Origin: Desulfuromonas sp. AOP6
Lineage (GTDB): Bacteria > Desulfobacterota > Desulfuromonadia > Desulfuromonadales > SZUA-540
Assembly (NCBI RefSeq): GCF_009731355.2
Contig: NZ_AP022810.1
Location: 310,001 to 374,000 of the forward strand
DNA length: 64,000 nucleotides
Direction of reading: 5' to 3'
The notes under the pieces are model-generated. The model was not told the origin of the DNA. It saw nothing but the letters and a program-made list of their open reading frames with translations, and ran no database searches. Positions 1-64,000 of this stretch are shown here, piece by piece (the first letter of the stretch is position 1; each line of letters opens with the position of its first letter). The translations under genes were made by a program, and so were the position numbers.

Positions 1-714
1 GCGTTTGACATCCTTCTCCTTGGAAAAGGTCGCCAGCACCTGCAGGCCCTCTTCACCGGCGTCGGGGGCCAGCTGGGAGGGGACGAGGACCGAGGCGAGG
101 GCGAGGCGGTCGAGCAGTTCGACGGCCGATTTCACCATGGCGAAGGCCGCCTCCTTCTTTTTCGCCTCGTCCACCCGCCGGGCCAGTACGATCTGCTGAT
201 GATATTTGCGGGCCTGGTCGATCACGGGGACGACCTGCAGCAGAAAGGTCTTCAGTCCCTCCTGTTGTTCGTCCGATGGCAGTTGCCCCTTGCGGCTGCT
301 GTCGATACAGAGGACGCCCACGGCCCGTCCCTGGTGAACGAGGGGGAGATGATAGGAGGACTGCACACCAAAACGTTCCGCCAGTTCGAGGGCGAAAGAG
401 TTTTCCAGGGTCGCCACGTCGCTGACCCAGGCGGCTTCCTGGGTAGAATAGACCCGGCTGACCAGCAATTCCTCGGAGTTGATGGGGAAGCCCTGCCGGC
501 GAATGCTGCGGGCGTGGATGCCGTTGGCGGCGGCACATTTGAGGCTGCCGCTGGTCAGGTCCTCCAGATAGATGCGATAGCGGTGGTGTGGCGCGATGAG
601 ACCGATGGCCTCCATCATGACGTGCAGGATGTCTTCGAGGTTTTCCTTGCCGTAGCCGCAGATCTTTGCAGTCAGGTCGCGGACCTGGGGCGAGAGGTTG
701 GGTGCCGTATTCAT
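1..714 (-). CDS. GAF domain protein, C-terminus outside window
   Basis: The minus strand is open from an ATG at 712-714 to the left edge, giving 238 residues without a stop. About residues 20-170 look like a GAF sensor domain: predicted helix, then strands including LPLVHQGRAVGVLCID, a typical GAF core end. A charged helix rich in K and E follows (residues about 170-190) and could link to another helical or output domain beyond the edge. GAF domains bind small ligands or mediate dimerisation in signalling proteins; the ligand and output here are unknown. The gene is divergent from the RCK/antiporter pair, with 226 bases between the starts. It lacks a visible C-terminus, so it could be a stand-alone GAF protein or the sensor part of a larger regulator. 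Confidence 0.8.
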   Translation of the reverse strand, partial: MNTAPNLSPQVRDLTAKICGYGKENLEDILHVMMEAIGLIAPHHRYRIYLEDLTSGSLKCAAANGIHARSIRRQGFPINSEELLVSRVYSTQEAAWVSDVATLENSFALELAERFGVQSSYHLPLVHQGRAVGVLCIDSSRKGQLPSDEQQEGLKTFLLQVVPVIDQARKYHQQIVLARRVDEAKKKEAAFAMVKSAVELLDRLALASVLVPSQLAPDAGEEGLQVLATFSKEKDVKR

Positions 715-940
715 GGGTGTTGTGTCCTTCGTATGTAGGTAATGTACTCAGGCACTATACGCGCAGGCCGGGGCCTTTGTCAAAAGGTGGATTTCCTTCG
801 ATTTTTGTCAGATGAGCCTGTCAGATGAGTCTTGCCTTGTTAAAGGATAGACATTAAACTGACAGTCCTTTTTCATGAATCCCGCCGAGCTCATGCCCGG
901 ACGGGGATGACGATTTCCCGCATCCACGAGGATAGGCGAT

Positions 941-2422
941 ATGGCGTCCGGCAGAACTATCATCATCGGTCTGGGCAGCGTGGGCTTTCAGCTTCTGCGC
1001 CTGCTTTCGAAGGACTTTCAACTGACGTGCATCGATACCCGCCCCGACATTCTGGAGGCGGCTCGGCAACTCAAGGGCGACAGTCTGGTCACTCTGGTCG
1101 GCGATGCCACCAGCCGCCTGGTGCTGGCCGATGCCGGCGCCGCTGAAGCGGATATGGTGGTGGTCACCACCACCTCAGAAGCGATCAATATCGAGGTGGC
1201 CCGCGTCCTCTACGAGCACTTCGACGTTCCCCGGGTGGTGGCCATCGGCATCACCCAGAAGGGGATCGAGCAGCTGGAAGCCTATGACGTGGAGGTCGAA
1301 GGGCTCTTCGCTGTCAGCGCCATTGGTCTGCGCAACCGCCTCGAGGCCAAGACCAAGACGGTAACGGGCATCGGCCTCGGCAAGAACGAAATCCTCGAAG
1401 TCGAGGTACATCCCTACTCCCGTCTGGCCAACAAACCCCTTTCGTCGCTCAATCCCAAAAGCTGGCGCATCGGCATTATCTATCGCGAGGGGAATATCGT
1501 TATTCCCCGCGGCGAGACCATTTTGCGCCCCAAGGACCGCATCATTCTGCTCGGCGATCCCAAGGTGCTCAAGACCGTGGCCGACATGCTCACCTTTCGT
1601 TTCACTCTCTTTCCTCTCGAATACGGGGATACCCTGGTCGCCTACATCGGCCCCGGTGATTCGACGGACTACCTGGAGGAAATCGCCTATCTCGCCAGCG
1701 TCTACCCTTTGGAACGGGCCCTGTTTCTCTGCGGCGGTCGCAGCGAGCAGCTGGACAAGAGCCTCCAGACCATCGCCGAAAAACACCGGCTGACCGAGAT
1801 GGTTATCGAAGAGGTGCCCGGCCCCGTGCAGGAGAAGACCGTCAAGGAGCTTCTGCAGAAACACGGGCGCCGCGCCGGTATCGTGGTGCTGTCGCGCCAG
1901 GCGGCGATTGGCTCCTTCTTCCGGCGCTTCGGACACGGCCGCAAGCAGTTTCTGCGCGAGCTCTCCACCCTGGTCGGCTGTCCCGTGCTCATCGCCGGCG
2001 GCACCTTCCCCTATGCCGAGGTGGCGGTGCCCTGCTACGAACCGAACGGCCTGCAGTCGGCTCTCGAGACGACCCTGGAGATGACCTCGGCCATCGACTA
2101 CCGCATCAACGCGCTTTTCGTGACCCTTTCCCCCTATATTTCCTCCGAGCAGGAGACCGACGTTTTCGACGAAATGACCAAGACCGTGGCCGATCTGGGT
2201 CTGGTGTACAAGGCGAGCATTAAGAATGTCATCCTCGAAGGCAACCCCATCCGTTCCGTCGAGGAGGCGCTCGGCCGTTACAACCTGATGGTCAGCAGCA
2301 TCGGCAGCTGGCGCGAAAATAGCCTGCTGGGCGAACTCTTCCGTCCCGATGTGCCCTGGCGGATCGTGCTGGCCTCCCCGGTGAGTGTCCTGCTCATCCC
2401 CCCTGTCGAGGCGCTGGCCTAG
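941..2422 (+). CDS. TrkA-N/RCK domain potassium or cation channel regulatory protein
   Basis: 493 residues. The N-terminus has a Rossmann dinucleotide-binding motif, IIIGLGSVG (residues about 6-14), followed by an acidic residue at the end of strand two (CIDTRPD), which is the RCK_N/TrkA-N signature for NAD(H) or nucleotide binding. Residues about 135-220 match an RCK_C (TrkA-C) domain. The C-terminal 270 residues look like two alpha/beta universal-stress-like halves. Such proteins gate K+ uptake systems or CPA2 antiporters from the cytoplasm. The next gene, a CPA2 antiporter, starts 8 bases after this stop, so the two are almost certainly cotranscribed and probably form one regulated transporter. 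The start has GAGGA about ten bases upstream. Confidence 0.88.
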   Translation: MASGRTIIIGLGSVGFQLLRLLSKDFQLTCIDTRPDILEAARQLKGDSLVTLVGDATSRLVLADAGAAEADMVVVTTTSEAINIEVARVLYEHFDVPRVVAIGITQKGIEQLEAYDVEVEGLFAVSAIGLRNRLEAKTKTVTGIGLGKNEILEVEVHPYSRLANKPLSSLNPKSWRIGIIYREGNIVIPRGETILRPKDRIILLGDPKVLKTVADMLTFRFTLFPLEYGDTLVAYIGPGDSTDYLEEIAYLASVYPLERALFLCGGRSEQLDKSLQTIAEKHRLTEMVIEEVPGPVQEKTVKELLQKHGRRAGIVVLSRQAAIGSFFRRFGHGRKQFLRELSTLVGCPVLIAGGTFPYAEVAVPCYEPNGLQSALETTLEMTSAIDYRINALFVTLSPYISSEQETDVFDEMTKTVADLGLVYKASIKNVILEGNPIRSVEEALGRYNLMVSSIGSWRENSLLGELFRPDVPWRIVLASPVSVLLIPPVEALA

Positions 2423-2430
2423 GAGAGATA

Positions 2431-3588
2431 ATGCACGATCACCTTTTCTCCATGTTTCTGGTATTGGTCGGTGTCGCCATCATCCCTTTTCTGGCCCGGC
2501 GTTTCCGCGTGCCGTCGGCGGCCCTGGAGATCGTCTACGGGGTCCTGCTCTTCAATTTGTTGCTGGCAGGTCGGCCCGAATGGTTCGCCCTGCTCGAAGA
2601 GCTTGGCTTTATTTTTCTCATGTTCATAGCCGGTATGGAGCTCGATCTGCACCGCATCCGCAAGAGCGGCAAGACCGGCTGGTATCTGCTCATTTCTTTT
2701 CTCTCTTTCACCATTACTCCGCTGTTGTTCTGGATCGTCGGACAGCCCTTTTTTCTCGGTGTCGCCGTTGCCATGATTTCCGCCGGCATCGCCATCCCCG
2801 TTCTCAAGGAACTTGGCCTCATCAAGAGCACCTTGGGGCAGGACATCATCGGCGTCGCCCTGACGGGGGAGCTGCTCTCCATCCTCGTGCTGACCCTTAT
2901 CGACGCTTTTCACAACCACGGCGCCACCTGGGGGGCGGTCATGGAAATCGGCAAGCTCTCCCTCCTTTTCGCCCTCGCCCTGCTGGCTCTCAAAGGTTTG
3001 TACCTGGTGGCCTGGTGGCATCCTGAGCGGGTCGAAAAGGTGATGGAGAGTGAGGACCCTGTCGAGGAGGGCATCCGCGTGCTGGTGACCTTCGCTTTCG
3101 CCGGCGGGCTGCTGGCCCTGGCGGCAGGGGCCGAGCCGATTCTCGGCTCCTTCCTGCTCGGGGTGGTGTTCAGCTATGTCTTCAAAAGCCGCGGACGCTT
3201 TGAAGAAAAGATCAATGCTCTTGGTTTCGGTTTTCTCATTCCCTTCTTCTTTATCGGGGTCGGCTCCCGCCTGTCTTTCGATCACCTCGCCTCCCTGGAA
3301 ATCGTGGGGATCGCCCTTGGACTGACTCTCATGGTCCTGGTCAGCAACCTCTATCCCCTGCTGCTGGCCAAGCCCCTGCAAATCAGCCTGCGCGAGGCGT
3401 TCAGTATGTCCATCCTCCTTTCGGCCCCCCTGTCCATGATCGTCGTCGCCGGTACCCTGGGCGAGCGCATGGGCCTGGTTTCCCCAAGAGTACAGGGGGC
3501 ACTCATCCTCACGGCCCTGCTGGCCAGCGTCATCTATCCCTCCCTTTTCCGCCTGCTGGCGCGCCGGCAGGAAATTTCGGCTGATTGA
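2431..3588 (+). CDS. CPA2-family cation:proton antiporter (KefB/NhaS type)
   Basis: 385 residues, nearly all membrane-spanning (about 11-12 hydrophobic segments), matching Na_H_Exchanger (PF00999). The N-terminus LARRFRVPSAALEIVYGVLLFN is a typical first-to-second helix region, and GMELDLHRI is the conserved sequence following helix three. It lacks the C-terminal RCK domain that Kef proteins carry; that regulatory function is supplied by the preceding gene, 8 bases upstream. Expected role is monovalent cation/proton exchange in the inner membrane for pH or osmotic control. The transported ion cannot be told from sequence. AGGAGA lies just upstream of the ATG. Confidence 0.88.
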   Translation: MHDHLFSMFLVLVGVAIIPFLARRFRVPSAALEIVYGVLLFNLLLAGRPEWFALLEELGFIFLMFIAGMELDLHRIRKSGKTGWYLLISFLSFTITPLLFWIVGQPFFLGVAVAMISAGIAIPVLKELGLIKSTLGQDIIGVALTGELLSILVLTLIDAFHNHGATWGAVMEIGKLSLLFALALLALKGLYLVAWWHPERVEKVMESEDPVEEGIRVLVTFAFAGGLLALAAGAEPILGSFLLGVVFSYVFKSRGRFEEKINALGFGFLIPFFFIGVGSRLSFDHLASLEIVGIALGLTLMVLVSNLYPLLLAKPLQISLREAFSMSILLSAPLSMIVVAGTLGERMGLVSPRVQGALILTALLASVIYPSLFRLLARRQEISAD

Positions 3589-3589
3589 C

Positions 3590-4222
3590 CAGCCTGCTGG
3601 CGCTAATTTCGTATTGTTTTAAACGGTGTCCGAGTGTTGGCCCTGCCTGGAATGAGGTGGAGTATTTTTTTGTTCTTTTTTGGCAAAAGGAGGCTGAGGG
3701 TGAAAACCTTTTAAACCTTAAACCGTCGGGTTCCGGCCCGACAGCCGGGTTCCTTTTCTTTGGGCGCAAAGAAAAGGAACCAAAAGAAACGCTTTTATTT
3801 CTTGTGCCTGGTGGCGGTGCTTCGTGGAGGCAGCAGCTCATTTGACACGTTGGGTACTCCGTGGCACCTGAAAGCGAAAGGCCCCATTGAGAAACAAGTT
3901 TCTCAAATGGGTTAACTTGGAGGCGCGGTTTGTTATAGGCAGGACACTGCAGTGATCTGGTTTTTTAAAACCGGTTGTGACTGGCAGCTCAGAGCAATAG
4001 GGTGCAGGGCCGGCTCAATTTAACCCGTGTGAACGAAGTGAGCCGGGGCCTTTCGCCCTTCCTTGAATCGAAGTCGAGCCGTTCTTAGTTAGCAACGAGA
4101 CCCAAAAGGTGCACCAACCCCGCAAAAGAAATAAAAAAAAGCCGCTTTTTGCCTCCTTTTTGTCGGCTTGAACAAAAAGGAGGTCGCCTGCCGGGGCGAG
4201 TCCCGGCGGTCTTAACCCAACA
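3590..4222. repeat. Non-coding palindrome-rich intergenic element
   Basis: About 630 bases without a convincing gene. It holds several strong inverted repeats: a perfect 14-base palindrome with a GGCG loop (3749-3780), an imperfect 13/14-base pair CCCATTGAGAAAC / GTTTCTCAAATGGG (3883-3911), and a perfect 12-base pair CCTCCTTTTTGT / ACAAAAAGGAGG with an 8-base loop (4152-4183). The composition (TTCTTTGG, AAAGAAAAGG runs) resembles intergenic repeat elements that create spurious short genes in many proteobacteria. It may be a mobile palindromic repeat, a structured RNA, or accumulated terminators of the converging transcription units. Nothing here identifies a transposase. Confidence 0.5.
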
Positions 4223-4223
4223 A

Positions 4224-4260
4224 CAAAAAAAAAGGCCGAACCCTTTACAGAGTCCGGCCC
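4224..4260 (-). terminator. Rho-independent terminator of porin gene
   Basis: Read on the minus strand, GGCCG and ACTCT pair with AGGGT and CGGCC around a GTAA loop, followed by nine T residues. It lies about 35 bases after the porin stop codon. Confidence 0.85.
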
Positions 4261-4293
4261 AATCCCTTCGAAAGATCGAAAGAGCAGAATGGA

Positions 4294-5535
4294 TTAGAAA
4301 ATCACCTGCGCCTGCAGCCGGAACAGGTTCTCATCGCTGTTCACACTGCGATCGTCTTCGATCATGCTGTAATCAGCCTGCACCTTGAGATTGTGCTTGT
4401 CGAAATAGTAGTTGACACCCAGGGTGGTTTCGTTCTTGTCGAACTTGGTGTAAGCCGCCGCATCGGTCGACTCAATGGCCGAGTAGCGGGCGGCCACCTC
4501 AAGCTGTTTGGGCAGAATCTGGTAGCCGGCCTGAATGTAGTAGCCATCCGCATCCCAGTCAGCACCCACTTTAGGGTCGGCGTTGAGGGTAAAGTACTCG
4601 CTGCCGAAGGTCAAGCCGCTGTATTTGGCGTGGAGGTTCAAGGTGTAGAGAGTCCAGTCGAGCTCGTCACCAAAAGTGGCGGTGAAGGTGGCCGGGTCGT
4701 TAATATCGTCGATGTTCAGGGCCTTGTCGAGGGTGTCGTTGCTGCCGTCGATCTCACCCATGTCGTTACCGCTCATGGTTTCAGTGGCGAAAGAGGCGCC
4801 GATGTTGACCAGCAGCTTCTTCTCGTTGAAGGAGGGCTCGTCCATCTTGAAGGCGCCGAGAGGGTTGATGTCGAGTCGGCCGACCAACATGTGGTTGTCA
4901 TCGGGATTACTCTGGTTGGGGCCGTTGCCATTGAAGACGCCAAGACGGTACTCAAGGCGTTTGTCCATGAACTGGCCGGAAGCCTGCAGGCCGAGGTCGT
5001 AGCCGAGGTTGAAAGTTTCGTTGGCCAGGGAGCGGTCGACGAAGAGCTGGCTGCCGGAAGAAGTCAGTTCCTGACGGCCCTGGGCGGGCTTGAACTGGCC
5101 GACAGTGAGGCTGAAGGGATTGGCGACCTTGTACGTAAAATAGGCGTCTTCGAGGACCGAGTCGCCACCGCCGAAATTCTGCTGCCACTTATAGGTGAGG
5201 TTTTTGGAAAAGACATTGCCCTGTAGCCAGAACTTCATGCGGCGGATGCGGAAGTTGCTCTCGGTATCCTCGGCACCGTCGTCGTCCAGGTTCTCGTAGC
5301 GGGCCTGCAGGCGTCCCCCAACCTGGGCTTTGTAGCGGCCGTCCTCGGTCTGTACCGTGATGCCTTTGCCAGGTTGGTAGGTGGTCAGGTCGCTATGTTT
5401 GGTCGCTTCTTTGTAATCTTCTTCAGTGATGACACCCTTGTCCTTGAGAATCTCTTCAAGGGTTTTGGCCTGGACGTTGCTGCAGATGCCGAACATGGCC
5501 GTAGCCATAAGGGCCGTGGTCAGAAAGCGCTTCAT
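4294..5535 (-). CDS. Phosphate-selective porin O/P family outer-membrane protein
   Basis: 413 residues with a signal peptide (MKRFLTTALMATAMFGICSNVQA, cleavage near residue 23). A short coiled segment (KTLEEILKDKGVITEEDYKEA) typical of OprP/OprO-family and Desulfuromonadales porins precedes the barrel. The repeated alternation of aromatic and polar residues (RRMKFWLQGN, LTYKWQQNF, LTVGQFKPAQGRQELTSSG) matches PF07396, and the protein ends in F after a beta strand (LFRLQAQVIF), the usual outer-membrane assembly signal. It should form a trimeric channel with possible anion preference; substrate is inferred from family only. AGGAGG lies just upstream of the ATG, and a T-rich terminator follows the stop. 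Confidence 0.88.
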   Translation of the reverse strand: MKRFLTTALMATAMFGICSNVQAKTLEEILKDKGVITEEDYKEATKHSDLTTYQPGKGITVQTEDGRYKAQVGGRLQARYENLDDDGAEDTESNFRIRRMKFWLQGNVFSKNLTYKWQQNFGGGDSVLEDAYFTYKVANPFSLTVGQFKPAQGRQELTSSGSQLFVDRSLANETFNLGYDLGLQASGQFMDKRLEYRLGVFNGNGPNQSNPDDNHMLVGRLDINPLGAFKMDEPSFNEKKLLVNIGASFATETMSGNDMGEIDGSNDTLDKALNIDDINDPATFTATFGDELDWTLYTLNLHAKYSGLTFGSEYFTLNADPKVGADWDADGYYIQAGYQILPKQLEVAARYSAIESTDAAAYTKFDKNETTLGVNYYFDKHNLKVQADYSMIEDDRSVNSDENLFRLQAQVIF

Positions 5536-5588
5536 TTTTTTCCTCCTGATGCTGTTTCATAGGGATGATGATTGCTGCCCCGGCGGGG

Positions 5589-5648
5589 CATGACAAATAG
5601 ACGTGGAAAAACGTTGAGAAGTTCCCCTCCTTTCCTCATGACAAATAG
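5589..5648. promoter_or_regulatory. Two 12-base direct repeats CATGACAAATAG upstream of porin
   Basis: Identical CATGACAAATAG units lie at 5589-5600 and 5637-5648, 48 bases apart, 54 and 102 bases upstream of the porin start. Read towards the porin they are CTATTTGTCATG, containing TGTCAT, similar to the half-site of Pho boxes. A shared regulator site is an inference. Confidence 0.4.
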
Positions 5649-5676
5649 TATGTCGAAACTGCTTTGCCGCCGGATA

Positions 5677-5898
5677 TCAGCGTGAACTGACGTCGACAGC
5701 GGGCGTATAGCAAAAAGCGCGGCTCTGCCGCAGCATCCTGGCCAGGAAGATGCCACAGAGATCGTAGTCCTCGGTTTCACAGAGGCGGCGGCGGTCCCCG
5801 TTGATGGGCAGGCCGTTAAAGGCGGCCAGGCAACGGGCGGGCCCAGTGCCGAGGTGCGGGCACTGTTGCTGGGACGGCTGAATAGATGTCAGGTTCAT
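5677..5898 (-). CDS. Small cysteine-rich protein of unknown function
   Basis: 73 residues when started at the ATG at 5898, which has AGGAG seven bases upstream; a longer frame to 5922 lacks such a site. Five cysteines are arranged as CPHLGTGPARC...RRRLCETEDYDLC plus a C-terminal one (AFCY), resembling a metal-binding or redox motif. No signal peptide or membrane segment is seen. It lies upstream of and in line with the porin, separated by 140 bases that hold the CATGACAAATAG repeats, so the porin probably has its own promoter. I do not recognise the family. Confidence 0.6.
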   Translation of the reverse strand: MNLTSIQPSQQQCPHLGTGPARCLAAFNGLPINGDRRRLCETEDYDLCGIFLARMLRQSRAFCYTPAVDVSSR

Positions 5899-6099
5899 AT
5901 GAGGCTCCTGTGTCGTTGACAATGTGAGGGAACCTTAGGGGGGGGATGTTGGATTTCTGTTGGCAATCGATTAGAATTCTGTGAGACCGTCAGTTTTTAA
6001 AAGAGGTCTCTCCCCGGGCGTTTTCCCTTGCCGCCCGCGGTTAAAAAGTGTACCCCTAGGGGCCTGAACGTCAACCGTCTTTCGCATCAAGGAGACCCC

Positions 6100-7263
6100 A
6101 TGGGAATTTTGTCCAACACCGTCAGCATCTGCCAGTTTCAGGTCATCGGAGAGACGTCGACGGATGATTTTTTTGCCTGGGCCGGCGAGTGCCTGGCCGC
6201 CAACGCCTTTCACCCTATCGAGCAGACGAGCGAAGAGCTCTCCGTCGGCTGGGTGCATCTCGCTGACCCCAAAGAGCAGGATTTTTCGCTGCCGCAGGTC
6301 TGTCGCCGTGACCATTATCTGATCTTCAGCCTGCGACGCGATCAGCGCCGGGTGCCTGCAGCGCTCATGCGGGCCCACCTGGAGCAGGCCCAGAACGACT
6401 TCCTCAGCGCCCATCCCGGTCAGCAGCGGGTGGGAAAACAGAAGAAGGAAGAGCTGCGCGAGGCAGTGCGCGGAGCGCTCTTGGCCCGCACGCTGCCCAT
6501 CCCGGCCGTTTACGACGCGGTCTGGGACACCCGCAGCAACCTGCTCACCTTCACCAGCCTCAGCCCCAAGGTGACGGAGCTTTTTGAAGGCCTGTTCAAA
6601 CAGACCTTCACAGGGCTGCGCCTAGTCGCCCTGCATCCCATGGCGCGGGCGGCGCGGGTCGTGCCGGCAACGCTGCAGCCCGCCCTCCAGCAGGCAAACC
6701 GAGCCACCACCGAGGCCGTGCTTGAGCAGATTCAGCAGAACGCCTGGCTGGGGAGCGACTTTCTGCTCTGGCTGCTCTACCAGACCCTGGAGAGTCCTTC
6801 CACCTATCAGGTGAAGCAGCCTGGGATAGCGGCCGAGGGAGAATCCTTTGTCGCCACCCTCAACGACCGTCTGGTGCTCCTCGGTGGCATCGAGGGGGGA
6901 TTACAGAAGATCACTGTGGCCGGCCCCCAGGACCATTTCGGCGAGGTGCGCGCCGCCCTGCAGCACGGCAAGCAGATCATCGAAGCTAATCTCACCATGG
7001 AAAAACAGGAACACGCCTGGAAGATGACCTTCAAGGGGGGCCTCTTTCATTTTGCCGGCTACAAGGCGCCGGCGGTCAAGCTGGAAAAGGATGCCATTAC
7101 TGATGCCGCCAGCGAAAAAGAGGCCCTCTTCTACGAGCGCATGGCTGTGCTGGAAGAAGGACTGCAGCTCTTCGACAGCCTGCTGTCCACCTTTCTGGAG
7201 CAGCGCTTGCGGGATTGGTCCGTGGTTGAAAAAGATATCACCGGGTGGCTGGAGCAAGCCTAG
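6100..7263 (+). CDS. rdgC: RdgC-like recombination-associated protein
   Basis: 387 residues from the ATG at 6100, which follows AAGGAGA; an in-frame ATG 24 codons earlier has no ribosome site. The N-terminal part (MGILSNTVSICQFQV) and the block ELREAVRGALLARTLP...VYDAVWDTRSNLLTFTS align by eye with the RdgC fold (conserved R-A-F/L-P, then W-D-T-x-x-x-L). RdgC forms a ring-shaped dimer that binds double-stranded DNA and restrains RecA-mediated exchange. This copy is longer than the E. coli protein (303 residues), with an insertion and a helical C-terminal extension, as in related deltaproteobacteria. Located alone ahead of a small membrane protein gene. Confidence 0.8.
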   Translation: MGILSNTVSICQFQVIGETSTDDFFAWAGECLAANAFHPIEQTSEELSVGWVHLADPKEQDFSLPQVCRRDHYLIFSLRRDQRRVPAALMRAHLEQAQNDFLSAHPGQQRVGKQKKEELREAVRGALLARTLPIPAVYDAVWDTRSNLLTFTSLSPKVTELFEGLFKQTFTGLRLVALHPMARAARVVPATLQPALQQANRATTEAVLEQIQQNAWLGSDFLLWLLYQTLESPSTYQVKQPGIAAEGESFVATLNDRLVLLGGIEGGLQKITVAGPQDHFGEVRAALQHGKQIIEANLTMEKQEHAWKMTFKGGLFHFAGYKAPAVKLEKDAITDAASEKEALFYERMAVLEEGLQLFDSLLSTFLEQRLRDWSVVEKDITGWLEQA

Positions 7264-7305
7264 ATGGGCTGAGCTGAGGTGAGTTGCTGGTCGAAGGGGG
7301 GAGCT

Positions 7306-7677
7306 ATGGGAGAGTACGAGCCGGGAGGGAAGCTGGAAAGGCGCCGCAAGCGTGACCTTGTATGGCGGGCGGCCCGTTGGCTGGCGGTGGCGGGGTGGGC
7401 TGCCATGGTGGCGGCGGTGCTGTTGCTGGCGCAGGCCAAACCGCCGACCGAGACTTTTTTCGACCGCTACTTCGGTGTTCCTCTGCGTTCCTGGTGGGAT
7501 ACCTCGCTGACCCCCTATATTCTTTACTTCATGATTCTTGGTCTGGCGGTCAGCCTGGCCGGTCTTCTCTTCAATTTCCTGCGCAGCCGCCGTCGGGATG
7601 ACGAATTCCTGGTGTCACTGGCCCTGCTGGCCGGCTTTTCGGTGCTGGGACTTATTCTCCATCTGCGTTATTTCTAA
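7306..7677 (+). CDS. Small membrane protein, unknown function
   Basis: 123 residues from the ATG at 7306, preceded by GGGGGAG. A basic N-terminus (KLERRRKRDLVWRAARW) precedes a first membrane segment (about residues 22-43); two more segments follow at about 68-90 and 102-119, giving three helices with the basic end predicted in the cytoplasm. It begins 42 bases after rdgC on the same strand and likely shares its transcript. No family is recognised. Confidence 0.65.
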   Translation: MGEYEPGGKLERRRKRDLVWRAARWLAVAGWAAMVAAVLLLAQAKPPTETFFDRYFGVPLRSWWDTSLTPYILYFMILGLAVSLAGLLFNFLRSRRRDDEFLVSLALLAGFSVLGLILHLRYF

Positions 7678-7687
7678 GTGCCTAGTG

Positions 7688-9757
7688 TCAGCCGAGCCCG
7701 AAGCGCTGCTGAGCCTCGGCTGGTGCCTCCTCGAAGCGGGAGAACTCCATGGTGAAGGTGCCTCGGCCCTTGGTGGCGCTGCGCAGTTCGGTCATGTAGC
7801 CGAACATCTCGGCCAGAGGCACCTGGGCCTGTACCACTTCGACGTCGCCGCGGGAGGTCATGCCTTCGATGCGGCCCCGCTTCTGCTGCAGAGTACCGAA
7901 AACCTTGCCGGCATATTCAGAAGGTACCGTCAGTTCGAGGGCCATAAGCGGTTCCAGCAGCATGACGCCCGCATCGCGGCCGGCCAGCGCCAGGCCTCTT
8001 TGTGCGGCGGCCTGCAGGCCCAGTGGTGTGGTCAGGTTGGCAATGTAGGGGGTTTCCACGACCACGACTTCGAGGTCGGTGAGGGGATAGCCCGTGCGAA
8101 GACCGGCGGCACAGCTCTGTTTCAGGCTGTCCAGCAGCAGTTGGCGCAGCTCCGTGGGCAGGGGCCAGTTTTCCTCCGCCGGCAGCGTAAAACGTAGCCC
8201 GGCGCCGCGTTCCAGTGGCTGTAGCCGCAGGAGAATCTCCCCCCGTTGCAGTTTGCCGTCCACTTCCCGCTCAAAAATTTCCCGCCGTTCTATAACTTTC
8301 TTCAGTGTTTCCCGGTAGACCACCTGGGGGCGTCCGGTTTTGACCTGCACCCCGAAATCCCGCTTGAGCCTTTCCGACAGCACTTCCAGGTGCAGTTCCC
8401 CCATGCCGGTGAGGATGGTCTGCCCAGTTTCGGCATCCTCACGCACACGGAAAGTGGGGTCTTCCCATTGCAGCTTGGCCAGGCTGGGGAAGAGCTTTTC
8501 CCGGTCATCCAGACCATGAGGTTCCACTGCCAGAGAGACAACCGGTTCGGGGATGGAGAGGCCGGCCAGCAGCAGGGGATGCGCCGGATCGCACAGGGTG
8601 TCGCCGGTGAGGGCGTCCTTCAGGCCGGTAACTGCGACGATGTCGCCGGCCTGGGCGCTGTCCAGGCGCTCGCGCTTGTGGGCGTGCATGCGAAAGAGGC
8701 GGGCCACCTTCTCCGACCTGTGACGGCTGCTGTTGAACAGGGTGTCACCCGGTTTCAGCGTGCCTGCGTAGAGCCGTAGATAGGTGAGTTTGCGCCCCTC
8801 ATCGGCGAGGACTTTGAAGGCCAGCGCGCAGAGCGGGGCCTTGGGGTCGCAGGAGACCGTGCTGGACTCCTCGGGGTTCTCAGGATGGTGCGCCAAAGCC
8901 GGCGGCGCCTCAAGAGGAGAGGGGAGGAGCTGACCCACGGCGTCGAGCAGCGGCTGGATGCCCTTGTTGCGCAGGGCGCTGCCGAGAAAGACGGGGAACA
9001 GGCGCCCGCTCAGGGTGCCCTGGCGCAGGGCCGCGGTGAGGCGCTCGGCAGGGACGGGCTGGCCATCGAGAAAATCGGCCAGAATGGTGTCGTCGAAATC
9101 GGCCGCGGCCTCGACGATTTTTTCCCGCGCCGCCGCCACCTCCGCCGTCATTTCGGCGGGGACGGGCGTTTCCTCGACGGTGCACCCCTGATCCTTTTCC
9201 GAGAAGGTCAAAAGACGGTCGCCCAGAATGTCGATGACCCCGTGAAATTCTCCTTCAAAACCGAGGGGGAGCTGCAGCAGCACGGTCCTGGCGGCCAGCT
9301 GTTTCTCCATCTGCGCCAGCACCTGCCGGTAGTCGGCGCCGATGCGGTCCATCTTGTTGATAAGACAGATGCGGGGGACGTGGTAGCGGTTGGCCTGTCG
9401 CCACACCGATTCGCTTTGGGGCTGTACCCCCTCGACGGCGCTGAAGATGGCCAGGGCGCCGTCGAGCGCGCGCAGGGAGCGCTCGACTTCGATGGTGAAG
9501 TCGATATGGCCGGGAGTGTCGATGAGGTTGATCCACAGGTCTTTCCAGTGGCAGGTGGTGCTGGTGGCGGTGATGGTGATGCCCCGCTCCTGCTCCTGAT
9601 CCATCCAGTCCATGCTGGCGGCGCCCTCATGAACTTCACCCATCTTGTGGATTTCGCCGGTGTAGAAGAGAATGCGTTCCGACACCGTGGTCTTGCCGGC
9701 GTCGATATGGGAGATGATGCCGAGGTTGCGTATTGAGGAAAGGTGCGGTGTGTTCAT
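7688..9757 (-). CDS. fusA: Elongation factor G (second, stand-alone copy)
   Basis: 689 residues, full length for EF-G. G1 motif SHIDAGKTT (about 16-24), switch I/G2 region with QERGITIT, G3 DTPGH, G4 NKMD are all present, followed by domains II-V. It catalyses GTP-dependent translocation, or with ribosome recycling factor, subunit splitting. The gene is not in a str operon (no rpsL, rpsG or tuf neighbours), so it is probably a paralogue rather than the housekeeping copy. It ends a minus-strand run that starts at the chemoreceptor (14875); the gene upstream stops 28 bases before its start. Its specialised role, if any, is unknown. Confidence 0.9.
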
Positions 9758-9785
9758 GAGCCCCCCGTCGGCAGGCTCTACCCGA

Positions 9786-11612
9786 TCAGCCGTTCAGGCC
9801 CTTGCGGATCTGATAGAGGTCCTCCATGTCCAGATTGTTCAGCTCGAAGTATTCCCGCTCCAGTTCTTCCACATAGAAGCGGTCCAGCCCGCTGTTGTCA
9901 AGAAAGTCCTCCCGCAGGGCCGCATCCCGGGTGGAGATGATGCCCGGCAGCAGATTGTGCAGGTAGATGGCTTCCTTCTTGATGTTGACGACGACATCGT
10001 GAAAGAGATCCTCCGGGATATCATCCGTGATCAGCCCCTTGTTGTGCAGCTCCTCCGTGATTTCCCCGCGCAGCGTTTCCTGCTCGGCCCGCGTGTTGTA
10101 GCGTGAATAGAAGTTGCGGATGCGCTCCTTGACGTGGGCCAGCAGTATGCCGTAAAGGCTTTCCTGGTCAGCAATGTCCGTCAGGCGGTGCTGCAGGGCT
10201 TTCACCGTCAGGCGCCCCTCCTCGATGGCCGCCAGCCCTTCCTGCAAACAGAGAATTTTTTTGCGGCCGAACTGTCCGAGATATTTGTTGTCCAGAATGC
10301 CCTTGAAGAAAAGCTCGGTGAACAGGGCCTGGTTCAATTCGGCGAAGGCCTTTTTGTCCCCCAGCAGACTGCGGATGGCGGCTTCGGACAGAGTGACGTT
10401 CTCCATGAAAGAGAGCTCGTTGATGTTGGCCGAAGCGTTGTCGTAGCGGTCGAAGTAGGTGACGATATAGGAAAAGCTTTCGAGCAGAGAGGTGTCGGCG
10501 CCGTCGCGGGTCTTTTCGTCGCAGGCCTTTCCCGTTTCCAGCAGAATCTGTTCAAAGGTATGGTCGCGGTTTTCGCTGGCCTTCCTTTTGGCCTGCAGCA
10601 GATTGACCATGTCCAGGGTGTCGATGCTGGCGTCGATCTGCTGCTCCTGAAAAAAGATACCTTCGAGAATCTGGCGGGTGGCGGAGATGTAGTCCTGTTC
10701 GTTGAGGTCGACGAGCTTGTCGTGCTTGAGCATGCCGTCGAGGGTATAGAAAAGGGCCTCGGGGATCTTGTTGCGGACCGAAAGGGTTTTGAGACGGGTC
10801 AGGCGGGCGTTCTCCAGGGTGTTGATCGTCCCCTTGCGATTGCAGTCGATAAGGATATTGCGGTATTCGTCAACGATCCGGCGGTTGCCGGGGCTCTTGT
10901 ACATGACGTCGATGCGGATGCGCTCCTGCTGGTAGCGATCGATGCCCAGTTCTGCCGCCATGGCCTGCAAACGGTCGAACTCCGAGTCTGGGATGGAGCG
11001 GTAACTCTCGTAGAGATCGCTGAAGGCGTCGTGGTAGATCCGGTGTTTCTTGTGGATCAACTTGAGGAGATAGAGAGTACTGCGATGGCCAAGCAGGCCA
11101 AAGATTTCGTCGACGAGAAAGGCGTCATCCCCTTCGCCGACATGGCTGCTGCGCTTGAGCAGTTTGCCGAGCAGACGCACGAGGCTTTCCTGCTGCTCGC
11201 GCAGAGAACCGGAGACAGAACCGCTGAGGAAGAAGAAATAATTGTGGACGGCATTGCCTTCAAAAAAGACGCGCTCGTAACTCTGGCTGCCTTCGGTGTG
11301 GCTGGTGAATTTGAGAGAGCCGTCCCCTTCGTTGGTGGCGCCGTAGAGCACCAGGCGATTACGGATGTCGCCTTTGACCAGGTCGGCCATAGGCTGGTCG
11401 ACACCGAACATATACTCGCAGAAAGAGCCACCATTGCCCTGATGGATGATCTGTTTATCATCCAGTACAATCTCGTTTCCCGGTGAGAAGATACGCAGAC
11501 CTTCCGAGGTGTTCTCAAAGAAATAGGAGCGGTAGGCCTGCCGGGACGCAACCGTGGCAAAATATTCAATGCTGTCGTTGATGTGTCCGTGCAGTCGGAT
11601 TTCCTGATGCAT
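9786..11612 (-). CDS. Large cytoplasmic protein of unknown function (possible TIGR04442 family)
   Basis: 608 residues, no signal peptide or membrane helix, mostly helical by composition with many charged residues. The N-terminal third contains beta-type sequence ([30 protein letters not shown]), the rest repeated helices. It resembles an uncharacterised family conserved in Desulfuromonadales that I recall as TIGR04442, but I cannot verify this. It sits between a PhnP-like hydrolase gene (43 bases upstream) and the EF-G gene (28 bases downstream), suggesting one transcript. No catalytic motif is evident. Confidence 0.7.
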
Positions 11613-11654
11613 ACCCGTTCCGATCTAAAAAGAATTCAACCCATTAAAGCGCAA

Positions 11655-12461
11655 TCAGTGGGCCGATGCAAGCGTGCTCCCAGACAAAACGAGGTTGAGG
11701 CGCAGGCCGTCGTAGGCAAATTCGGTCCCCGCCGGCAGGCTGGCGCTGTCGCGGATATGCTCCACATCGTGGCTCAGGTGGGTGAGCAGGGTTCGTCTGG
11801 CGCCGAGGCGCGCAGCGGCTGCAAGCGCTTGGGGAATATTGAAATGCGTGCCATGCGGACGGAAGCGAAGGGCGTCGATAATGAGGACTTCGATGCCGGC
11901 CAGCAGTTCTTCCGTGGCTGCCGGGATGTTATGACAGTCGGTGAGATAGGCCAGTGGGCCGATGCGATAGCCCAGCGATTCACCCTGCCCGTGGCGTAGT
12001 GGCAGCGGTGTGACGAGATGACCAAAGAGCTCGAAGGGGCCGTGTATTTCGCGGGGCAGCAAACGGGGCCGATAGCCGGGTTCCGGATTGTCGTCGAAGA
12101 TGTAGCTGAAAGAGCGGCGCAGTCTGCCCAGACAGGCAGGCGAGCCATAGATGGGGAGGGGTTCGCCTGACAGGCTGTTGAAGGGACGCAGATCATCAAT
12201 ACCGTTGACATGGTCGGCGTGGGTGTGTGTGAAGAGGACCGCATCGATCTGGGCGAGTTTTTCGCGCAGAACCTGCTGCCGGAGGTCGGTGGCGGTGTCG
12301 ATGAGCACGTTCTTGTCGCCGTAGGAAAGCAGGGCGCTGCAGCGGGTCCGCGTGTTGCGGGGGTCGTGGGAACGGCACACCTCACACTGGCAGCCGGGAA
12401 CGGGGACTCCGGAGCTGGTTCCCGACCCGAGAATGGTGAAGGTGAGGTCGACCGGACTCAT
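11655..12461 (-). CDS. PhnP-like MBL-fold metallohydrolase
   Basis: 268 residues. The N-terminus [13 protein letters not shown]-x-C-x-x-C is the PhnP/YcbI-type motif with cysteines that bind a structural zinc, and HTHADHVNG is the metallo-beta-lactamase HxHxDH motif; later His and Asp residues ([18 protein letters not shown]) complete the dinuclear site. Members hydrolyse phosphodiesters, for example cyclic ribose phosphates in phosphonate breakdown, but no C-P lyase genes are nearby, so the substrate is open. Its ATG overlaps the stop of the upstream chemoreceptor gene by four bases, showing translational coupling. Confidence 0.88.
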
Positions 12462-14875
12462 GCCTTGAACTCACCTGTTTCGCTCTTGAGGTAGGCCATC
12501 TGCTCGGAGAGGGATTCGACGATGGCGTCCAGTTCGGCGGTGCGGTCGGCATTTTTCTCGGCAATGCGTCGGATGTCGGCTACGGCTTCCACCACCTGTC
12601 GGCTGCGGCTGGTCTGCTCCCGGGTGGCCGCATCGATGCGCTCGATCATGTCGCGGATGGTCTCCATGCCGGTGTTGATCTGCCGACTTCCCTTGGCCTG
12701 CTCCGAAGTGGCGTATTTACCCTGCAGGGCAATTTCCTTCATGGCCTCGGAGGCCTTGACCAGCTGTTTGCTGCCGGTAGACTGCTGGTCAACCGCCGTG
12801 GCAATCTGGTGAAGCATGGACGAAATCTGGTTGATCGAGGAGGTGATCTGATGGCTGCCCTTGGACTGTTCCTGCGTAGCCCGCACAATCCCGCGCACCT
12901 GCTCCATGGCCCTGGTGGTACTGAGGCGGATTTTTTCCAGCGCCTCGCTGGAGGTTCGGGAGCGGCCCACTTCTTCATGAACGCGTTGGCTGCCGGCCTG
13001 AATGGCCTGCACGGCCTCAGCTGTTCCCTGCTGCAGGTTGGTGATGATGCCGCCGATTTCCCGGGTGGAGACAGCCGTGCGGTCAGCCAGCTCGCGGATC
13101 TCGTCCGCGACCACGGCAAAGCCTTTGCCGTGCTCCCCGGCCTGGGCGGCAATGATGGCGGCGTTGAGGGCCAGCAGGCTGGTCTGGTCAGCGATCTCGT
13201 CGATGACGGTGAGAATGCGGCCGATGGCTTTGGACTGACTCCCCAGTTCTTCGATGGCTTCCCCGGCCCGGTCGACCGTCTGTCGTATGGCACCTATGCC
13301 ATCGATGGTTGCGTCGACGGCTTCCTTGCCCCGCTGGGCGTCGAGGGTGGCCTCTTCGGCCAGGCGGCTGGTCTGCTCGGCATTTTCATCAATTTCCTTG
13401 ATGGAGGCATCCAGCTCGGTGATGGACGACGCCGTCACTTCCGTGGAAGAGGACAGCATGTCAAGACTTTCGTTAATCTGCTGGTTTGAAACGGACATTT
13501 CATGGATAGAAGAGGAAACCTCCTCCACGGTGGTAAAAAGGGTTTCCATCTGCGTGGCAATCTGTTCGATGGTGGCGCTCAGCTCCAGGGTGGCGGAAGA
13601 GCTGCCTTCGACCCCGTCCACCAGGCTGCCGGTACTTTCGGCGATGCCGGCGATGGACTCATCGAAAGACTGGATGGCCCGGTGGGATTCGTCCAGGGAA
13701 TGAGCCTGGTTGACCGCATCTTCGCGGACTTGACGACTGGACTGCTGGATCTTGGTCGTGGCGTCGGCCAGGCCGTTGGCCACCTCGCGGGTACGGCGTA
13801 CCATCTGGGCCAGCCGGTCGACAAAATGATTAAAGGACGTCGCCAGCTCGCCAACCTCGTCCTGGCTGGTGACTTTCAGGTGGCGGGTAAGGTCCCCCTC
13901 GCCTTCGGATATCTCGCGCAGGCTCTGCACCAGTTGTCGCAGGGGGCGGACGATATTGTTGGAAAGACTTCTGCCGATGAGGGCGGCCAGGAGGGCCGCT
14001 ATAGCCAGAATGGCGAGTAGAATGAAGTTGGTGCGGGATTTGGCCTCGAACATGGAAGAGCTGTCCAAGGCCATGATGACGCCGCGTTTGGCGCCGCCGA
14101 AGGTGTTGATAAAAAGGGCATGCGGTGTGCCGTCTATGGTGCGGTAGCGTACCCGTTTAGGAATGACCTCCTGCGCATCGAACTGCTGCAGCTCGGCTTC
14201 CGTCGGCGCGAAAATGCGGGGATCAATCTCCCGGAGCCCCTCCAAGGTGGCCGAAAAAATACCCTTTTCATCAAAGAAGGCCACTTCGGCGTCGCTTAGG
14301 GACCTGATCTTCTTTGCATAGTGGTCATCGAGAAAGACCACACCAATAAGATGACCGAGGGGCGCTCCCGCCAGCTGTACAGGGCCGGCTGCCACGATGG
14401 CCAGACGGTCGTCAAAAAGCTGAATGCCCACCAGGGTGTCTCCTTCGAAGCTGCCTCTGATGATCGGATGGTCCCTTCGGTCGCCCGGGGTCTGGTCGGT
14501 GTCGCTCCCCTGACGCAGGAGAAGCTGTCCCTCCGCATCGAGGACTTCAATCAGATCAAAGTCAAATCGGTCCAGCGTCTCATTCAAAGCGCTATCCAGC
14601 TGTGCGGTATTGCCGGAAAAACCGGCAGAATAGACGGCATTGACCATGAGAGGATTTTGTGCCAGCAGTCTGATGTAATTGGCTTTTTCCGCTTGGGAAT
14701 AGGTGGTGCTCCGCTCAACAAAGCCCGAGACCACCTTGGCGCGGGATTGCATGTTCTTTTCAAGTTGCTGATTGTTGAGGCGGGCCGTAAAGGCAAGGGC
14801 TACGGCCACGGGAATAATGGCAAAAGCCAGCAGCGCAAGCAGGATTTTCCAGCGCAGGTTCAGCGATGAGAACAT
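12458..14875 (-). CDS. Methyl-accepting chemotaxis protein
   Basis: 805 residues. Membrane segment 1 (about 10-30), a periplasmic sensing region of about 250 residues that looks like a Cache-type PAS fold ([22 protein letters not shown]), membrane segment 2 (about 284-306), HAMP (about 307-360), and a long coiled-coil signalling domain. The hairpin tip is present as [24 protein letters not shown]; the usual AAIEAARAGE is changed to [10 protein letters not shown]. No C-terminal CheR-binding pentapeptide is visible. Receptors of this kind control CheA kinase activity. It is the first gene of a four-gene minus-strand run; CheX- and CheY-like genes lie just upstream. Confidence 0.93.
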
Positions 14876-14908
14876 AGGGGCACCCCGGGCGAGGATTGGT
14901 GAAGCGGA

Positions 14909-14942
14909 AAAAACGAATCCGGCAGCCGGTCAGGCTGCCGGG
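14909..14942 (-). terminator. Hairpin with T-run between CheX and chemoreceptor genes
   Basis: On the minus strand CCGGCAGCC pairs with GGCTGCCGG around a short loop, followed by ATTCGTTTTTT. It lies about 150 bases after the CheX stop and just before the chemoreceptor start. Confidence 0.55.
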
Positions 14943-15090
14943 TCGTCTGAGGGTTGAAATTTAGCACTTTCAGGATAGCCTGGCAACAAGTAATACGGCT
15001 AAGCTGTTGATCTGGCGTTATAGTTGTGGTCCACGGCAGGCTGGTTTGGCGACGGGCGAAGACGAGCGGCCGCTGGAGTCAGCCTGTTGT

Positions 15091-15954
15091 TCAGTCCATG
15101 ATAAGAACCTGCAGCACCACGGTATCGCCGCCGGCTAGAGCCATGGGGAAGCGCAGGCCGTAAGGTTCGTTGGGTGGCATCTGCAGCTGACTGCCGGAAA
15201 GGATCTCGGGCGGATGGATATCCAGCGGCTTGCCCATCTGGGCCGCTTTGGCGGCAATGTTTCCGCAGACGATGTTGATGAACTCCATGACGGAATCGAG
15301 CAGCACCTCTTCGGATTCGTTGTCGACCTCTTCCTCTTTGAGAATGGCCCGGGCCAGAATTTTCTGGACTTCTGCCGACACCGCCAGAATGTAGCGGCCG
15401 CTGGCCGCGCCGGAAAAGGCCATGGCAGCGACCACATCGGCCTGTGGCAGCTCTTTGCTTTCAAGGCAGTTGTCCGGACGCAGAGCGATATTGCCTACCC
15501 GTGCCAGCATCTTGAAGGAGAGGTCCGCCATGATCTCCAGCAGGGGACGGTGGGGCAGCGCCGCCGGGATGGCGACCGCATCGGCGGCGTAGGGAGCCTG
15601 ATCGGCCTTGAAAGCCTCCAGATAGCCTTCCAGGTCCGTTTCTTTGAGGCCGCCGACGCGAACAAGTGCCTCGCCCAGGTACAGATGACCGTTTTTCTGG
15701 CGCGTCAGGATCTGCTGCATCTGCTCTGGCGAGATCAGGCCGAGTTTGAGCGCCATGTCGCCGAAACGCAGGTCTTCCGAACGCTGGGCGTCATGGATCT
15801 TTTCCACCTGGGTTTCCGTGAGAAAACCCATGACCATGGCGATTTCACCGAATTTCAGATTGGTGGCTTCCTGCATCTCGATGGCTTTGAGCAGGTCCTC
15901 CCGTGTGATGGCCCCTTTTTCCATGAGGAACTGGCCGAAAAATTTTACCGCCAT
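15091..15954 (-). CDS. CheX-like phosphatase with N-terminal MshEN-like repeats
   Basis: 287 residues. The first about 115 residues hold four tandem helical repeats of roughly 31 residues with the pattern [FL]-G-x(3-5)-[LM]-x-x-G-x-[LI]-x(5)-[LMV]-x(4)-x-Q: FGQFLMEKGAIT, FGEIAMVMGFLT, FGDMALKLGLIS, LGEALVRVGGLK. This resembles the GspE/MshE N-terminal (MshEN) motif, which in MshE binds c-di-GMP. The C-terminal half matches the CheX/CheC fold (VVAAMAFSGAASGRYILAVS; EFINIVCGNIAAKA, with the conserved E-x-x-N), which dephosphorylates CheY-P. It is followed upstream by a CheY gene 51 bases away. c-di-GMP binding is inference. Confidence 0.8.
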   Translation of the reverse strand: MAVKFFGQFLMEKGAITREDLLKAIEMQEATNLKFGEIAMVMGFLTETQVEKIHDAQRSEDLRFGDMALKLGLISPEQMQQILTRQKNGHLYLGEALVRVGGLKETDLEGYLEAFKADQAPYAADAVAIPAALPHRPLLEIMADLSFKMLARVGNIALRPDNCLESKELPQADVVAAMAFSGAASGRYILAVSAEVQKILARAILKEEEVDNESEEVLLDSVMEFINIVCGNIAAKAAQMGKPLDIHPPEILSGSQLQMPPNEPYGLRFPMALAGGDTVVLQVLIMD

Positions 15955-16005
15955 TGTGAACTCCTTGGCTTGAGATGGAAATGTGGTAATGGCCGATGTA
16001 AAGGA

Positions 16006-16365
16006 TCAGAGGGCCTGCAGTACGCGCAGGACGCTCTCTTCGTTGAAAGGCTTGGAGATGACCTCGCGCGCCCCCAGCTTCAGGGCTTCCTGGTATTTAT
16101 CCCCAACGCCGCCGAGGGAGGTGACCATGACGACTTTGTAGCCGCGATTCATGGCCACCAGGGTGCGCAGGGCCGTGAGCCCATCCATGACCGGCATGTT
16201 CATATCCATGCAGATGATCTCCGGGTTTTCGGTCTGACTCATGCGGATGGCTTCCGCTCCATTTTTGGCATGACCGACCACCTGGAACGCGCCCGAGCCG
16301 GTGATTATCTTTTCCAGCTGGCGGGCCACGGAAATGCTGTCATCCACAATCAAGACACGTTTCAT
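16006..16365 (-). CDS. CheY-like response regulator
   Basis: 119 residues started at the ATG at 16365, preceded by GGAGG; an in-frame start seven codons earlier lacks a site. Receiver domain only: acidic pair DD (about residues 8-9), phosphorylation Asp in IICMDMNMPVMDG (about residue 53), Thr/Ser switch in VMVTSLGG, and Lys in VISKPFN. With no output domain it should work as a CheY-type diffusible switch. The gene immediately downstream encodes a CheX-type phosphatase that could be its partner; a chemoreceptor follows. Confidence 0.9.
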   Translation of the reverse strand: MKRVLIVDDSISVARQLEKIITGSGAFQVVGHAKNGAEAIRMSQTENPEIICMDMNMPVMDGLTALRTLVAMNRGYKVVMVTSLGGVGDKYQEALKLGAREVISKPFNEESVLRVLQAL

Positions 16366-16598
16366 TAGATGTACCTCCGTTGGCATAGTATGGAAGAGGG
16401 AATGATGAATATTGGCAGAGCCCTGAACTCCCCACCATGCACAGATCGTGCAAATTTCGACCGCGGAAACATAAAAAGAGATTAAGGTATAGAAGCCTTT
16501 GAAATCAAGATTATTAATGGTGCGGGTGATTTGAGTTAAAAGGGCAGGCGCGTATCTACTGTCGGGCCAGTGTGCCAGGTTACATAATTGGGAAATAA

Positions 16599-16631
16599 AA
16601 AAAGGCAGATCTTATCGACCTGCCTTTTCAA
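16599..16631 (-). terminator. Rho-independent terminator after first selenoprotein gene
   Basis: On the minus strand AAAGGCAG pairs with CTGCCTTT around an 11-base loop, followed by a run of T. It ends the selenoprotein gene whose stop is at 16648-16650. Confidence 0.85.
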
Positions 16632-16647
16632 ACGGGATAGGGGAAGC

Positions 16648-16935
16648 TCAGCAGCATCCGCCTTTTTCAGGAAGGATCGTGAACCCTTCTCCCATGGCGT
16701 TTTTGACGTAGTCTACGGTATGCCGGCGGGAGAGACTGCTGACCGATTCATCCATCAGCACGTCGAGCCCGTTGATCTTGCTGACCTCTTCATTCTCTTT
16801 AAGCTCATCCAGAGCCAGGCCCAGGCTGGGCCCGCCTCAGCCAAAACCTTGAATGACAACCCGCAGCATTTTGCCGGGGTTCTCCTGGAGCACCTTCTCC
16901 AGGACGTCCTTAGCCGAATCGGTGATGTCGATCAT
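16648..16935 (-). CDS. HesB/IscA-like selenoprotein (in-frame UGA)
   Basis: 95 residues if the in-frame TGA at 16837-16839 is read as selenocysteine. Residues 30-36 read GFG-U-GGP, followed by LGLALDE, the signature of HesB/IscA-like selenoproteins known from Geobacter-type bacteria, where U replaces a conserved Cys. The protein ends GGCC, analogous to the metal-binding C-x-C of IscA proteins. Four bases after the TGA, GGCCCA-GCC-TGGGCC forms a perfect six-base stem suitable as a bacterial SECIS. The frame is open on both sides of the TGA and a terminator follows the real stop. The role in Fe-S or other metal binding is family inference. A paralogue lies 113 bases upstream. Confidence 0.9.
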
Positions 16936-16997
16936 CTCTTACTCCTTGGTGTTGGGGTTGCTACTGCCCCATGACTAATATGTCGTTCGTCTAATGT

Positions 16998-17021
16998 CAA
17001 ATATGAATTATTTAATATTTG
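16998..17021. promoter_or_regulatory. AT-rich dyad upstream of first selenoprotein gene
   Basis: CAAATAT and ATATTTG are perfect inverted arms around ten bases, 63 bases before the start at 16935. A similar AT-rich dyad (TATATA-x8-TATATA) lies at about 17370-17389 before the second copy. Both could be operators of a metal-responsive regulator; this is inference. Confidence 0.35.
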
Positions 17022-17048
17022 TGGGCTGTCCGCGTCTTGGCCCAGGGG

Positions 17049-17339
17049 TCAGGCGCAGTGCTCTTGGCCGTAAATCGCTCTGACCACGAAACCTTTTCCA
17101 GTGCGGTTGTTGATATAGTCGATGACCTGGGCCTCGGCAAAGGGTTTGACGTTTTCATCTATCAGCACCTCGAGTCCACTGATCTGGCTGATTTCTTCCT
17201 TGTCTCTCGGCTCATCCAGAGCCAGCCCCAGTCGGGGCCCGCCTCAGCCAAAGCCATCGAAGGTGACGCGAAGATACTTGCCCGGGTTGTTGAGCAGAAT
17301 GTTTGTCAGTTTGTCTTGCGCCTTCTCGGTAATGGTCAT
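17049..17339 (-). CDS. HesB/IscA-like selenoprotein, second copy (in-frame UGA)
   Basis: 96 residues if the TGA at 17244-17246 is decoded as selenocysteine (residue 32). Residues 29-35 read GFG-U-GGP and are followed by LGLALDE, as in the downstream paralogue, while the rest has diverged (about half of positions differ), so the in-frame TGA has been kept under selection. A hairpin GCCCC-GACT-GGGGC lies directly after the TGA, in the same place as in the paralogue but with different bases. The C-terminus has a single Cys (EHCA) instead of GGCC. Start ATG follows CCGGAGG. Function in iron-sulfur or selenium-dependent redox chemistry is inferred. Confidence 0.9.
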
Positions 17340-17504
17340 TGGAAACCTCCGGAAGAGTTGAAAAGAAATATATATGGAAAAATATATAAGTGGAGGGGTG
17401 TTTGTCAAGGGAAAATATCGACAAAGCGGGGAGTTAGACGATAATTCCCGAAAAGATTTAAGTGTCGCGGGGAGTCAAGCTGATGGCGGGGGTGGCCAGC
17501 CGGG

Positions 17505-18317
17505 CTAAGAGGTCTGCTCCACCAGCAACCCCTCCTCAATCTCCCGGGGACCGGTGGTGTAGAGCGCATCGACAAAGGCGGTGAAGAAGCTGCCGGGTGC
17601 CTGGGCCGTGCGCCAGGCCAAGTCGCCGCAGAGGCCGTAAAAGGCGGTGGCGGCGGCGCTGGCCTTGAGCCGATCGTCGCTCTCCACGGCACAAAAGGCG
17701 GCGGTGACCGCCGACAGGCCGCAGCCCAGGCCGGTGACCCGGGTCATGATGGGCTGGCCGTTGCTGACGCGGAAGGTGCGTTCGCCGTCGGTGATGAGAT
17801 CCTTTTCGCCGGAGATGGAGAGGATGCAGCCGGTTTCGCGGGCCAGGGTGCGGGCGGCTTCGGCCACTTCAGGTGAGAGGGCGAGGGAGGAATCGACGCC
17901 CTTGGTGCGCACCTCGGCGTCGGCGAGGGAAAAGATCTCAGAGGCGTTGCCGCGCAGCACACTGACGGTGGCGTGATTCAGGATTTTCTTCACCGTGCCG
18001 GTGCGCAGGGAGGTGGCGCCGGCACCCACCGGGTCAAGGATGATGGGAATGTGATGATGGTTGGCGGTTTCGGCGGCCAGCAGCATGGATTCGACCCAGG
18101 CATCCTCCAGGGTGCCGATGTTCAGCACCAGGGCGCCGGCCAGGGCGGTCATCTCCTTGATCTCCTGCGGGCAGTGGGCCATAACGGGGGAGGCCCCGAG
18201 AGCCAGCAGAATATTCGCCGATGAATTCATCACCACAAAGTTGGTGATGTTGTGGATGAGGGGAGCGTTTTTTTTCACCCGGTCAAGCCGGTCAATGGTG
18301 TATGCTTTCATGTCCAT
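17505..18317 (-). CDS. thiM: Hydroxyethylthiazole kinase
   Basis: 270 residues, usual length for ThiM. Motifs include PLIHNITNFVVMN near the N-terminus, GASPVMAH, NIGTL, ILDPVGAGAT and the catalytic-site VTGLGCGLSA (Cys in place of the anion-hole loop typical of this ribokinase-like family). The enzyme phosphorylates 4-methyl-5-(2-hydroxyethyl)thiazole for thiamine salvage. It stands alone and is divergent from recQ with 76 bases between starts. AAGGAG lies ten bases before the ATG. I looked for a TPP riboswitch upstream and found no convincing one. Confidence 0.95.
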   Translation of the reverse strand: MDMKAYTIDRLDRVKKNAPLIHNITNFVVMNSSANILLALGASPVMAHCPQEIKEMTALAGALVLNIGTLEDAWVESMLLAAETANHHHIPIILDPVGAGATSLRTGTVKKILNHATVSVLRGNASEIFSLADAEVRTKGVDSSLALSPEVAEAARTLARETGCILSISGEKDLITDGERTFRVSNGQPIMTRVTGLGCGLSAVTAAFCAVESDDRLKASAAATAFYGLCGDLAWRTAQAPGSFFTAFVDALYTTGPREIEEGLLVEQTS

Positions 18318-18393
18318 GGGGCCAAAGCTCCTTGCTGATTCTCAGGAATGAGATGATGTACCTGCAGAAAATTACCATAAAACAAGTGGAAAG

Positions 18394-20220
18394 ATGAGGA
18401 TGAATTGTACCCCCCTTGAGACGCTGCGCAATGTTTTCGGCTACAGCGCCTTTCGCCCCTACCAGCAACCTATCGTCGACGCCCTGATTGCCGGCGAAGA
18501 CGCCTTTGTCCTTATGCCCACCGGCGGCGGCAAGTCTCTGTGCTATCAGATTCCGGCTCTGCATCGCCCCGGCGTGGCCATCGTGGTGTCGCCACTGATC
18601 TCTCTGATGAAAGATCAGGTTGACGCCCTGCGGGCCAACGGGGTCAGGACGGCCTTCTACAACTCCTCGCTCGGAGCGCCCGAAGCCCGGCAGGTTCTGG
18701 CCCAGCTGCATGCCGGCGACCTCGATCTCCTCTATGTCGCCCCGGAACGTCTGATGAGCGACGGCTTCATTGAGCGGCTGCAGTGTATTGAGCTGGCCCT
18801 CTTCGCCATCGATGAGGCCCACTGCGTCTCCCAGTGGGGGCATGATTTTCGCCCCGAATATGTGCAGCTCGGCCGTTTGCGCCAGCTCTTCCCCCAGGTC
18901 CCTCTCATTGCCCTGACTGCTACCGCCGACCCCCAGACCCGCACCGATATCCTGGCGCGCCTCGGGCTGCAGCGGGCGACCTGCTATGCCGCCGGCTTCG
19001 ACCGGCCCAACATCCGCTATACCGTCGTGGAGAAATCCCGTCCCGCCAACCAGCTGTTGACCTTCCTGCAGGGTCATGAAGGGGAGGCAGGCATCGTCTA
19101 CGCCCTCTCCCGCAAGCGGGTGGAAGAGGTGGCGGCTCGCCTGTGCGAAGCCGGCTTTCGGGCCGGGGCCTATCACGCCGGCCTGCCCGACGGCGAACGC
19201 CAGCGGGTACAGGAGGCCTTCCTGCGCGATGACCTGCAGATTGTCGTCGCTACCGTCGCCTTCGGCATGGGCATCGACAAGCCGAACGTGCGCTTCGTCG
19301 TCCATTACGACCTGCCCAAGAATATCGAAAGCTATTATCAGGAGACCGGCCGCGCCGGTCGCGACGGTCTGCCGGCGGAAGCCCTGCTGCTGTTTGGCTA
19401 TGGCGATATCGCCATCTCCCGCGGTCTTATCGAAAAGGGCGGCAACGAGGAGCAGAACCGCATCGAGCTGCACAAACTCAATTCCATGGTCGGCTTCGCC
19501 GAACCCCTGACCTGCCGGCGGCGGGTGCTGCTCGGCTACTTCGGCGAAAAGCTGGAAGAAGACTGCGGCAACTGCGACATCTGTCTCAATCCTCCCCAGC
19601 GCTACGACGCCACCGTCGACGCCCAGAAAGTCCTCTCCTGCGTCTACCGGGTGGGGCAGCGCTTCGGCATGGGGCATGTGGTCGATGTTCTGCGTGGCTC
19701 CGGCAACCAGCGCATCCAGACCCTCGGTCATGACCGCCTTTCCACTTACGGCATCGGCAGCGACAAAAGCCAGGAGTCCTGGGGGAGTCTCATCCGCCAG
19801 CTCGTTCACCTGGGCTATCTGAAGCAGGACGTGGGCAACTATTCGGTGCTCAAGCTGACCGAAGCCGCCCGACCGCTGCTGCGCGGGGGCGAGACGCTGA
19901 TCCTGCCGCTGCCCCGCGTGAAGGCCAAGGTGGCGAAGAAGCGCCTCTCCCGCAAAGTGACGGACCTCGATTACGATGAGGGGCTGTTCGAAGCCCTGCG
20001 CGTGCTGCGCAAACGCCTGGCCGATGAGGAGGGGGTGCCGCCCTTCGTGGTCTTCGGCGACCAGAGTCTGGCGGAGATGGCGGCCTTCCGGCCAAAGGAC
20101 GAGGAGGCGCTGCTCGCCATCAACGGGGTCGGCCGCCACAAGCTGCAGCGCTACGGTGCCGCTTTTCTGGCCGTTATCGCCGGAGAAGGGATGGACCATA
20201 GCGGCTCGACGGTGAGCTAG
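18394..20220 (+). CDS. recQ: ATP-dependent DNA helicase RecQ
   Basis: 608 residues. SF2 helicase motifs in order: Q motif region FRPYQ, Walker A MPTGGGKS (about 48-55), TATAD, DEAH within IDEAHCVSQWGHDFRPEY (about 141-158), YYQETGRAGRDG (motif VI). The RQC domain has the zinc cysteines CRRRVLLGYFGEKLEEDCGNC...C, and the C-terminal about 75 residues form an HRDC domain (YDEGLFEALRVLRKRLA). It unwinds DNA 3' to 5' in recombination and fork repair. The gene tail overlaps the convergent cupin gene by four bases. Confidence 0.97.
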   Translation: MRMNCTPLETLRNVFGYSAFRPYQQPIVDALIAGEDAFVLMPTGGGKSLCYQIPALHRPGVAIVVSPLISLMKDQVDALRANGVRTAFYNSSLGAPEARQVLAQLHAGDLDLLYVAPERLMSDGFIERLQCIELALFAIDEAHCVSQWGHDFRPEYVQLGRLRQLFPQVPLIALTATADPQTRTDILARLGLQRATCYAAGFDRPNIRYTVVEKSRPANQLLTFLQGHEGEAGIVYALSRKRVEEVAARLCEAGFRAGAYHAGLPDGERQRVQEAFLRDDLQIVVATVAFGMGIDKPNVRFVVHYDLPKNIESYYQETGRAGRDGLPAEALLLFGYGDIAISRGLIEKGGNEEQNRIELHKLNSMVGFAEPLTCRRRVLLGYFGEKLEEDCGNCDICLNPPQRYDATVDAQKVLSCVYRVGQRFGMGHVVDVLRGSGNQRIQTLGHDRLSTYGIGSDKSQESWGSLIRQLVHLGYLKQDVGNYSVLKLTEAARPLLRGGETLILPLPRVKAKVAKKRLSRKVTDLDYDEGLFEALRVLRKRLADEEGVPPFVVFGDQSLAEMAAFRPKDEEALLAINGVGRHKLQRYGAAFLAVIAGEGMDHSGSTVS

Positions 20221-20510
20221 TCTTCCCGGATGAAATCGTAGGGACCGATTCCCTGGACGAGCAGATATTCGGCCTCGCCTTCGCCGCTGTTGCAGACGCG
20301 GTGGACCAGGCCGACCGGGGTCCGGGTGGTTTCGCCGGGCCCCAGAGTCACCGCCGTTTTACCGCGCATCTCCACGCGGATCGTTCCCTTGAGTCCCACA
20401 AAGAAGTCGTCGACCACACTGTGGTGGTGCCAGTCCGTCGCGCTCCCCGGGCCCAGTCGCATGACCCGCACTGAGACATCTGCTGTTTTGACGATGGTGT
20501 TTGTATCCAC
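20217..20510 (-). CDS. Small cupin-domain protein
   Basis: 97 residues forming a single cupin barrel: motif 1 as G-x5-WHHHSVVDDFFVGLKGTIRVEM and motif 2 as GETTRTPVGLVHRVCN. The three His residues and the later His would bind one metal ion. Such proteins range from sugar isomerases to dioxygenases and sensors, so substrate cannot be named. Convergent with recQ, whose stop overlaps this stop by four bases. Confidence 0.85.
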   Translation of the reverse strand: MDTNTIVKTADVSVRVMRLGPGSATDWHHHSVVDDFFVGLKGTIRVEMRGKTAVTLGPGETTRTPVGLVHRVCNSGEGEAEYLLVQGIGPYDFIRED

Positions 20511-20723
20511 ATGGCCTCCCTGTACCGATTCCCGGCGGTTGTCCCCGTTGCCTTCCCGCCGCTCGCTTCAGTTTAATGGCCGCGCCGGGTCCTTTCAAGT
20601 CCCGGCCGAAAACTCCGGCAGCGCTCTGGTGAAGATCGTACAGGACCACTGAATTTGTCTTGCCAAAGACGCCGCCCGGTTCTACATTGCTGACCGCCTT
20701 CGCCGTCTGCGGGGACGCCATGA

Positions 20724-21632
20724 ATGACTTCTTCGCGCCGGCGACCGCCGGCTGGGATAGCCTCCTTGAAAAAGTTCAAAAAGATCTACATCGAGATTAC
20801 CAACCACTGCAATCTCGCCTGCAGTTTCTGCCACCTCAGCCAGCGTCCCCAGGCCTTCATGTCGCCGCAGACCTTCAACGCGGTCATCCGGCAGCTGGAG
20901 GGTTTCACTGAGCATCTCTACCTGCATGTGCTGGGCGAACCCTTGCTCCATCCCGACCTTGCTGCACTTCTCGACCTCAGCCACCATCAGGGGCTGCGGG
21001 TCAATCTGACCACCAACGGCACCCTGCTGGGGCACTGCCAAGCAGTACTCCTGGGCAGCGCTGCCTTGCGGCAGGTCAATATCTCCCTGCACAGTTTTGA
21101 AGAGATGGCCGGGGAGGGGTTGAATTCCTACCTGGATGAGGTTCTGGATTTTGTCCGGCTGGCCAGGGCTTCTGCACCCCTGCTCATCAACCTGCGCCTC
21201 TGGAAGCTGCCGCCGCACCCAGGCAGCGAAGAGGTGGAGGCGCATCATCGCATCATCCGCCGCCTGGAGACGTGCTTCCCTCAGGCGACCCCGATTCGGG
21301 TCGAACGCGCGGCCGGGCAGGGGATCACCCTGGCACCCGGCGTCTTTCTCAGCCAGGCCCCCCAATTTACCTGGCCGCATGCCTCGCGGCAGGATTTCGG
21401 CGATCGCGGCGCCTGTCGTGGTCTCAAGGATCATCTCGCCATTCTCGTGGACGGCACCGTGGTCCCCTGCTGCCTCGATGCCGAGGCTGACATCCCACTG
21501 GGAAATATTCTGCAGACACCTTTGGCTCAGATCCTCTCCTCGCCCCGAGCCACGGCCTTGTCTCAAGGCTTTTCCCAGCGGCGGCTGGTTGAGCCCCTCT
21601 GCCGCGGCTGTTCTTTCCGGCAGCGATTCTGA
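20724..21632 (+). CDS. Radical SAM/SPASM-type protein
   Basis: 302 residues. The radical SAM 4Fe-4S motif is C-x3-C-x2-C in NHCNLACSFCHLS (about residues 28-37), followed by the expected HVLGEPLLHPDL and LTTNGTLL motifs of the TIM barrel. A shortened C-terminal SPASM-like cluster region is present: CRGLKDHLAILVDGTVVPCCLDAE, GNI, and CRGCSF. Members modify peptides or act in cofactor pathways; no peptide precursor gene is obvious next to it. The start is uncertain: a TTG about 14 codons later (LKKFKKIYIE) is also possible. Confidence 0.87.
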   Translation: MTSSRRRPPAGIASLKKFKKIYIEITNHCNLACSFCHLSQRPQAFMSPQTFNAVIRQLEGFTEHLYLHVLGEPLLHPDLAALLDLSHHQGLRVNLTTNGTLLGHCQAVLLGSAALRQVNISLHSFEEMAGEGLNSYLDEVLDFVRLARASAPLLINLRLWKLPPHPGSEEVEAHHRIIRRLETCFPQATPIRVERAAGQGITLAPGVFLSQAPQFTWPHASRQDFGDRGACRGLKDHLAILVDGTVVPCCLDAEADIPLGNILQTPLAQILSSPRATALSQGFSQRRLVEPLCRGCSFRQRF

Positions 21633-21725
21633 GCGCAAAACCGCCGCTGCCTTTTGTCCGGGCAAAGTGATGCTAGAATGAATCGGTAGTTTCTTTATCA
21701 GCATAAAAGAGAGAAAGGATACCCC

Positions 21726-22679
21726 ATGACAGAAGATAAAATTCGGCTGGGCATCAGTTCCTGTCTGCTCGGCGAAAAGGTGCGTTTTGACGGGGGGCAC
21801 AAACGGGACCCCTTTCTGACCGATTCTCTCGGCGCCTATGTCGAGTATGTGCCGGTCTGTCCCGAGGTCGAGGTGGGACTGTCGATTCCACGGGAGGCCC
21901 TGCGGCTGGTGGGGGATGTCGAGGCGCCGCGGCTGGTCTTTTCGAAAAGCGGCGAAGATATCACCGAGCGCATGCAGGCCTGGGCGGCAAAAAAAGTGCG
22001 GGCGCTGGAGGCGGAGGGGCTGTGCGGGTTCATCTTCAAATCCAAGTCGCCGAGCAGCGGCATGGAGCGGGTCAAGGTCTACGACGGCAACGGTGTGCCC
22101 AGCATGAAAGGGGTGGGGGTTTTCGCCCGCGCCTTCATGGAGCATTTTCCGCTGCTGCCGGTGGAAGAGGAAGGTCGGCTGCACGATCCGCTGTTGCGGG
22201 AAAATTTTATCGAGGCGATCTTTACGTTCAAACGCTGGCGGCAGATGCTCACCGCCGGTGGCGGCGCCGGGCGGCTGGTGGCCTTTCACACCGCCCACAA
22301 GCTGCAGATCATGAGCCACAGCGTTGAACTCTATCGGGAGATGGGCAGGGTCGTGGCGACGGCAGGCCGCCTGAGTGAGCAGGAGCTTTTTGAAGGCTAT
22401 CTGCCGCTGCTGGCCAAGGCCATGCGCCAGAAGCCGACGCTGGCCAAGCATACCAACGTCCTGCAGCACATCCTCGGCTATTTCAAGAAGCAGCTCAGTG
22501 CCGACGAGAAGCAGGAGATGCTGGAGATCATCGATCGCTACCGGCGGGGAGAAATCCCCCTGATCGTACCTGTCACCCTGCTCAACCATTTCGTGCGCAA
22601 ATACGATCAGCCCTACCTGCGGGACCAGGTTTATCTCAACCCCCACCCGCTGGAACTGCGCCTGCGCAACCACGCCTGA
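21726..22679 (+). CDS. DUF523 and DUF1722 (YbgA-like) fusion protein
   Basis: 317 residues. The first about 145 residues are DUF523: ISSCLLGEKVRFDGGHKRD, VCPEVEVGLSIPREALRLV, FIFKSKSPSSG. The rest is DUF1722: HTAHKLQIMSHS, YLPLLAKAM, LQHILGYFKK, YLNPHP. The two-domain form is common in proteobacteria. Conserved cysteines in DUF523 suggest metal or Fe-S binding; related proteins have been linked to tRNA thiolation chemistry, but this is not provable here. A ribosome site (AAAGGA) precedes the ATG. Confidence 0.92.
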   Translation: MTEDKIRLGISSCLLGEKVRFDGGHKRDPFLTDSLGAYVEYVPVCPEVEVGLSIPREALRLVGDVEAPRLVFSKSGEDITERMQAWAAKKVRALEAEGLCGFIFKSKSPSSGMERVKVYDGNGVPSMKGVGVFARAFMEHFPLLPVEEEGRLHDPLLRENFIEAIFTFKRWRQMLTAGGGAGRLVAFHTAHKLQIMSHSVELYREMGRVVATAGRLSEQELFEGYLPLLAKAMRQKPTLAKHTNVLQHILGYFKKQLSADEKQEMLEIIDRYRRGEIPLIVPVTLLNHFVRKYDQPYLRDQVYLNPHPLELRLRNHA

Positions 22680-22746
22680 CGTCAAAGAAGACTGCTTAGC
22701 GCAGATTGTCCCGGCTTGAAATTGGAGACAGCGGGTGGCGTTGACC

Positions 22747-23313
22747 CTATTCGGTCTCTGCCGACAGGCGCAAAAAACGCACTTCTTCTGTACTGTCTGC
22801 AGCGATGGGGATGAGGAGGAAGGCCAGCCCCGCCGCAGAGACGTGCTGGCGCGCCTTGCCTTGGCCGGTGGTATCGAGGCCGAGTTCGATCTCTTGCCGG
22901 TAAGCTCCGAGCAGAGGTTCTCCCGCCTTCAGACCAGCCATGCCGGTCTGAGTCCCGAGCAGCAGGCGGCCGTCCTCCAGCTTGAAATCTTTCCCTTCGA
23001 CATAACGACCGGACTTGACTGTCATCTGCGCCGTGCGGGCGCTAACTTCCAGAACACCCGCCGCCGTTTCGGACACGACAATAGTTTCGATGTCCCCATG
23101 ATGCAGAGTCTCGTCCCCCGGCCAGAGGAGGGCGGAGAGGTAGAGTGGGCGATACCTTTCATCGCCTTCTCCCCTGTTTTGGTAGATCCCGGTGATCTCC
23201 TGCAGGCTGCCGACGGGCGCAAACGGACGATTGTCCACGGGCGCCGTGTTGGTGGCGACGCAGGCACCGAGGAGAAGAAGGGCGCTCAGAAAAATGGCGA
23301 TAGGCTGTGTCAT
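22747..23313 (-). CDS. Predicted lipoprotein of unknown function
   Basis: 188 residues from the ATG at 23313 (a start five codons earlier is possible). Signal with lipobox ALLLLGAC, so the mature protein begins at that Cys and is lipid-anchored. The mature part is rich in beta-type sequence (GIYQNRGEGDERYRPLYLSALLW, VIVSETAAGVLEVSA), resembling small META/NlpE-like barrels, but no family is certain. It ends with VRFLRLSAETE. It lies convergent to the DUF523 gene. Confidence 0.75.
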   Translation of the reverse strand: MTQPIAIFLSALLLLGACVATNTAPVDNRPFAPVGSLQEITGIYQNRGEGDERYRPLYLSALLWPGDETLHHGDIETIVVSETAAGVLEVSARTAQMTVKSGRYVEGKDFKLEDGRLLLGTQTGMAGLKAGEPLLGAYRQEIELGLDTTGQGKARQHVSAAGLAFLLIPIAADSTEEVRFLRLSAETE

Positions 23314-23368
23314 GCTGAAATCATACACGATTCGGCGGCGCTGGTCTTCTCGGCGCCATTTTTTTCAG

Positions 23369-23710
23369 CTAAGCCTTCTTGACGAATTCGGATTTGAGCT
23401 GCATGGCGCCGAAGCCGTCGATCCGGCAGTCGATGTTGTGATCCCCGTCAATAAGGCGGATGCTCTTCACGCGGGTGCCGACCTTGAGCGCCGACGAAGC
23501 GCCTTTGACTTTGAGGTCTTTGATGATGGTAACGGCGTCGCCGTCCTGGAGTTCGTTACCGAAGGCGTCGCGCACGACAGGCTTCTCTTCCGTCGTCTCG
23601 GACCCTGCGTCCTGCGGCCATTCGTGGGCGCATTCGGGACAGACGTAGAGGGGGCCGTCTTCATAGGTGTAGGTGCCGTGGCATTGGGGGCATTCGGGGA
23701 GTGTGCTCAT
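23369..23710 (-). CDS. PhnA/YjdM zinc-ribbon protein
   Basis: 113 residues from the ATG at 23708-23710, close to the 111 residues of E. coli YjdM; the longer open frame to 23761 is not needed. N-terminal zinc ribbon [25 protein letters not shown], then the conserved PhnA domain [26 protein letters not shown] and [22 protein letters not shown]. Despite the name, this family is not required for phosphonate use and its function is unclear. Single gene. Confidence 0.93.
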
Positions 23711-23923
23711 GGAAAACTCTTTCGGTTGGTTGGCTATAAGATCGATGGATGAACGGAGCATACCCTTTTTGCCCGCTGAACGAAACCCGCAAAGTGTTAT
23801 CGGGAAACCCGTCGGGTTCCACCCCCTTTTCTCAGCATTGCTCGAACAGCTTGTTTTTGCGTGGAAAGCGGGACTATAATCCAGCCTGAATGGTACTCTT
23901 GAATCCCTTGGAGGGAGTTAGGC

Positions 23924-25486
23924 ATGAAAAGACGTTTCGGGGTGTGGCGGACCCTTTTATTGATGGGCTTGCTGGCGGCGGGATCCTTGGCGGATGGAGC
24001 CTGGCAGAAGGTTTCCGCCGAGGCAATCAGCCTCGCTGCGCTGGCGCAACGGGATGAGCTGAGCCGCGAGGGGCAGTGGCTGGCACTCTTGGCCGCGGCC
24101 GACGAAGATATGCGGCAGTCACCGGAGGCGGCTGAGCCCGTGATCTACACGCTGCGGGCTCTACGCATGCTGGGGCACCTGGAGCCGGCTCGAAGCCTGG
24201 CCCGAGAAAAGCTGACGTTGTTTGGTGAGCGGGCGGAGTTCTGGCTGGAAAAAGCCTGGGTCGAAGTCCTGGCGGGAGATTACCAGACAGGTCTCGCCGA
24301 CGCCGACCGGGCCGCAGCCCTCAGACCGGATCTGGCTGAGGCGGCCTTGCTGCAAGGCGTCATCCACCGGGAACAGGAGAATTGGCGCGCCGCCGAAACG
24401 GCTTTTGCCCGGGCCGAAGCGCTAGGCCCCAACGATCCTCTCGTTCTCCTCAACCGAGGCCGTATCGCTGTCGAACAGGGCCGCTGGGAGGCGGCCATCG
24501 ACCTGTTGAGCCGCAGCCTGGCTCTCCGGGCGGACAGCGCCGAGGCGTCCTTTCATCGCGGCCGGGCCTATGCGGCCAAAGGGGATCTGGCGGCGGCCAG
24601 TCACGACTTTACCCAGGCCATCCTGCAGCGTCCCGAGGTGGCGGCGCCCTATGTTGCCCGCGCGGAAGTTCTGGCCCGGGGGGGGATGTGGGCGCGGGCC
24701 GCTGACGATGCCGACACGGCCCTTGCCCTCGGTGCTAAAAGCCTGAGCGCCCACCTGGTCACCTGTCGCGCGGCCGAGGCCCTGGAGGCCTGGCCCGGCC
24801 TGGAGCGGCGGGCCAAGGCTCTGGTCACCGCATTTCCGGCCGAGGCGCAGGGCTATCGCTTTTACTCCCAGGCGTTGAATAATCTGGGAAGAACGGCCGC
24901 AGCGCTGCAGGCCTGCGATGAGGCGGTGCGCCTGGCGCCCGATGACGATCTGTTGCGGCTTGAACGGGCTACCCTGCAGATCGCCATGCAGCAGTATGCG
25001 GCTGCCGTGGACGATTGCACCGCCGTGCTGCGCCGGGAGCCGCTGGCCCTCGGCTATGCCCTGCGCGGCCTGGCCTGGTTGCGCCAGCACGATCTGCCCC
25101 GGGCCGAAGAAAACGCCGTCAACGCCCTGACTCTCGATGCTGCCGCCGCTACGGCCCATCTGGTGCTGGCCGAGGTGCAACTGGCCCGCAGTCAGAACAC
25201 CCAGGCCCTGGCCTCGGCCCGACGGGCCCTGCACCTGGCGCCGCAGCTTTCCTGGGCCCAGGTGGTTCATGGCCAGGCCCTGCTGGCGATGGGACAGACG
25301 GCTGAGGCGCTGGAGGCGGCGAGTCAGACTATTGCCCAATCACCGGAGAGCGCCCAGGCCTATGCTCTGCGGGTGCGCTGCAACGTTGCCCTGGGCCAGA
25401 AACAGGCGGCCCGTAACGACCTGGCCGTACTGGTTCGCCTCGATCCTGCCCTTGGACAGCAGGTGCGGGACGCATTCCTTCCATAA
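23924..25486 (+). CDS. Exported TPR-repeat protein
   Basis: 520 residues with a signal-type N-terminus (MKRRFGVWRTLLLMGLLAAGSLADGAW, hydrophobic residues about 10-23). The remainder is about twelve TPR-like 34-residue helix pairs, for example LNRGRIAVEQGRWEAAIDLLSRSLAL and SFHRGRAYAAKGDLAAASHDFTQAIL. TPR superhelices assemble protein complexes, here probably in the periplasm. The next gene begins 15 bases after the stop, so both are cotranscribed. Two paralogous lipoprotein genes converge on the pair; the four may act together in the envelope. Confidence 0.85.
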   Translation: MKRRFGVWRTLLLMGLLAAGSLADGAWQKVSAEAISLAALAQRDELSREGQWLALLAAADEDMRQSPEAAEPVIYTLRALRMLGHLEPARSLAREKLTLFGERAEFWLEKAWVEVLAGDYQTGLADADRAAALRPDLAEAALLQGVIHREQENWRAAETAFARAEALGPNDPLVLLNRGRIAVEQGRWEAAIDLLSRSLALRADSAEASFHRGRAYAAKGDLAAASHDFTQAILQRPEVAAPYVARAEVLARGGMWARAADDADTALALGAKSLSAHLVTCRAAEALEAWPGLERRAKALVTAFPAEAQGYRFYSQALNNLGRTAAALQACDEAVRLAPDDDLLRLERATLQIAMQQYAAAVDDCTAVLRREPLALGYALRGLAWLRQHDLPRAEENAVNALTLDAAAATAHLVLAEVQLARSQNTQALASARRALHLAPQLSWAQVVHGQALLAMGQTAEALEAASQTIAQSPESAQAYALRVRCNVALGQKQAARNDLAVLVRLDPALGQQVRDAFLP

Positions 25487-25501
25487 CGAGAGGCCGTTGC
25501 C

Positions 25502-26593
25502 ATGAAATGTAGAACTATCGCGATCACTCTGGCGGGTATCCTGGGTTGTGGCGGATTTTTCAGCGGTTCGGGGTGGGCCGGGGCCATTCCCGAAGCGACC
25601 TATCAGATCGATTGCCGCGGCACCATCGACTCCTGGGTCATGAGCGGCGTGGTCAAGAGGGGGGACTGCTATTGTCCGTCTTCGACCTCGGAACCGGTCT
25701 GCAGCTTCAGTTCCAGTGGCAGTTCCTCGTCAGGTTCCAGCCCCGCCTATCGCCCCTCGTCCCGGCCAAAGAGCAACCCCAACGCCGAATTGTCGGCTTA
25801 TGTCACCGGTATGGTTGTGCAGCAGCTGCTCAACCTCGTCTTCGCGCCACCGTCCACCTCGGCGGCGGAGGCGGAGAAAGCGCGGGCGCAGGCCGAATGG
25901 GAGCAGCAACAACAGATTCTGAAGGCCCGCCAAGAGCGGGCGCAGCAGGCGACCCGTCTGCGTTCGGCCTGGGATCAGCGGGACAAGGAGTCTTCCGAGG
26001 CTTTGAGCGATTTTTTCAGTGTGCCCGGAAGTGCCTATAACGGGGGAGATGCCGTGGCACTTAATGGCAACGGTATCGGGGGAGTGGTGCCGATCCTCGG
26101 GACGGGGGCGCCTGAGGCGCCGCTTCCCTCCATGGCCAGCCGGATGCCGGCTTTGAACACCACCACCTCCGCCCTGCAGGAAGACATCCTCAACAAGGGG
26201 GCCGAGTCCGCAGCCGATGCGGCCTGGTCCTCTGTCAAGGACGCGATTTTTGAGGCGCTGCCCGACCGCTGGGAAAATGCCCGGCGGGCCGTGGAGCATA
26301 TCGGCGAGGTGCGGGACTGGACCGGAGAGCTCATCGGCGCCCTGGAGCCGGAAACCCTGGTGTCCGCCGCCGCTTCCGCCCGGCCGGAGGAGTCCTGGCG
26401 TGTACTTGAGTCTCTCGACAGCGTCAGTCGCAAAGCGCCGGAGGCTAAGCTGGTGGAGGAGATGGAGGTCGGCGTCAAGCTTCTTCGCGGTGAAGAGCTG
26501 GCCGCCGACCAGGCCAAGACCTATGCTTTCGGCTTTTTAAAAGGTTTTCTGGTCGAAAAAGGCACCGAGGGTATGCTGTCAGGCGGATTCTAA
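25502..26593 (+). CDS. Exported protein, Ser-rich linker, unknown function
   Basis: 363 residues. Signal peptide (about 1-27, ending SGWAGA). The mature N-terminus has four cysteines (IDCRG, GDCYCP, VCSFS) likely in disulfides, then a serine-rich stretch, a hydrophobic segment AYVTGMVVQQLLNLVFAP, and a long charged coiled coil (EAEKARAQAEWEQQQQILKARQERAQQ). The C-terminal half is helical and ends KGFLVEKGTEGML. No family recognised. It follows the TPR gene by 15 bases. Confidence 0.75.
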   Translation: MKCRTIAITLAGILGCGGFFSGSGWAGAIPEATYQIDCRGTIDSWVMSGVVKRGDCYCPSSTSEPVCSFSSSGSSSSGSSPAYRPSSRPKSNPNAELSAYVTGMVVQQLLNLVFAPPSTSAAEAEKARAQAEWEQQQQILKARQERAQQATRLRSAWDQRDKESSEALSDFFSVPGSAYNGGDAVALNGNGIGGVVPILGTGAPEAPLPSMASRMPALNTTTSALQEDILNKGAESAADAAWSSVKDAIFEALPDRWENARRAVEHIGEVRDWTGELIGALEPETLVSAAASARPEESWRVLESLDSVSRKAPEAKLVEEMEVGVKLLRGEELAADQAKTYAFGFLKGFLVEKGTEGMLSGGF

Positions 26594-26599
26594 TCTGCC

Positions 26600-27916
26600 T
26601 CAGCGCCGCATGGCGATCTCCTGCTGCAGGGCGCCAAGAATCGGTCGCAGTACATCGAGGCGCTGGCGGCAGAGGATGGCCAGCTCACGGTCCGGTGCCG
26701 GATCGCCTTCCCCCTTTTCCACCATAGCCTGGGCGCGGTCCTTGGCGCGTTCGGCCTGCTCGTTGAGGTCGAGGGCCGCCCGTTCAATCCGCGTCACCAG
26801 TCCGAGCAGATCATCCCGGCTTCCCTCCCGCAGTGTTTTCGGCAGCGAGCGGTTTTTCGCTTCGAGCAGCATATTGTTGCTCCAGCGCAGCAGCTCGGCA
26901 GTGTCCTTCCCCGCGAGCTCAGGCGTGTCGATGAAATCCTCCACCGGCGGTTCGCTCACCGGACGCAGGACAACCTGGGTCGGCTCGCCATTCTCCAGCA
27001 GGACGCTGGCCGCTGTCAGGGAACGGGCGCTGCGCAGGTAGCCCGTTACCGGTTCCCAGCGGCCGCCCTCCTTGCGTTTGGCCACCACGACACTTTCCTG
27101 TGGCGCCGATTTCCACGTTGGCAGGGCCGGGAAGATAAACAGCTTGACGACCTGAGCTGAGCCGTTGAGAGATATTGAGTTCGTCGTGTTAGCTGCGGAT
27201 GTTTGACGTCGGGCCGTTTCACGAGCCTGATCCGTCGAGGCGGCCGGCACCTCAAAGCCTAGAAACGTCCATATCGACACCCCGTCCAGGTTTTTTTGCT
27301 GTAGCCGCGCCGCCCGATCTTGCACCGCCTGCTGCAGCTGGGTCTGATCGGCCTGGCGCAGGGCCTGTACAATGGCCTCGATGGTCGCCTTCTGCCCCAG
27401 CTCAACGGAGGAATCGTAGAGACTGGTGTTCGTCATGCCCCCTGATGCACGCACATCGGCGGGGCCCGGTACCGGCAGCAGGGCAAGGGGGGTGAGCAGA
27501 GTCCCCCAATCGGCCCGTTTGGTCTGGAAGTGTACCGGTGCCAGCTGTTGACGACCCTCCTTGGTGAGCAGTGCGGCCGTCACGTCGGTATCGGTGGTGG
27601 TGGAGTGATATCCCGGCAGGGCAAAGAGATTGAAGGCGTTAATCAGCATGGAGGGATTGAAGGGATTGTGGCTTTTGCTGCTGATTTCGGTCGTTATCGG
27701 GATAGCGGTCATGTCGTTGGAAAAAATGAGGGGATAGATCTTCTGGGCCCGCGCCTGCCAGGAATCGTCGACCAGGTGAACCTTGACGCCATTAAGGCTG
27801 GCGGTAGCGGCATTTTCCCCAGGTTTGAGAGTGCTGACGGTTCGAGTTGATACGCAGCCGGAGAGCAGGCAGACGGCGGCAAGCAGGGCCAGTATTTTGT
27901 GATGGAAAAGCCCCAT
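26600..27916 (-). CDS. Lipoprotein, paralogue of the upstream lipoprotein
   Basis: 438 residues from the ATG at 27916, which has CAGGAGG upstream. Signal with lipobox LAAVCLLSGC, Cys about 22. The C-terminal 80 residues (AKNRSLPKTLREGSRDD to the end) are almost identical to those of the neighbouring lipoprotein, even at DNA level, while the N-terminal two thirds have diverged. This suggests tandem duplication with later gene conversion of the 3' ends, or strong constraint on the helical, charged tail (QAERAKDRAQAMVEKGEGD). Function unknown. Stop lies 6 bases from the convergent exported protein gene. Confidence 0.8.
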   Translation of the reverse strand: MGLFHHKILALLAAVCLLSGCVSTRTVSTLKPGENAATASLNGVKVHLVDDSWQARAQKIYPLIFSNDMTAIPITTEISSKSHNPFNPSMLINAFNLFALPGYHSTTTDTDVTAALLTKEGRQQLAPVHFQTKRADWGTLLTPLALLPVPGPADVRASGGMTNTSLYDSSVELGQKATIEAIVQALRQADQTQLQQAVQDRAARLQQKNLDGVSIWTFLGFEVPAASTDQARETARRQTSAANTTNSISLNGSAQVVKLFIFPALPTWKSAPQESVVVAKRKEGGRWEPVTGYLRSARSLTAASVLLENGEPTQVVLRPVSEPPVEDFIDTPELAGKDTAELLRWSNNMLLEAKNRSLPKTLREGSRDDLLGLVTRIERAALDLNEQAERAKDRAQAMVEKGEGDPAPDRELAILCRQRLDVLRPILGALQQEIAMRR

Positions 27917-27944
27917 AAGAAAACCTCCTGAAACGAATGGAATA

Positions 27945-29267
27945 TTAATGGCTGCGCATGGCGATTTCCTGCTGAAGGGCGCCAAGAATCGGCCGCAGCA
28001 CATCGAGGCGCTGACGACAGAGGATGGCCAGTTCGCGGTCCGGTCCCGGATCGCCTTCCCCTTTTTCCACCATGGCCTGGGCGCGGTCCTTGGCGCGTTC
28101 GGACTGCTCGTTGAGGTCGAGCGCCGCTTTTTCGATGCGGGTCACCAGGCTCAACAGGTCTTCCCGGGTTTTCTCCCGCAGCATCCTCGGCAGGGAACGG
28201 TTCTTCGCCTCGATGAGGATGCCGTTGTTCCAGCGCAGATGCTCGGCGTTCATCTCTGCCGGCTCGATAAAGTCCTCCAGGGGCGGTTCGCTCACCGGAC
28301 GCAGTACGATGCGGCTCGGCCGGCCATCCTCCAGCAGGGCGCTGACAGAGGTCAGCTCCCCGGCGCTGTGCAGGTAGCCCGAGTCGGGCTGCCAGCCCCC
28401 CCTCTCGTTGCGTCGGGCCACGATGATCTCCTGCAGCGGAGCGCTTTTCCCCCGTGCTTTTTCATTATAGACGCGCACGCTGTAAGCGGAGGCCGCCCAC
28501 TGGGTCGTCATTCCCGCGGGGATGTAGGGGGCGAGTACCAGCCAGTGCGGTTTGCCCTCGATGTAGATCTCCTGCTGGGTCGATGCGTCGCGATCCCGGT
28601 AGGCCGCTCGCAGGCGGGCGGGATCGGCCTGGCGCAGCGCCTGAACCGTCGCTTCAATGAGCGAGTCCCGGCTGAACTCGACGGGCTTGTTGGTATTGTA
28701 GGCGTCCTTGGACAGGGGGATGAAAAGGAAGATGCCGTCTCGCGGCAGGTCCGACGGCCCCCCGATGGGAATGGCGCCGAGCGGTCCGATGAGGCTCATC
28801 CAGTAGACATCCTCGCGTTGCACGGAAACCGCGGTCGGATGGAGGGCTTTAGCGCCATCCCCCTGCACGGTCACGGCAAAATCCATCTTGTCGTGGTTGG
28901 GAAAAGGGATGAGCCCCAGGGTAAGGGCGGTCAGTATGGAACCCTTGACGCCAATGTCGGGATCGGCGTTGACGGCCACCTCGATGGGCAGGGCCGAATT
29001 GTCGTTGGAGAAGATAGCGGGGTAAAGTTGTATGGCCCGTTCGGCAAAAGGACCGGTCTCGGCCAGGGGCTTCAAGCGGTACGACACCCCGGCATCGCTG
29101 GTGTCGTAGGGCAGGGACAAGGCCACGATTCGGAAGCGGCTGTCTTCTATCGTCTGTGCCGGATCACCTGAATACTTCAGAGATGAGGTGTAACGGGCCG
29201 AGCCGCAGCCGCTGAGAATCAGCACCGCTACGGCCAGAAAAATCCATCGCGTCCGTAAAACAGTCAT
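27945..29267 (-). CDS. Lipoprotein, tandem paralogue
   Basis: 440 residues from the ATG at 29267, preceded by GGGAGGG. Signal with lipobox AVAVLILSGC. Shares the overall plan of the downstream gene: IYPLIFSND / LYPAIFSNDNSALPIEV, then PL..IPIGGPSDLP / LLPVPGPADVR, ATVQALRQADPARLRAA, RPVSEPPLEDFI, and the nearly identical C-terminal tail. The second gene starts 28 bases after this stop, forming one transcript. Membrane-anchored, probably periplasmic, unknown role. Confidence 0.8.
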   Translation of the reverse strand: MTVLRTRWIFLAVAVLILSGCGSARYTSSLKYSGDPAQTIEDSRFRIVALSLPYDTSDAGVSYRLKPLAETGPFAERAIQLYPAIFSNDNSALPIEVAVNADPDIGVKGSILTALTLGLIPFPNHDKMDFAVTVQGDGAKALHPTAVSVQREDVYWMSLIGPLGAIPIGGPSDLPRDGIFLFIPLSKDAYNTNKPVEFSRDSLIEATVQALRQADPARLRAAYRDRDASTQQEIYIEGKPHWLVLAPYIPAGMTTQWAASAYSVRVYNEKARGKSAPLQEIIVARRNERGGWQPDSGYLHSAGELTSVSALLEDGRPSRIVLRPVSEPPLEDFIEPAEMNAEHLRWNNGILIEAKNRSLPRMLREKTREDLLSLVTRIEKAALDLNEQSERAKDRAQAMVEKGEGDPGPDRELAILCRQRLDVLRPILGALQQEIAMRSH

Positions 29268-29469
29268 GGTTTTCCCTCCCCCAGGAAAAAATGGCAGAAA
29301 ATGCAGACCTCCCCATAGGCCAGGACCAGACAAACGCCCCTCTCTAAATGCTTTTTGCCCGTCACAAGCCAACAGGCTCAGAATAATTTCTTTTTTGGAA
29401 AAATGCCACGAATCTCTTTGGCGGAGGCTGAAACAGGGAAATTCTAGCGGTCAACGGAAAAGAAAGGCA

Positions 29470-29937
29470 TCAGCCCTTGGCAGCGGCCGCCCGAGCCAGG
29501 CGGGTGAGGGTGCGATCGAGGGTGGCGGCGAAGCGTTTGCGGTCGTTGGGGCCAAAAGGGGCCGGGCCGCCGGAAACGACGCCGTCGTTGCGCAGGTCGG
29601 CGAGCAGGTCGCGCAGGGAGAGGCGTTCGCCGACGTTGTTTTGGTCGAGCAGGTCGCCGCGCGGATCGATGACCTCGCCGCCGGCGGCGACGACGCGGGC
29701 GGCCAGGGGGATGTCGGCGCTGATGACCAGGTCGCCGGGAGCGACGGATTCGGCGATGTGGTCATCGGCGGCGTCGAAGCCGTCGTGCACATGCACCGAG
29801 GTGATGAGCGGCGAGTGGTGCCGGCTCATCGGCTGGTTGGCCACCAGGCAGACGGGGATCTGCAGGCGCTGCGCCGCCTTGAAGACGAGTTCGCGGGCCT
29901 GACGCGGACAGGCATCGGCGTCGATCCAGATGGTCAT
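29470..29937 (-). CDS. yaiI: UPF0178/DUF188 (YaiI/YqxD) family protein
   Basis: 155 residues, typical length. Starts [11 protein letters not shown], the invariant beginning of the family, with later conserved [34 protein letters not shown] and [14 protein letters not shown]. The fold is PIN/NYN-like, suggesting a nuclease, but activity is unproven. Its ATG overlaps the stop of the upstream YaeQ gene by two or so bases, indicating translational coupling. Confidence 0.93.
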
Positions 29938-30479
29938 TATCGTTCCCCCTGAATGAGGTGCAGCGGGGCCTCCAGGGTTTCAGTGCCGCGGGTCAGGTAA
30001 AGCGTCCCCTCGGTGACGGTGAGGGACCAGTTGACGGCCCGCTCCAGGCTGGCGGCCAGGCGGCCGATAAAATCGGCGTCGAGGGCGAGAATGGTCAGGT
30101 TGGACACGGAGGCCAGTTTGGCCTGATGCTGTTCCAGCCAGCGCCGCAGGCCGCTGCCGCTGGCGACCAGCACCACCCGCCCGGCATGGCGGCTCGCCTT
30201 GCGCAGGCGTTCGGCGTCGGGCAGGCCGACCTCGATCCACTCCCGCACGCGGCCGTCCGCCTCCCGGCTCCACAGATCCGGCTCGTCTCCGGCGCATATC
30301 CCCTTGGTGAAACCCAGTTCCTCATGATGGCAGAGGGCGTAGGCCAGCAGGCGGGTCACCAGTCGCTCCGCCGTTTCGGAGGGGTGACGGGCCGCCGTCG
30401 TTTCAAGGCGGGCGTAACAGCCGCGGTCGAGATCGGCAAGATCGATGGCGACGCGATAAATCGTGGCCGGCAGGGCCAT
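29937..30479 (-). CDS. yaeQ: YaeQ family protein
   Basis: 180 residues. Conserved YaeQ features include [50 protein letters not shown] and [20 protein letters not shown], which matches a PD-(D/E)XK nuclease-like core (E-W-I-E-V-G). Function is unproven. Overlaps the next gene, yaiI, at its stop. Confidence 0.92.
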
Positions 30480-30610
30480 GGGCGAATCCTTCGTTGAGGG
30501 GGGATGAACGAAGAGCGAGTATGGGCAATGTCGCCGCCCCTGTCAACCGGCATGGCGCGGCGTGGCATATGCAGAGGATAAATGACACACTCCTGTGCAG
30601 TCGCACACCC

Positions 30611-31033
30611 CTATTCTTTGTGCAGGATGTAGTGTGCGGCCAGGTCTCCGGTGATTCGCCGCCCCCGGCGATCGAGCAGAAAAAGCCGGTTTTCACCAAC
30701 CAGATAGCGTGTGGCGCCGTCATTTAGCTGAATAATGCTGCCACCTTCCAGCCAGGTGAAGGTTCCCTGCTCCTCAAACAGGCGGTCACTTTTACCGAGA
30801 GGGCGGGTTTCGAGATGGTAGCTTGAATCCGACCTGATGGTGAGGGTCGTTTCCAGCCCGGCGCAGTCGGCGCAGGGCAACACGCCGGCATAGGTGCCGG
30901 GCCAGTCGAGGGAGTTGCGGCTGTTGTGTTCGTCCATGACCGGATAGCCCGCTGAAATTGAGGCACGATATGTGCAATTTGTCGACATGAGAGCCAACGC
31001 CACCAGGAGCACTCCGGCCAGCTGTCGCGTCAT
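30611..31033 (-). CDS. NlpE-like envelope protein
   Basis: 140 residues from the ATG at 31033. Hydrophobic N-terminus (LAGVLLVALALMSTNC) followed by the NlpE N-terminal domain: WPGTYAGVLPCADCAGLETTLTI, with the C-x-x-C, then a beta-barrel with META-like ending (QGTFTWLEGGSIIQL, ENRLFLLDRRGR). NlpE family proteins sense envelope and copper stress. The lipobox is atypical (Asn before Cys), so lipid attachment is uncertain. The start lies 5 bases after the SRPBCC gene stop; both form one transcript. Confidence 0.82.
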   Translation of the reverse strand: MTRQLAGVLLVALALMSTNCTYRASISAGYPVMDEHNSRNSLDWPGTYAGVLPCADCAGLETTLTIRSDSSYHLETRPLGKSDRLFEEQGTFTWLEGGSIIQLNDGATRYLVGENRLFLLDRRGRRITGDLAAHYILHKE

Positions 31034-31038
31034 GAACG

Positions 31039-31503
31039 TCACTCCCTGCAGCCCGCAAAGAGACGGCTGATCACCTCCTGGCGGTAGCTGAAAATATACT
31101 CGAGCCGTTGCCGCAGCCAGAGACGATGTACAAGGTCGCCCAGCAACGAGTAGCCGATGGCGTAGTGGACGGTATCGACGATTTCCACCCCGTCCTTGAC
31201 GGGGATGAACTGGTGGTGATGATACCAGAGCTTGTAGGGACCGAGGCGCTGTTCGTCGACAAAAGAGGACAAGGCCACCACATGCTTGATCTCCGTCAAC
31301 CACTGGACCCGGATGAAGGGCAGGATGCGAATGCTGTAACGGATGATCTGCCCGGCATAGGTGGATGGTTCCTCGCCGCTGAGGATGCGAAAATGCAGAG
31401 ACGGCGGTGTGATACGGTTGAGGTTGCCCGGCCGCGAGAAAAAGTTCCAGACTTCTTCGAGGCTGGCCGGCACGGTCTGGCGGTTGGTCAGGGTGTGAAT
31501 CAT
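31039..31503 (-). CDS. SRPBCC-fold ligand-binding protein
   Basis: 154 residues if started at 31503 (MIHTLTNRQTVPA); the frame stays open to an ATG at 31554 and neither start has a clear ribosome site. The START/Bet v1-like pattern is evident: VPASLEEVWNFFSRPGNLNRITPPSLHFRIL, then IRVQWLTEIKHV and VEIVDTVHYAIGYSLLGDLVHRLWLRQRLEYIFSYR. These proteins bind hydrophobic ligands; this type is often annotated as cell division inhibitor-like or cyclase. Followed at once by the NlpE-like gene. Confidence 0.83.
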   Translation of the reverse strand: MIHTLTNRQTVPASLEEVWNFFSRPGNLNRITPPSLHFRILSGEEPSTYAGQIIRYSIRILPFIRVQWLTEIKHVVALSSFVDEQRLGPYKLWYHHHQFIPVKDGVEIVDTVHYAIGYSLLGDLVHRLWLRQRLEYIFSYRQEVISRLFAGCRE

Positions 31504-31711
31504 GGAGATGAAAACCTGTCGTGAAAAAGGGTTCAGTTTCCTGGTGGTGAGCATGTTCTAAAGGGTGTCTCCTGTCTTCTTCAGGAAGGCTGGCAGGAGA
31601 GCGGTTTCTTAATCATACCAGATCGCCATCCCGATGGCGCCAGCGGCGTCTGACGGGATGAATGAAAAGTTCTTCTCATGTCCGGATGTACCCGGGCGCA
31701 AAGGGTCGCTG

Positions 31712-34700
31712 ATGCCGATCAATTCGTTACGATACCGCTTTGCCTTGATCATTTCCCTGGTGGCCAGCCTGTTGCTGATTCTGGTGATCTGGCTGAGCAT
31801 CAGCATGTCCCATCAGGTGTCCCAAAGTCAGCTTGAAACCAAGGAAGAAGTTTTCAGCGCCTTTCTGCTGGACATGACCCGGGGCGCCCTGCTGCAGGGC
31901 GAGTACGAGGTGCTGCAGCTCTATCTCGAAAAGCTGAAGGCGGACCCGGAAGTCATCGAAATCCGCGTGGCTGATTCCCGAGGGGTCATTGTCTCCAGCA
32001 CCGTTCCCGCCGAATTGGGATCACGCCTGCCTGCGCAGGTCAGCGATGAGATCAATCAGGTGACACGGCGGGCCATCAGCAATGAGACCGGTCTGATCGG
32101 CACGGTCGAAACCACCTTTTCCCATGCGGAGATCGAAACCCAGCATCGGCGGGTATTGAAGGCCAGTGTGCTTGCCGCCCTGGCGGGTATCAGTCTGGTC
32201 GTCGGTATCAGCCTGGCGCTTGGATTTCTGTTGACCCGGCGCCTGGTGCGTCTGACGGAAGCGGCCACCCAGCTGGCCCAGGGCGATCTGTCGGTACAGG
32301 TTGATCTGGGGGAGGGTTCCTGCGACGAAATCGGGATATTGGGAGATGCTTTCAATACCATGGCTCGCCGGCTGGAGACGATGGTCAAGGAGCTGCGCAC
32401 CGTCAACGCCACTCTGGAGGAGCGGGTGCGGGAGCGCACCAATCTGCTCGAATCGGCCAACCATGAGCTGGAAAAAGCGCGGGATGCGGCCCAGATCGCC
32501 AATGTGGCCAAAGGAAGTTTTCTGGCCAACATGTCCCACGAAATCCGCACGCCGATGAACGCCATTCTCGGCATGACCCACCTGGCGCTCAAGACCGAGC
32601 TTTCCCCCCGCCAGCGCGATTACCTGCGCAAGGTCAGCGCTTCCGCCGAGTCACTGCTGGGGATTATCAACGACATTCTCGACTTTTCCAAGATCGAAGC
32701 CGGCCGCCTCGAGATGGAAAACCAGGAGTTTCTGCTGGAAGAGATGCTGGACAAGGTCACCATGCTGGTGTCCGGCAAGATGCTGGAGAAAAAACTCGAA
32801 TTCCTGGTGGAACTCGATCCGGACATTCCTTTCTCCCTCAAAGGCGACTCCTTGCGGTTGGGGCAGGTGCTGGTCAATCTGTGTAATAACGCGGCAAAGT
32901 TCACCGAACAGGGCGAAATCGTGTTGCGGGTCCGGCTGCTGAGACAAAGTGGCGACCAGGTGCGCCTGTACTTTTCCGTCCGCGATACAGGCATCGGCAT
33001 GAGCCAGGATATGCTGGCTCGGCTCTTCAAACCTTTCACGCAGGCCGATGCCTCCACCACCCGCAAATATGGCGGCACCGGCCTGGGCCTGGCGATCTGC
33101 AAGCAGCTGGTGGAAATGATGGATGGCGAGTTTTCCGTTCGCAGTGAGCCAGGCCAGGGGACCGAATTCAGCTTTACCGCCCACCTCGGCATCGGCCGTA
33201 TGGCCCCGCGTCCACTGGCGGCCTCGACCTCCGGTCTGCGGGGGCGGCGCATCCTGGTGGTGGATGACAACCGCACTGCCCGCGATATCTTCGAAAGCCA
33301 GCTCACCGCCCTCGGCTTCATCGCCGCCAGTGTAGATAACGCTGATGCAGCCATGGCGGCCCTGCAGGAGGCCGAACTGTGCGGCCAGCCTTACCACCTG
33401 GTCATCATGGATTGGCTCATGCCGGCCGTGGATGGTTTCGAGGCCGCCCGCCGCATCCGCCGCAGTCACACCCTCCGGCAGCGACCCCGCATCATCATGG
33501 CCACGGCCTATGGCTGCGAAGACACCATCCGCCGGGCTGACGCAGAGGGGCTCGACGGCTACATTACAAAGCCAACCAACCCGTCGGTTCTGCTAGACAG
33601 CATCATGGCGGCCCTGGGCCGGGAGAATGGCGAAAATGGTGCCCTCGCCCTGGCCGCCCCCACGGGCCGAGCTGGAGAAAAGCAGGCGCCGGCCCTGGCC
33701 AGTCTGCACGGAGGACGGGTTCTGCTGGTTGAAGACAATGATTTCAACCGACAGGTAGCCACCGAATTGCTGACCTCTTTCGGCCTGCAGGTGACGACCG
33801 CAGAAAACGGCGCCGAGGCGGTCAGACTGCTCGGCAGTCTCAAGCCAGACCTTGTCTTCATGGATATCCAGATGCCGGTCATGGATGGCTTTGAAGCGAC
33901 CCGACGCCTTCGCTTGCTGCCGGAAGGAACCAATGTCCCCATCGTCGCCATGACCGCCCATGCCATGGCCTCCGACCGGGAGAGCTGTCTGCAGGCCGGC
34001 ATGGACGACTATCTGCCCAAGCCCATCGATCCAGAACAGTTGACGGCGGTGCTGCTCAAATGGATCCAGCCGGCCGCGCCACGCCCCGATACAGGTGCTG
34101 AGCCTGTCCCGGTGCCTCTCGTCCGCCTGCCGGAGAGACTGGCCGGCATCGACCTGACCAAAGGCTTGCGCTACAGCAACAACAAACCTGACTTTTATCT
34201 CGAACTGCTGCGCAACTTCGCCCGCGCCCGGCGTCAGGCCGACGAGGAGATTCGACAGACCCTTGACAAGGGCGAGCGCGAGGCCGCTCGCCGCTATGCC
34301 CACAGCCTCAAATCAATCTGTGGCATCATCGGCGCCGAGGATCTGGCCGTGGCTGCCGCGCGCCTGGAAACCGTCTTAAAAGACCCGCAGGGGGATCCCG
34401 TCATCGCACTGGACGATTTTTCCGGGCAATTATCCGGGCTGATTCAGGCTCTGGACAGTTGTCAGGAACTTGCCCCCGATAAGGCCACGGACGACGGGGA
34501 GTCGGCGGATGCAGGCCTGTGCCTGCTGGCCGCCCGGGAAATTGACATGTTGCTGGACAATGATCTGCCCGGGGCCATGAGGCATATTGACGCCCTGGAA
34601 AAATGGCTGGCGGGTGGAAGCCGGCACCAGGAACTGGCGGAACTAAAAGAATCCCTGGATGTCTTTGATATCGACCGGGCCCATGATATTCTGGCGCGGC

Positions 34701-34750
34701 TGATCGATGGACTGCGGCAGGAAGGAATCGAGTTAAGACATGCGCGCTAA
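31712..34750 (+). CDS. Hybrid sensor histidine kinase with two receivers and Hpt
   Basis: 1012 residues from the ATG at 31712. Membrane segments at about 10-33 and 150-172 enclose a periplasmic sensor; HAMP about 173-228; coiled coil; HisKA with His276 in FLANMSHEIRTPMN; HATPase with FSVRDTGIGMS and GGTGLGLAICK; receiver 1 with Asp567 (VIMDWLMP); receiver 2 with Asp718 (VFMDIQMP); and a C-terminal Hpt with His864 (YAHSLKSICG). This gives a complete internal phosphorelay. The HD-GYP response regulator gene overlaps its 3' end by 11 bases, and binding-protein genes follow, so periplasmic PhnD-type proteins may supply the input. Confidence 0.95.
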   Translation: MPINSLRYRFALIISLVASLLLILVIWLSISMSHQVSQSQLETKEEVFSAFLLDMTRGALLQGEYEVLQLYLEKLKADPEVIEIRVADSRGVIVSSTVPAELGSRLPAQVSDEINQVTRRAISNETGLIGTVETTFSHAEIETQHRRVLKASVLAALAGISLVVGISLALGFLLTRRLVRLTEAATQLAQGDLSVQVDLGEGSCDEIGILGDAFNTMARRLETMVKELRTVNATLEERVRERTNLLESANHELEKARDAAQIANVAKGSFLANMSHEIRTPMNAILGMTHLALKTELSPRQRDYLRKVSASAESLLGIINDILDFSKIEAGRLEMENQEFLLEEMLDKVTMLVSGKMLEKKLEFLVELDPDIPFSLKGDSLRLGQVLVNLCNNAAKFTEQGEIVLRVRLLRQSGDQVRLYFSVRDTGIGMSQDMLARLFKPFTQADASTTRKYGGTGLGLAICKQLVEMMDGEFSVRSEPGQGTEFSFTAHLGIGRMAPRPLAASTSGLRGRRILVVDDNRTARDIFESQLTALGFIAASVDNADAAMAALQEAELCGQPYHLVIMDWLMPAVDGFEAARRIRRSHTLRQRPRIIMATAYGCEDTIRRADAEGLDGYITKPTNPSVLLDSIMAALGRENGENGALALAAPTGRAGEKQAPALASLHGGRVLLVEDNDFNRQVATELLTSFGLQVTTAENGAEAVRLLGSLKPDLVFMDIQMPVMDGFEATRRLRLLPEGTNVPIVAMTAHAMASDRESCLQAGMDDYLPKPIDPEQLTAVLLKWIQPAAPRPDTGAEPVPVPLVRLPERLAGIDLTKGLRYSNNKPDFYLELLRNFARARRQADEEIRQTLDKGEREAARRYAHSLKSICGIIGAEDLAVAAARLETVLKDPQGDPVIALDDFSGQLSGLIQALDSCQELAPDKATDDGESADAGLCLLAAREIDMLLDNDLPGAMRHIDALEKWLAGGSRHQELAELKESLDVFDIDRAHDILARLIDGLRQEGIELRHAR

Positions 34751-35852
34751 TTTACGGCGGCACAAGGTGCTGATTGTCGACGATACGCCCGAGTATATTC
34801 AGGTGCTGCTGAATCTGCTGCGGGATGAGTATGCCATCGTCGTGGCCAACAATGGGGAACGCGCCTTGAAACTGGCCTCGACGGAACCCCTTCCCGATAT
34901 TATTCTGCTCGATGTGCTGATGCCCGGTCTCGACGGGTACGAAGTCTGTCATCGCCTCAAGGCCGATCCCCGCACCGCCGCCATTCCCGTCATTTTTCTC
35001 ACCGGGCTCTCCGATCATCTCGAAGAGCAGCGGGGCCTCGACCTGGGCGCCGTTGACTATATCCATAAACCCTTCGCCCCTTCCCTGGTGAAGGCACGCC
35101 TGCGCAATCACCTTGAGCTCAAGACCCACCGCGACCACCTGGAAGAAATGGTATCCGACCGCACCCGCGAACTGCTGCTGACCCAGGATGCCGCCATTTT
35201 TGGCCTGGGGATCCTGGCGGAATATCGCGATATCGAGACGGGGGAGCACATCCGTCGCACGCAGGAGTATGTCCGGCTTATTGCCGAACGTCTGAAGGAC
35301 CATCCGCGCTTCACAGGCTATTTTGACCACAACACGTTGCGTCTGCTGCTCAACTCGGCGCCGCTGCACGATATCGGCAAAGTAGGGGTGGCGGATATTG
35401 TCCTGCAGAAACCCGGCCCCCTGACCTCGGTCGAAATGGAAAGCATGAAGCAGCACACCCTGTTCGGACGGGAGATCATCAGCCGTATCGAAGCGGGGAT
35501 GCACAACAAGCCGGCCTCTTCTTTTCTGCGCATTGCCGGGGAGATCGCCTACACCCATCATGAACACTGGAACGGCAGCGGCTACCACGGCCTGGAGGGA
35601 GAAGAAATACCCATTTCCGGCCGTCTGATGGCCCTGGCTGACGTCTATGACGCCCTGACCAGCGAAAGGGTCTACAAACAGGCCTATTCCCACGAAGAAG
35701 CCATCCGGCTTATCAGCGAGGGAGATGGACGCACCTGCCCGGAACATTTTGATCCCTATGTGCTGCAGGCTTTTCTGGATCAGGCTGAAGAAGTTCGTAT
35801 GGTCTGCTTGTTCTGCCGGGAGGATTTTTCCGGTATGGCCGTCGCGCCATAA
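34740..35852 (+). CDS. Response regulator with HD-GYP c-di-GMP phosphodiesterase
   Basis: 370 residues. Receiver with Asp58 (IILLDVLMPGLDG), Thr in FLTGLS and Lys in HKPF; a coiled linker (LEEMVSDRTRELLLTQD); then HD-GYP: GEHIRRTQEYV, LHDIGKVGV (His210-Asp211), LFGREII, YTHHEHWNGSGYHG and ALADVYDALTSERVYKQ. Metal ligands look intact, so it should hydrolyse c-di-GMP. It overlaps the hybrid kinase gene by 11 bases, making it the probable target of that kinase. The last 30 residues contain C-L-F-C, of unknown meaning. Confidence 0.95.
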   Translation: MRANLRRHKVLIVDDTPEYIQVLLNLLRDEYAIVVANNGERALKLASTEPLPDIILLDVLMPGLDGYEVCHRLKADPRTAAIPVIFLTGLSDHLEEQRGLDLGAVDYIHKPFAPSLVKARLRNHLELKTHRDHLEEMVSDRTRELLLTQDAAIFGLGILAEYRDIETGEHIRRTQEYVRLIAERLKDHPRFTGYFDHNTLRLLLNSAPLHDIGKVGVADIVLQKPGPLTSVEMESMKQHTLFGREIISRIEAGMHNKPASSFLRIAGEIAYTHHEHWNGSGYHGLEGEEIPISGRLMALADVYDALTSERVYKQAYSHEEAIRLISEGDGRTCPEHFDPYVLQAFLDQAEEVRMVCLFCREDFSGMAVAP

Positions 35853-35898
35853 AGCAGTACGGTCCTCTGTTTAAATAAACGCAGGTAAGGAGAGAGGC

Positions 35899-36768
35899 AT
35901 GTCCCCAAGTCGCTGGCACCGTCTGTTGGTCGCCCTGTTTGTTGTGCTTGCGCTGCAGGCTTCCGTGCAGGCCCAGGAAGCAGCGGAGCCACCACAGGAG
36001 TATGTTCTGGGTGTTTTCCCCTTTTTGCCCGTGGCCAATCTGGAAAGAATCTTCGCGCCCATCGCCGCCGATCTCGGCAAGCAGTTGGGCAGGCCGGTCA
36101 AGCTGCGCCTGAGCAGCTCTTACGAGAAATTCATCGCGGAGCTCAAAAGAGGAAGCTTTGATATCGTCCATATTCACCCCTTCGATTATATCCGTTTCGG
36201 CAAACCGCAAGGTTATGAACCACTGGTGGCCCGGTCGGAGAATCTTTTCGCCCTCTTCTCGGTCAAACTCGATTCACCGGTCAACGAAATCTGTGAGCTG
36301 AAGGGAAAGGTGGTCGGCACTCCGCCTTTTACCGGGTCGGTGACCTATCTGGCTCTGGATGAATTGCGAAATAATGGCCTGGTGCCCGATCAGGATGTCA
36401 CGATTGAAAACTTCTCCAATCATCTGGCTTGTCTGCAGCAACTGCAGATAGGCAATATCGACGCCTGTGCCACCAGCTCCTCCACCCTGAAAACTTTTGA
36501 GTCCCAGTTCGGGCTCTCCCTCAAACGTATCGGGCAATCGGGAGAAATTTCCCACACCCTGTTCGCGGCCCATGGGCGTTTGCCTGCCGCCGAGAGGGCT
36601 GTCATTAAAAAGTTCCTGCTCTCCTGCCAGCTCTCCTATATTGACGAGAATCTGCGGGAACTCTTTATTGAATCGTCCGATGCGACCAGCGGCCGCTATT
36701 TCAAGGCGGTAAGAGATGAGGACTACGATCAGGCCCGCCAGATCCTGGAACGAGTGTCCTCGCCCTGA
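35899..36768 (+). CDS. PhnD-like periplasmic phosphate/phosphonate-binding protein
   Basis: 289 residues with a signal peptide (about 1-26, ending VQAQ). PhnD family sequence: LGVFPFLPVANLERIFAPIAADLGKQLGRPV, DIVHIHPFDYIRF, LKGKVVGTPPFTGSVTYLALDELRNNG and the ACATSSST loop. No permease or ATPase gene is nearby, so this protein is more likely a sensor component for the adjacent kinase or GGDEF protein than a transporter subunit. AGGAGAG lies before the ATG. Confidence 0.88.
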   Translation: MSPSRWHRLLVALFVVLALQASVQAQEAAEPPQEYVLGVFPFLPVANLERIFAPIAADLGKQLGRPVKLRLSSSYEKFIAELKRGSFDIVHIHPFDYIRFGKPQGYEPLVARSENLFALFSVKLDSPVNEICELKGKVVGTPPFTGSVTYLALDELRNNGLVPDQDVTIENFSNHLACLQQLQIGNIDACATSSSTLKTFESQFGLSLKRIGQSGEISHTLFAAHGRLPAAERAVIKKFLLSCQLSYIDENLRELFIESSDATSGRYFKAVRDEDYDQARQILERVSSP

Positions 36769-36821
36769 CAGTGGTCCTGCGGGGTTGGTCGGGTTAAAAA
36801 CGTTGCCGCTGTCACCAAGGA

Positions 36822-39677
36822 ATGACGGACAGGATATGGTGGCTCCTGGCCGTTGAAAAACGAATGAACGATTCTCACAAAGCCGAAGGGGTTCAACCGT
36901 TGTCGGTGCGATCGTATCTTTTGAAAAAGACGGGATGGGGGCTTTTCCTGGCGATGTTGCTGTGCTGCGGGCCAAGCGCCACGGTCCTGGCAGCCGATAC
37001 CCTCACCCTCGGCGTCTTCGCCTATCGCCCTAAACCCATTCTTCAGGATGCCTACCAGCCCCTGGCCGATTATCTGAGTGGGCAGCTCAAAGGCGCCAAA
37101 GTCGAGTTGCGCGTCCTCGAGATGGCTGAAATCGAGCCGGCGCTGGCCGCAGGAGAACTCGACCTGCTCTTCACCAACCCCAGCCATTACACGGTACTTC
37201 GCCATCGCAACCCGCTTACCGGTGCCCTGGCCACCCTGATCAGCATTGCGGACGGCAAACCCACCTGCAGTCTGGGTGGGGTCATCATTGCCCGGCAGGA
37301 GCGAACGGACCTGGTCTCACTGAAAGACCTGCGAGGAAGGCGCCTTGCTGTACCCGGCACCAGATTTTTGGGCGGATATCAGACACAGGCCTTCGAGTTG
37401 CTGCAGGCCGGCATCCAGCTTCCCGCCGACGCAGCGGTGCTCGTGGCTGAAAGTCACGACGCTGTCGTGCAAAAGGTCCTTGACGGCGAGGTCGATGCCG
37501 GCTTCATCCGCACCAGCATCATCGAGCAATTGACCGCCGAAGGAGTTCTCGATCCGGTCCGTCTGCGCGTCGTCCATCCTCAGGAGTTTCCCGGTTTCCC
37601 CTACCTGGTATCTACCCGCCTCTATCCCGAGTGGCCTTTTGTCGCCCTGCCCCAGGTCGACAGCCGGCATGTGAAAAGAATAACGGCCGCTCTGCTGGCT
37701 CTCGATGTCTCGCATCCTGTCGCCAGGGCGGCGGGCATTGGCGGTTTTGCGCCGCCGGCCGACTATACACCGGTTGACGAACTGGCCCGTGCTTTGCGCC
37801 TCCCCCCCTATGATCAGGCACCGGTTTTCACCTGGCGAGACATCTGGGACCAGTACGAGATTCTTATTGTCGTCATTGTGACCTTTCTGGGGGTGACGGG
37901 GCTGCTGCTGATTCTTATCGTTCGCAGCAATCGCGCCCTGGAGCTCGCCTATCGCGAGCAGCAACAGGAGCGCCAGAAGGCGCAGAACTATCTTGATACC
38001 GTACAGACCCTGATGCTGGCCCTAGATGACCAGGGGCGCATCACCATGATCAACCGTTTCGGCTGCGAACTGCTTGGCTACAGCGAGGCCGAGCTTATGG
38101 GAAAACTCTGGTTTTCGGACTGTCTGCCGCAACCTGAAGGGATGGAGAGGATCTACCCCTTCTTTCAAAAGATCCTTGGCGGTGGAATTGAAGTAGAGCA
38201 AGCTTTCGAAAACCTGGTCCAGTGCCGCGATGGCAGTCAGCGTCTGTTGACCTGGCAGATTGCCCTGCTTAAGGACAACGGTGGTCGCGTTATGGGCACC
38301 CTGAGCTCGGGGCAGGATATCACCGAACAGCGGCTGGCTCAGGAGGCCCTGCAGGAAGAGAGGCAGCGATTAGCCAATATCCTGTGGGGAACCGGTACCG
38401 GCACCTGGGAGTGGAATGTGCAGACTGGCGAGACACGCTTCAACGAGCGCTGGGCCCAGATGATCGGCTACTCGCTGGCGGAGATCGCCCCCGTCAGCAT
38501 CGCCACCTGGGAAAAATACGCGCATCCTGATGATTTGGCCCGTTCGGCGGAAGCGCTGCAGCGTCATTTCGACGGCGAGGTCGAGGACTACGAGTGCGAG
38601 ACGCGCATGAAGCACCGGGACGGCCACTGGGTCTGGGTTCTCGACCGGGGCCGCATCATCTCTAGGGACGATGTGGGCCAGCCCCTGTGGATGGCAGGTA
38701 CCCACCTGGAGATCACCGCGCGCAAGGAGACCGAAATGGCCCTGCGGCAGAGCGAGGAATATCACCGCTCTGTCGTAGAGGTGCTGGCTGAAGGGATCAT
38801 CATTCAAGATGTCGAGGGGCGCATCATCGAGTGCAACCCATCGGCGAAGCGTATCCTGGGGCTGTCGGACGAAGCGATTCGTGGCAGCCTCCTCATGGAG
38901 CTGGGCGAAAAGGCCGTGCGGGCCGATGGCAGCCCCTATCCGCCTGACCAGTATCCCGTCCGTCGTTGCCGGCGGGATAAGCAGCCAATTTACGACGATG
39001 TCGTGGGTATCCACCAGGCCTCCGGCAACATCCTCTGGCTCAGCCTCAATACCCAGCCGGTCTATGACACCAAGGAGCAGGAGGGCGGCAGAGCCTCTCT
39101 TCTGGCCATCGTCACCTCTTTTGTCGATATCACCACACAACGGCAACAGCAGCAGCAGCTTGAATTTCTGGCGCATTACGACGCCCTGACCCAGCTGCCC
39201 AACCGCGTCCTGCTGGTCGATCGTCTAAAGCAGGCCATGGCCCAGGTGAAGCGCCGCAACCAGCAGCTGGCCACCGTGTATATTGACCTCGATGGTTTCA
39301 AGGAAGTAAATGACCGCTACGGTCATGACGTGGGGGATGAGCTGCTTAAAACGCTGGCTGAACGCCTGCGTGGTGTGTTGCGTGAGGTCGACACCGTGGC
39401 CCGCATGGGTGGTGACGAGTTTATCGCCATTCTGAGCGATCTGAGCGATAGCGAGGCCGTGGTGCCGCTCATCGAACGCCTGCTCGAATGCTGTTCGCAG
39501 CCTTTCGAGATGCAGGGGCTCAAAGTGCAGGTGTCGGGTTCCATCGGTGTGACCTTCTACCCGCAGATAGGTTCCGTCGAGGCCACCCAGTTGATGGCCC
39601 AGGCCGATCATGCCATGTACCAGGCGAAGCAGTCTGGCAAGAATCGCTATTGTTTGTTTAGTGGGGTAGGGGGATAA
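36822..39677 (+). CDS. PhnD-PAS-GGDEF sensor diguanylate cyclase
   Basis: 951 residues. An N-terminal signal/anchor (about 30-60) leads to a periplasmic PhnD-type domain (LTLGVFAYRPKPILQDAYQPLADYLSGQL, LLFTNPSHYTVLRH, GRRLAVPGTRFLGGYQTQAF) up to about 330, a membrane helix (about 345-366), three PAS/PAC units (about 385-500, 515-640, 645-770; the middle one PAS_3-like with WNVQTGETRFNERW), and a GGDEF domain with GGDEF at 863-867 preceded by an RxxD inhibitory site (REVD). It should make c-di-GMP in response to a periplasmic ligand. It may start instead at 36864. Neighbouring genes encode a free PhnD protein and an HD-GYP enzyme with opposite activity. Confidence 0.93.
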   Translation: MTDRIWWLLAVEKRMNDSHKAEGVQPLSVRSYLLKKTGWGLFLAMLLCCGPSATVLAADTLTLGVFAYRPKPILQDAYQPLADYLSGQLKGAKVELRVLEMAEIEPALAAGELDLLFTNPSHYTVLRHRNPLTGALATLISIADGKPTCSLGGVIIARQERTDLVSLKDLRGRRLAVPGTRFLGGYQTQAFELLQAGIQLPADAAVLVAESHDAVVQKVLDGEVDAGFIRTSIIEQLTAEGVLDPVRLRVVHPQEFPGFPYLVSTRLYPEWPFVALPQVDSRHVKRITAALLALDVSHPVARAAGIGGFAPPADYTPVDELARALRLPPYDQAPVFTWRDIWDQYEILIVVIVTFLGVTGLLLILIVRSNRALELAYREQQQERQKAQNYLDTVQTLMLALDDQGRITMINRFGCELLGYSEAELMGKLWFSDCLPQPEGMERIYPFFQKILGGGIEVEQAFENLVQCRDGSQRLLTWQIALLKDNGGRVMGTLSSGQDITEQRLAQEALQEERQRLANILWGTGTGTWEWNVQTGETRFNERWAQMIGYSLAEIAPVSIATWEKYAHPDDLARSAEALQRHFDGEVEDYECETRMKHRDGHWVWVLDRGRIISRDDVGQPLWMAGTHLEITARKETEMALRQSEEYHRSVVEVLAEGIIIQDVEGRIIECNPSAKRILGLSDEAIRGSLLMELGEKAVRADGSPYPPDQYPVRRCRRDKQPIYDDVVGIHQASGNILWLSLNTQPVYDTKEQEGGRASLLAIVTSFVDITTQRQQQQQLEFLAHYDALTQLPNRVLLVDRLKQAMAQVKRRNQQLATVYIDLDGFKEVNDRYGHDVGDELLKTLAERLRGVLREVDTVARMGGDEFIAILSDLSDSEAVVPLIERLLECCSQPFEMQGLKVQVSGSIGVTFYPQIGSVEATQLMAQADHAMYQAKQSGKNRYCLFSGVGG

Positions 39678-39713
39678 GCAGCGCCACCAGGATCAGTGGT
39701 GATGGCGGAACAT

Positions 39714-40268
39714 CTACGGATGATTCACGAAGATCAGTTGGTCGACGGCAAAGCCCCGCGCTGCCGCTGACTTGGTAAAACGCTTCAGCAGCTCCTCGTC
39801 GACCTGCGGAGTACGTGCCAGCAGCCACAGATACGAGGTGTCGGGGCCGCAGACGAAGGCGTACTGGTAATTTTCGTGGTCGAGCTCGAAGATGACGTAG
39901 GAGCCGTAAAAAGGACCGAAAAACGACACTTTCAGATACCCCTCGCTCGGTTCACGCACGAAATAAGCCTTGCCTGTCGCCTCTTTCCAGCGATTTTCCG
40001 CGGGCGAAAAGCCACGGTTTATGACCCGGACGCCGCCGTCCCCGCGCCGACTGTATTCGGCCGACACCCGTTCCAGACCACGCTCGAAGGAATGATCCAG
40101 CCGGGCGATCTCGTACCATGTCCCCAGGTAGCGGTCGACATCAAATCCCTGCACAGGACGAACTTGCTCCGGCATACCCAGGCAGCCGCCGAGACAGAGG
40201 GCGACGAAGGTGGCAAGCCAGGTTCTCAGCCTGCTCTTCGGGTGTGACGGCTGGTCATTCCGGTCCAT
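39714..40268 (-). CDS. blc: Outer-membrane lipoprotein lipocalin (Blc-like)
   Basis: 184 residues. Lipobox FVALCLGGC (Cys near residue 29), then lipocalin motif 1 DVDRYLGTWYEIARLDHSFERGLERVSAEY, and later motifs YLKVSFFGPFYGSYVIFELD and YLWLLARTPQVDEELLKRF, as in bacterial Blc. It likely binds lipids or other hydrophobic molecules at the outer membrane. Its start overlaps the end of the PsiE-family gene upstream by 14 bases. Confidence 0.93.
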   Translation of the reverse strand: MDRNDQPSHPKSRLRTWLATFVALCLGGCLGMPEQVRPVQGFDVDRYLGTWYEIARLDHSFERGLERVSAEYSRRGDGGVRVINRGFSPAENRWKEATGKAYFVREPSEGYLKVSFFGPFYGSYVIFELDHENYQYAFVCGPDTSYLWLLARTPQVDEELLKRFTKSAAARGFAVDQLIFVNHP

Positions 40269-40701
40269 GCCCCTGCCTCCCTGCTGTTTGTCGGTCCAGC
40301 GATTGCCCCCTCTTCATGAGATAATAGCCAGCCGTCAGGGCCAGAATAATGGCGGCAATGCCCAGCATAACCCAGCTGTCTGCCTCCTGAAGGTCCAGAA
40401 TGATGACCTTGCGGGCGATGGCGATAATGGCAACAGAGAGCACCACTTCGTAATGAGGCTGCCCCTGGGTCTGGAAGGTTTTAATGATGGTTTCGAGCAG
40501 TTCGATGCCGATGAGGACCAGCAGAAAGAGCCCGAAGATTTCGAGTAACTGCTCGATGCTCAGCAGAAACAGGGGCGGTTCAAGAATGTCTTTGACAATG
40601 AGCCAGCCCAGGTCGAGAGTGGCCAGCCCCAGCACGATGGCCATCATGACCATGAGAGCCCTGATCATGTGCTGCTTATATTGGTTCAGGATCGCAAACA
40701 T
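40255..40701 (-). CDS. PsiE-family membrane protein
   Basis: 148 residues, four membrane segments (about 13-35, 52-75, 86-101, 108-126), matching phosphate-starvation-inducible PsiE (PF06146): LEIFGLFLLVLIGIELLETI and AIIAIARKVIILDL. Function is unknown. It is cotranscribed with the lipocalin gene, overlapping by 14 bases. No Pho box was seen in front. Confidence 0.87.
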   Translation of the reverse strand: MFAILNQYKQHMIRALMVMMAIVLGLATLDLGWLIVKDILEPPLFLLSIEQLLEIFGLFLLVLIGIELLETIIKTFQTQGQPHYEVVLSVAIIAIARKVIILDLQEADSWVMLGIAAIILALTAGYYLMKRGQSLDRQTAGRQGHGPE

Positions 40702-40929
40702 GGTGGCCTCTCCTCGAATCTATGGCAGGGATACCTTCAATTAAAGCAACGCTGGCTCCGGGTCGAAACGACAGGGTTCAATATCCGCAAAAGCGATACT
40801 TTTGTAAAGACTTTATGGCGGACGCCATAGGTTGCACCCTGCCTAGCCGCATGGGTCTGATTCTCTCCCGGCGACTTGACCATGCTTTTGATCATGGTGG
40901 GGGTAAGGGTTTGAGGGGAGGTGTCCGGA

Positions 40930-40965
40930 CCGGCAGAAGACAGGAAAAACCCTGCCTTCTGCCGG
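40930..40965 (-). terminator. Strong hairpin after rubrerythrin gene
   Basis: Fifteen-base arms CCGGCAGAAG[A/G]CAGG / CCTG[C/T]CTTCTGCCGG with a six-base loop lie just after the rubrerythrin stop. There is no clear T-run, so terminator function is probable rather than certain. Confidence 0.55.
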
Positions 40966-40972
40966 TTGGCGA

Positions 40973-41473
40973 TCAGGAGATCAGCGAAAAGCGCTCCTTG
41001 GGAACGTTGCAGACCTCGCAGCGGTCAGGGGCTTCATCGTAGACGGTGTTGCCGCAGATTTCACAGACATACACGGCACGCTCAGGCAGATCACCGCCGC
41101 CCTTCACAGCCGCCAGAGCCTCTGAATAGAGGTCATAATGCACCTCTTCCACGGCCAGGGCATTGCGGAAACTGACCTCGGCAGGCTTGTTCCCCTCGCG
41201 CTTGGCTTCTTCCAGATAGGGAGGATACATCTTCTGAAACTCAAAGCCCTCGCCGTCAATGGCCTCTTCGAGGTTTTCGAGTGTCTTCTTGATGCCGCCC
41301 ATGGCGCGCAGATGAGCGTGGGCATGAATTGTCTCGGCATGAGCCGCCGCCCGGAAGAGCTTGGCGACCTGTGGGTAGCCATCGACCTCGGCCTGCTTGG
41401 CAAAGGCCAGGTATTTGCGGTTGGCCTGACTCTCTCCGGCAAAAGCTTCAGCAAGATTCTCTTTGGTAGCCAT
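40973..41473 (-). CDS. Rubrerythrin
   Basis: 166 residues from the ATG at 41473, preceded by AGGAG; the open frame continues 68 codons upstream without meaning. N-terminal ferritin-like diiron domain (AFAGESQANRKYLAFAKQAE, HAETIHAHAHLRAM, ALAVEEVHYDLY) and a C-terminal rubredoxin domain with C-x2-C pairs (YVCEICG, CEVCNVP). It reduces hydrogen peroxide using rubredoxin-type electrons in anaerobes. It lies directly downstream of a perR-like gene (103 bases), so peroxide induction is likely. Confidence 0.95.
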   Translation of the reverse strand: MATKENLAEAFAGESQANRKYLAFAKQAEVDGYPQVAKLFRAAAHAETIHAHAHLRAMGGIKKTLENLEEAIDGEGFEFQKMYPPYLEEAKREGNKPAEVSFRNALAVEEVHYDLYSEALAAVKGGGDLPERAVYVCEICGNTVYDEAPDRCEVCNVPKERFSLIS

Positions 41474-41576
41474 TCTTTTTCTCTCCTTTTTCAGTGGTGT
41501 CGCGACCAGGGGGTCGCTGCAATGAATGGACTTTTCGCGATGTTTCGGAAAAGCCCCTGTTAGTCGCAATACTTGA

Positions 41577-42005
41577 TTAATGGTGTCGGCATTCCGGGCA
41601 GAGCCCGAAAAAATCGACCCGGTACTCGGCAATCTGGAATCCGGTGGCACTTTCGGCCTCCTGTTGCAGGAAATCAAGGGGCGGTGCCTCGAAATCCATG
41701 ACCTTCAGGCAGTTGTTGCAGATGACATGGGGGTGCGGCGCCGGATTGCGGCCGTCATACCGTGTGGTTCCATCTTTCATGGGCAGTTCGGTCAGCTCTC
41801 CCATGTCCCGCAGCAGGGCCGCCGTTTTGTACACCGTCGCCAGGCTGAGAGTCGGAAACTGTTGGCGTAGCTGTTCGTAGACTTCACCTGGCCCCGGGTG
41901 CGCCCTACTGGAGCAGAGAAGCTTCAGCACCGCATAACGCTGCGGTGTAATGCGAAAATCCTTTTGACGCAAGGAATCTATAATATTTTGAAATCTTTTA
42001 TCCAT
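41577..42005 (-). CDS. Fur-family peroxide-type regulator (PerR-like)
   Basis: 142 residues. Winged helix with ITPQRYAVLKLLCSS and SLATVYKTAALLRDMGEL, a metal site HPHVICNNC, and structural zinc cysteines C-x2-C twice (CNNC, CPEC). The sequence is closer to PerR than Fur because of HPH and lack of the HHH motif, by family knowledge. A perfect 15-base palindrome lies over its own predicted -10 (42044-42058), indicating autoregulation. Rubrerythrin lies downstream and KatG upstream, both classical PerR targets. A second paralogue sits beyond katG. Confidence 0.9.
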   Translation of the reverse strand: MDKRFQNIIDSLRQKDFRITPQRYAVLKLLCSSRAHPGPGEVYEQLRQQFPTLSLATVYKTAALLRDMGELTELPMKDGTTRYDGRNPAPHPHVICNNCLKVMDFEAPPLDFLQQEAESATGFQIAEYRVDFFGLCPECRHH

Positions 42006-42043
42006 TCAAATAGTTGACTCTTTTTGGGATAGCGTTTAGTTGT

Positions 42044-42078
42044 GGATAATAATTATCCGTAAAGGGCGGGGTTGTCAA
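42044..42078 (-). promoter_or_regulatory. perR promoter with palindromic Fur/PerR box
   Basis: On the minus strand TTGACA (plus-strand 42073-42078) and TAATTA (42050-42055) are separated by 17 bases. GGATAATAATTATCC, a perfect palindrome at 42044-42058, covers the -10. It matches the PerR/Fur-type 7-1-7 pattern, so repression by binding is expected. Confidence 0.75.
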
Positions 42079-42154
42079 GGAAAAAGAAGCCGGGGCCCTC
42101 TGCGGTTGGTTAGAGGGTGGCCAATAAAGGAGTCGTTCACGGGGGCAGGGTGTT

Positions 42155-42478
42155 TTACTGGCCCGAAAAATAAAGCACAGCCATACCGAGGCCGGTGATG
42201 GCGATGGCAAGAACAATGGCCAGAACGAATTGCTTAAGGCGGCTTTCGTGCTGTTTCTTGGCTTCAACGACAAAAGGGTCTTCCAGGGTGAGACAGCCGT
42301 CATAGGCGTTCCAGAAGCAGGCGAGATTCTTGCCGGTGCCGGTGATGTTCCGGCTGAAAAAATCCGGGTGATTTTTTTTGAGATAAAACCACAGCTGAAA
42401 ATGGATCGTGATGAACCGGAAAAAACTGCCAACCAGCAAAACGGCCACGATCCAGAAAATGGCGAATTCAAGGACCAA
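42155..42478 (-). CDS. Small two-helix membrane protein
   Basis: 107 residues if it starts at the TTG at 42478, which follows AAAGGA at correct distance; the upstream open frame runs through the katG terminator and is not real. Membrane segments at about 3-25 and 81-103 flank a soluble middle (YLKKNHPDFFSRNITGTGKNLACFWNAYDGCLTLEDP). It lies between katG and a PerR-like gene on the same strand. No family is recognised; the context suggests a role in oxidative stress or none at all. Confidence 0.6.
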   Translation of the reverse strand: MVLEFAIFWIVAVLLVGSFFRFITIHFQLWFYLKKNHPDFFSRNITGTGKNLACFWNAYDGCLTLEDPFVVEAKKQHESRLKQFVLAIVLAIAITGLGMAVLYFSGQ

Positions 42479-42508
42479 GCGGCAATCCTTTCGGTTTGTT
42501 GAGGGGAG

Positions 42509-42548
42509 AAAAAAGCGGGGGCAAGGGAAAAACTCTCCCTTGCCCCCG
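42509..42548 (-). terminator. Rho-independent terminator of katG
   Basis: Perfect 12-base arms GGGGGCAAGGGA / TCCCTTGCCCCC with a 7-base loop, followed on the minus strand by GCTTTTTT. It begins 13 bases after the katG stop. Confidence 0.93.
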
Positions 42549-42560
42549 TCGACGCACCGT

Positions 42561-44915
<2,355 letters not shown>

Positions 44916-45353
44916 TTATTTTTTCTGACAAGCGGGGCAGAGGCCAAAAAGTTCGACCTGGTGGGAGGTGATCTGGTAGCCCGTCGCTTTGGCGACCTCG
45001 GAGGTCATTTGATCCAGCAGACTGATGTCGGGATCAATGATGCGATGGCAGCCGGTACAGACCAGGTGCGGATGGGGATAGGGTTTGTTGCCGTCGTAAT
45101 GGCTGCGGCCATCGGCAAAACCGATTTCCAGGATTTCGCCGATCTCTTTCAATAGCGTGACAGTCTTGTAGACCGTGGCCAGGCTTGTCGTCGGGAATTG
45201 AATTTTGACCTGATTATAGACCTGTTCCACACTCGGATGCTGGTCCGTATTGAGAAAGGCCTGCAGAATGGCGAGGCGCTGCGGCGTAATTCGGCAATCC
45301 CGTTGCCGGAGTTTGGCGAGAATGTCGTCCAGCCGTTGTTGCGACTTATCCAC
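44916..45353 (-). CDS. Second Fur-family PerR-like regulator
   Basis: 145 residues, about half identical by eye to the PerR-like protein encoded at 41577-42005: CRITPQRLAILQAFL, SLATVYKTVTLLKEIGEI, HPHLVCTGC, LFGLCPACQ. Zinc cysteines are intact. It lies upstream of katG on the same strand, 144 bases from the katG start, with a TTGACA / 17 / GATGAT promoter of its own (plus-strand 45431-45436 and 45408-45413). The two regulators may sense different oxidants or metals, or form a cascade. Confidence 0.9.
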   Translation of the reverse strand: MDKSQQRLDDILAKLRQRDCRITPQRLAILQAFLNTDQHPSVEQVYNQVKIQFPTTSLATVYKTVTLLKEIGEILEIGFADGRSHYDGNKPYPHPHLVCTGCHRIIDPDISLLDQMTSEVAKATGYQITSHQVELFGLCPACQKK

Positions 45354-45490
45354 GGTGGCACCAGGGGGACAGGGGGAAAAAGAAGATCAGCCAAGGACCG
45401 ATACTGAATCATCGCGAATGTGTCGGGATTTGTCAATCGGCGGATGGTTCCGGTCGGCCGCACCGGGATTAAGCCTCAGAAGAAAACAGA

Positions 45491-45538
45491 TAAAAAGGGG
45501 GAGGATAGGCCCGTGCCCCTCCTCCCCCCCTTTTTATC
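45491..45538 (-). terminator. Terminator hairpin after exported repeat protein
   Basis: AAAAAGGGGGAGGA pairs with TCCTCC...CCCTTTTT around a GC-rich loop; the T-run serves the minus-strand gene ending at 45537, and the A/T ends make it usable in both directions. Confidence 0.75.
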
Positions 45539-46175
45539 AACACTTCAGATAAAGGCAGAACAGGGTGAGAATATTGGTCTGGGTTGTCAGGCTGGCATCC
45601 ACAACCACTTGCAGGTTGTCGCTCTGAATAATCTGCGTCGCCAGGATGCGGTCGGCCATGGTACCGATGTTATCCGCCATCAGCAGAATCTTGTCGGCCA
45701 TTTCAAGAATGCGGTTCGCCATGGTGCCAATGTCATCGGAAAGGCGCAACATGGTCATCAGGGAGGATTCCAAAACTGTCAGCGAGGTGAGCGGCGCCAC
45801 CAGGACGATCGCCTCCGAAAGGGCGAGCATCTGCGTGGTCAGTGAGGCGCTGAGGGTGGCCAGGTTCTGCAGGGCAATCAGTGATTCGCTGGCCAGGGAC
45901 ATGGTCGTCGTGTTGTTGGCCATGGTGTCGTACAGGGTCATGACACTGTCCTGATAGCTGTTGACCGAGGCTTCCAGTGCGGTCAGCTGGCTGAGCATGG
46001 TGAAAGGAGTCAGCGTGATCTGCGACATGCTGGTCAGCAGGGTATTGCCGGACAAAACCAGATTGTTAAGGGACGAGGTGTAGAGGTCAGACGCCTGCAC
46101 CTGGGCGGGCTGGACCGCCGCAATGCTGAGAAAAAAGAGGGTGGATAAAGCGACTCGAAAAAAAGCTTTGCACAT
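45537..46175 (-). CDS. Exported protein with Met-rich helical repeats
   Basis: 212 residues with a signal peptide (about 1-28, ending VQASD). The mature part is low in charge and rich in Leu, Thr, Ser and Met. A repeat near the C-terminus reads DDIGTMANRILEMADKILLMADNIGTMADRIL, an 11/14-residue I-x-x-M-A-[DN]-[RK]-I-L pattern, predicted as a long amphipathic coil. Two cysteines lie in the last six residues (FCLYLKC), possibly a disulfide. The family is not recognised; the fibre-like make-up suggests a structural or adhesive role. Confidence 0.7.
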   Translation of the reverse strand: MCKAFFRVALSTLFFLSIAAVQPAQVQASDLYTSSLNNLVLSGNTLLTSMSQITLTPFTMLSQLTALEASVNSYQDSVMTLYDTMANNTTTMSLASESLIALQNLATLSASLTTQMLALSEAIVLVAPLTSLTVLESSLMTMLRLSDDIGTMANRILEMADKILLMADNIGTMADRILATQIIQSDNLQVVVDASLTTQTNILTLFCLYLKC

Positions 46176-46294
46176 AGGAAGCCTCCTGCCGGAAAAAGAG
46201 ATTGAAAGACGTTAACCTTGGTAAATCTTAATACCCAAAGGGAACCTGTCAATGCCTTTGCCGGGAAAGCTTGCGAGAACAGAGTCGTGCCGCC

Positions 46295-46335
46295 GCTTAA
46301 TCAGGGGCGCACCTTACAGATGCCCCTGATTAAGC
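46295..46335. terminator. 14-base inverted repeat after coiled-coil gene
   Basis: GCTTAATCAGGGGC and GCCCCTGATTAAGC are perfect arms with a 13-base loop, 18 bases after the stop of the gene at 46353. No T-run, so it may be a terminator or an RNA-stabilising hairpin. Confidence 0.5.
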
Positions 46336-46352
46336 GACAAGCAGCGATGATT

Positions 46353-46640
46353 TTATTTGAATCGCGAAGCAGCTGACTTCAGTGCCTTGCCGAGGGAGTC
46401 CCAGGCACTTTCAATGCCCGCCCTGAGATCTTCCCAGGCATCGTCCCCGGCATTCTTGAGTTCGGTAAGCTTGGCGGCAGCCGATTTCCGCATGGACTCC
46501 AGTTCTTCTATTTGTTGGTGATATTTAATTTGCGCATCCGCTCCTGCCTTGTCGGCTTGGGCTTTGAGCTTTTTGATTTCCGCATCCCACTCATCCAGTT
46601 GTGCCTGTAGTTTTTTTTCATATGCTTCTTTTTTGCTCAT
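46353..46640 (-). CDS. Small coiled-coil protein (sll1863-like stress type)
   Basis: 95 residues, almost all heptad-like charged helix: YEKKLQAQLDEWDAEIKKLKAQADKAGADAQ, then ELESMRKSAAAKLTELKNAGDDAWEDLRAGIESAWDSLGKALKSAASRF. This pattern (long coil, then W-x-x-L repeats) is found in small stress-associated proteins annotated as sll1863 family. No signal peptide. AGGAG lies upstream of the ATG. Cytoplasmic; function unknown. Confidence 0.78.
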   Translation of the reverse strand: MSKKEAYEKKLQAQLDEWDAEIKKLKAQADKAGADAQIKYHQQIEELESMRKSAAAKLTELKNAGDDAWEDLRAGIESAWDSLGKALKSAASRFK

Positions 46641-46734
46641 AGCTTTCTCCTGTTAACATAGAAGGCTAAAAGATGTTTTGCTTGGCGAATATGACAATTT
46701 TTCAGGGTAAAGCAATTCGTCAGGAGTTTTGGCC

Positions 46735-47052
46735 CTAATTCTTTTTTAGTCTTTCTATTTCTTCTTCAACTTCTTCTGCACCCTCTGCATAGAATTTTTC
46801 TTCATCGGGTGCTAGTTCTTTCAATAAACGTAAGAACTCTCCCGCATGAACCCTTTCTTCATCAGCAATGTCCTTTAAAACTTCAATGGCCAATTTATTA
46901 TCGATCGATTCCGCCAACTGCATATACAATTGAACAGCCTCATATTCAGCGGCGATCATAAAACGAATTGCGCGGATTAATTCTTCTTGCGTAAGTTTTT
47001 GCCCTTTGGCAAGTCCCGAAAATGCGCTTCCAAACTCCGGCATATCCAACAC
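46735..47052 (-). CDS. Short ferritin-like protein (rubrerythrin/EncFtn-like)
   Basis: 105 residues. Two helices carry iron-ligand motifs: MIAAEYEAVQLYMQLAES and DIADEERVHAGEFLRLL (E-x-x-H), as in half-ferritins that dimerise into a diiron site. It resembles the short ferritin domains encapsulated by, or fused to, encapsulin shell proteins. The C-terminus is very acidic (GAEEVEEEIERLKKN), unlike the usual cargo-loading peptide. No encapsulin gene is in this window. AGGAGG precedes the ATG. Expected to oxidise and handle iron. Confidence 0.85.
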   Translation of the reverse strand: MLDMPEFGSAFSGLAKGQKLTQEELIRAIRFMIAAEYEAVQLYMQLAESIDNKLAIEVLKDIADEERVHAGEFLRLLKELAPDEEKFYAEGAEEVEEEIERLKKN

Positions 47053-47385
47053 CTCCTTTTTTTGGCGATATTTCGTTGCCCCTGACGATAAAGACCAGCG
47101 GTGAGGGTTATGAAATCCGCTGCAACGGCATAATTATACCATACTGGGCAGTGACGGGCGTCTTTCCTGCTCAGTGGAAGAAACTCAATGTTTTAATATG
47201 GCGAAGCGGTAACCGCACCTGAACAAGCCGATATGCAGTAATGGACCGAAAAAAAATGAGGTCTGAAATGAGAAAATAAATCGGATTCCTTTTTTCAGAA
47301 GGCTCACGATGATATTCAGCAGTCGTTATTTTTCTGGGCCCACTGGGTGAAATGGTTGGTGGAGGTCTAAGCGCGAAATTGTATG
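47053..47385. other. Intergenic stretch without clear gene
   Basis: About 330 bases, mixed composition, no frame with a ribosome site. It contains a short palindrome GCGGTAACCGC and a possible decayed coding remnant near 47310-47400. Nothing firm. Confidence 0.3.
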
Positions 47386-47763
47386 TTACCGCGTATTTTG
47401 CCACGGCCATTTGCCGGTCATCTCGACTTCCAGGGTTAAACTCAGGAACGTGCGTATGAGTACAACTATGGCGAGAACGCCTATGGTTTCAAAGGTCAAC
47501 TCGACTGCCACTGTATAAATGATGTCCGAAGCAATGAGAAACTCAAGGCCAAGCAAAATGCCACGGCCTAGTACTTGGCGGAGTTCAAGGAAAATAGAAT
47601 CACCATCTTCCTTTTTGAGTAATCGGGTTGCGGCATTGAAAAGTGAATATAGTGCGAACCCCGTAATAGTCCCGATGCCGATCGCTTCAATAGTTGCTGC
47701 ACACCAGGCTGCTACAGGTGCTATGAAATCACTCACATGCTCCTCCTCTGTGTTAGTGGGCAT
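47386..47763 (-). CDS. DUF1622 membrane protein
   Basis: About 125 residues from the ATG at 47763 (another possible at 47775). Three membrane segments (about 12-35, 60-85, 86-112) with the DUF1622 core: LRQVLGRGILLGLEFLIASDIIYTV and LAIVVLIRTFLSLTLEVEMTGKWPW. The C-terminal R-T-F-L-S-x-x-L-x-x-E motif is typical of the family. Function unknown, inner membrane. Stand-alone gene at the end of the GC-rich backbone. Confidence 0.88.
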   Translation of the reverse strand: MPTNTEEEHVSDFIAPVAAWCAATIEAIGIGTITGFALYSLFNAATRLLKKEDGDSIFLELRQVLGRGILLGLEFLIASDIIYTVAVELTFETIGVLAIVVLIRTFLSLTLEVEMTGKWPWQNTR

Positions 47764-47974
47764 GGACCCAATCATCGCAGATGACGAGCCACTAAGGGCT
47801 GTGATTATTCTATCCGCTTGATTTAATGGTCAATCCAGGTTTTTTATAAATCTATGGGTCAGTTCACCATACAACGCGTTTTAAAGATTTCTTTCAATGC
47901 TGCTGCTTTTTGCCACCGATCTCTTTGCCCAACGTGGTGAATCACGGGCAGGTTGTGGCGCGGCGGGGGGGTCG

Positions 47975-48745
47975 CTAAAAAGAATAAGCGATCCCGAGGG
48001 CAGTGAAATACTGATTCGCGTCCTTGACCAGGGGGCTGTCGGCGGCGTCGCCGAGCAGCCGGTCGTAGTTCGCCAGCAGCGTCAGGCCCCAGGCGCCGCC
48101 GAGGGGATGGACAATGGTGAGCCTGGCCCCCGCGCTCTTGAAGCCCGCCTCGGCAGTATGGGTCGGCAGGCCGGAGTTCGCCGCCTGTGCCGGGCTGATA
48201 CCGAAATAGTCCTGCATGTAGGAATCGCTGGCCCAGGTGGTGGTCAGGGCCGGGCGCAGCATGGTCGGTCCGAGACGATGGCCATAGCCGAGCGTGCTGT
48301 GAATTTGGACGCCCGTATCTGCCCCTGTGATCTGCTGTTCGTAGTGGGCGTCGAGAGAGACCTTTCCAGTCTTCCAGCGGGCGAGCAGGTTGGCGGTGGC
48401 GCCATCGTCGATGTCACCGAGGCCCTTCAGGTTGGCCGAGTCGTTCTCGTCGCGACCGAAACTGTAGCCCACCGAGGCGCCCAGGCGGAGGTCGCTGCCG
48501 CGGTAGAAGGTGGCGCCGAGCCCCTGGCGGACGTTGAGAAAAACCCGGTCGCGCCAGGCGATGTCGAGGGAAGGGAAGGCTTTGAATTCATACGCGTCGG
48601 CGCCTTCATACTCCGGCAGATAGAGGCCGATCGCGCCAAGGCTGACCTGCCAGTCTCCCGCAGGCGGTCGCCCCTGGGCGGTCGCGTTGGTGAGCGGCAG
48701 CAGAAGCAGGGCGAAAAGGGCAAGAGTCAGAAGGCGGTAGCGCAT
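47975..48745 (-). CDS. MipA/OmpV family outer-membrane protein
   Basis: 256 residues from the ATG at 48745, preceded by GAGG. Signal peptide (about 1-23, ANATAQG-type cleavage). The barrel matches MipA/OmpV: WQVSLGAIGLYLPEYEGADAYEFKAFPSLDIAWRDRVFLNVRQGLG at the start, YGHRLGPTMLRPALTTTWASD, and the C-terminal LANYDRLLGDAADSPLV...YFTALGIAYSF ending in Phe. Possible scaffolding protein for murein enzymes or simple porin. It is the last GC-rich chromosomal gene before the cassette array. Confidence 0.92.
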   Translation of the reverse strand: MRYRLLTLALFALLLLPLTNATAQGRPPAGDWQVSLGAIGLYLPEYEGADAYEFKAFPSLDIAWRDRVFLNVRQGLGATFYRGSDLRLGASVGYSFGRDENDSANLKGLGDIDDGATANLLARWKTGKVSLDAHYEQQITGADTGVQIHSTLGYGHRLGPTMLRPALTTTWASDSYMQDYFGISPAQAANSGLPTHTAEAGFKSAGARLTIVHPLGGAWGLTLLANYDRLLGDAADSPLVKDANQYFTALGIAYSF

Positions 48746-48789
48746 GGAAATCCTCAAGGAGAGAAAAGGGGGTGTCGTGTGATTGTCCC

Positions 48790-48841
48790 TTTTACTCCAG
48801 TCTATGTCGTCCGCGTTTATGGGCGAGATAACAGGTTATTC
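48790..48841 (-). repeat. Decayed attC right half
   Basis: TCGTCCGCGTTTATG followed by GTTATTC resembles the high-coordinate half of neighbouring sites (CCGTCCGCGTTGATTTAGTTGTTAG). The other half is not recognisable. It marks the probable distal limit of the array. Confidence 0.35.
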
Positions 48842-49291
48842 GACCAAGGCCATAGAACTGATATGAAATTTATAAACCTGAAAGGTATTTCCCAGGTCGA
48901 GCAAGGTCATGGTGATTTCAGCGTCACCTTTTTCATAGGTTGCATCAATCGTATAGGTAACAATAGTTTGGCTGCCGCCTTCAAGGGTTGAACCTGTATA
49001 GATATTTGAGAAGCTCGGTTCTTCCATTGACAGCAAATCGCCAAGCTTGGAGAGGTATCGGATTATTTTTACAAAATTTTCATCAGAGATGTCTTTGATC
49101 CCTTCGGGCGCCATATAGCCCTTAATCACTTCAGGATCCCACTTTGAGAGCTCCGGAACGGTTGCCTTGATGTACGGCACCGCCGTATCCTTGTATTGAG
49201 ACGATTTATACCAGGTAAAAATCCCGATTCCTGCAATGGCGAGGATAACGACAAGGGATACAACACCCAAAACCATAAACACTTTTTTCAT
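48836..49291 (-). CDS. Cassette-type membrane-anchored protein, unknown
   Basis: 151 residues. One N-terminal membrane segment (about 5-27), then a soluble domain: YKSSQYKDTAVPYIKATVPELSKWDPEVIKGYMAPEG, ISDENFVKIIRYLSKLGDLLSMEEPSF, then beta strands (TIVTYTIDATYEKGDAEITMTLLDLGNTFQVYKFHISS). The fold resembles other periplasmic DUF proteins anchored by one helix. Composition is lower in GC than the MipA gene to the left. Decayed attC-like sequences lie on both sides. No function can be named. Confidence 0.68.
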   Translation of the reverse strand: MKKVFMVLGVVSLVVILAIAGIGIFTWYKSSQYKDTAVPYIKATVPELSKWDPEVIKGYMAPEGIKDISDENFVKIIRYLSKLGDLLSMEEPSFSNIYTGSTLEGGSQTIVTYTIDATYEKGDAEITMTLLDLGNTFQVYKFHISSMALVE

Positions 49292-49308
49292 GAATTTCTC
49301 TCTTTACG

Positions 49309-49412
49309 TTCAAATTCAAAAGAATGGCCGGCAGCGACGCGAACTTGCGTTACCCACCCCAATTTAGATATTGTTTTTCAATTGTGCCCGTCTTCTTATT
49401 GCCGCGATTTTC
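49309..49412 (-). repeat. Decayed attC site
   Basis: GGCCGGCAGCGACGCGAACTTGCG...CAATTTAGATATTGTTTTTCAATT closely matches the intact attC at 58109-58227, but the high-coordinate box is lost and the low box reads GTTCAAA. The gene ending at 49396 stops inside it. Confidence 0.65.
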
Positions 49413-49956
49413 CAGCTTTTGGACAGGGACGGTCGGCCAGACGCGTGTCGCAGACCCCGACGGCACGGAAATACTGCATCCATTGAACGATCTGTTCCCG
49501 GGAAGGATGAAACCTGAACGCCTTCTGCACCAGATAAAAACTGTCATTGCCTTTGATCGCCTTGAACCAGGTGTTCTCCGGCTGGCCCGTCAGCGGGTTC
49601 GAGGGACAGCTTTGGACCCAGATCGAAAAAGCATAGCCGTTTTCTTCCCCCTGTGTAACCGGCGCCACTTCGCCATCCTTGCAGACGTCCAGCCAGGCTT
49701 TGGTCGAGAGGGCCTGAAACTGCTCTGGCGTTGCCTCCTTCAAGCCCAGAAAGATTTGGGTGGTCACCATCTCCGTCCAGTTGTCGACGGTTTCCGCCTC
49801 GGGAACCATTTCGGTCATGATCATGTTCCCTTTTTGGGTTTGAAAGGCGATTTTGTAGCCCTGAGGCAAACCCTGCAACAGGTTCTCGTCGCTGAGCTGG
49901 GCAAGGCAGACGCTGGGGACAAGCAATCCAGCTAACAGCAGGTGAAGCAGTTTCAT
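49396..49956 (-). CDS. Exported protein of unknown function (probable old cassette)
   Basis: 186 residues with a signal peptide (about 1-19, VCLAQ). The mature protein is beta-rich (GYKIAFQTQKGNMIMTEMVP, AFSIWVQSCPSN, NDSFYLVQKAFRF) and contains three or four cysteines (DVCKDGE, QSCPSN, VCDTRLADRPCP). It resembles hypothetical periplasmic proteins found across proteobacteria. The 3' end lies in a decayed attC, so it probably entered as an integron cassette. Confidence 0.7.
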   Translation of the reverse strand: MKLLHLLLAGLLVPSVCLAQLSDENLLQGLPQGYKIAFQTQKGNMIMTEMVPEAETVDNWTEMVTTQIFLGLKEATPEQFQALSTKAWLDVCKDGEVAPVTQGEENGYAFSIWVQSCPSNPLTGQPENTWFKAIKGNDSFYLVQKAFRFHPSREQIVQWMQYFRAVGVCDTRLADRPCPKAGKSRQ

Positions 49957-50169
49957 GGGTGTGCTCCAGACAGAAAGGAAGATTGATGAGGGCCGGCAAA
50001 AAGTAAACTCAATGTTTTTACGCGAAAATTGGCGAAATGTCGATATTTTGCGGCCCCAAATAGACCTGTCCCCATTCTGTAAAAAATTAGGGACCCTCCA
50101 GTTTTCTTCAAAGATATGGGGAGTGCCCCTAATTGTTGCTGGGTTTATTAAATTGTTGGTTGCCCTTCA

Positions 50170-50218
50170 GCGACCTTGGTGCTAACATTTGTGCACACAC
50201 TAATTGCGGGAGCAACCT
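50170..50218 (+). promoter_or_regulatory. Promoter/operator of toxin-antitoxin pair
   Basis: TGTGCACA, an 8-base palindrome (50190-50197), lies beside a TAACAT -10-like box in GGTGCTAACAT and 22 bases before the antitoxin start. Antitoxins of this family repress their own promoters through such dyads. Confidence 0.4.
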
Positions 50219-50503
50219 ATGGATACGAGAATTCAATTTCGTGTTGACGAAGAAACAAAACGCTTAGCCCAGCAAAGGGCTGAAAGCCAAGGTCGCACCC
50301 TTAGCGACGCTTGCCGAGAACTAACGGAGCAGCTTGCCGAGCAACAACGCAAGGCCTTGTCTCATGATACTTGGCTTACCGAACAAGTAAACCTTGCGTT
50401 CGACAAACTTGATTCCGGCAAGGCTGTGTTCGTGGACAATGACTCTGCAAAAACACAAATGGCTGAACGTAAAGCCAAGGTTCGCAACCGGGGCCACCAA
50501 TGA
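50219..50503 (+). CDS. RelB/DinJ-type ribbon-helix-helix antitoxin
   Basis: 94 residues from the ATG at 50219, preceded by GGGAG. The N-terminus TRIQFRVDEETKRLAQQRAESQGRTLSDACRELTEQLAEQQ is a ribbon-helix-helix DNA-binding domain (strand then two helices). The C-terminal charged region would wrap the toxin. The stop overlaps the toxin ATG by four bases, the classic arrangement. It lies on the plus strand, opposite to the cassette genes. Labile antitoxin neutralising the ParE/RelE-like partner. Confidence 0.88.
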   Translation: MDTRIQFRVDEETKRLAQQRAESQGRTLSDACRELTEQLAEQQRKALSHDTWLTEQVNLAFDKLDSGKAVFVDNDSAKTQMAERKAKVRNRGHQ

Positions 50504-50778
50504 TTTTTTGGGAAGAAGAATCCTTAAATGATCGAGAGAAAATTTTCGAGTTTCTTTACGTCTTCAACCCAGATGCTGCTGAAAAAGCAGATGAAATCAT
50601 TGAAGCTAAAGTTGAAAACTTAATTGAACAACCTTTAATGGGCGTTCAACGGGAGGGAATTCGAGGCAGATTGCTCATTATTCCTGAAGTTTCAATGGTC
50701 GTATCTTATTTTGTTGACGGATCCACGATTCGCATTCTGCGAGTTCTTCACCAAAAACAAAAGTTCCCTACCGAGTAG
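50500..50778 (+). CDS. RelE/ParE-superfamily toxin
   Basis: 92 residues. ParE/RelE fold: IFWEEESLNDREKIFEFLYVFNPDAAEKADEIIEAKVENLIEQPLMGVQREGIRGRLLIIPEVSMVVSYFVDGSTIRILRVLHQKQKFP; the last strand IRILRVLHQKQKFP is the family hallmark. Targets are mRNA on ribosomes (RelE) or gyrase (ParE); it cannot be told which. It is cotranscribed with the antitoxin. Such modules stabilise cassette arrays. Confidence 0.9.
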   Translation: MIFWEEESLNDREKIFEFLYVFNPDAAEKADEIIEAKVENLIEQPLMGVQREGIRGRLLIIPEVSMVVSYFVDGSTIRILRVLHQKQKFPTE

Positions 50779-50837
50779 CTGAAATCATTTTTGGCGGGAC
50801 CCGTTGCTGGGGTTGACTTGGTCCGACCCAAAAGTGA

Positions 50838-50931
50838 GTTCAACTGGCGGCGCTGGGACGCTAGCAGAGTAGAGACTTTTTCGCGAATATCACCACTGGA
50901 TCAACCGACCGTGTGGAGCGAAGGGTTAGCC
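50838..50931 (-). repeat. attC site 1
   Basis: Boxes GTTCAAC (50838-50844) and GTTAGCC (50925-50931), 94 bp. Most distal site with both boxes intact; the inner sequence differs from the main family. Confidence 0.7.
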
Positions 50932-51608
50932 CTTTTTTTCTTCACATAGCTCTGATTGATGGCAATGAACAGCAGTGCAACCGGCACGTAATTTATTGAG
51001 TTCACCGAAGCCCAAAATGAATGGGTTTCAGGAGATGTGGCAGGAAATGCGAAAAGGAAAATCATGCTGCAGATGAATATTGCAAAAAACATGAAATTTG
51101 AGGCCCAAAAAGAAAACCAACGATAGACATTTGGAAATTTGACTGATTCATATTTTGTTGAAAAATAAATGGCAATTGCGCCAGCAATATTAAGAACTGA
51201 AAATGATATGACAGCTGCCTTGGGATCTGGGCCGCCTTCCAGTCCACCAAAAATAAATAAGCAAAAAGAGACAAATCCTACTGCCCAAAGAACGATTCCA
51301 AGGGACAGAACAGCAATGCCGACAGCATTGTGTTTGCCACTCGCAACATTTTTATTTTTTTGTGCAATGACAATTGAAAGTACTGCCGAAACCAGGATTA
51401 CGGCTGAAATGCTTATTGGTATATAGGGGAGATTGGGGCCAATTACGTCGCCTTCAGTTGGAAGCGCAAAAATTATTACTAGGGAGATAACAAGGCACGA
51501 AATTGCATTTTGTAGGAGTACCATTAGAGAGGCACCCCACATAAAGCCTTTGATGCACAGGAATAAGAGAATAAGAAATAGCAAGAGAGGTATTAATGGT
51601 TCCACCAT
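50901..51608 (-). CDS. Cassette gene: polytopic membrane protein
   Basis: 235 residues with about seven membrane segments (about 3-20, 26-48, 56-78, 91-112, 122-143, 160-182, 195-215). The first segment MVEPLIPLLLFLILLFLCIKGF and repeated I-A-I-Y-F/V-I-S-A-V patterns give no known family. Its C-terminus (YVKKKRANPSLHTVG) is encoded by attC site 1. AAAGGA lies before the ATG. Inner membrane protein, function unknown. Confidence 0.75.
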   Translation of the reverse strand: MVEPLIPLLLFLILLFLCIKGFMWGASLMVLLQNAISCLVISLVIIFALPTEGDVIGPNLPYIPISISAVILVSAVLSIVIAQKNKNVASGKHNAVGIAVLSLGIVLWAVGFVSFCLFIFGGLEGGPDPKAAVISFSVLNIAGAIAIYFSTKYESVKFPNVYRWFSFWASNFMFFAIFICSMIFLFAFPATSPETHSFWASVNSINYVPVALLFIAINQSYVKKKRANPSLHTVG

Positions 51609-51630
51609 TGCATTTCCTTTGATTTTAAAT

Positions 51631-51718
51631 GGCTAACGTTCAAGGTGCCCGGTGCTGCGCGGCTTCATCGCGCAGCGCCCAGAGAGCGAAGCGAACGGGG
51701 TCGACCGCAGGGTTGGGC
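51631..51718 (-). repeat. attC site 2
   Basis: Boxes GGCTAAC and GTTGGGC, 88 bp; inner palindrome CTGCGCGGCTTCATCGCGCAG. Different inner sequence from the main family. Confidence 0.8.
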
Positions 51719-51755
51719 CTCTTGGTTGCACACGCGGGGCGCCACGGATAGCCGT

Positions 51756-52052
51756 TCAGCGGAAAAAGGCCGACTTGGTAACAATAATGACAGGGACAAG
51801 CCCGACGGTAAGCATGACCACGGTGTTAAACCAAGTTGAAAGGAAGTCTCTCCTGTAGCCACCGATCTTAAAGAAGAACAACAGAAGAAAAACCGGCATA
51901 AAGAAAGCCATCAATCCGATGAAGCCAAAAACGGCAGCAACAGGCGGTGAGAGCTTTGCAGAAACCCCAATGGCCAGATAGATGACGCTGCTGAAAACGA
52001 GGATGAGTCCTTCGCGTGTTTTAAACAAAGACTTCGACAAATGATCTCGCAT
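51756..52052 (-). CDS. Cassette gene: small membrane protein
   Basis: 98 residues, three membrane segments (about 16-32, 38-60, 72-92) with a basic loop (KIGGYRRDF). It lies between attC site 2 and the large cassette gene at 52124; no attC separates it from that gene, so the two share a cassette or an attC between them has decayed. No family recognised. Confidence 0.7.
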   Translation of the reverse strand: MRDHLSKSLFKTREGLILVFSSVIYLAIGVSAKLSPPVAAVFGFIGLMAFFMPVFLLLFFFKIGGYRRDFLSTWFNTVVMLTVGLVPVIIVTKSAFFR

Positions 52053-52123
52053 TGGATGTTCCTTTAGGGTTCCGGTATTAATTGCTGAGCGCCGTGGCGT
52101 CCTAGGGGCGTCGCGCTGCTAGA

Positions 52124-52879
52124 TCAGGCCGCTTCAAGATCGACTTTTGACATTGGTATGGCACTCTCCATAATGATCGTTAACGCAACGTCCTGAGGGA
52201 GTGCCTCTCTTGCCGCATCAAGCGCCTCCTGAATTGCGACTCCAAACAAGAAGGGCCACTCCGTCGGTTGTTTGCAAAACATCTTGGCTACGGGAAATAG
52301 ATCTGGCCACAACGCCTTTAAGTAGTTGATCGGTTTATCGCTTGTAACGCGTCCTTCCGGAAGTCGGGGAATACCGAAGGAGTCAGTTCCTACCGTGCCA
52401 GTTACATGGGCGAAGATGCTGTTGATGTCCGGCAGCGTTTTGCATCCATTGTGCTGTGCCGCCCCTGCCGCAAGACCCCAGACCGAATACTGTGATTCGG
52501 CTAATGCTTGGTTCAACGGATCACCAAAGAAATAGCTTTTCCCATTTGCTACGCCAACAGTTATTAGCGCAGCCGTCTCGGGCAACCCCTTTGCAATGGC
52601 TTGAGCGCGCAGATTGGCCTGGCACGAATAGCCAGCAAGCGCTCCGAGTGCGCATAGCAATGACTCAACGTGAACCCCGCGCTCATCTTTCATCCCTCGT
52701 AGGAGCCGTTGAAATACTTCCTTTCCACCGAGCTTTGCACCTATCAGGGGATCAGTTTTTCGCTTTTCTTCAATTGCACGCATGAGCGCTTCAGTCGCTG
52801 CGTCTAGCTGTTGCTCTGACGGGCGGTCCTTCTGTGGCTGTTGTGAACCAGCAAGTTTGGAAAGTAAGGACTTAAACAC
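52124..52879 (-). CDS. Cassette gene: cytoplasmic protein of unknown function
   Basis: 251 residues with a GTG start. No signal or membrane helix. The N-terminus is charged (LLSKLAGSQQPQKDRPSEQQLDAATEALMRAIEEKR), followed by helical sequence and a Gly/Ala-rich centre (LLCALGALAGYSCQANLRAQAIAKGLPETAALITVGVANGKSYFFGD). GC content is closer to the backbone than in other cassettes. I do not recognise the family; similar lone proteins are found in gammaproteobacterial genomes. Confidence 0.7.
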   Translation of the reverse strand: MFKSLLSKLAGSQQPQKDRPSEQQLDAATEALMRAIEEKRKTDPLIGAKLGGKEVFQRLLRGMKDERGVHVESLLCALGALAGYSCQANLRAQAIAKGLPETAALITVGVANGKSYFFGDPLNQALAESQYSVWGLAAGAAQHNGCKTLPDINSIFAHVTGTVGTDSFGIPRLPEGRVTSDKPINYLKALWPDLFPVAKMFCKQPTEWPFLFGVAIQEALDAAREALPQDVALTIIMESAIPMSKVDLEAA

Positions 52880-52907
52880 GATAAATCTCCAAGAGGAAAA
52901 CTAAGAG

Positions 52908-53016
52908 GCCCAACGGACCAAGCTAAGCGGGCTGGAGTTGGTCCTTTCCAAGTTTGTAGAAACCTTTACGCGAACCACCCCTGTATCACCCAGTCCAATT
53001 GAGCGTTTGGTTATGG
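52908..53016 (-). repeat. attC site 3 (GGACCAAGC subtype)
   Basis: Boxes GCCCAAC and GTTATGG, 109 bp. The inner sequence is nearly identical to site 23 (61909-62017) and unlike the rest. Confidence 0.8.
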
Positions 53017-53400
53017 CGTGTACACCCGCAATGCAACCATTACCAGCACGACAAATAGAAGGGCTGCGGCCGTGCGAAACGCAACGTGCTTTACAATAGA
53101 TACTTTGGTTCCCCGTTTTCTTTGATAACCAACGTACTGCGCAACCAGCAACCATGCCAAACCAAAGTCAAACAGCCATGTGAAGAAGAATGCAAACAGC
53201 TTTCCGCCAACCGTAATTGAACACCAGAATGCCACGAATCCGAACGGGGCAAGTGGTAACGAAACGAGAGTCCCTACCATTAGCGACCAGTCACCCACCA
53301 ACGGAATAGCAAGAAGTGATGCGGGCAATATCGCTGTGTACAGCGAGAGCCATAGTAGTTGCCCCCGATTAAGAGTCCATTCGATTCGCATAAGAGCCAT
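53011..53400 (-). CDS. Cassette gene: four-helix membrane protein
   Basis: 129 residues if started at the ATG at 53400; the frame stays open to 53427 inside a decayed attC. Membrane segments at about 12-32, 37-60, 65-88 and 106-125. Ends ALRVYTP within attC site 3. No family known. Confidence 0.68.
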   Translation of the reverse strand: MALMRIEWTLNRGQLLWLSLYTAILPASLLAIPLVGDWSLMVGTLVSLPLAPFGFVAFWCSITVGGKLFAFFFTWLFDFGLAWLLVAQYVGYQRKRGTKVSIVKHVAFRTAAALLFVVLVMVALRVYTP

Positions 53401-53502
53401 AATGGAGAAAGCAAAGCTGAGGGCCACCGAAACGTGGAACTGTTACGTATTTTTCGAGAAGCAAAAACGTATCTCCCCGTCAGCTTTAGCGGTTTGTTAG
53501 CG
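53397..53502 (-). repeat. attC site 4, low-coordinate half decayed
   Basis: The high half matches the family (GGCCACCGAAACGTGGAACTG...CCGTCAGCTTTAGCGGTTTGTTAG, box GTTAGCG), but the expected RYYYAAC box is only CCATAAT. Confidence 0.5.
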
Positions 53503-53514
53503 CTTAACACGAAT

Positions 53515-54078
53515 TTATTTCTTCAAATCCGGAACTTCTCTAAAATCTTCAACTAAAAATCCTAATGTTGTTTGTCGACCAGACAATTCTAATAATACAT
53601 TTTTTGGCGAATCTTGATAAGATCCCGCACTTATACATAGATAGGACGGAAATGCATTGGAAATAAAACTTCCATCAAGTCGATAGTCACATCCATACCT
53701 TGACTGAGTATGTATTTTATTAAAGTTAGCTTTATGTGTTACCTGTGTGCCTGTGTACATTGTTATAATGGCGGCAGAAGAGTGCACAATTGGGACAAAT
53801 ACCCAATAATAAACAGATAATGGTAAACATATATATGTTATTAAAAATACAAATGGGCCAAAAGTGATGTCTTTGTAAACAAGGCGAGCCCTGCCAGTTA
53901 AATGGCGATACCAAAGCAATACCACCAGCGGCGTAGCAATGGTTGCTGCTATCGCTGATCCAATCCTTTTCCAGTGATCTGATGGCACAAAATCTACATA
54001 AATGCCGTAGCCCCAAGCTATAAATGATATGAATATTGTAGCAAGGAGTATGTTAGACCAAGGCTTTGATATTTTCAT
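53515..54078 (-). CDS. Cassette gene: membrane protein with extracytoplasmic domain
   Basis: 187 residues. Membrane segments at about 8-28, 40-58 and 72-100, then a soluble C-terminal domain of about 85 residues with cysteines (RYGCDYRLDG, YLCISAGSY) and ending FLVEDFREVPDLKK. No family recognised. Cassette lies between attC 4 and 5. Confidence 0.72.
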   Translation of the reverse strand: MKISKPWSNILLATIFISFIAWGYGIYVDFVPSDHWKRIGSAIAATIATPLVVLLWYRHLTGRARLVYKDITFGPFVFLITYICLPLSVYYWVFVPIVHSSAAIITMYTGTQVTHKANFNKIHTQSRYGCDYRLDGSFISNAFPSYLCISAGSYQDSPKNVLLELSGRQTTLGFLVEDFREVPDLKK

Positions 54079-54099
54079 GTCTTCGATATTTTAGAGTAG

Positions 54100-54204
54100 C
54101 GCTAACGGTTTGAAATAAGAGTTGACGACGTGGCGGTGCGACTGTGTAAAGATTTTTCGGGAAGCACCAGCGGTTCAATCGCCCGCCTTAATTTCTTTTT
54201 TAGC
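54100..54204 (-). repeat. attC site 5, high box degenerate
   Basis: Low box CGCTAAC (54100-54106); high end reads TTTTAGC where GTTRRRY is expected. Length 105, like neighbours. Confidence 0.6.
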
Positions 54205-54669
54205 ATGTTTAAATCGCTCACTGAAACTTACAAGTTCCTCTGAACAGAACACCCACCGGTCATTTTGATAGCGAAGTTCCATTATTTCATCTGTACTAGC
54301 TTGGTGGTGAAAGTTTGTCCCCTGTAGATCATAGGTAAAAACACCGGAAACCCTGAATTGCGCCTTTTCTTTATCTCTCGAAATAAGGGAATATTCTACA
54401 TCAGAGAAATCGATTTTTACCTGCTCGTAATGGTCTATCCCTTTGTCTCTTTTTAATTTAGAGACCCTTTTTTCAGCTCTCCTTATTGCTTCACTCAAGA
54501 AAACTTGATTCTGTTGGCAATAATAGTCCTTTAGCTCAAAAAATCGGAGAGAGGCTCCTTTTTCGAAAACCACGGAAGCTACGCAGATAGAATCATTAGT
54601 GCCACAACCGTATGCATTCACTGTTGAAGCCAAGAAAAGTATAATAGCGACTAAAAAAGATTTGTTCAT
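54175..54669 (-). CDS. Cassette gene: exported protein
   Basis: 164 residues with a signal peptide (about 1-20, STVNAYG). The mature protein begins with cysteines (CGTNDSIC), then a charged central helix (RRAEKRVSKLKRDKGIDHYEQVKIDF) and beta strands (AQFRVSGVFTYDLQGTNFHHQ). Its C-terminal residues (KHAKKEIKAGD) are encoded by the attC. Function unknown. Confidence 0.72.
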   Translation of the reverse strand: MNKSFLVAIILFLASTVNAYGCGTNDSICVASVVFEKGASLRFFELKDYYCQQNQVFLSEAIRRAEKRVSKLKRDKGIDHYEQVKIDFSDVEYSLISRDKEKAQFRVSGVFTYDLQGTNFHHQASTDEIMELRYQNDRWVFCSEELVSFSERFKHAKKEIKAGD

Positions 54670-54679
54670 TGCGTATTCT

Positions 54680-54785
54680 CGCTAACGGGTAAGGGTAACC
54701 GGATGCGACGTGCAGCATCAATTTAGTAGAGACCTATTCGGGAAGCACTCGTGTTTTTCAGTCCGTGTTAACCCTAGGGTTAGCC
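54680..54785 (-). repeat. attC site 6
   Basis: Boxes CGCTAAC and GTTAGCC, 106 bp. Confidence 0.85.
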
Positions 54786-54796
54786 GACAAGTGTCA

Positions 54797-54970
54797 TTAG
54801 AGCTGTGTTGGTTTTCCTTTGAAAAACATAAATGCACCAATTAAAAAAAGACCAAGGTGCCCCAGAAAACTGTAGATGGCATATTTTTCTAAAGAAAAAT
54901 CACGAATCATCAACGTCACCGAGACGACCATGAGAATTGCGCATATAGTCTTGTAGGTTTTAAGTTTCAT
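54797..54970 (-). CDS. Cassette gene: 57-residue two-helix membrane protein
   Basis: Begins MKLKTYKTICAILMVVSV and ends FFKGKPTQL. Two membrane segments (about 5-23 and 30-50) flank a short turn (RDFSLEKYA). It fills the cassette between attC 6 and 7 exactly and is shorter than usual gene-calling limits. No clear ribosome site, as for several cassette genes. Function unknown. Confidence 0.62.
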   Translation of the reverse strand: MKLKTYKTICAILMVVSVTLMIRDFSLEKYAIYSFLGHLGLFLIGAFMFFKGKPTQL

Positions 54971-54986
54971 TCTATTTATTCTTTTT

Positions 54987-55091
54987 GGCTAACGGTAGAG
55001 ATAAGCGGCGGCGACGTAACCTACGAACACCACCGAACCTTTTCAAATTTAGTCGCTTGCGTTTTCCGTCCGCTTGATTATTTGGTTGGGC
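54987..55091 (-). repeat. attC site 7
   Basis: Boxes GGCTAAC and GTTGGGC, 105 bp; contains GATAAGCGGCGGCGACG. Confidence 0.9.
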
Positions 55092-55162
55092 GGCTTTTAT
55101 TAAATGAAATACTTTTTTTAAAAATAGAAGGTATTCGATGTGTAAATTGTTTCAATGATTTT

Positions 55163-55474
55163 TCAGTAGCTACCTGGCGAAAAGTATTCTTCGCAAACCT
55201 GTAAGTGAAATTCAAAAATTGACAAGGCAAGTCTCGATGCCTCATTTTCATCAATATCTAAAAAATATTGCTGAAAATCATCATTATTTAAGTGCAATTT
55301 TTTGGATAGTAAATTGAAGTTATTGTAGAGCGCTACACTGAAATCATTTTTGTATAATTTCCCGATAAAATCCCGGCATGCGACAGATAGGCGATATTGA
55401 AGTTCATCGCTAGAAGTAGCGAGGATTTTAATAGCTTCATTCATTGTTTCAAAGGCTTTTTGATGGTTATTCAT
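55163..55474 (-). CDS. Cassette gene: small helical soluble protein
   Basis: 103 residues, acidic, predicted all-helical (AFETMNEAIKILATSSDELQYRLSVACRDFIGKLYK). No signal or membrane segment. GGAGA lies before the ATG. It shares one cassette with the upstream exported protein gene (43 bases apart, no attC between), so the two could be functionally linked. No family recognised. Confidence 0.72.
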   Translation of the reverse strand: MNNHQKAFETMNEAIKILATSSDELQYRLSVACRDFIGKLYKNDFSVALYNNFNLLSKKLHLNNDDFQQYFLDIDENEASRLALSIFEFHLQVCEEYFSPGSY

Positions 55475-55517
55475 TGTGACAATCTCCTCTTTATTTTTTT
55501 ATAAATTCAATACTGCT

Positions 55518-55976
55518 TTATTGCTTTTTTTGAAATACTAATATTTTGTATCTGTCAGCGAAGACTGCGTCCCTAATTTTTTGAGCAGTATCTGAACCGA
55601 TTCCTGAATATAAGTCAAAGCCAACCTGAAAATCCTCGGTTGTTTTGCTGTCCAAATAATCTATTTTATAGCTAAAAACTTCATTATCGTAAAAGTAATC
55701 GCTATAATATCTTCTGTTTGGAAATAATTTATTATTTTCATCGAAAAGTAACCATGCAACAACTATATTTTTCATTGGATCTTGCGTAATATTTCTAACT
55801 TTACCTTTAAGGGTAGCGGAATATGTCAGGTCACCGCCATAAATATCAGATTTTACAATTACAACTTTATCATTTACTTGTTGGTAATCCTTCCACTCTT
55901 CGTAGTCGATTACGTCTGCTGCTAGGGTGATACTGCAATTAAACAAGACAAACAATGCAACAAGGTAAATCTTCAT
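55518..55976 (-). CDS. Cassette gene: exported protein
   Basis: 152 residues from the ATG at 55976, preceded by AAGGAG; the open frame further up runs into attC 8. Signal peptide (about 1-19, TLAAD), then a beta-sandwich-like domain (VVIVKSDIYGGDLTYSATLKGKVRNITQDPMKNIVVAWLLF) resembling FxLYD-type extracellular domains. Shares a cassette with the small helical protein gene downstream. Confidence 0.75.
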   Translation of the reverse strand: MKIYLVALFVLFNCSITLAADVIDYEEWKDYQQVNDKVVIVKSDIYGGDLTYSATLKGKVRNITQDPMKNIVVAWLLFDENNKLFPNRRYYSDYFYDNEVFSYKIDYLDSKTTEDFQVGFDLYSGIGSDTAQKIRDAVFADRYKILVFQKKQ

Positions 55977-56001
55977 TTCATAACTCCTTTTTAAATAATT
56001 C

Positions 56002-56104
56002 GCCCAACGGTAGTGATAAGCGGTGGCGATGCGAACTATGCGTACCACTGTAATATTCGTGAACCACACAGGTCGTCTCCATCCGCTTGATTGCATGGTT
56101 AGCC
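56002..56104 (-). repeat. attC site 8
   Basis: Boxes GCCCAAC and GTTAGCC, 103 bp. Confidence 0.88.
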
Positions 56105-56137
56105 ATTTTTTATTTCATAAACTAAAATAAAAATGGG

Positions 56138-56398
56138 CTATTGGCCTGCTATTGTGAAAGAAGATTGAGGAAGAATGTATTTTTTAACTGACCATTTGTA
56201 GAAATGGAACGAAGAATAAAGGCCAACCAAAGCACCAAGGACACCACCAAATACACTTATTGTTTGTGTGTTGACTTTGGCAATTCCAAGAATGAACCCA
56301 ACAACTCCGCCAACGACAGCCCCTCCAACAACCGCAACAACAACTGCTAAAATCGAGAAAATTATCCATGCCTTCAGGTACTTAATTTCAGTTTCCAT
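56138..56398 (-). CDS. Cassette gene: glycine-zipper membrane protein
   Basis: 86 residues. Two membrane segments; the first contains VVAVVGGAVVGGVVGFILGIA, a G-x-x-x-G glycine zipper, the second VFGGVLGALVGLYSSFHFY. AAGGAAGG-like sequence lies before the ATG. Zipper proteins oligomerise in membranes; no function can be given. Confidence 0.75.
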   Translation of the reverse strand: METEIKYLKAWIIFSILAVVVAVVGGAVVGGVVGFILGIAKVNTQTISVFGGVLGALVGLYSSFHFYKWSVKKYILPQSSFTIAGQ

Positions 56399-56422
56399 TT
56401 TACCTTCCTTTTTATTTTTGAT

Positions 56423-56539
56423 GGCTAACGGTTCGCGATAAGCGGCGGCGACGTGAAGGTTCGGCCTACTACCGCAATTTGGTTTTGTTTTTCGGGAAGC
56501 CCCGAGCTATTTTCCGTCCGCTTGATTTGCTGGTTATAA
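56423..56539 (-). repeat. attC site 9
   Basis: Boxes GGCTAAC and GTTATAA, 117 bp. Confidence 0.82.
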
Positions 56540-56830
56540 GGCAGCCTTTGGGCTTGTTTTGTATTTATCTTTGCAAATCTTAAATAACCAAAGACTCGTC
56601 CAATAAACGCCAGAATAAATGATTGCAGTTATCAAAATGCCCTTCCATGACGGCAAGAAACCCAAGTCTGAGTTCGGGATGAAAAATGGTTCGCCAAGGA
56701 AGGATATCGGGGTGTAATACAGCAAATAGCCACCGAGTGCGATTAAGCCAAGGACCTCGAATAGCATCCGAAATAATGCCGGCAACAACAGGATTGCTCC
56801 CCAGAGAATATATTTAATCTTTTTATTCAT
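56534..56830 (-). CDS. Cassette gene: three-helix membrane protein
   Basis: 98 residues; membrane segments at about 6-25, 27-42 and 65-88, basic C-terminus (KICKDKYKTSPKAAL) encoded partly by attC 9. No family recognised. Confidence 0.72.
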   Translation of the reverse strand: MNKKIKYILWGAILLLPALFRMLFEVLGLIALGGYLLYYTPISFLGEPFFIPNSDLGFLPSWKGILITAIIYSGVYWTSLWLFKICKDKYKTSPKAAL

Positions 56831-56836
56831 TTGGCA

Positions 56837-56939
56837 TTATAACGGTAGTGATAAGCGGCGGCGACGAAGCCTGTGAGAACCACGGAACTTTTATGAGAAG
56901 CACCGCGGTTTAACCGTCCGCTTGATTTGATTGTTAGGC
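56837..56939 (-). repeat. attC site 10 (part of duplicated cassette A)
   Basis: Boxes TTATAAC and GTTAGGC, 103 bp. From its C at 56843 it matches site 26 with one base difference (CTGTGAG against CTGCGAG). Confidence 0.88.
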
Positions 56940-57233
56940 GTTGTATTTATTTTGGTAATATTTTTCGACTTCAGCACATGCCTTAAAAAAACTTTTTGAA
57001 ACGTCCCAGTCACTCACACCCTGAAGAACACCAATTCCTGAATTTGAGATGCGTGGGAGTTCCCCTGAAATTGCCATCTCTCTTATTCCATTTAAATATT
57101 GAATTATCTTTTTACAATGTTCGGCAAGCAGATCATTTTTTGTTTTTTGAGCGGCCAGAATTTCTTTTTCAGCTTCCAAAATCGCAACATCTATTATGGA
57201 GACAAATTCTGACGTTATCTTTTCTATGTTCAT
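56934..57233 (-). CDS. Duplicated cassette A gene, copy 1: small soluble protein
   Basis: 99 residues, helical: MNIEKITSEFVSIIDVAILE, then KEILAAQKTKNDLLAEHCKKIIQ, and a C-terminal SFFKACAEVEKYYQNKYNA. No signal or membrane helix. The same protein is encoded at 63284-63583 without a visible amino-acid change. The whole cassette (56843-57245, 403 bases) is present twice. Recent copying argues that the cassette is mobile and functional in this lineage. Function unknown. Confidence 0.8.
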   Translation of the reverse strand: MNIEKITSEFVSIIDVAILEAEKEILAAQKTKNDLLAEHCKKIIQYLNGIREMAISGELPRISNSGIGVLQGVSDWDVSKSFFKACAEVEKYYQNKYNA

Positions 57234-57239
57234 TTAAAC

Positions 57240-57358
57240 GCCTAACGGTTCATGATAACCGGCGGGCGAAACGACGCTCGCGACCCACCGCAATTTGGTT
57301 TTGATTTTTCAAAATTGCACAGACGTATTCCCCGTCCGCGTTGATTTAGTTGTTAGGT
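57240..57358 (-). repeat. attC site 11
   Basis: Boxes GCCTAAC and GTTAGGT, 119 bp. Confidence 0.9.
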
Positions 57359-57368
57359 TTCTTTTCGC

Positions 57369-57653
57369 TTACGCTGCTTCAATAGCGACGACAACCCAAA
57401 ACAAAACAGGACAAGCTAAGTGCAACCACAGCATTGAAGCAGTTATTGCTTTTTTATGCTTTTCTTCGTGGGCTTGGTAGAAGGCTTTATAAAATTTCGG
57501 AATATTGCTCACGTTCCCGGCAAAAGATACCAGTAATTGTATTGAATTAAATTCAACAACTTCCTCTTTTCTGAGGTAGTTCAGAAAATATAACCCCGAG
57601 AAGCCGAAATAGGCTGCGATAATCATTAATGTTATTGCAGTGCTCAATTCCAT
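57369..57653 (-). CDS. Cassette gene: membrane protein
   Basis: 94 residues; membrane segments at about 5-26 and 74-92, with a central soluble region (NYLRKEEVVEFNSIQ, KAFYQAHEEKHKKA). No family recognised. Confidence 0.74.
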   Translation of the reverse strand: MELSTAITLMIIAAYFGFSGLYFLNYLRKEEVVEFNSIQLLVSFAGNVSNIPKFYKAFYQAHEEKHKKAITASMLWLHLACPVLFWVVVAIEAA

Positions 57654-57660
57654 TTCTGAA

Positions 57661-57764
57661 ACCTAACGGCGGTGATAAGCGGCGGCGATGAAACCTGCGA
57701 GTACCACAGAACTTTTATCGAGAAGCACCGCGTTTTACCCGTCCGCTTGATTATTTGGTTGTGC
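57661..57764 (-). repeat. attC site 12
   Basis: Boxes ACCTAAC and GTTGTGC, 104 bp; contains GATAAGCGGCGGCGATG. Confidence 0.88.
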
Positions 57765-58092
57765 GCTTATTTGTTTTCTGCTGTTCGGTGAAAAATAGCA
57801 AATATGCTATGGCATAAATACTATATAGAAAACCTTTTCTAGCCCATTTCTTGGGATCAAGTCCTTTTGTCTTGGCCAGCTTGAAACAAATAAATGAATT
57901 TACAGATAGAAATGCCAGAATTGATAGAGACATTGAAACTTTATATTTAAATTCACTATTTTTATCGGTTTCAATTGTAGCGACAAGTTCACGGATTTGA
58001 TGGTCGAACCCAGTAAGTAATATAAGTTTTATAGCAATAAAAGCTAAAATTAAAGAGATCGGTACACTTAATAAGAAAAATTTTTTATTCAT
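57751..58092 (-). CDS. Cassette gene: three-helix membrane protein
   Basis: 113 residues; membrane segments at about 6-27, 51-70 and 87-101. The last residues (EQQKTNKRTTK) come from attC 12. No family recognised. Confidence 0.72.
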   Translation of the reverse strand: MNKKFFLLSVPISLILAFIAIKLILLTGFDHQIRELVATIETDKNSEFKYKVSMSLSILAFLSVNSFICFKLAKTKGLDPKKWARKGFLYSIYAIAYLLFFTEQQKTNKRTTK

Positions 58093-58108
58093 TGTTACCT
58101 ATATTAGC

Positions 58109-58227
58109 GCACAACGGTTCATGATAACCGGCGGCGACGCGAACTTGCGTGACAAACCGCAATTTTAGATTTTGTTTTTCAATTTAGCGCAGACGTATTT
58201 TCCGTCCGGTTGATTAAGTTGTTAGGT
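58109..58227 (-). repeat. attC site 13
   Basis: Boxes GCACAAC and GTTAGGT, 119 bp. Closest intact relative of the decayed site at 49309. Confidence 0.88.
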
Positions 58228-58441
58228 GTTTTTTTTCTTCTGGATTGAAATAAATAAGTGAACCTATAAAGAAAAACGACATAAATACAAGTTGTATAAC
58301 AGAACTGCTTCCTAAATATTCAATGTCTCTATTTATTAATTTTATTGTTTCATATGATGTAAATGCCACCATGAATACTGCTCCTGCCAGCATTAAATTA
58401 TATGCTTTACGTGTGATTATTTTTCTTTTCAATTTTGACAC
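58214..58441 (-). CDS. Cassette gene: small membrane protein with start in attC
   Basis: 75 residues if read from the GTG at 58439-58441, which lies in the R' box of attC 14, so no room is left for a ribosome site of its own. A later ATG would shorten it by 16 residues. Two membrane segments (about 14-32 and 46-64). No family recognised. Confidence 0.62.
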   Translation of the reverse strand: MSKLKRKIITRKAYNLMLAGAVFMVAFTSYETIKLINRDIEYLGSSSVIQLVFMSFFFIGSLIYFNPEEKKHLTT

Positions 58442-58554
58442 CTAACGGTTCGTGATAACCGGCGGCGACGAACTGCTCGAACACCACCGCAATTTGATTT
58501 TGTTTTTCGGATTAGCAGCTCGTATTTTCCGTCCGGTTGATTAGTTTGTTAGAT
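58440..58554 (-). repeat. attC site 14
   Basis: Boxes ACCTAAC and GTTAGAT, 115 bp. Confidence 0.9.
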
Positions 58555-58886
58555 TTCTTTTTATTTTTAAGTAGATAGCTCAACAAAAATATAGTGTTGA
58601 ACGCGAACATGATGCTGAAAAATTTGATTGCTGTGCTTGACACTTCGACCGCTGAATCCACTGCTTCGTATGCACCATTTTGAGCTTCAAGACTTATGAG
58701 GGCGAAGCTTCTTAGTTTTTCAATGTTCGTTTCGTTTTGAATTGTTGCTTTGATTTTATTTGTTTTTTCTTCACTGACCGAAAGGCCATCGACGCCCCCA
58801 AAATATGCATTCGATATGCAAACGACGCTCAATATCAGAAAGATGAAATTTGCAGCTAAAATTATTTTTATGGGGCTAGTTTTCAT
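58512..58886 (-). CDS. Cassette gene: two-helix membrane protein
   Basis: 124 residues. N-terminal membrane segment (about 8-28), an extracytoplasmic helical region (EEKTNKIKATIQNETNIEKLRSFALISLEAQNGAYEA), and a second segment (about 88-107). The C-terminal 13 residues (NKLINRTENTSC) are attC-encoded. Its layout is like small chemoreceptor-type or four-helix sensors but lacks a signalling domain. Confidence 0.7.
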   Translation of the reverse strand: MKTSPIKIILAANFIFLILSVVCISNAYFGGVDGLSVSEEKTNKIKATIQNETNIEKLRSFALISLEAQNGAYEAVDSAVEVSSTAIKFFSIMFAFNTIFLLSYLLKNKKKSNKLINRTENTSC

Positions 58887-58901
58887 ATTTTATTTTCTGA
58901 A

Positions 58902-59013
58902 ATCTAACGGGGTTAGATAAGCGGCTGACGACGCGAGCCTAGCGACCTATCGCAATTTGATTTTGCTTTTCAGTGAAGCACTCAGCCCAACTCAGTCCGC
59001 CTTAATCAGAGCC
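58902..59013 (-). repeat. attC site 15, high box degenerate
   Basis: Low box ATCTAAC; the high end reads CAGAGCC where GTTRRRY is expected. Inner motifs GATAAGCGGCTGACGACG and CAGTCCGCCTTAATC are kept. Confidence 0.6.
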
Positions 59014-59196
59014 AAACCGATCAGGCGGGATATGAGTACTTTTTGAATAGCCATTGTCTTCACAAAGTTGCTCGCACTCTGTGACGCCAACAGTCCTAAA
59101 CACCAGTAGAAATACAATTGCAAAAATTGCAAATGGGATAAATACCCATTTGACTATGGAGGCTTCAAAAGATGTAGGAAGCTTACTTATTGGCAT
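59002..59196 (-). CDS. Cassette gene: 64-residue single-helix membrane protein
   Basis: One membrane segment (about 15-34, KWVFIPFAIFAIVFLLVF), then a short tail with two cysteines (VTECEQLCEDNGYSKS). The C-terminal residues lie in attC 15. Function unknown. Confidence 0.65.
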   Translation of the reverse strand: MPISKLPTSFEASIVKWVFIPFAIFAIVFLLVFRTVGVTECEQLCEDNGYSKSTHIPPDRFGSD

Positions 59197-59200
59197 TGTA

Positions 59201-59304
59201 GCCTAACGGTAGTGATAAGCGGCGGCAACGAACCCTGCGAGGCCCACAGAACTTTTACCGAGAAGCACTGCTGTTTGCCCGTCCGCTTGATTTCTTGGTT
59301 GGGT
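59201..59304 (-). repeat. attC site 16
   Basis: Boxes GCCTAAC and GTTGGGT, 104 bp. Confidence 0.9.
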
Positions 59305-59572
59305 GGTCGCGTAGCTGCGTGGATAGCTTGCTTTCCGAAAGCCAGGCGGACCACCAATAAAGTTGCCTATATTTTTGAATCGATGTTTCGAGTATGTGTA
59401 CAGGGCCAGAAATGCTTCTGGCTCTTTTTGTTTTTTATGCCCTTAGGGCAGGAGGGATCGATATTGAATCGCCGTCTGGCGGATTACGTGGGAATGATCT
59501 TATCGGATAATAATTTTGCCCGCTATCAGGAAATACCTGAGTCGCGATGCCGTATGCTTCTAAATTTCAACC
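59305..59572. other. Cassette without a convincing gene
   Basis: 268 bases between attC 16 and 17 with no minus-strand gene. On the plus strand a hairpin GCCAGAA-ATGC-TTCTGGC followed by CTCTTTTTGTTTTTT (59404-59433) looks like a terminator. A short plus-strand frame after GCAGGAGG (about 59449-59604) could code up to 47 residues but runs into attC 17. The cassette may carry an RNA, a promoter, or decayed sequence. Confidence 0.45.
59404..59435 (+). terminator. Terminator-like hairpin inside geneless cassette
   Basis: Seven-base stem GCCAGAA / TTCTGGC, loop ATGC, then CTCTTTTTGTTTTTT on the plus strand. Confidence 0.55.
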
Positions 59573-59675
59573 ACCCAACGGTTGAATTTAAGCGGCAGGT
59601 TTGAGACCCACGCAGACCACTGAATTTTTCGAGAACCACTGCTGTCGAACTGTCCGCTTGAAATTTTGGTTAGCA
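59573..59675 (-). repeat. attC site 17 (part of duplicated cassette B)
   Basis: Boxes ACCCAAC and GTTAGCA, 103 bp; identical to site 24 apart from the low box bases outside the cassette. Confidence 0.9.
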
Positions 59676-59683
59676 GGCCGCCT

Positions 59684-59884
59684 TTAAATGCGAGTGAAAA
59701 GCAAGGCCATTGCAATGGAAAAACAAACTGATGCAACAATCGCCAGTATTTTGTCTTTGTTATCTAGCCTTTTTTGCATTTCTGTTGATTTAATTCCGCC
59801 CCATAAGGATGGTTTTGCCCTAATGACAATTACAAAAAGACATATGAAGGCGACCACCATGAAGGTGAACTCAACTTTTTGCAT
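59684..59884 (-). CDS. Duplicated cassette B gene, copy 1: two-helix membrane protein
   Basis: 66 residues; membrane segments at about 5-23 (FTFMVVAFICLFVIVI) and 47-64, joined by a basic loop (KSTEMQKRLDNKDK). An identical gene lies at 62391-62591. The cassette spans 59579-59906 (328 bases), the same length as copy 2. Function unknown. Confidence 0.75.
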   Translation of the reverse strand: MQKVEFTFMVVAFICLFVIVIRAKPSLWGGIKSTEMQKRLDNKDKILAIVASVCFSIAMALLFTRI

Positions 59885-59900
59885 TTGCTTTTCATTTTCC

Positions 59901-60003
59901 TGCTAACGGTTGAGATAAGCGGCGGCGACGCGACTTGCGGGTACCACCGAACTTTTCGAAAACAACAACTGCCTATTCCGTCCGCTTGATTAAGTGGTTA
60001 GGG
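59901..60003 (-). repeat. attC site 18
   Basis: Boxes TGCTAAC and GTTAGGG, 103 bp. Confidence 0.9.
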
Positions 60004-60324
60004 ACCTTCCGTTGAATAATTGTCTTTTTTCAAATAACCATATGCCGCCCCAATAATTGAGCCGTTTAGGGTCGAACCAACAGTAATTATGCTTGCATTA
60101 AGCATGTTGCCTTCTGTGAAAATTGTTATTAACGACCACGGAAGGCTAACTAGAAAAGATGGAAAATAAACTAAGAAAATATAAATTATGGCGCCGGAAG
60201 GATCTTTTTCCATTTCCAATACATAAGAAAAATTCCAAATACCGATAAATGCACCAACAGAAGCACCATAAAGCAAATAACGCACTAAATAGCTGTTCTG
60301 TAAACATTTAACAACTTTGCGCAT
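59998..60324 (-). CDS. Cassette gene: four-helix membrane protein
   Basis: 108 residues; hydrophobic segments at about 14-33, 44-64, 68-80 and 81-97, with GASVGAFIGIW and NGSIIGAAYGYL glycine patterns. The stop lies in attC 18. No family recognised. Confidence 0.72.
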   Translation of the reverse strand: MRKVVKCLQNSYLVRYLLYGASVGAFIGIWNFSYVLEMEKDPSGAIIYIFLVYFPSFLVSLPWSLITIFTEGNMLNASIITVGSTLNGSIIGAAYGYLKKDNYSTEGP

Positions 60325-60331
60325 TATTGAT

Positions 60332-60448
60332 ACCTAACGGTTCGCGATAAGCGGTGGCGACGAGCGGGTTCGGCTTACTACCGCAATTTGATTTTGTTTT
60401 TCTGGGAGCACCCAGCCCTATTCCATCCGCTTGATTGGATGGTTAGAT
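60332..60448 (-). repeat. attC site 19
   Basis: Boxes ACCTAAC and GTTAGAT, 117 bp; contains GATAAGCGGTGGCGACG. Confidence 0.9.
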
Positions 60449-60474
60449 TGCTTTTTGATTTCGCCTTAATGCCT

Positions 60475-60624
60475 TCAACCCATTCCGAAAATACCATCAA
60501 GAACTAGTGAAATCATTTTTTTGAAATTGGGCCAAAATGCCTCTTTTTTGATAACTCGATAAATGAAGGCAACAATTGCGTAGAGGACAATTAAACAACC
60601 GATAAGTATGAATATGTATTCCAT
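60475..60624 (-). CDS. Cassette gene: 49-residue single-helix protein
   Basis: Begins MEYIFILIGCLIVLYAIVAF (membrane segment 2-22), then RVIKKEAFWPNFKKMISLVLDG and ends GIFGMG. It is the only frame in the cassette between attC 19 and 20. Below normal size limits for gene calling. Function unknown. Confidence 0.58.
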   Translation of the reverse strand: MEYIFILIGCLIVLYAIVAFIYRVIKKEAFWPNFKKMISLVLDGIFGMG

Positions 60625-60636
60625 TTATGCTCTGCA

Positions 60637-60744
60637 ATCTAACGGTCAGAGATAAGCGGCGGGGCAGAGACAACCGAAAACCACCGCATTTTTAATGACT
60701 TAGCAGAACTGTATCAACCGTCCGTCTTCATTTGATGGTTAGAC
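60637..60744 (-). repeat. attC site 20
   Basis: Boxes ATCTAAC and GTTAGAC, 108 bp. Confidence 0.88.
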
Positions 60745-61081
60745 AGATTTCTTTGAGGTGCCACTTGTCTGGGCCTGTCCAGAAAATGCGCATGAACGGT
60801 TTTGGTACAAGGCCCCGCTCCTGTCCTTCTTCCATTACCTCGGATGGGCACCACTCTTTTCCAGCACTAAATGCAACCCCTAGGTCATTGAGTTGGTTTA
60901 GTAGGTCAAAGAGGGCTTTGTTTTCAAAAGCGTACCCGTCTATTTCTGGATATTTTATTCGGCTGCCGCCAACCAATTGTCTTTCTGGGCGAAGCCCAGC
61001 ATTTTGCAAGGCCACAGTTGATCCTTTCAGATAAACCCAGCCACCGATGACTTGTGAAACGTATGTCGGTATTTTATTCAT
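60728..61081 (-). CDS. Cassette gene: soluble protein of unknown function
   Basis: 117 residues from the ATG at 61081; the frame continues through attC 21 but that part is not coding. No membrane helix. Mixed alpha/beta with SQVIGGWVYLKGSTVALQNAGLRPERQLVGG and a C-terminal MRIFWTGPDKWHLKEICLTIK. Predicted cytoplasmic. Family not recognised; stands out because most cassettes encode membrane proteins. Confidence 0.72.
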   Translation of the reverse strand: MNKIPTYVSQVIGGWVYLKGSTVALQNAGLRPERQLVGGSRIKYPEIDGYAFENKALFDLLNQLNDLGVAFSAGKEWCPSEVMEEGQERGLVPKPFMRIFWTGPDKWHLKEICLTIK

Positions 61082-61086
61082 GGTCT

Positions 61087-61190
61087 GTCTAACGGTAGTG
61101 ATAAGCGGCGGCAACGTAACCTGCGAGTACCACAGAACTTTTATTGTGAAGCACTGTGGTTTAACCGTCCGCTTGATTATTTGGTTATGT
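61087..61190 (-). repeat. attC site 21
   Basis: Boxes GTCTAAC and GTTATGT, 104 bp. Confidence 0.9.
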
Positions 61191-61617
61191 TGCGCTTTTT
61201 GAACGCTACCCAAAAGGCAGTGGATAATGTAATAAAAACAATGATATGGAAGGTTAAAATTGATTTTTGAAGTTTTATGGAATCATGGAAATTTTGCAGT
61301 TCCGTGTTGTTTAGGTAGTTGGTATTGATGCCCCCGGAGAAATATAGAGCTGTTAGTGGAGGCGCAACAGATAAAAAAGCAAATAAAACCCCAACAGTAA
61401 TGAGTAGATATCTGAATTTCATTTTGGCGGTTACGGCGTATAGGCCGAGAAAAAAGCAAGCAACCGATGAAACTGCACGTAAATAGATACTGGCAATATA
61501 AAGCCAGTAAGGTATGTCTAGAGAACCAATGCCTTTTGCAAGAGCGATCAACACCTCTGCAAGAAATAGCGAGGCTAATATTAAAGTGCAGAAAATATTA
61601 AAAAATCTATCAATCAT
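61177..61617 (-). CDS. Cassette gene: four-helix membrane protein
   Basis: 146 residues; membrane segments at about 6-28, 38-60, 68-90 and 117-138. Soluble loop between 3 and 4 (FSGGINTNYLNNTELQNFHDS). No family recognised. Confidence 0.76.
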   Translation of the reverse strand: MIDRFFNIFCTLILASLFLAEVLIALAKGIGSLDIPYWLYIASIYLRAVSSVACFFLGLYAVTAKMKFRYLLITVGVLFAFLSVAPPLTALYFSGGINTNYLNNTELQNFHDSIKLQKSILTFHIIVFITLSTAFWVAFKKRNITK

Positions 61618-61624
61618 TTAAGCA

Positions 61625-61713
61625 ACATAACGTCGGAGATAACTGGTGGCGACGAAAGGCAACGGGCCTTTAACTGCACAGTTATTTCCATCCAGTTCAT
61701 TGGCTTGTTGTAC
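61625..61713 (-). repeat. attC site 22
   Basis: Boxes ACATAAC and GTTGTAC, 89 bp; shorter and of a different inner sequence (GGAGATAACTGGTGGCGACG). Confidence 0.82.
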
Positions 61714-61738
61714 GGCATTTTTCGAGGGAGGTAGCTAA

Positions 61739-61903
61739 ATGAATTTAAGAATATTACTTTTACCTTTTGGAGTTGTTGCTGAATTACTACTGCTGTTAGC
61801 TTGCTGGTTTCTTGCTGTTTTCAGTACTCACAATGCAAAAGTATTGGCAGCGTGGACAATTAAAACCTTTCCTAACCGCAAGTGGTACGCAGGGGAAAAT
61901 TAA
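61739..61903 (+). CDS. Reverse-oriented cassette gene: 54-residue membrane protein
   Basis: On the plus strand, opposite to the rest of the array. GGGAGG lies nine bases before the ATG, a stronger ribosome site than most cassette genes have. Begins MNLRILLLPFGVVAELLLLL; one long membrane segment (about 4-28), then a basic tail (KVLAAWTIKTFPNRKWYAGEN). Needing its own promoter, it may be expressed independently of the integron promoter. Function unknown. Confidence 0.65.
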   Translation: MNLRILLLPFGVVAELLLLLACWFLAVFSTHNAKVLAAWTIKTFPNRKWYAGEN

Positions 61904-61908
61904 GCGCC

Positions 61909-62017
61909 GTACAACGGACCAAGCTAAGCGGGCTGGAGCTGGTCCTTTCCAAGTGTGTAGAAACCTTTACGCGAACCGCCCATGTGGCACCCAGTCCGCT
62001 TGAGCGCTTGGTTAGGT
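61909..62017 (-). repeat. attC site 23 (GGACCAAGC subtype)
   Basis: Boxes GTACAAC and GTTAGGT, 109 bp; nearly identical to site 3. Confidence 0.9.
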
Positions 62018-62022
62018 AGCGA

Positions 62023-62271
62023 TCAGTTCCAAAAAGGCCACCAGGGTAGTATTGCTTGCCGCCTTATTTTGACAATATCATTTGCCTGAAATGGAACTGT
62101 GCCTTCGCCATTAGGGTGTGACTTCAAACCGGTAATATACCTGCCGCCTCGAACAACTACTCCACGATAAGTTCCACCAGTAGCCGTTTTTACATCGACC
62201 CAGTGAATATCCATTTTCATTTCAGGACCGAGTTTGGCGCGTAAATGTTCAGGTAATTCGATCTTGTTCAT
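62023..62271 (-). CDS. Cassette gene: small soluble beta-rich protein
   Basis: 82 residues. Begins MNKIELPEHLRAKLGPEMKM, then strands DIHWVDVKTATGGTYRGVVVRGGRYITG and a C-terminal IVKIRRQAILPWWPFWN with three Trp. Looks like a small barrel (SH3- or Sm-like). No membrane helix. Function unknown. Confidence 0.75.
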   Translation of the reverse strand: MNKIELPEHLRAKLGPEMKMDIHWVDVKTATGGTYRGVVVRGGRYITGLKSHPNGEGTVPFQANDIVKIRRQAILPWWPFWN

Positions 62272-62279
62272 TCTTTGCT

Positions 62280-62382
62280 ACCTAACGGTTGAATTTAAGC
62301 GGCAGGTTTGAGACCCACGCAGACCACTGAATTTTTCGAGAACCACTGCTGTCGAACTGTCCGCTTGAAATTTTGGTTAGCA
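62280..62382 (-). repeat. attC site 24 (part of duplicated cassette B)
   Basis: Boxes ACCTAAC and GTTAGCA, 103 bp; same as site 17 from the C at 62286 onward. Confidence 0.9.
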
Positions 62383-62390
62383 GGCCGCCT

Positions 62391-62591
62391 TTAAATGCGA
62401 GTGAAAAGCAAGGCCATTGCAATGGAAAAACAAACTGATGCAACAATCGCCAGTATTTTGTCTTTGTTATCTAGCCTTTTTTGCATTTCTGTTGATTTAA
62501 TTCCGCCCCATAAGGATGGTTTTGCCCTAATGACAATTACAAAAAGACATATGAAGGCGACCACCATGAAGGTGAACTCAACTTTTTGCAT
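62391..62591 (-). CDS. Duplicated cassette B gene, copy 2: two-helix membrane protein
   Basis: 66 residues, identical in protein to the gene at 59684-59884. The cassette spans 62286-62613 (328 bases). The flanking attC sites differ from those of copy 1, as expected for site-specific insertion rather than segmental duplication. Confidence 0.75.
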   Translation of the reverse strand: MQKVEFTFMVVAFICLFVIVIRAKPSLWGGIKSTEMQKRLDNKDKILAIVASVCFSIAMALLFTRI

Positions 62592-62607
62592 TTGCTTTTC
62601 ATTTTCC

Positions 62608-62714
62608 TGCTAACGGTTTGAGATAAGCGGCGACAACGTTCCGGTTCGGCCTAGTAGAGACCTTTTCGAGAACAACCGCGCTACTTTTCGTCCGCCTTCA
62701 TTTCGTGGTTAGGT
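62608..62714 (-). repeat. attC site 25
   Basis: Boxes TGCTAAC and GTTAGGT, 107 bp; contains GATAAGCGGCGACAACG. Confidence 0.9.
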
Positions 62715-63170
62715 GGTTTGTTCAAGTTCGTCGTAAATATCTACACACCAAGTAACTTCATCGCTGAACCACCCGCCGAAAAACCAGTTTTGACCAAGGG
62801 CCTGGTCTATATTCATGTCTGTGCCGTCAGACCATTTAGTGTGAGTTCTAGCGCCAGCCTTCCGCGCTTTTTGAATGGATTCGGTTGAAAGCAGTAAACC
62901 ATATTGGGTCCCTATGGCAATTGCCATAATTGTCCCTGTTTTGTGATGAATGAGTGCTGGTGTTCCGTAGATTAGGCAACGAAAATCCGTTGGTAAACTC
63001 TTTCCAATTTCGTCCCAAATCCGCATCACGATGTCAGGGTGTGCACCCTGCCGCACATATGGGTTTTCAGCAGTATCGGGTGATTCGTATACGGGTGCCG
63101 CTTTTCGTTTTCCACGTGCAAGATATTTGAGAACAAGATCATTATTTTTGTTTGAATTTATGTTCTTCAT
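62709..63170 (-). CDS. Cassette gene: soluble protein of unknown function
   Basis: 153 residues from the ATG at 63170; a GTG six codons earlier lies in attC 26. Basic N-terminus, then VMRIWDEIGKSLPTDFRCLIYGTPALIHHKTGTIMAIAIGTQYGLLLS and a C-terminal NWFFGGWFSDEVTWCVDIYDELEQTT rich in Trp. No membrane helix. The IMAIAIGTQYGLLL strand pair suggests a small alpha/beta domain. Family not recognised. Confidence 0.76.
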   Translation of the reverse strand: MKNINSNKNNDLVLKYLARGKRKAAPVYESPDTAENPYVRQGAHPDIVMRIWDEIGKSLPTDFRCLIYGTPALIHHKTGTIMAIAIGTQYGLLLSTESIQKARKAGARTHTKWSDGTDMNIDQALGQNWFFGGWFSDEVTWCVDIYDELEQTT

Positions 63171-63186
63171 TTTATCTATTTTTGCC

Positions 63187-63289
63187 ACCTAACGGTAGTG
63201 ATAAGCGGCGGCGACGAAGCCTGCGAGAACCACGGAACTTTTATGAGAAGCACCGCGGTTTAACCGTCCGCTTGATTTGATTGTTAGGC
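63187..63289 (-). repeat. attC site 26 (part of duplicated cassette A)
   Basis: Boxes ACCTAAC and GTTAGGC, 103 bp. Confidence 0.92.
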
Positions 63290-63583
63290 GTTGTATTTAT
63301 TTTGGTAATATTTTTCGACTTCAGCACATGCCTTAAAAAAACTTTTTGAAACGTCCCAGTCACTCACACCCTGAAGAACACCAATTCCTGAATTTGAGAT
63401 GCGTGGGAGTTCCCCTGAAATTGCCATCTCTCTTATTCCATTTAAATATTGAATTATCTTTTTACAATGTTCGGCAAGCAGATCATTTTTTGTTTTTTGA
63501 GCGGCCAGAATTTCTTTTTCAGCTTCCAAAATCGCAACATCTATTATGGAGACAAATTCTGACGTTATCTTTTCTATGTTCAT
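63284..63583 (-). CDS. Duplicated cassette A gene, copy 2: small soluble protein
   Basis: 99 residues, same as the protein at 56934-57233. Cassette limits 63193-63595, 403 bases, equal to copy 1. Being nearer the presumed integrase end, this may be the more recently inserted copy, though that is inference. Confidence 0.8.
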   Translation of the reverse strand: MNIEKITSEFVSIIDVAILEAEKEILAAQKTKNDLLAEHCKKIIQYLNGIREMAISGELPRISNSGIGVLQGVSDWDVSKSFFKACAEVEKYYQNKYNA

Positions 63584-63589
63584 TTAAAC

Positions 63590-63708
63590 GCCTAACGGTT
63601 CATGATAACCGGCGGCGACGCGAAGTTTCGGCCACCACCGCAATTTTAGATTTTGCTTTTTCGTTTAGCACAGACGTATTTTCCGTCCGGTTGATTAAGT
63701 TGTTAGGT
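63590..63708 (-). repeat. attC site 27
   Basis: Boxes GCCTAAC and GTTAGGT, 119 bp; first full site from the right edge. Confidence 0.92.
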
Positions 63709-64000
63709 TCGTACGCAGAATGTAAATAATAAGCGTAATCGGAAATAAGATCGTAATGAAAATGGATGAAAACGCTATGAATTTAACTTGTTGTCTGATT
63801 TTCCAAATGCATGGATCACTCTGTAAAAATGATCTGTTCTTCTTACGGAAAAAGTAGATAAATTTTTCTGGTTCCTGCTGAAATTCGAAAGCGGCCGGAA
63901 TGTCTTTTTTGGCAACTTCGGGATATTTATTTCTAAATTTATAGAACAACCGATGGCTTTGGATGAAAAGTGCTATCCAATGCAAAAGAATTAAGACAAA
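63695..64000 (-). CDS. Cassette gene: membrane protein, N-terminus outside window
   Basis: At least 101 residues, open to the right edge. The frame reads FVLILLHWIALFIQSHRLFY at the visible start, which looks like the end of a membrane or signal segment, so the true start is probably beyond 64000; a TTG at 63985 is the only internal candidate. A charged middle (KFRNKYPEVAKKDIPAAFEFQQEPEKF) precedes a second membrane segment (FIAFSSIFITILFPITLIIYIL). The C-terminus is in attC 27. Confidence 0.7.
   Translation of the reverse strand, partial: FVLILLHWIALFIQSHRLFYKFRNKYPEVAKKDIPAAFEFQQEPEKFIYFFRKKNRSFLQSDPCIWKIRQQVKFIAFSSIFITILFPITLIIYILRTNLTT

Follow-up and report, generated by a model that had tools for sequence, protein, structure and literature searches.

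Paired HesB-like selenoprotein genes in Desulfuromonas sp. AOP6 and a predicted SECIS in the second hairpin behind each UGA

The HesB-like selenoprotein family goes back in the literature to 2005-2006 or earlier (PMC1088965, PMC1794560), and it is listed in Geobacter sulfurreducens, Desulfuromonas acetoxidans and Desulfovibrio vulgaris (PMC1794560). A disruption mutant of Methanococcus maripaludis was not impaired in nitrogen fixation (PMC11097638). A published model of the bacterial SECIS asks for a stem of 4-16 bp at 16-37 nt from the UGA, a loop of 3-9 nt with a G within its first two positions, and an energy of -7.5 kcal/mol or lower (PMC13188914). Here we analysed a window of 64,000 nt from Desulfuromonas sp. 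AOP6 (contig NZ_AP022810.1, positions 310,001 to 374,000), whose genome is a single contig of 3.27 Mb, and describe two HesB-like genes, A and B, each of which contains an in-frame TGA. Compared with the described family (TIGR01911, NF038090; PMC1794560, PMC13188914), their predicted products have the same length and fold and the same selenocysteine (Sec) in a UxGP-type motif at the position of IscA Cys35; they differ in that two Sec copies stand side by side, in scoring below both curated cut-offs, and in having short tails (CC or HCA) where those of the family are longer and Cys-rich. The family is already known; the present analysis adds a genus-specific Sec-Sec tandem, a corrected SECIS with strong covariation and a possible accessory hairpin. 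The features, numbered from the first letter of the window, are as follows.

16599..16629, minus strand: intrinsic terminator 3' of gene A
16648..16935, minus strand: gene A, HesB-like selenoprotein of 95 aa, Sec at residue 33, ending ..GGCC-TGA
16802..16816, minus strand: second hairpin (H2) of gene A, GGCUC-UGGAU-GAGCU
16817..16833, minus strand: first hairpin (H1) of gene A, candidate accessory hairpin
16837..16839, minus strand: Sec UGA codon of gene A
16995..17000, minus strand: TTGACA that probably belongs to a separate promoter for gene A, conserved in three species of the genus
17049..17339, minus strand: gene B, HesB-like selenoprotein of 96 aa, Sec at residue 32, ending ..EHCA-TGA
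17209..17223, minus strand: H2 of gene B, GGCUC-UGGAU-GAGCC
17224..17240, minus strand: H1 of gene B, candidate accessory hairpin
17244..17246, minus strand: Sec UGA codon of gene B
17381..17408, minus strand: TTGACA-16-TATATT, promoter-like site of gene B, with a nearly identical counterpart in a second species of the genus

With each internal TGA taken as Sec, gene A reads MIDITD...GFGUGGPSLGLALDE...GGCC and gene B reads MTITEK...GFGUGGPRLGLALDE...EHCA. The two products are 52% identical across 84 residues, have all core residues in common and share the motif GFG-UGA-GGP-x-LGLALDE. On the minus strand B lies upstream, followed by a gap of 113 nt and then A. An earlier note, made from the letters of this DNA, had described two frames with a TGA in each, the shared motif, good ribosome sites and a terminator after A. 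All of these are present; the ribosome sites, which we also judged good, are AAGGAG and CGGAGG, and the hairpin with a T run downstream of A recurs in genomes G001 and G002. The two genes seem to be served by separate promoters, and the promoter-like site of B, the conserved TTGACA before A and the terminator together give the pair the look of neighbours that are transcribed separately, not of a strict operon. An AT-rich element, TTATATATTTTTCCATATATATT (17350-17390), overlaps and follows the -10 of gene B and is identical in the second species; it is possibly an operator. An Rfam scan of positions 14000-20000 gave no real match. On the plus strand, open frames at 16588-16974 (128 aa) and 17019-17444 (141 aa) span both selenoprotein genes, and they are likewise open in many orthologues. 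These antisense frames could be mis-annotated as genes, and ordinary annotation would leave A and B called truncated, missed or replaced by an antisense frame.

The Sec machinery, whose absence the earlier note had named as an argument against recoding, was found in full. The genes selA, selB and selD are clustered together, selD itself carries one in-frame TGA, and selC is present as a tRNA-Sec whose score of 77 bits exceeds the gathering score of 47. Of the 136 genomes of the order, 57 contain a match. Every match above 110 bits in these 136 genomes contains a single in-frame TGA; Cys forms do not reach that score. Searches of the class and phylum added many further TGA forms. The same aligned position is TGA in 117 homologues and TGC or TGT in 27. 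A scan of contigs recovered Cys homologues only, because its query had been back-translated with Cys. Within the genus, the part of A behind the TGA has a dN/dS of 0.016-0.145 and that of B 0.24; by this comparison the frames show no decay beyond the TGA. The low dN/dS and the TGA kept in every strong match together exclude chance. The terminal TGA codons were also considered as a second Sec in a Cys-Sec tail. Among orthologues, however, the terminal stops are mixed (28 TGA, 18 TAA and 8 TAG; gene B of G002 ends with TAA) and nothing is conserved behind them, and we take them to be ordinary stops.

Two hairpins are predicted by RNAalifold behind the Sec UGA in an alignment of 54 orthologues. 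In positions numbered from the U of UGA, H2 pairs 24-28 with 34-38, extendable by 23-39, around the loop UGGAU at 29-33. In both genes it fits the bacterial model in its loop (5 nt, with G at position 2), stem (5 bp) and spacing (25 nt); against the energy limit of -7.5 kcal/mol, gene B lies at about -9.1 to -9.5, and gene A alone at -6.4. The Cys homologues serve as a control, since they carry a similar peptide without the need of a SECIS. All five core pairs of H2 are present in 113/117 Sec copies and in 1/27 Cys copies (Fisher 2e-23), and among 23 representatives less than 70% identical H2 retains 5.00 of 5 pairs against 3.22 in synonymous-codon shuffles, although both the Fisher and the shuffle values overstate significance, the sequences being related by descent. 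The contrast persists where the peptide is the same: with an identical LALDE, H2 is kept in 66/66 Sec copies and 1/9 Cys copies, and an Ala at codon 25-27 is written GCT in 84/84 Sec copies against 3/18 Cys copies. These counts take no account of shared ancestry, but the Sec/Cys contrast is very consistent.

The codon at 25-27 is NYT (GCT, ACT or GTT) in all 117 Sec sequences. In all 13 sequences with Val (GTT) here, Glu is encoded by GAA and not GAG, which preserves the pair 26-36; this pair is C-G in 104 sequences and U-A in 13, never mixed. Since these 13 were found both in the order and in genomes outside the class, the change probably arose in more than one event. Pairing at 25-37 is also kept (G-C in 88, A-U in 17 and G-U in 9 of 117), and amino-acid changes at both codons therefore go together. 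Pairs 24-38 and 25-37 covary, and four pairs of H2 have two-sided changes, with 27 such cells against 9.7 in shuffles. Judged from these comparisons, the decisive SECIS is H2, the second hairpin, and not the hairpin immediately behind the TGA. Taken together, the Sec and Cys homologues, tandem Sec/Cys pairs among them, allow constraint on the protein to be told apart from constraint on the RNA with unusual clarity, and they yield a well-defined SECIS for the HesB-like family. One Cys homologue, on a Deltaproteobacteria bacterium contig (L061:3001-3186), retains all five SECIS pairs and is possibly a recent Sec-to-Cys conversion with a SECIS remnant.

The stem-loop that the earlier note had placed right behind the TGA does exist in both genes, with stems of six and five bases (GGCCCA/TGGGCC and GCCCC/GGGGC); it corresponds to H1, 7-12 paired with 18-23, and is not the best SECIS candidate. 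H1 nevertheless seems to be selected within the order. There it retains 4.91 of 5 pairs against 3.74 in synonymous-codon shuffles of 23 representatives less than 70% identical (sd 0.14, maximum 4.22 of 2000), a difference whose significance is again overstated through shared descent, and columns 9-21 of H1, each the third position of a Gly codon, covary. Outside the order all five H1 pairs are found in only 20 of 63 Sec copies, while H2 stays intact, so H1 is not the universal SECIS; it looks like an accessory element. In many genomes of the order two adjacent hairpins are also predicted behind the Sec UGA of selD (L010:1531 and L205-L234, from the AOP6 genome and its relatives), at about 14-28 and then 29-46 with a GUN loop, a layout that resembles that of H1 and H2. 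Because many selD genes of the order fold such a pair, the first hairpin might serve Sec recoding in this order generally as an accessory, such as a pausing element or a folding guide. We propose tentatively, with rather less than even confidence, that the recoding signal of the order is a two-hairpin element in which a variable, covarying H1 stands between the UGA and a SelB-binding H2; no two-hairpin bacterial SECIS was found in the literature searched, whose coverage was incomplete.

In the account of A and B that we favour, SelB with its Sec-tRNA(Sec) binds H2, the apical loop UGGAU starting after 25 nt behind the UGA, and the UGA is read as selenocysteine. The isolated 45-nt RNA of gene A favours H1 together with pairing to the UGA, excluding H2. 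A ribosome standing at the UGA would cover roughly the first 12 nt, and H2 would thereby be freed from competition with H1; folding energies suggest that the ribosome would unwind the upstream H1 and leave H2 at the mRNA entrance.

The alternatives to this account are that the genes are not recoded at all, or that they are recoded by the other hairpin. That the genes are pseudogenes, or the TGAs sequencing errors, would agree with the end of each frame after about 32 codons when it is read without recoding. The TGA is kept, however, by all strong orthologues, the low dN/dS values lie behind it and the RNA is constrained at the codon level. We regard this possibility as already refuted by the comparative data and give it a negligible probability. 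That H1 is the SECIS, with H2 a by-product of the conserved LALDE peptide, would agree with the strength of H1 in both genes, its excess over the synonymous-codon null in the order and its covariation. This is very improbable, since the H1 loop begins 9 nt after the UGA, outside the range of 16-37, the H1 loops (TCTTT, AAACT) have no conserved G, and Cys homologues that share the LALDE peptide lose H2. H1 as the sole SECIS was rejected on its loop spacing, the missing loop G and its incomplete pairing in most Sec copies outside the order, and we retain H2 as the predicted SECIS.

The relation of A to B leaves a more even choice. All three genomes of the genus have the tandem pair, although in the third of them gene B is cut by the contig end and its UGA is not visible, and a Sec-Sec tandem was found only in this genus (3/136 genomes of the order). 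None was found in the literature searched either, with incomplete coverage. Tandem HesB-like pairs elsewhere in the phylum (L176-L180; G442, G390, G362, G620, G557) are likewise adjacent paralogues, but they combine a Sec and a Cys copy: the Sec copy keeps H2, whereas the Cys neighbour has GCC or other codons and, in the five G-numbered genomes, retains the SECIS pairing only in part or hardly at all. A and B both keep Sec and SECIS. A tree of 103 columns resolves each of them as one clade of the genus, but not how the two clades are related. The earlier note had suggested two specialised partners from the different C-termini, GGCC and EHCA. The tails do differ, but since C-termini vary throughout the family (C, CC, CGSSCGGSCG), this is weak evidence, and specialisation is only a possibility. 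That A and B are instead biochemically equivalent copies differing mainly in regulation comes close to an even chance: the free variation of the tails, the shared core residues and the separate conserved promoter-like sites all speak for it, whereas a comparison of the same two species gives an identity of 94% for A and of 77% for B, which suggests different constraint. On these identities A evolves more slowly than B.

As to the proteins themselves, the best profile matches of the two are to NF038090 (68.1 and 57.8 bits, cut-off 85), and TIGR01911 is matched at 45.5 and 39.7 bits (cut-off 66.35). The E-values are significant, and the relatives in the order likewise all fall short of the NF038090 cut-off; the NCBIfam cut-off serves for naming and does not mark a biological feature. 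AlphaFold predicts an IscA fold with confidence (pLDDT 88), for which the best Foldseek match is E. coli IscA (1r94, E 4.7e-6, TM 0.80), with Sec located at the Cys35 position. The earlier identification as HesB/IscA-like selenoproteins is borne out by the complete Sec machinery, the profile matches, the fold and the SECIS covariation, and we consider A and B almost certain to be paralogous HesB-like selenoprotein genes.

A-type carriers have a C-terminal Cys pattern of CxC. A and B share with IscA/SufA/ErpA (PF01521) the fold and the Cys35 position, but have Sec in place of that Cys and no C-terminal CxC: A ends in CC and B in HCA with a single Cys, while tails of orthologues range from one Cys to CGSSCGGSCG. 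Each product would be a small protein of IscA fold that carries Sec at the Cys35 position and one or two Cys at a flexible C-terminus. Most probably Sec and the terminal Cys bind iron or an Fe-S cluster or form a redox pair, like their counterparts in A-type carriers; the lack of CxC makes cluster binding uncertain, and by analogy we give a metal or cluster role about an even chance. A PF01521 search found no ordinary IscA/SufA/ErpA in this genome, while it finds members in E. coli, B. subtilis and other controls, and most relatives are likewise without one. The two selenoproteins are the only detectable IscA-fold proteins of the genome, which makes it well suited to questions about the role of selenium in the family. 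No neighbour gene is conserved across families of the order, and the neighbourhood names no functional partner. In family f8, family-specific neighbours resemble cytochrome bd genes by eye.
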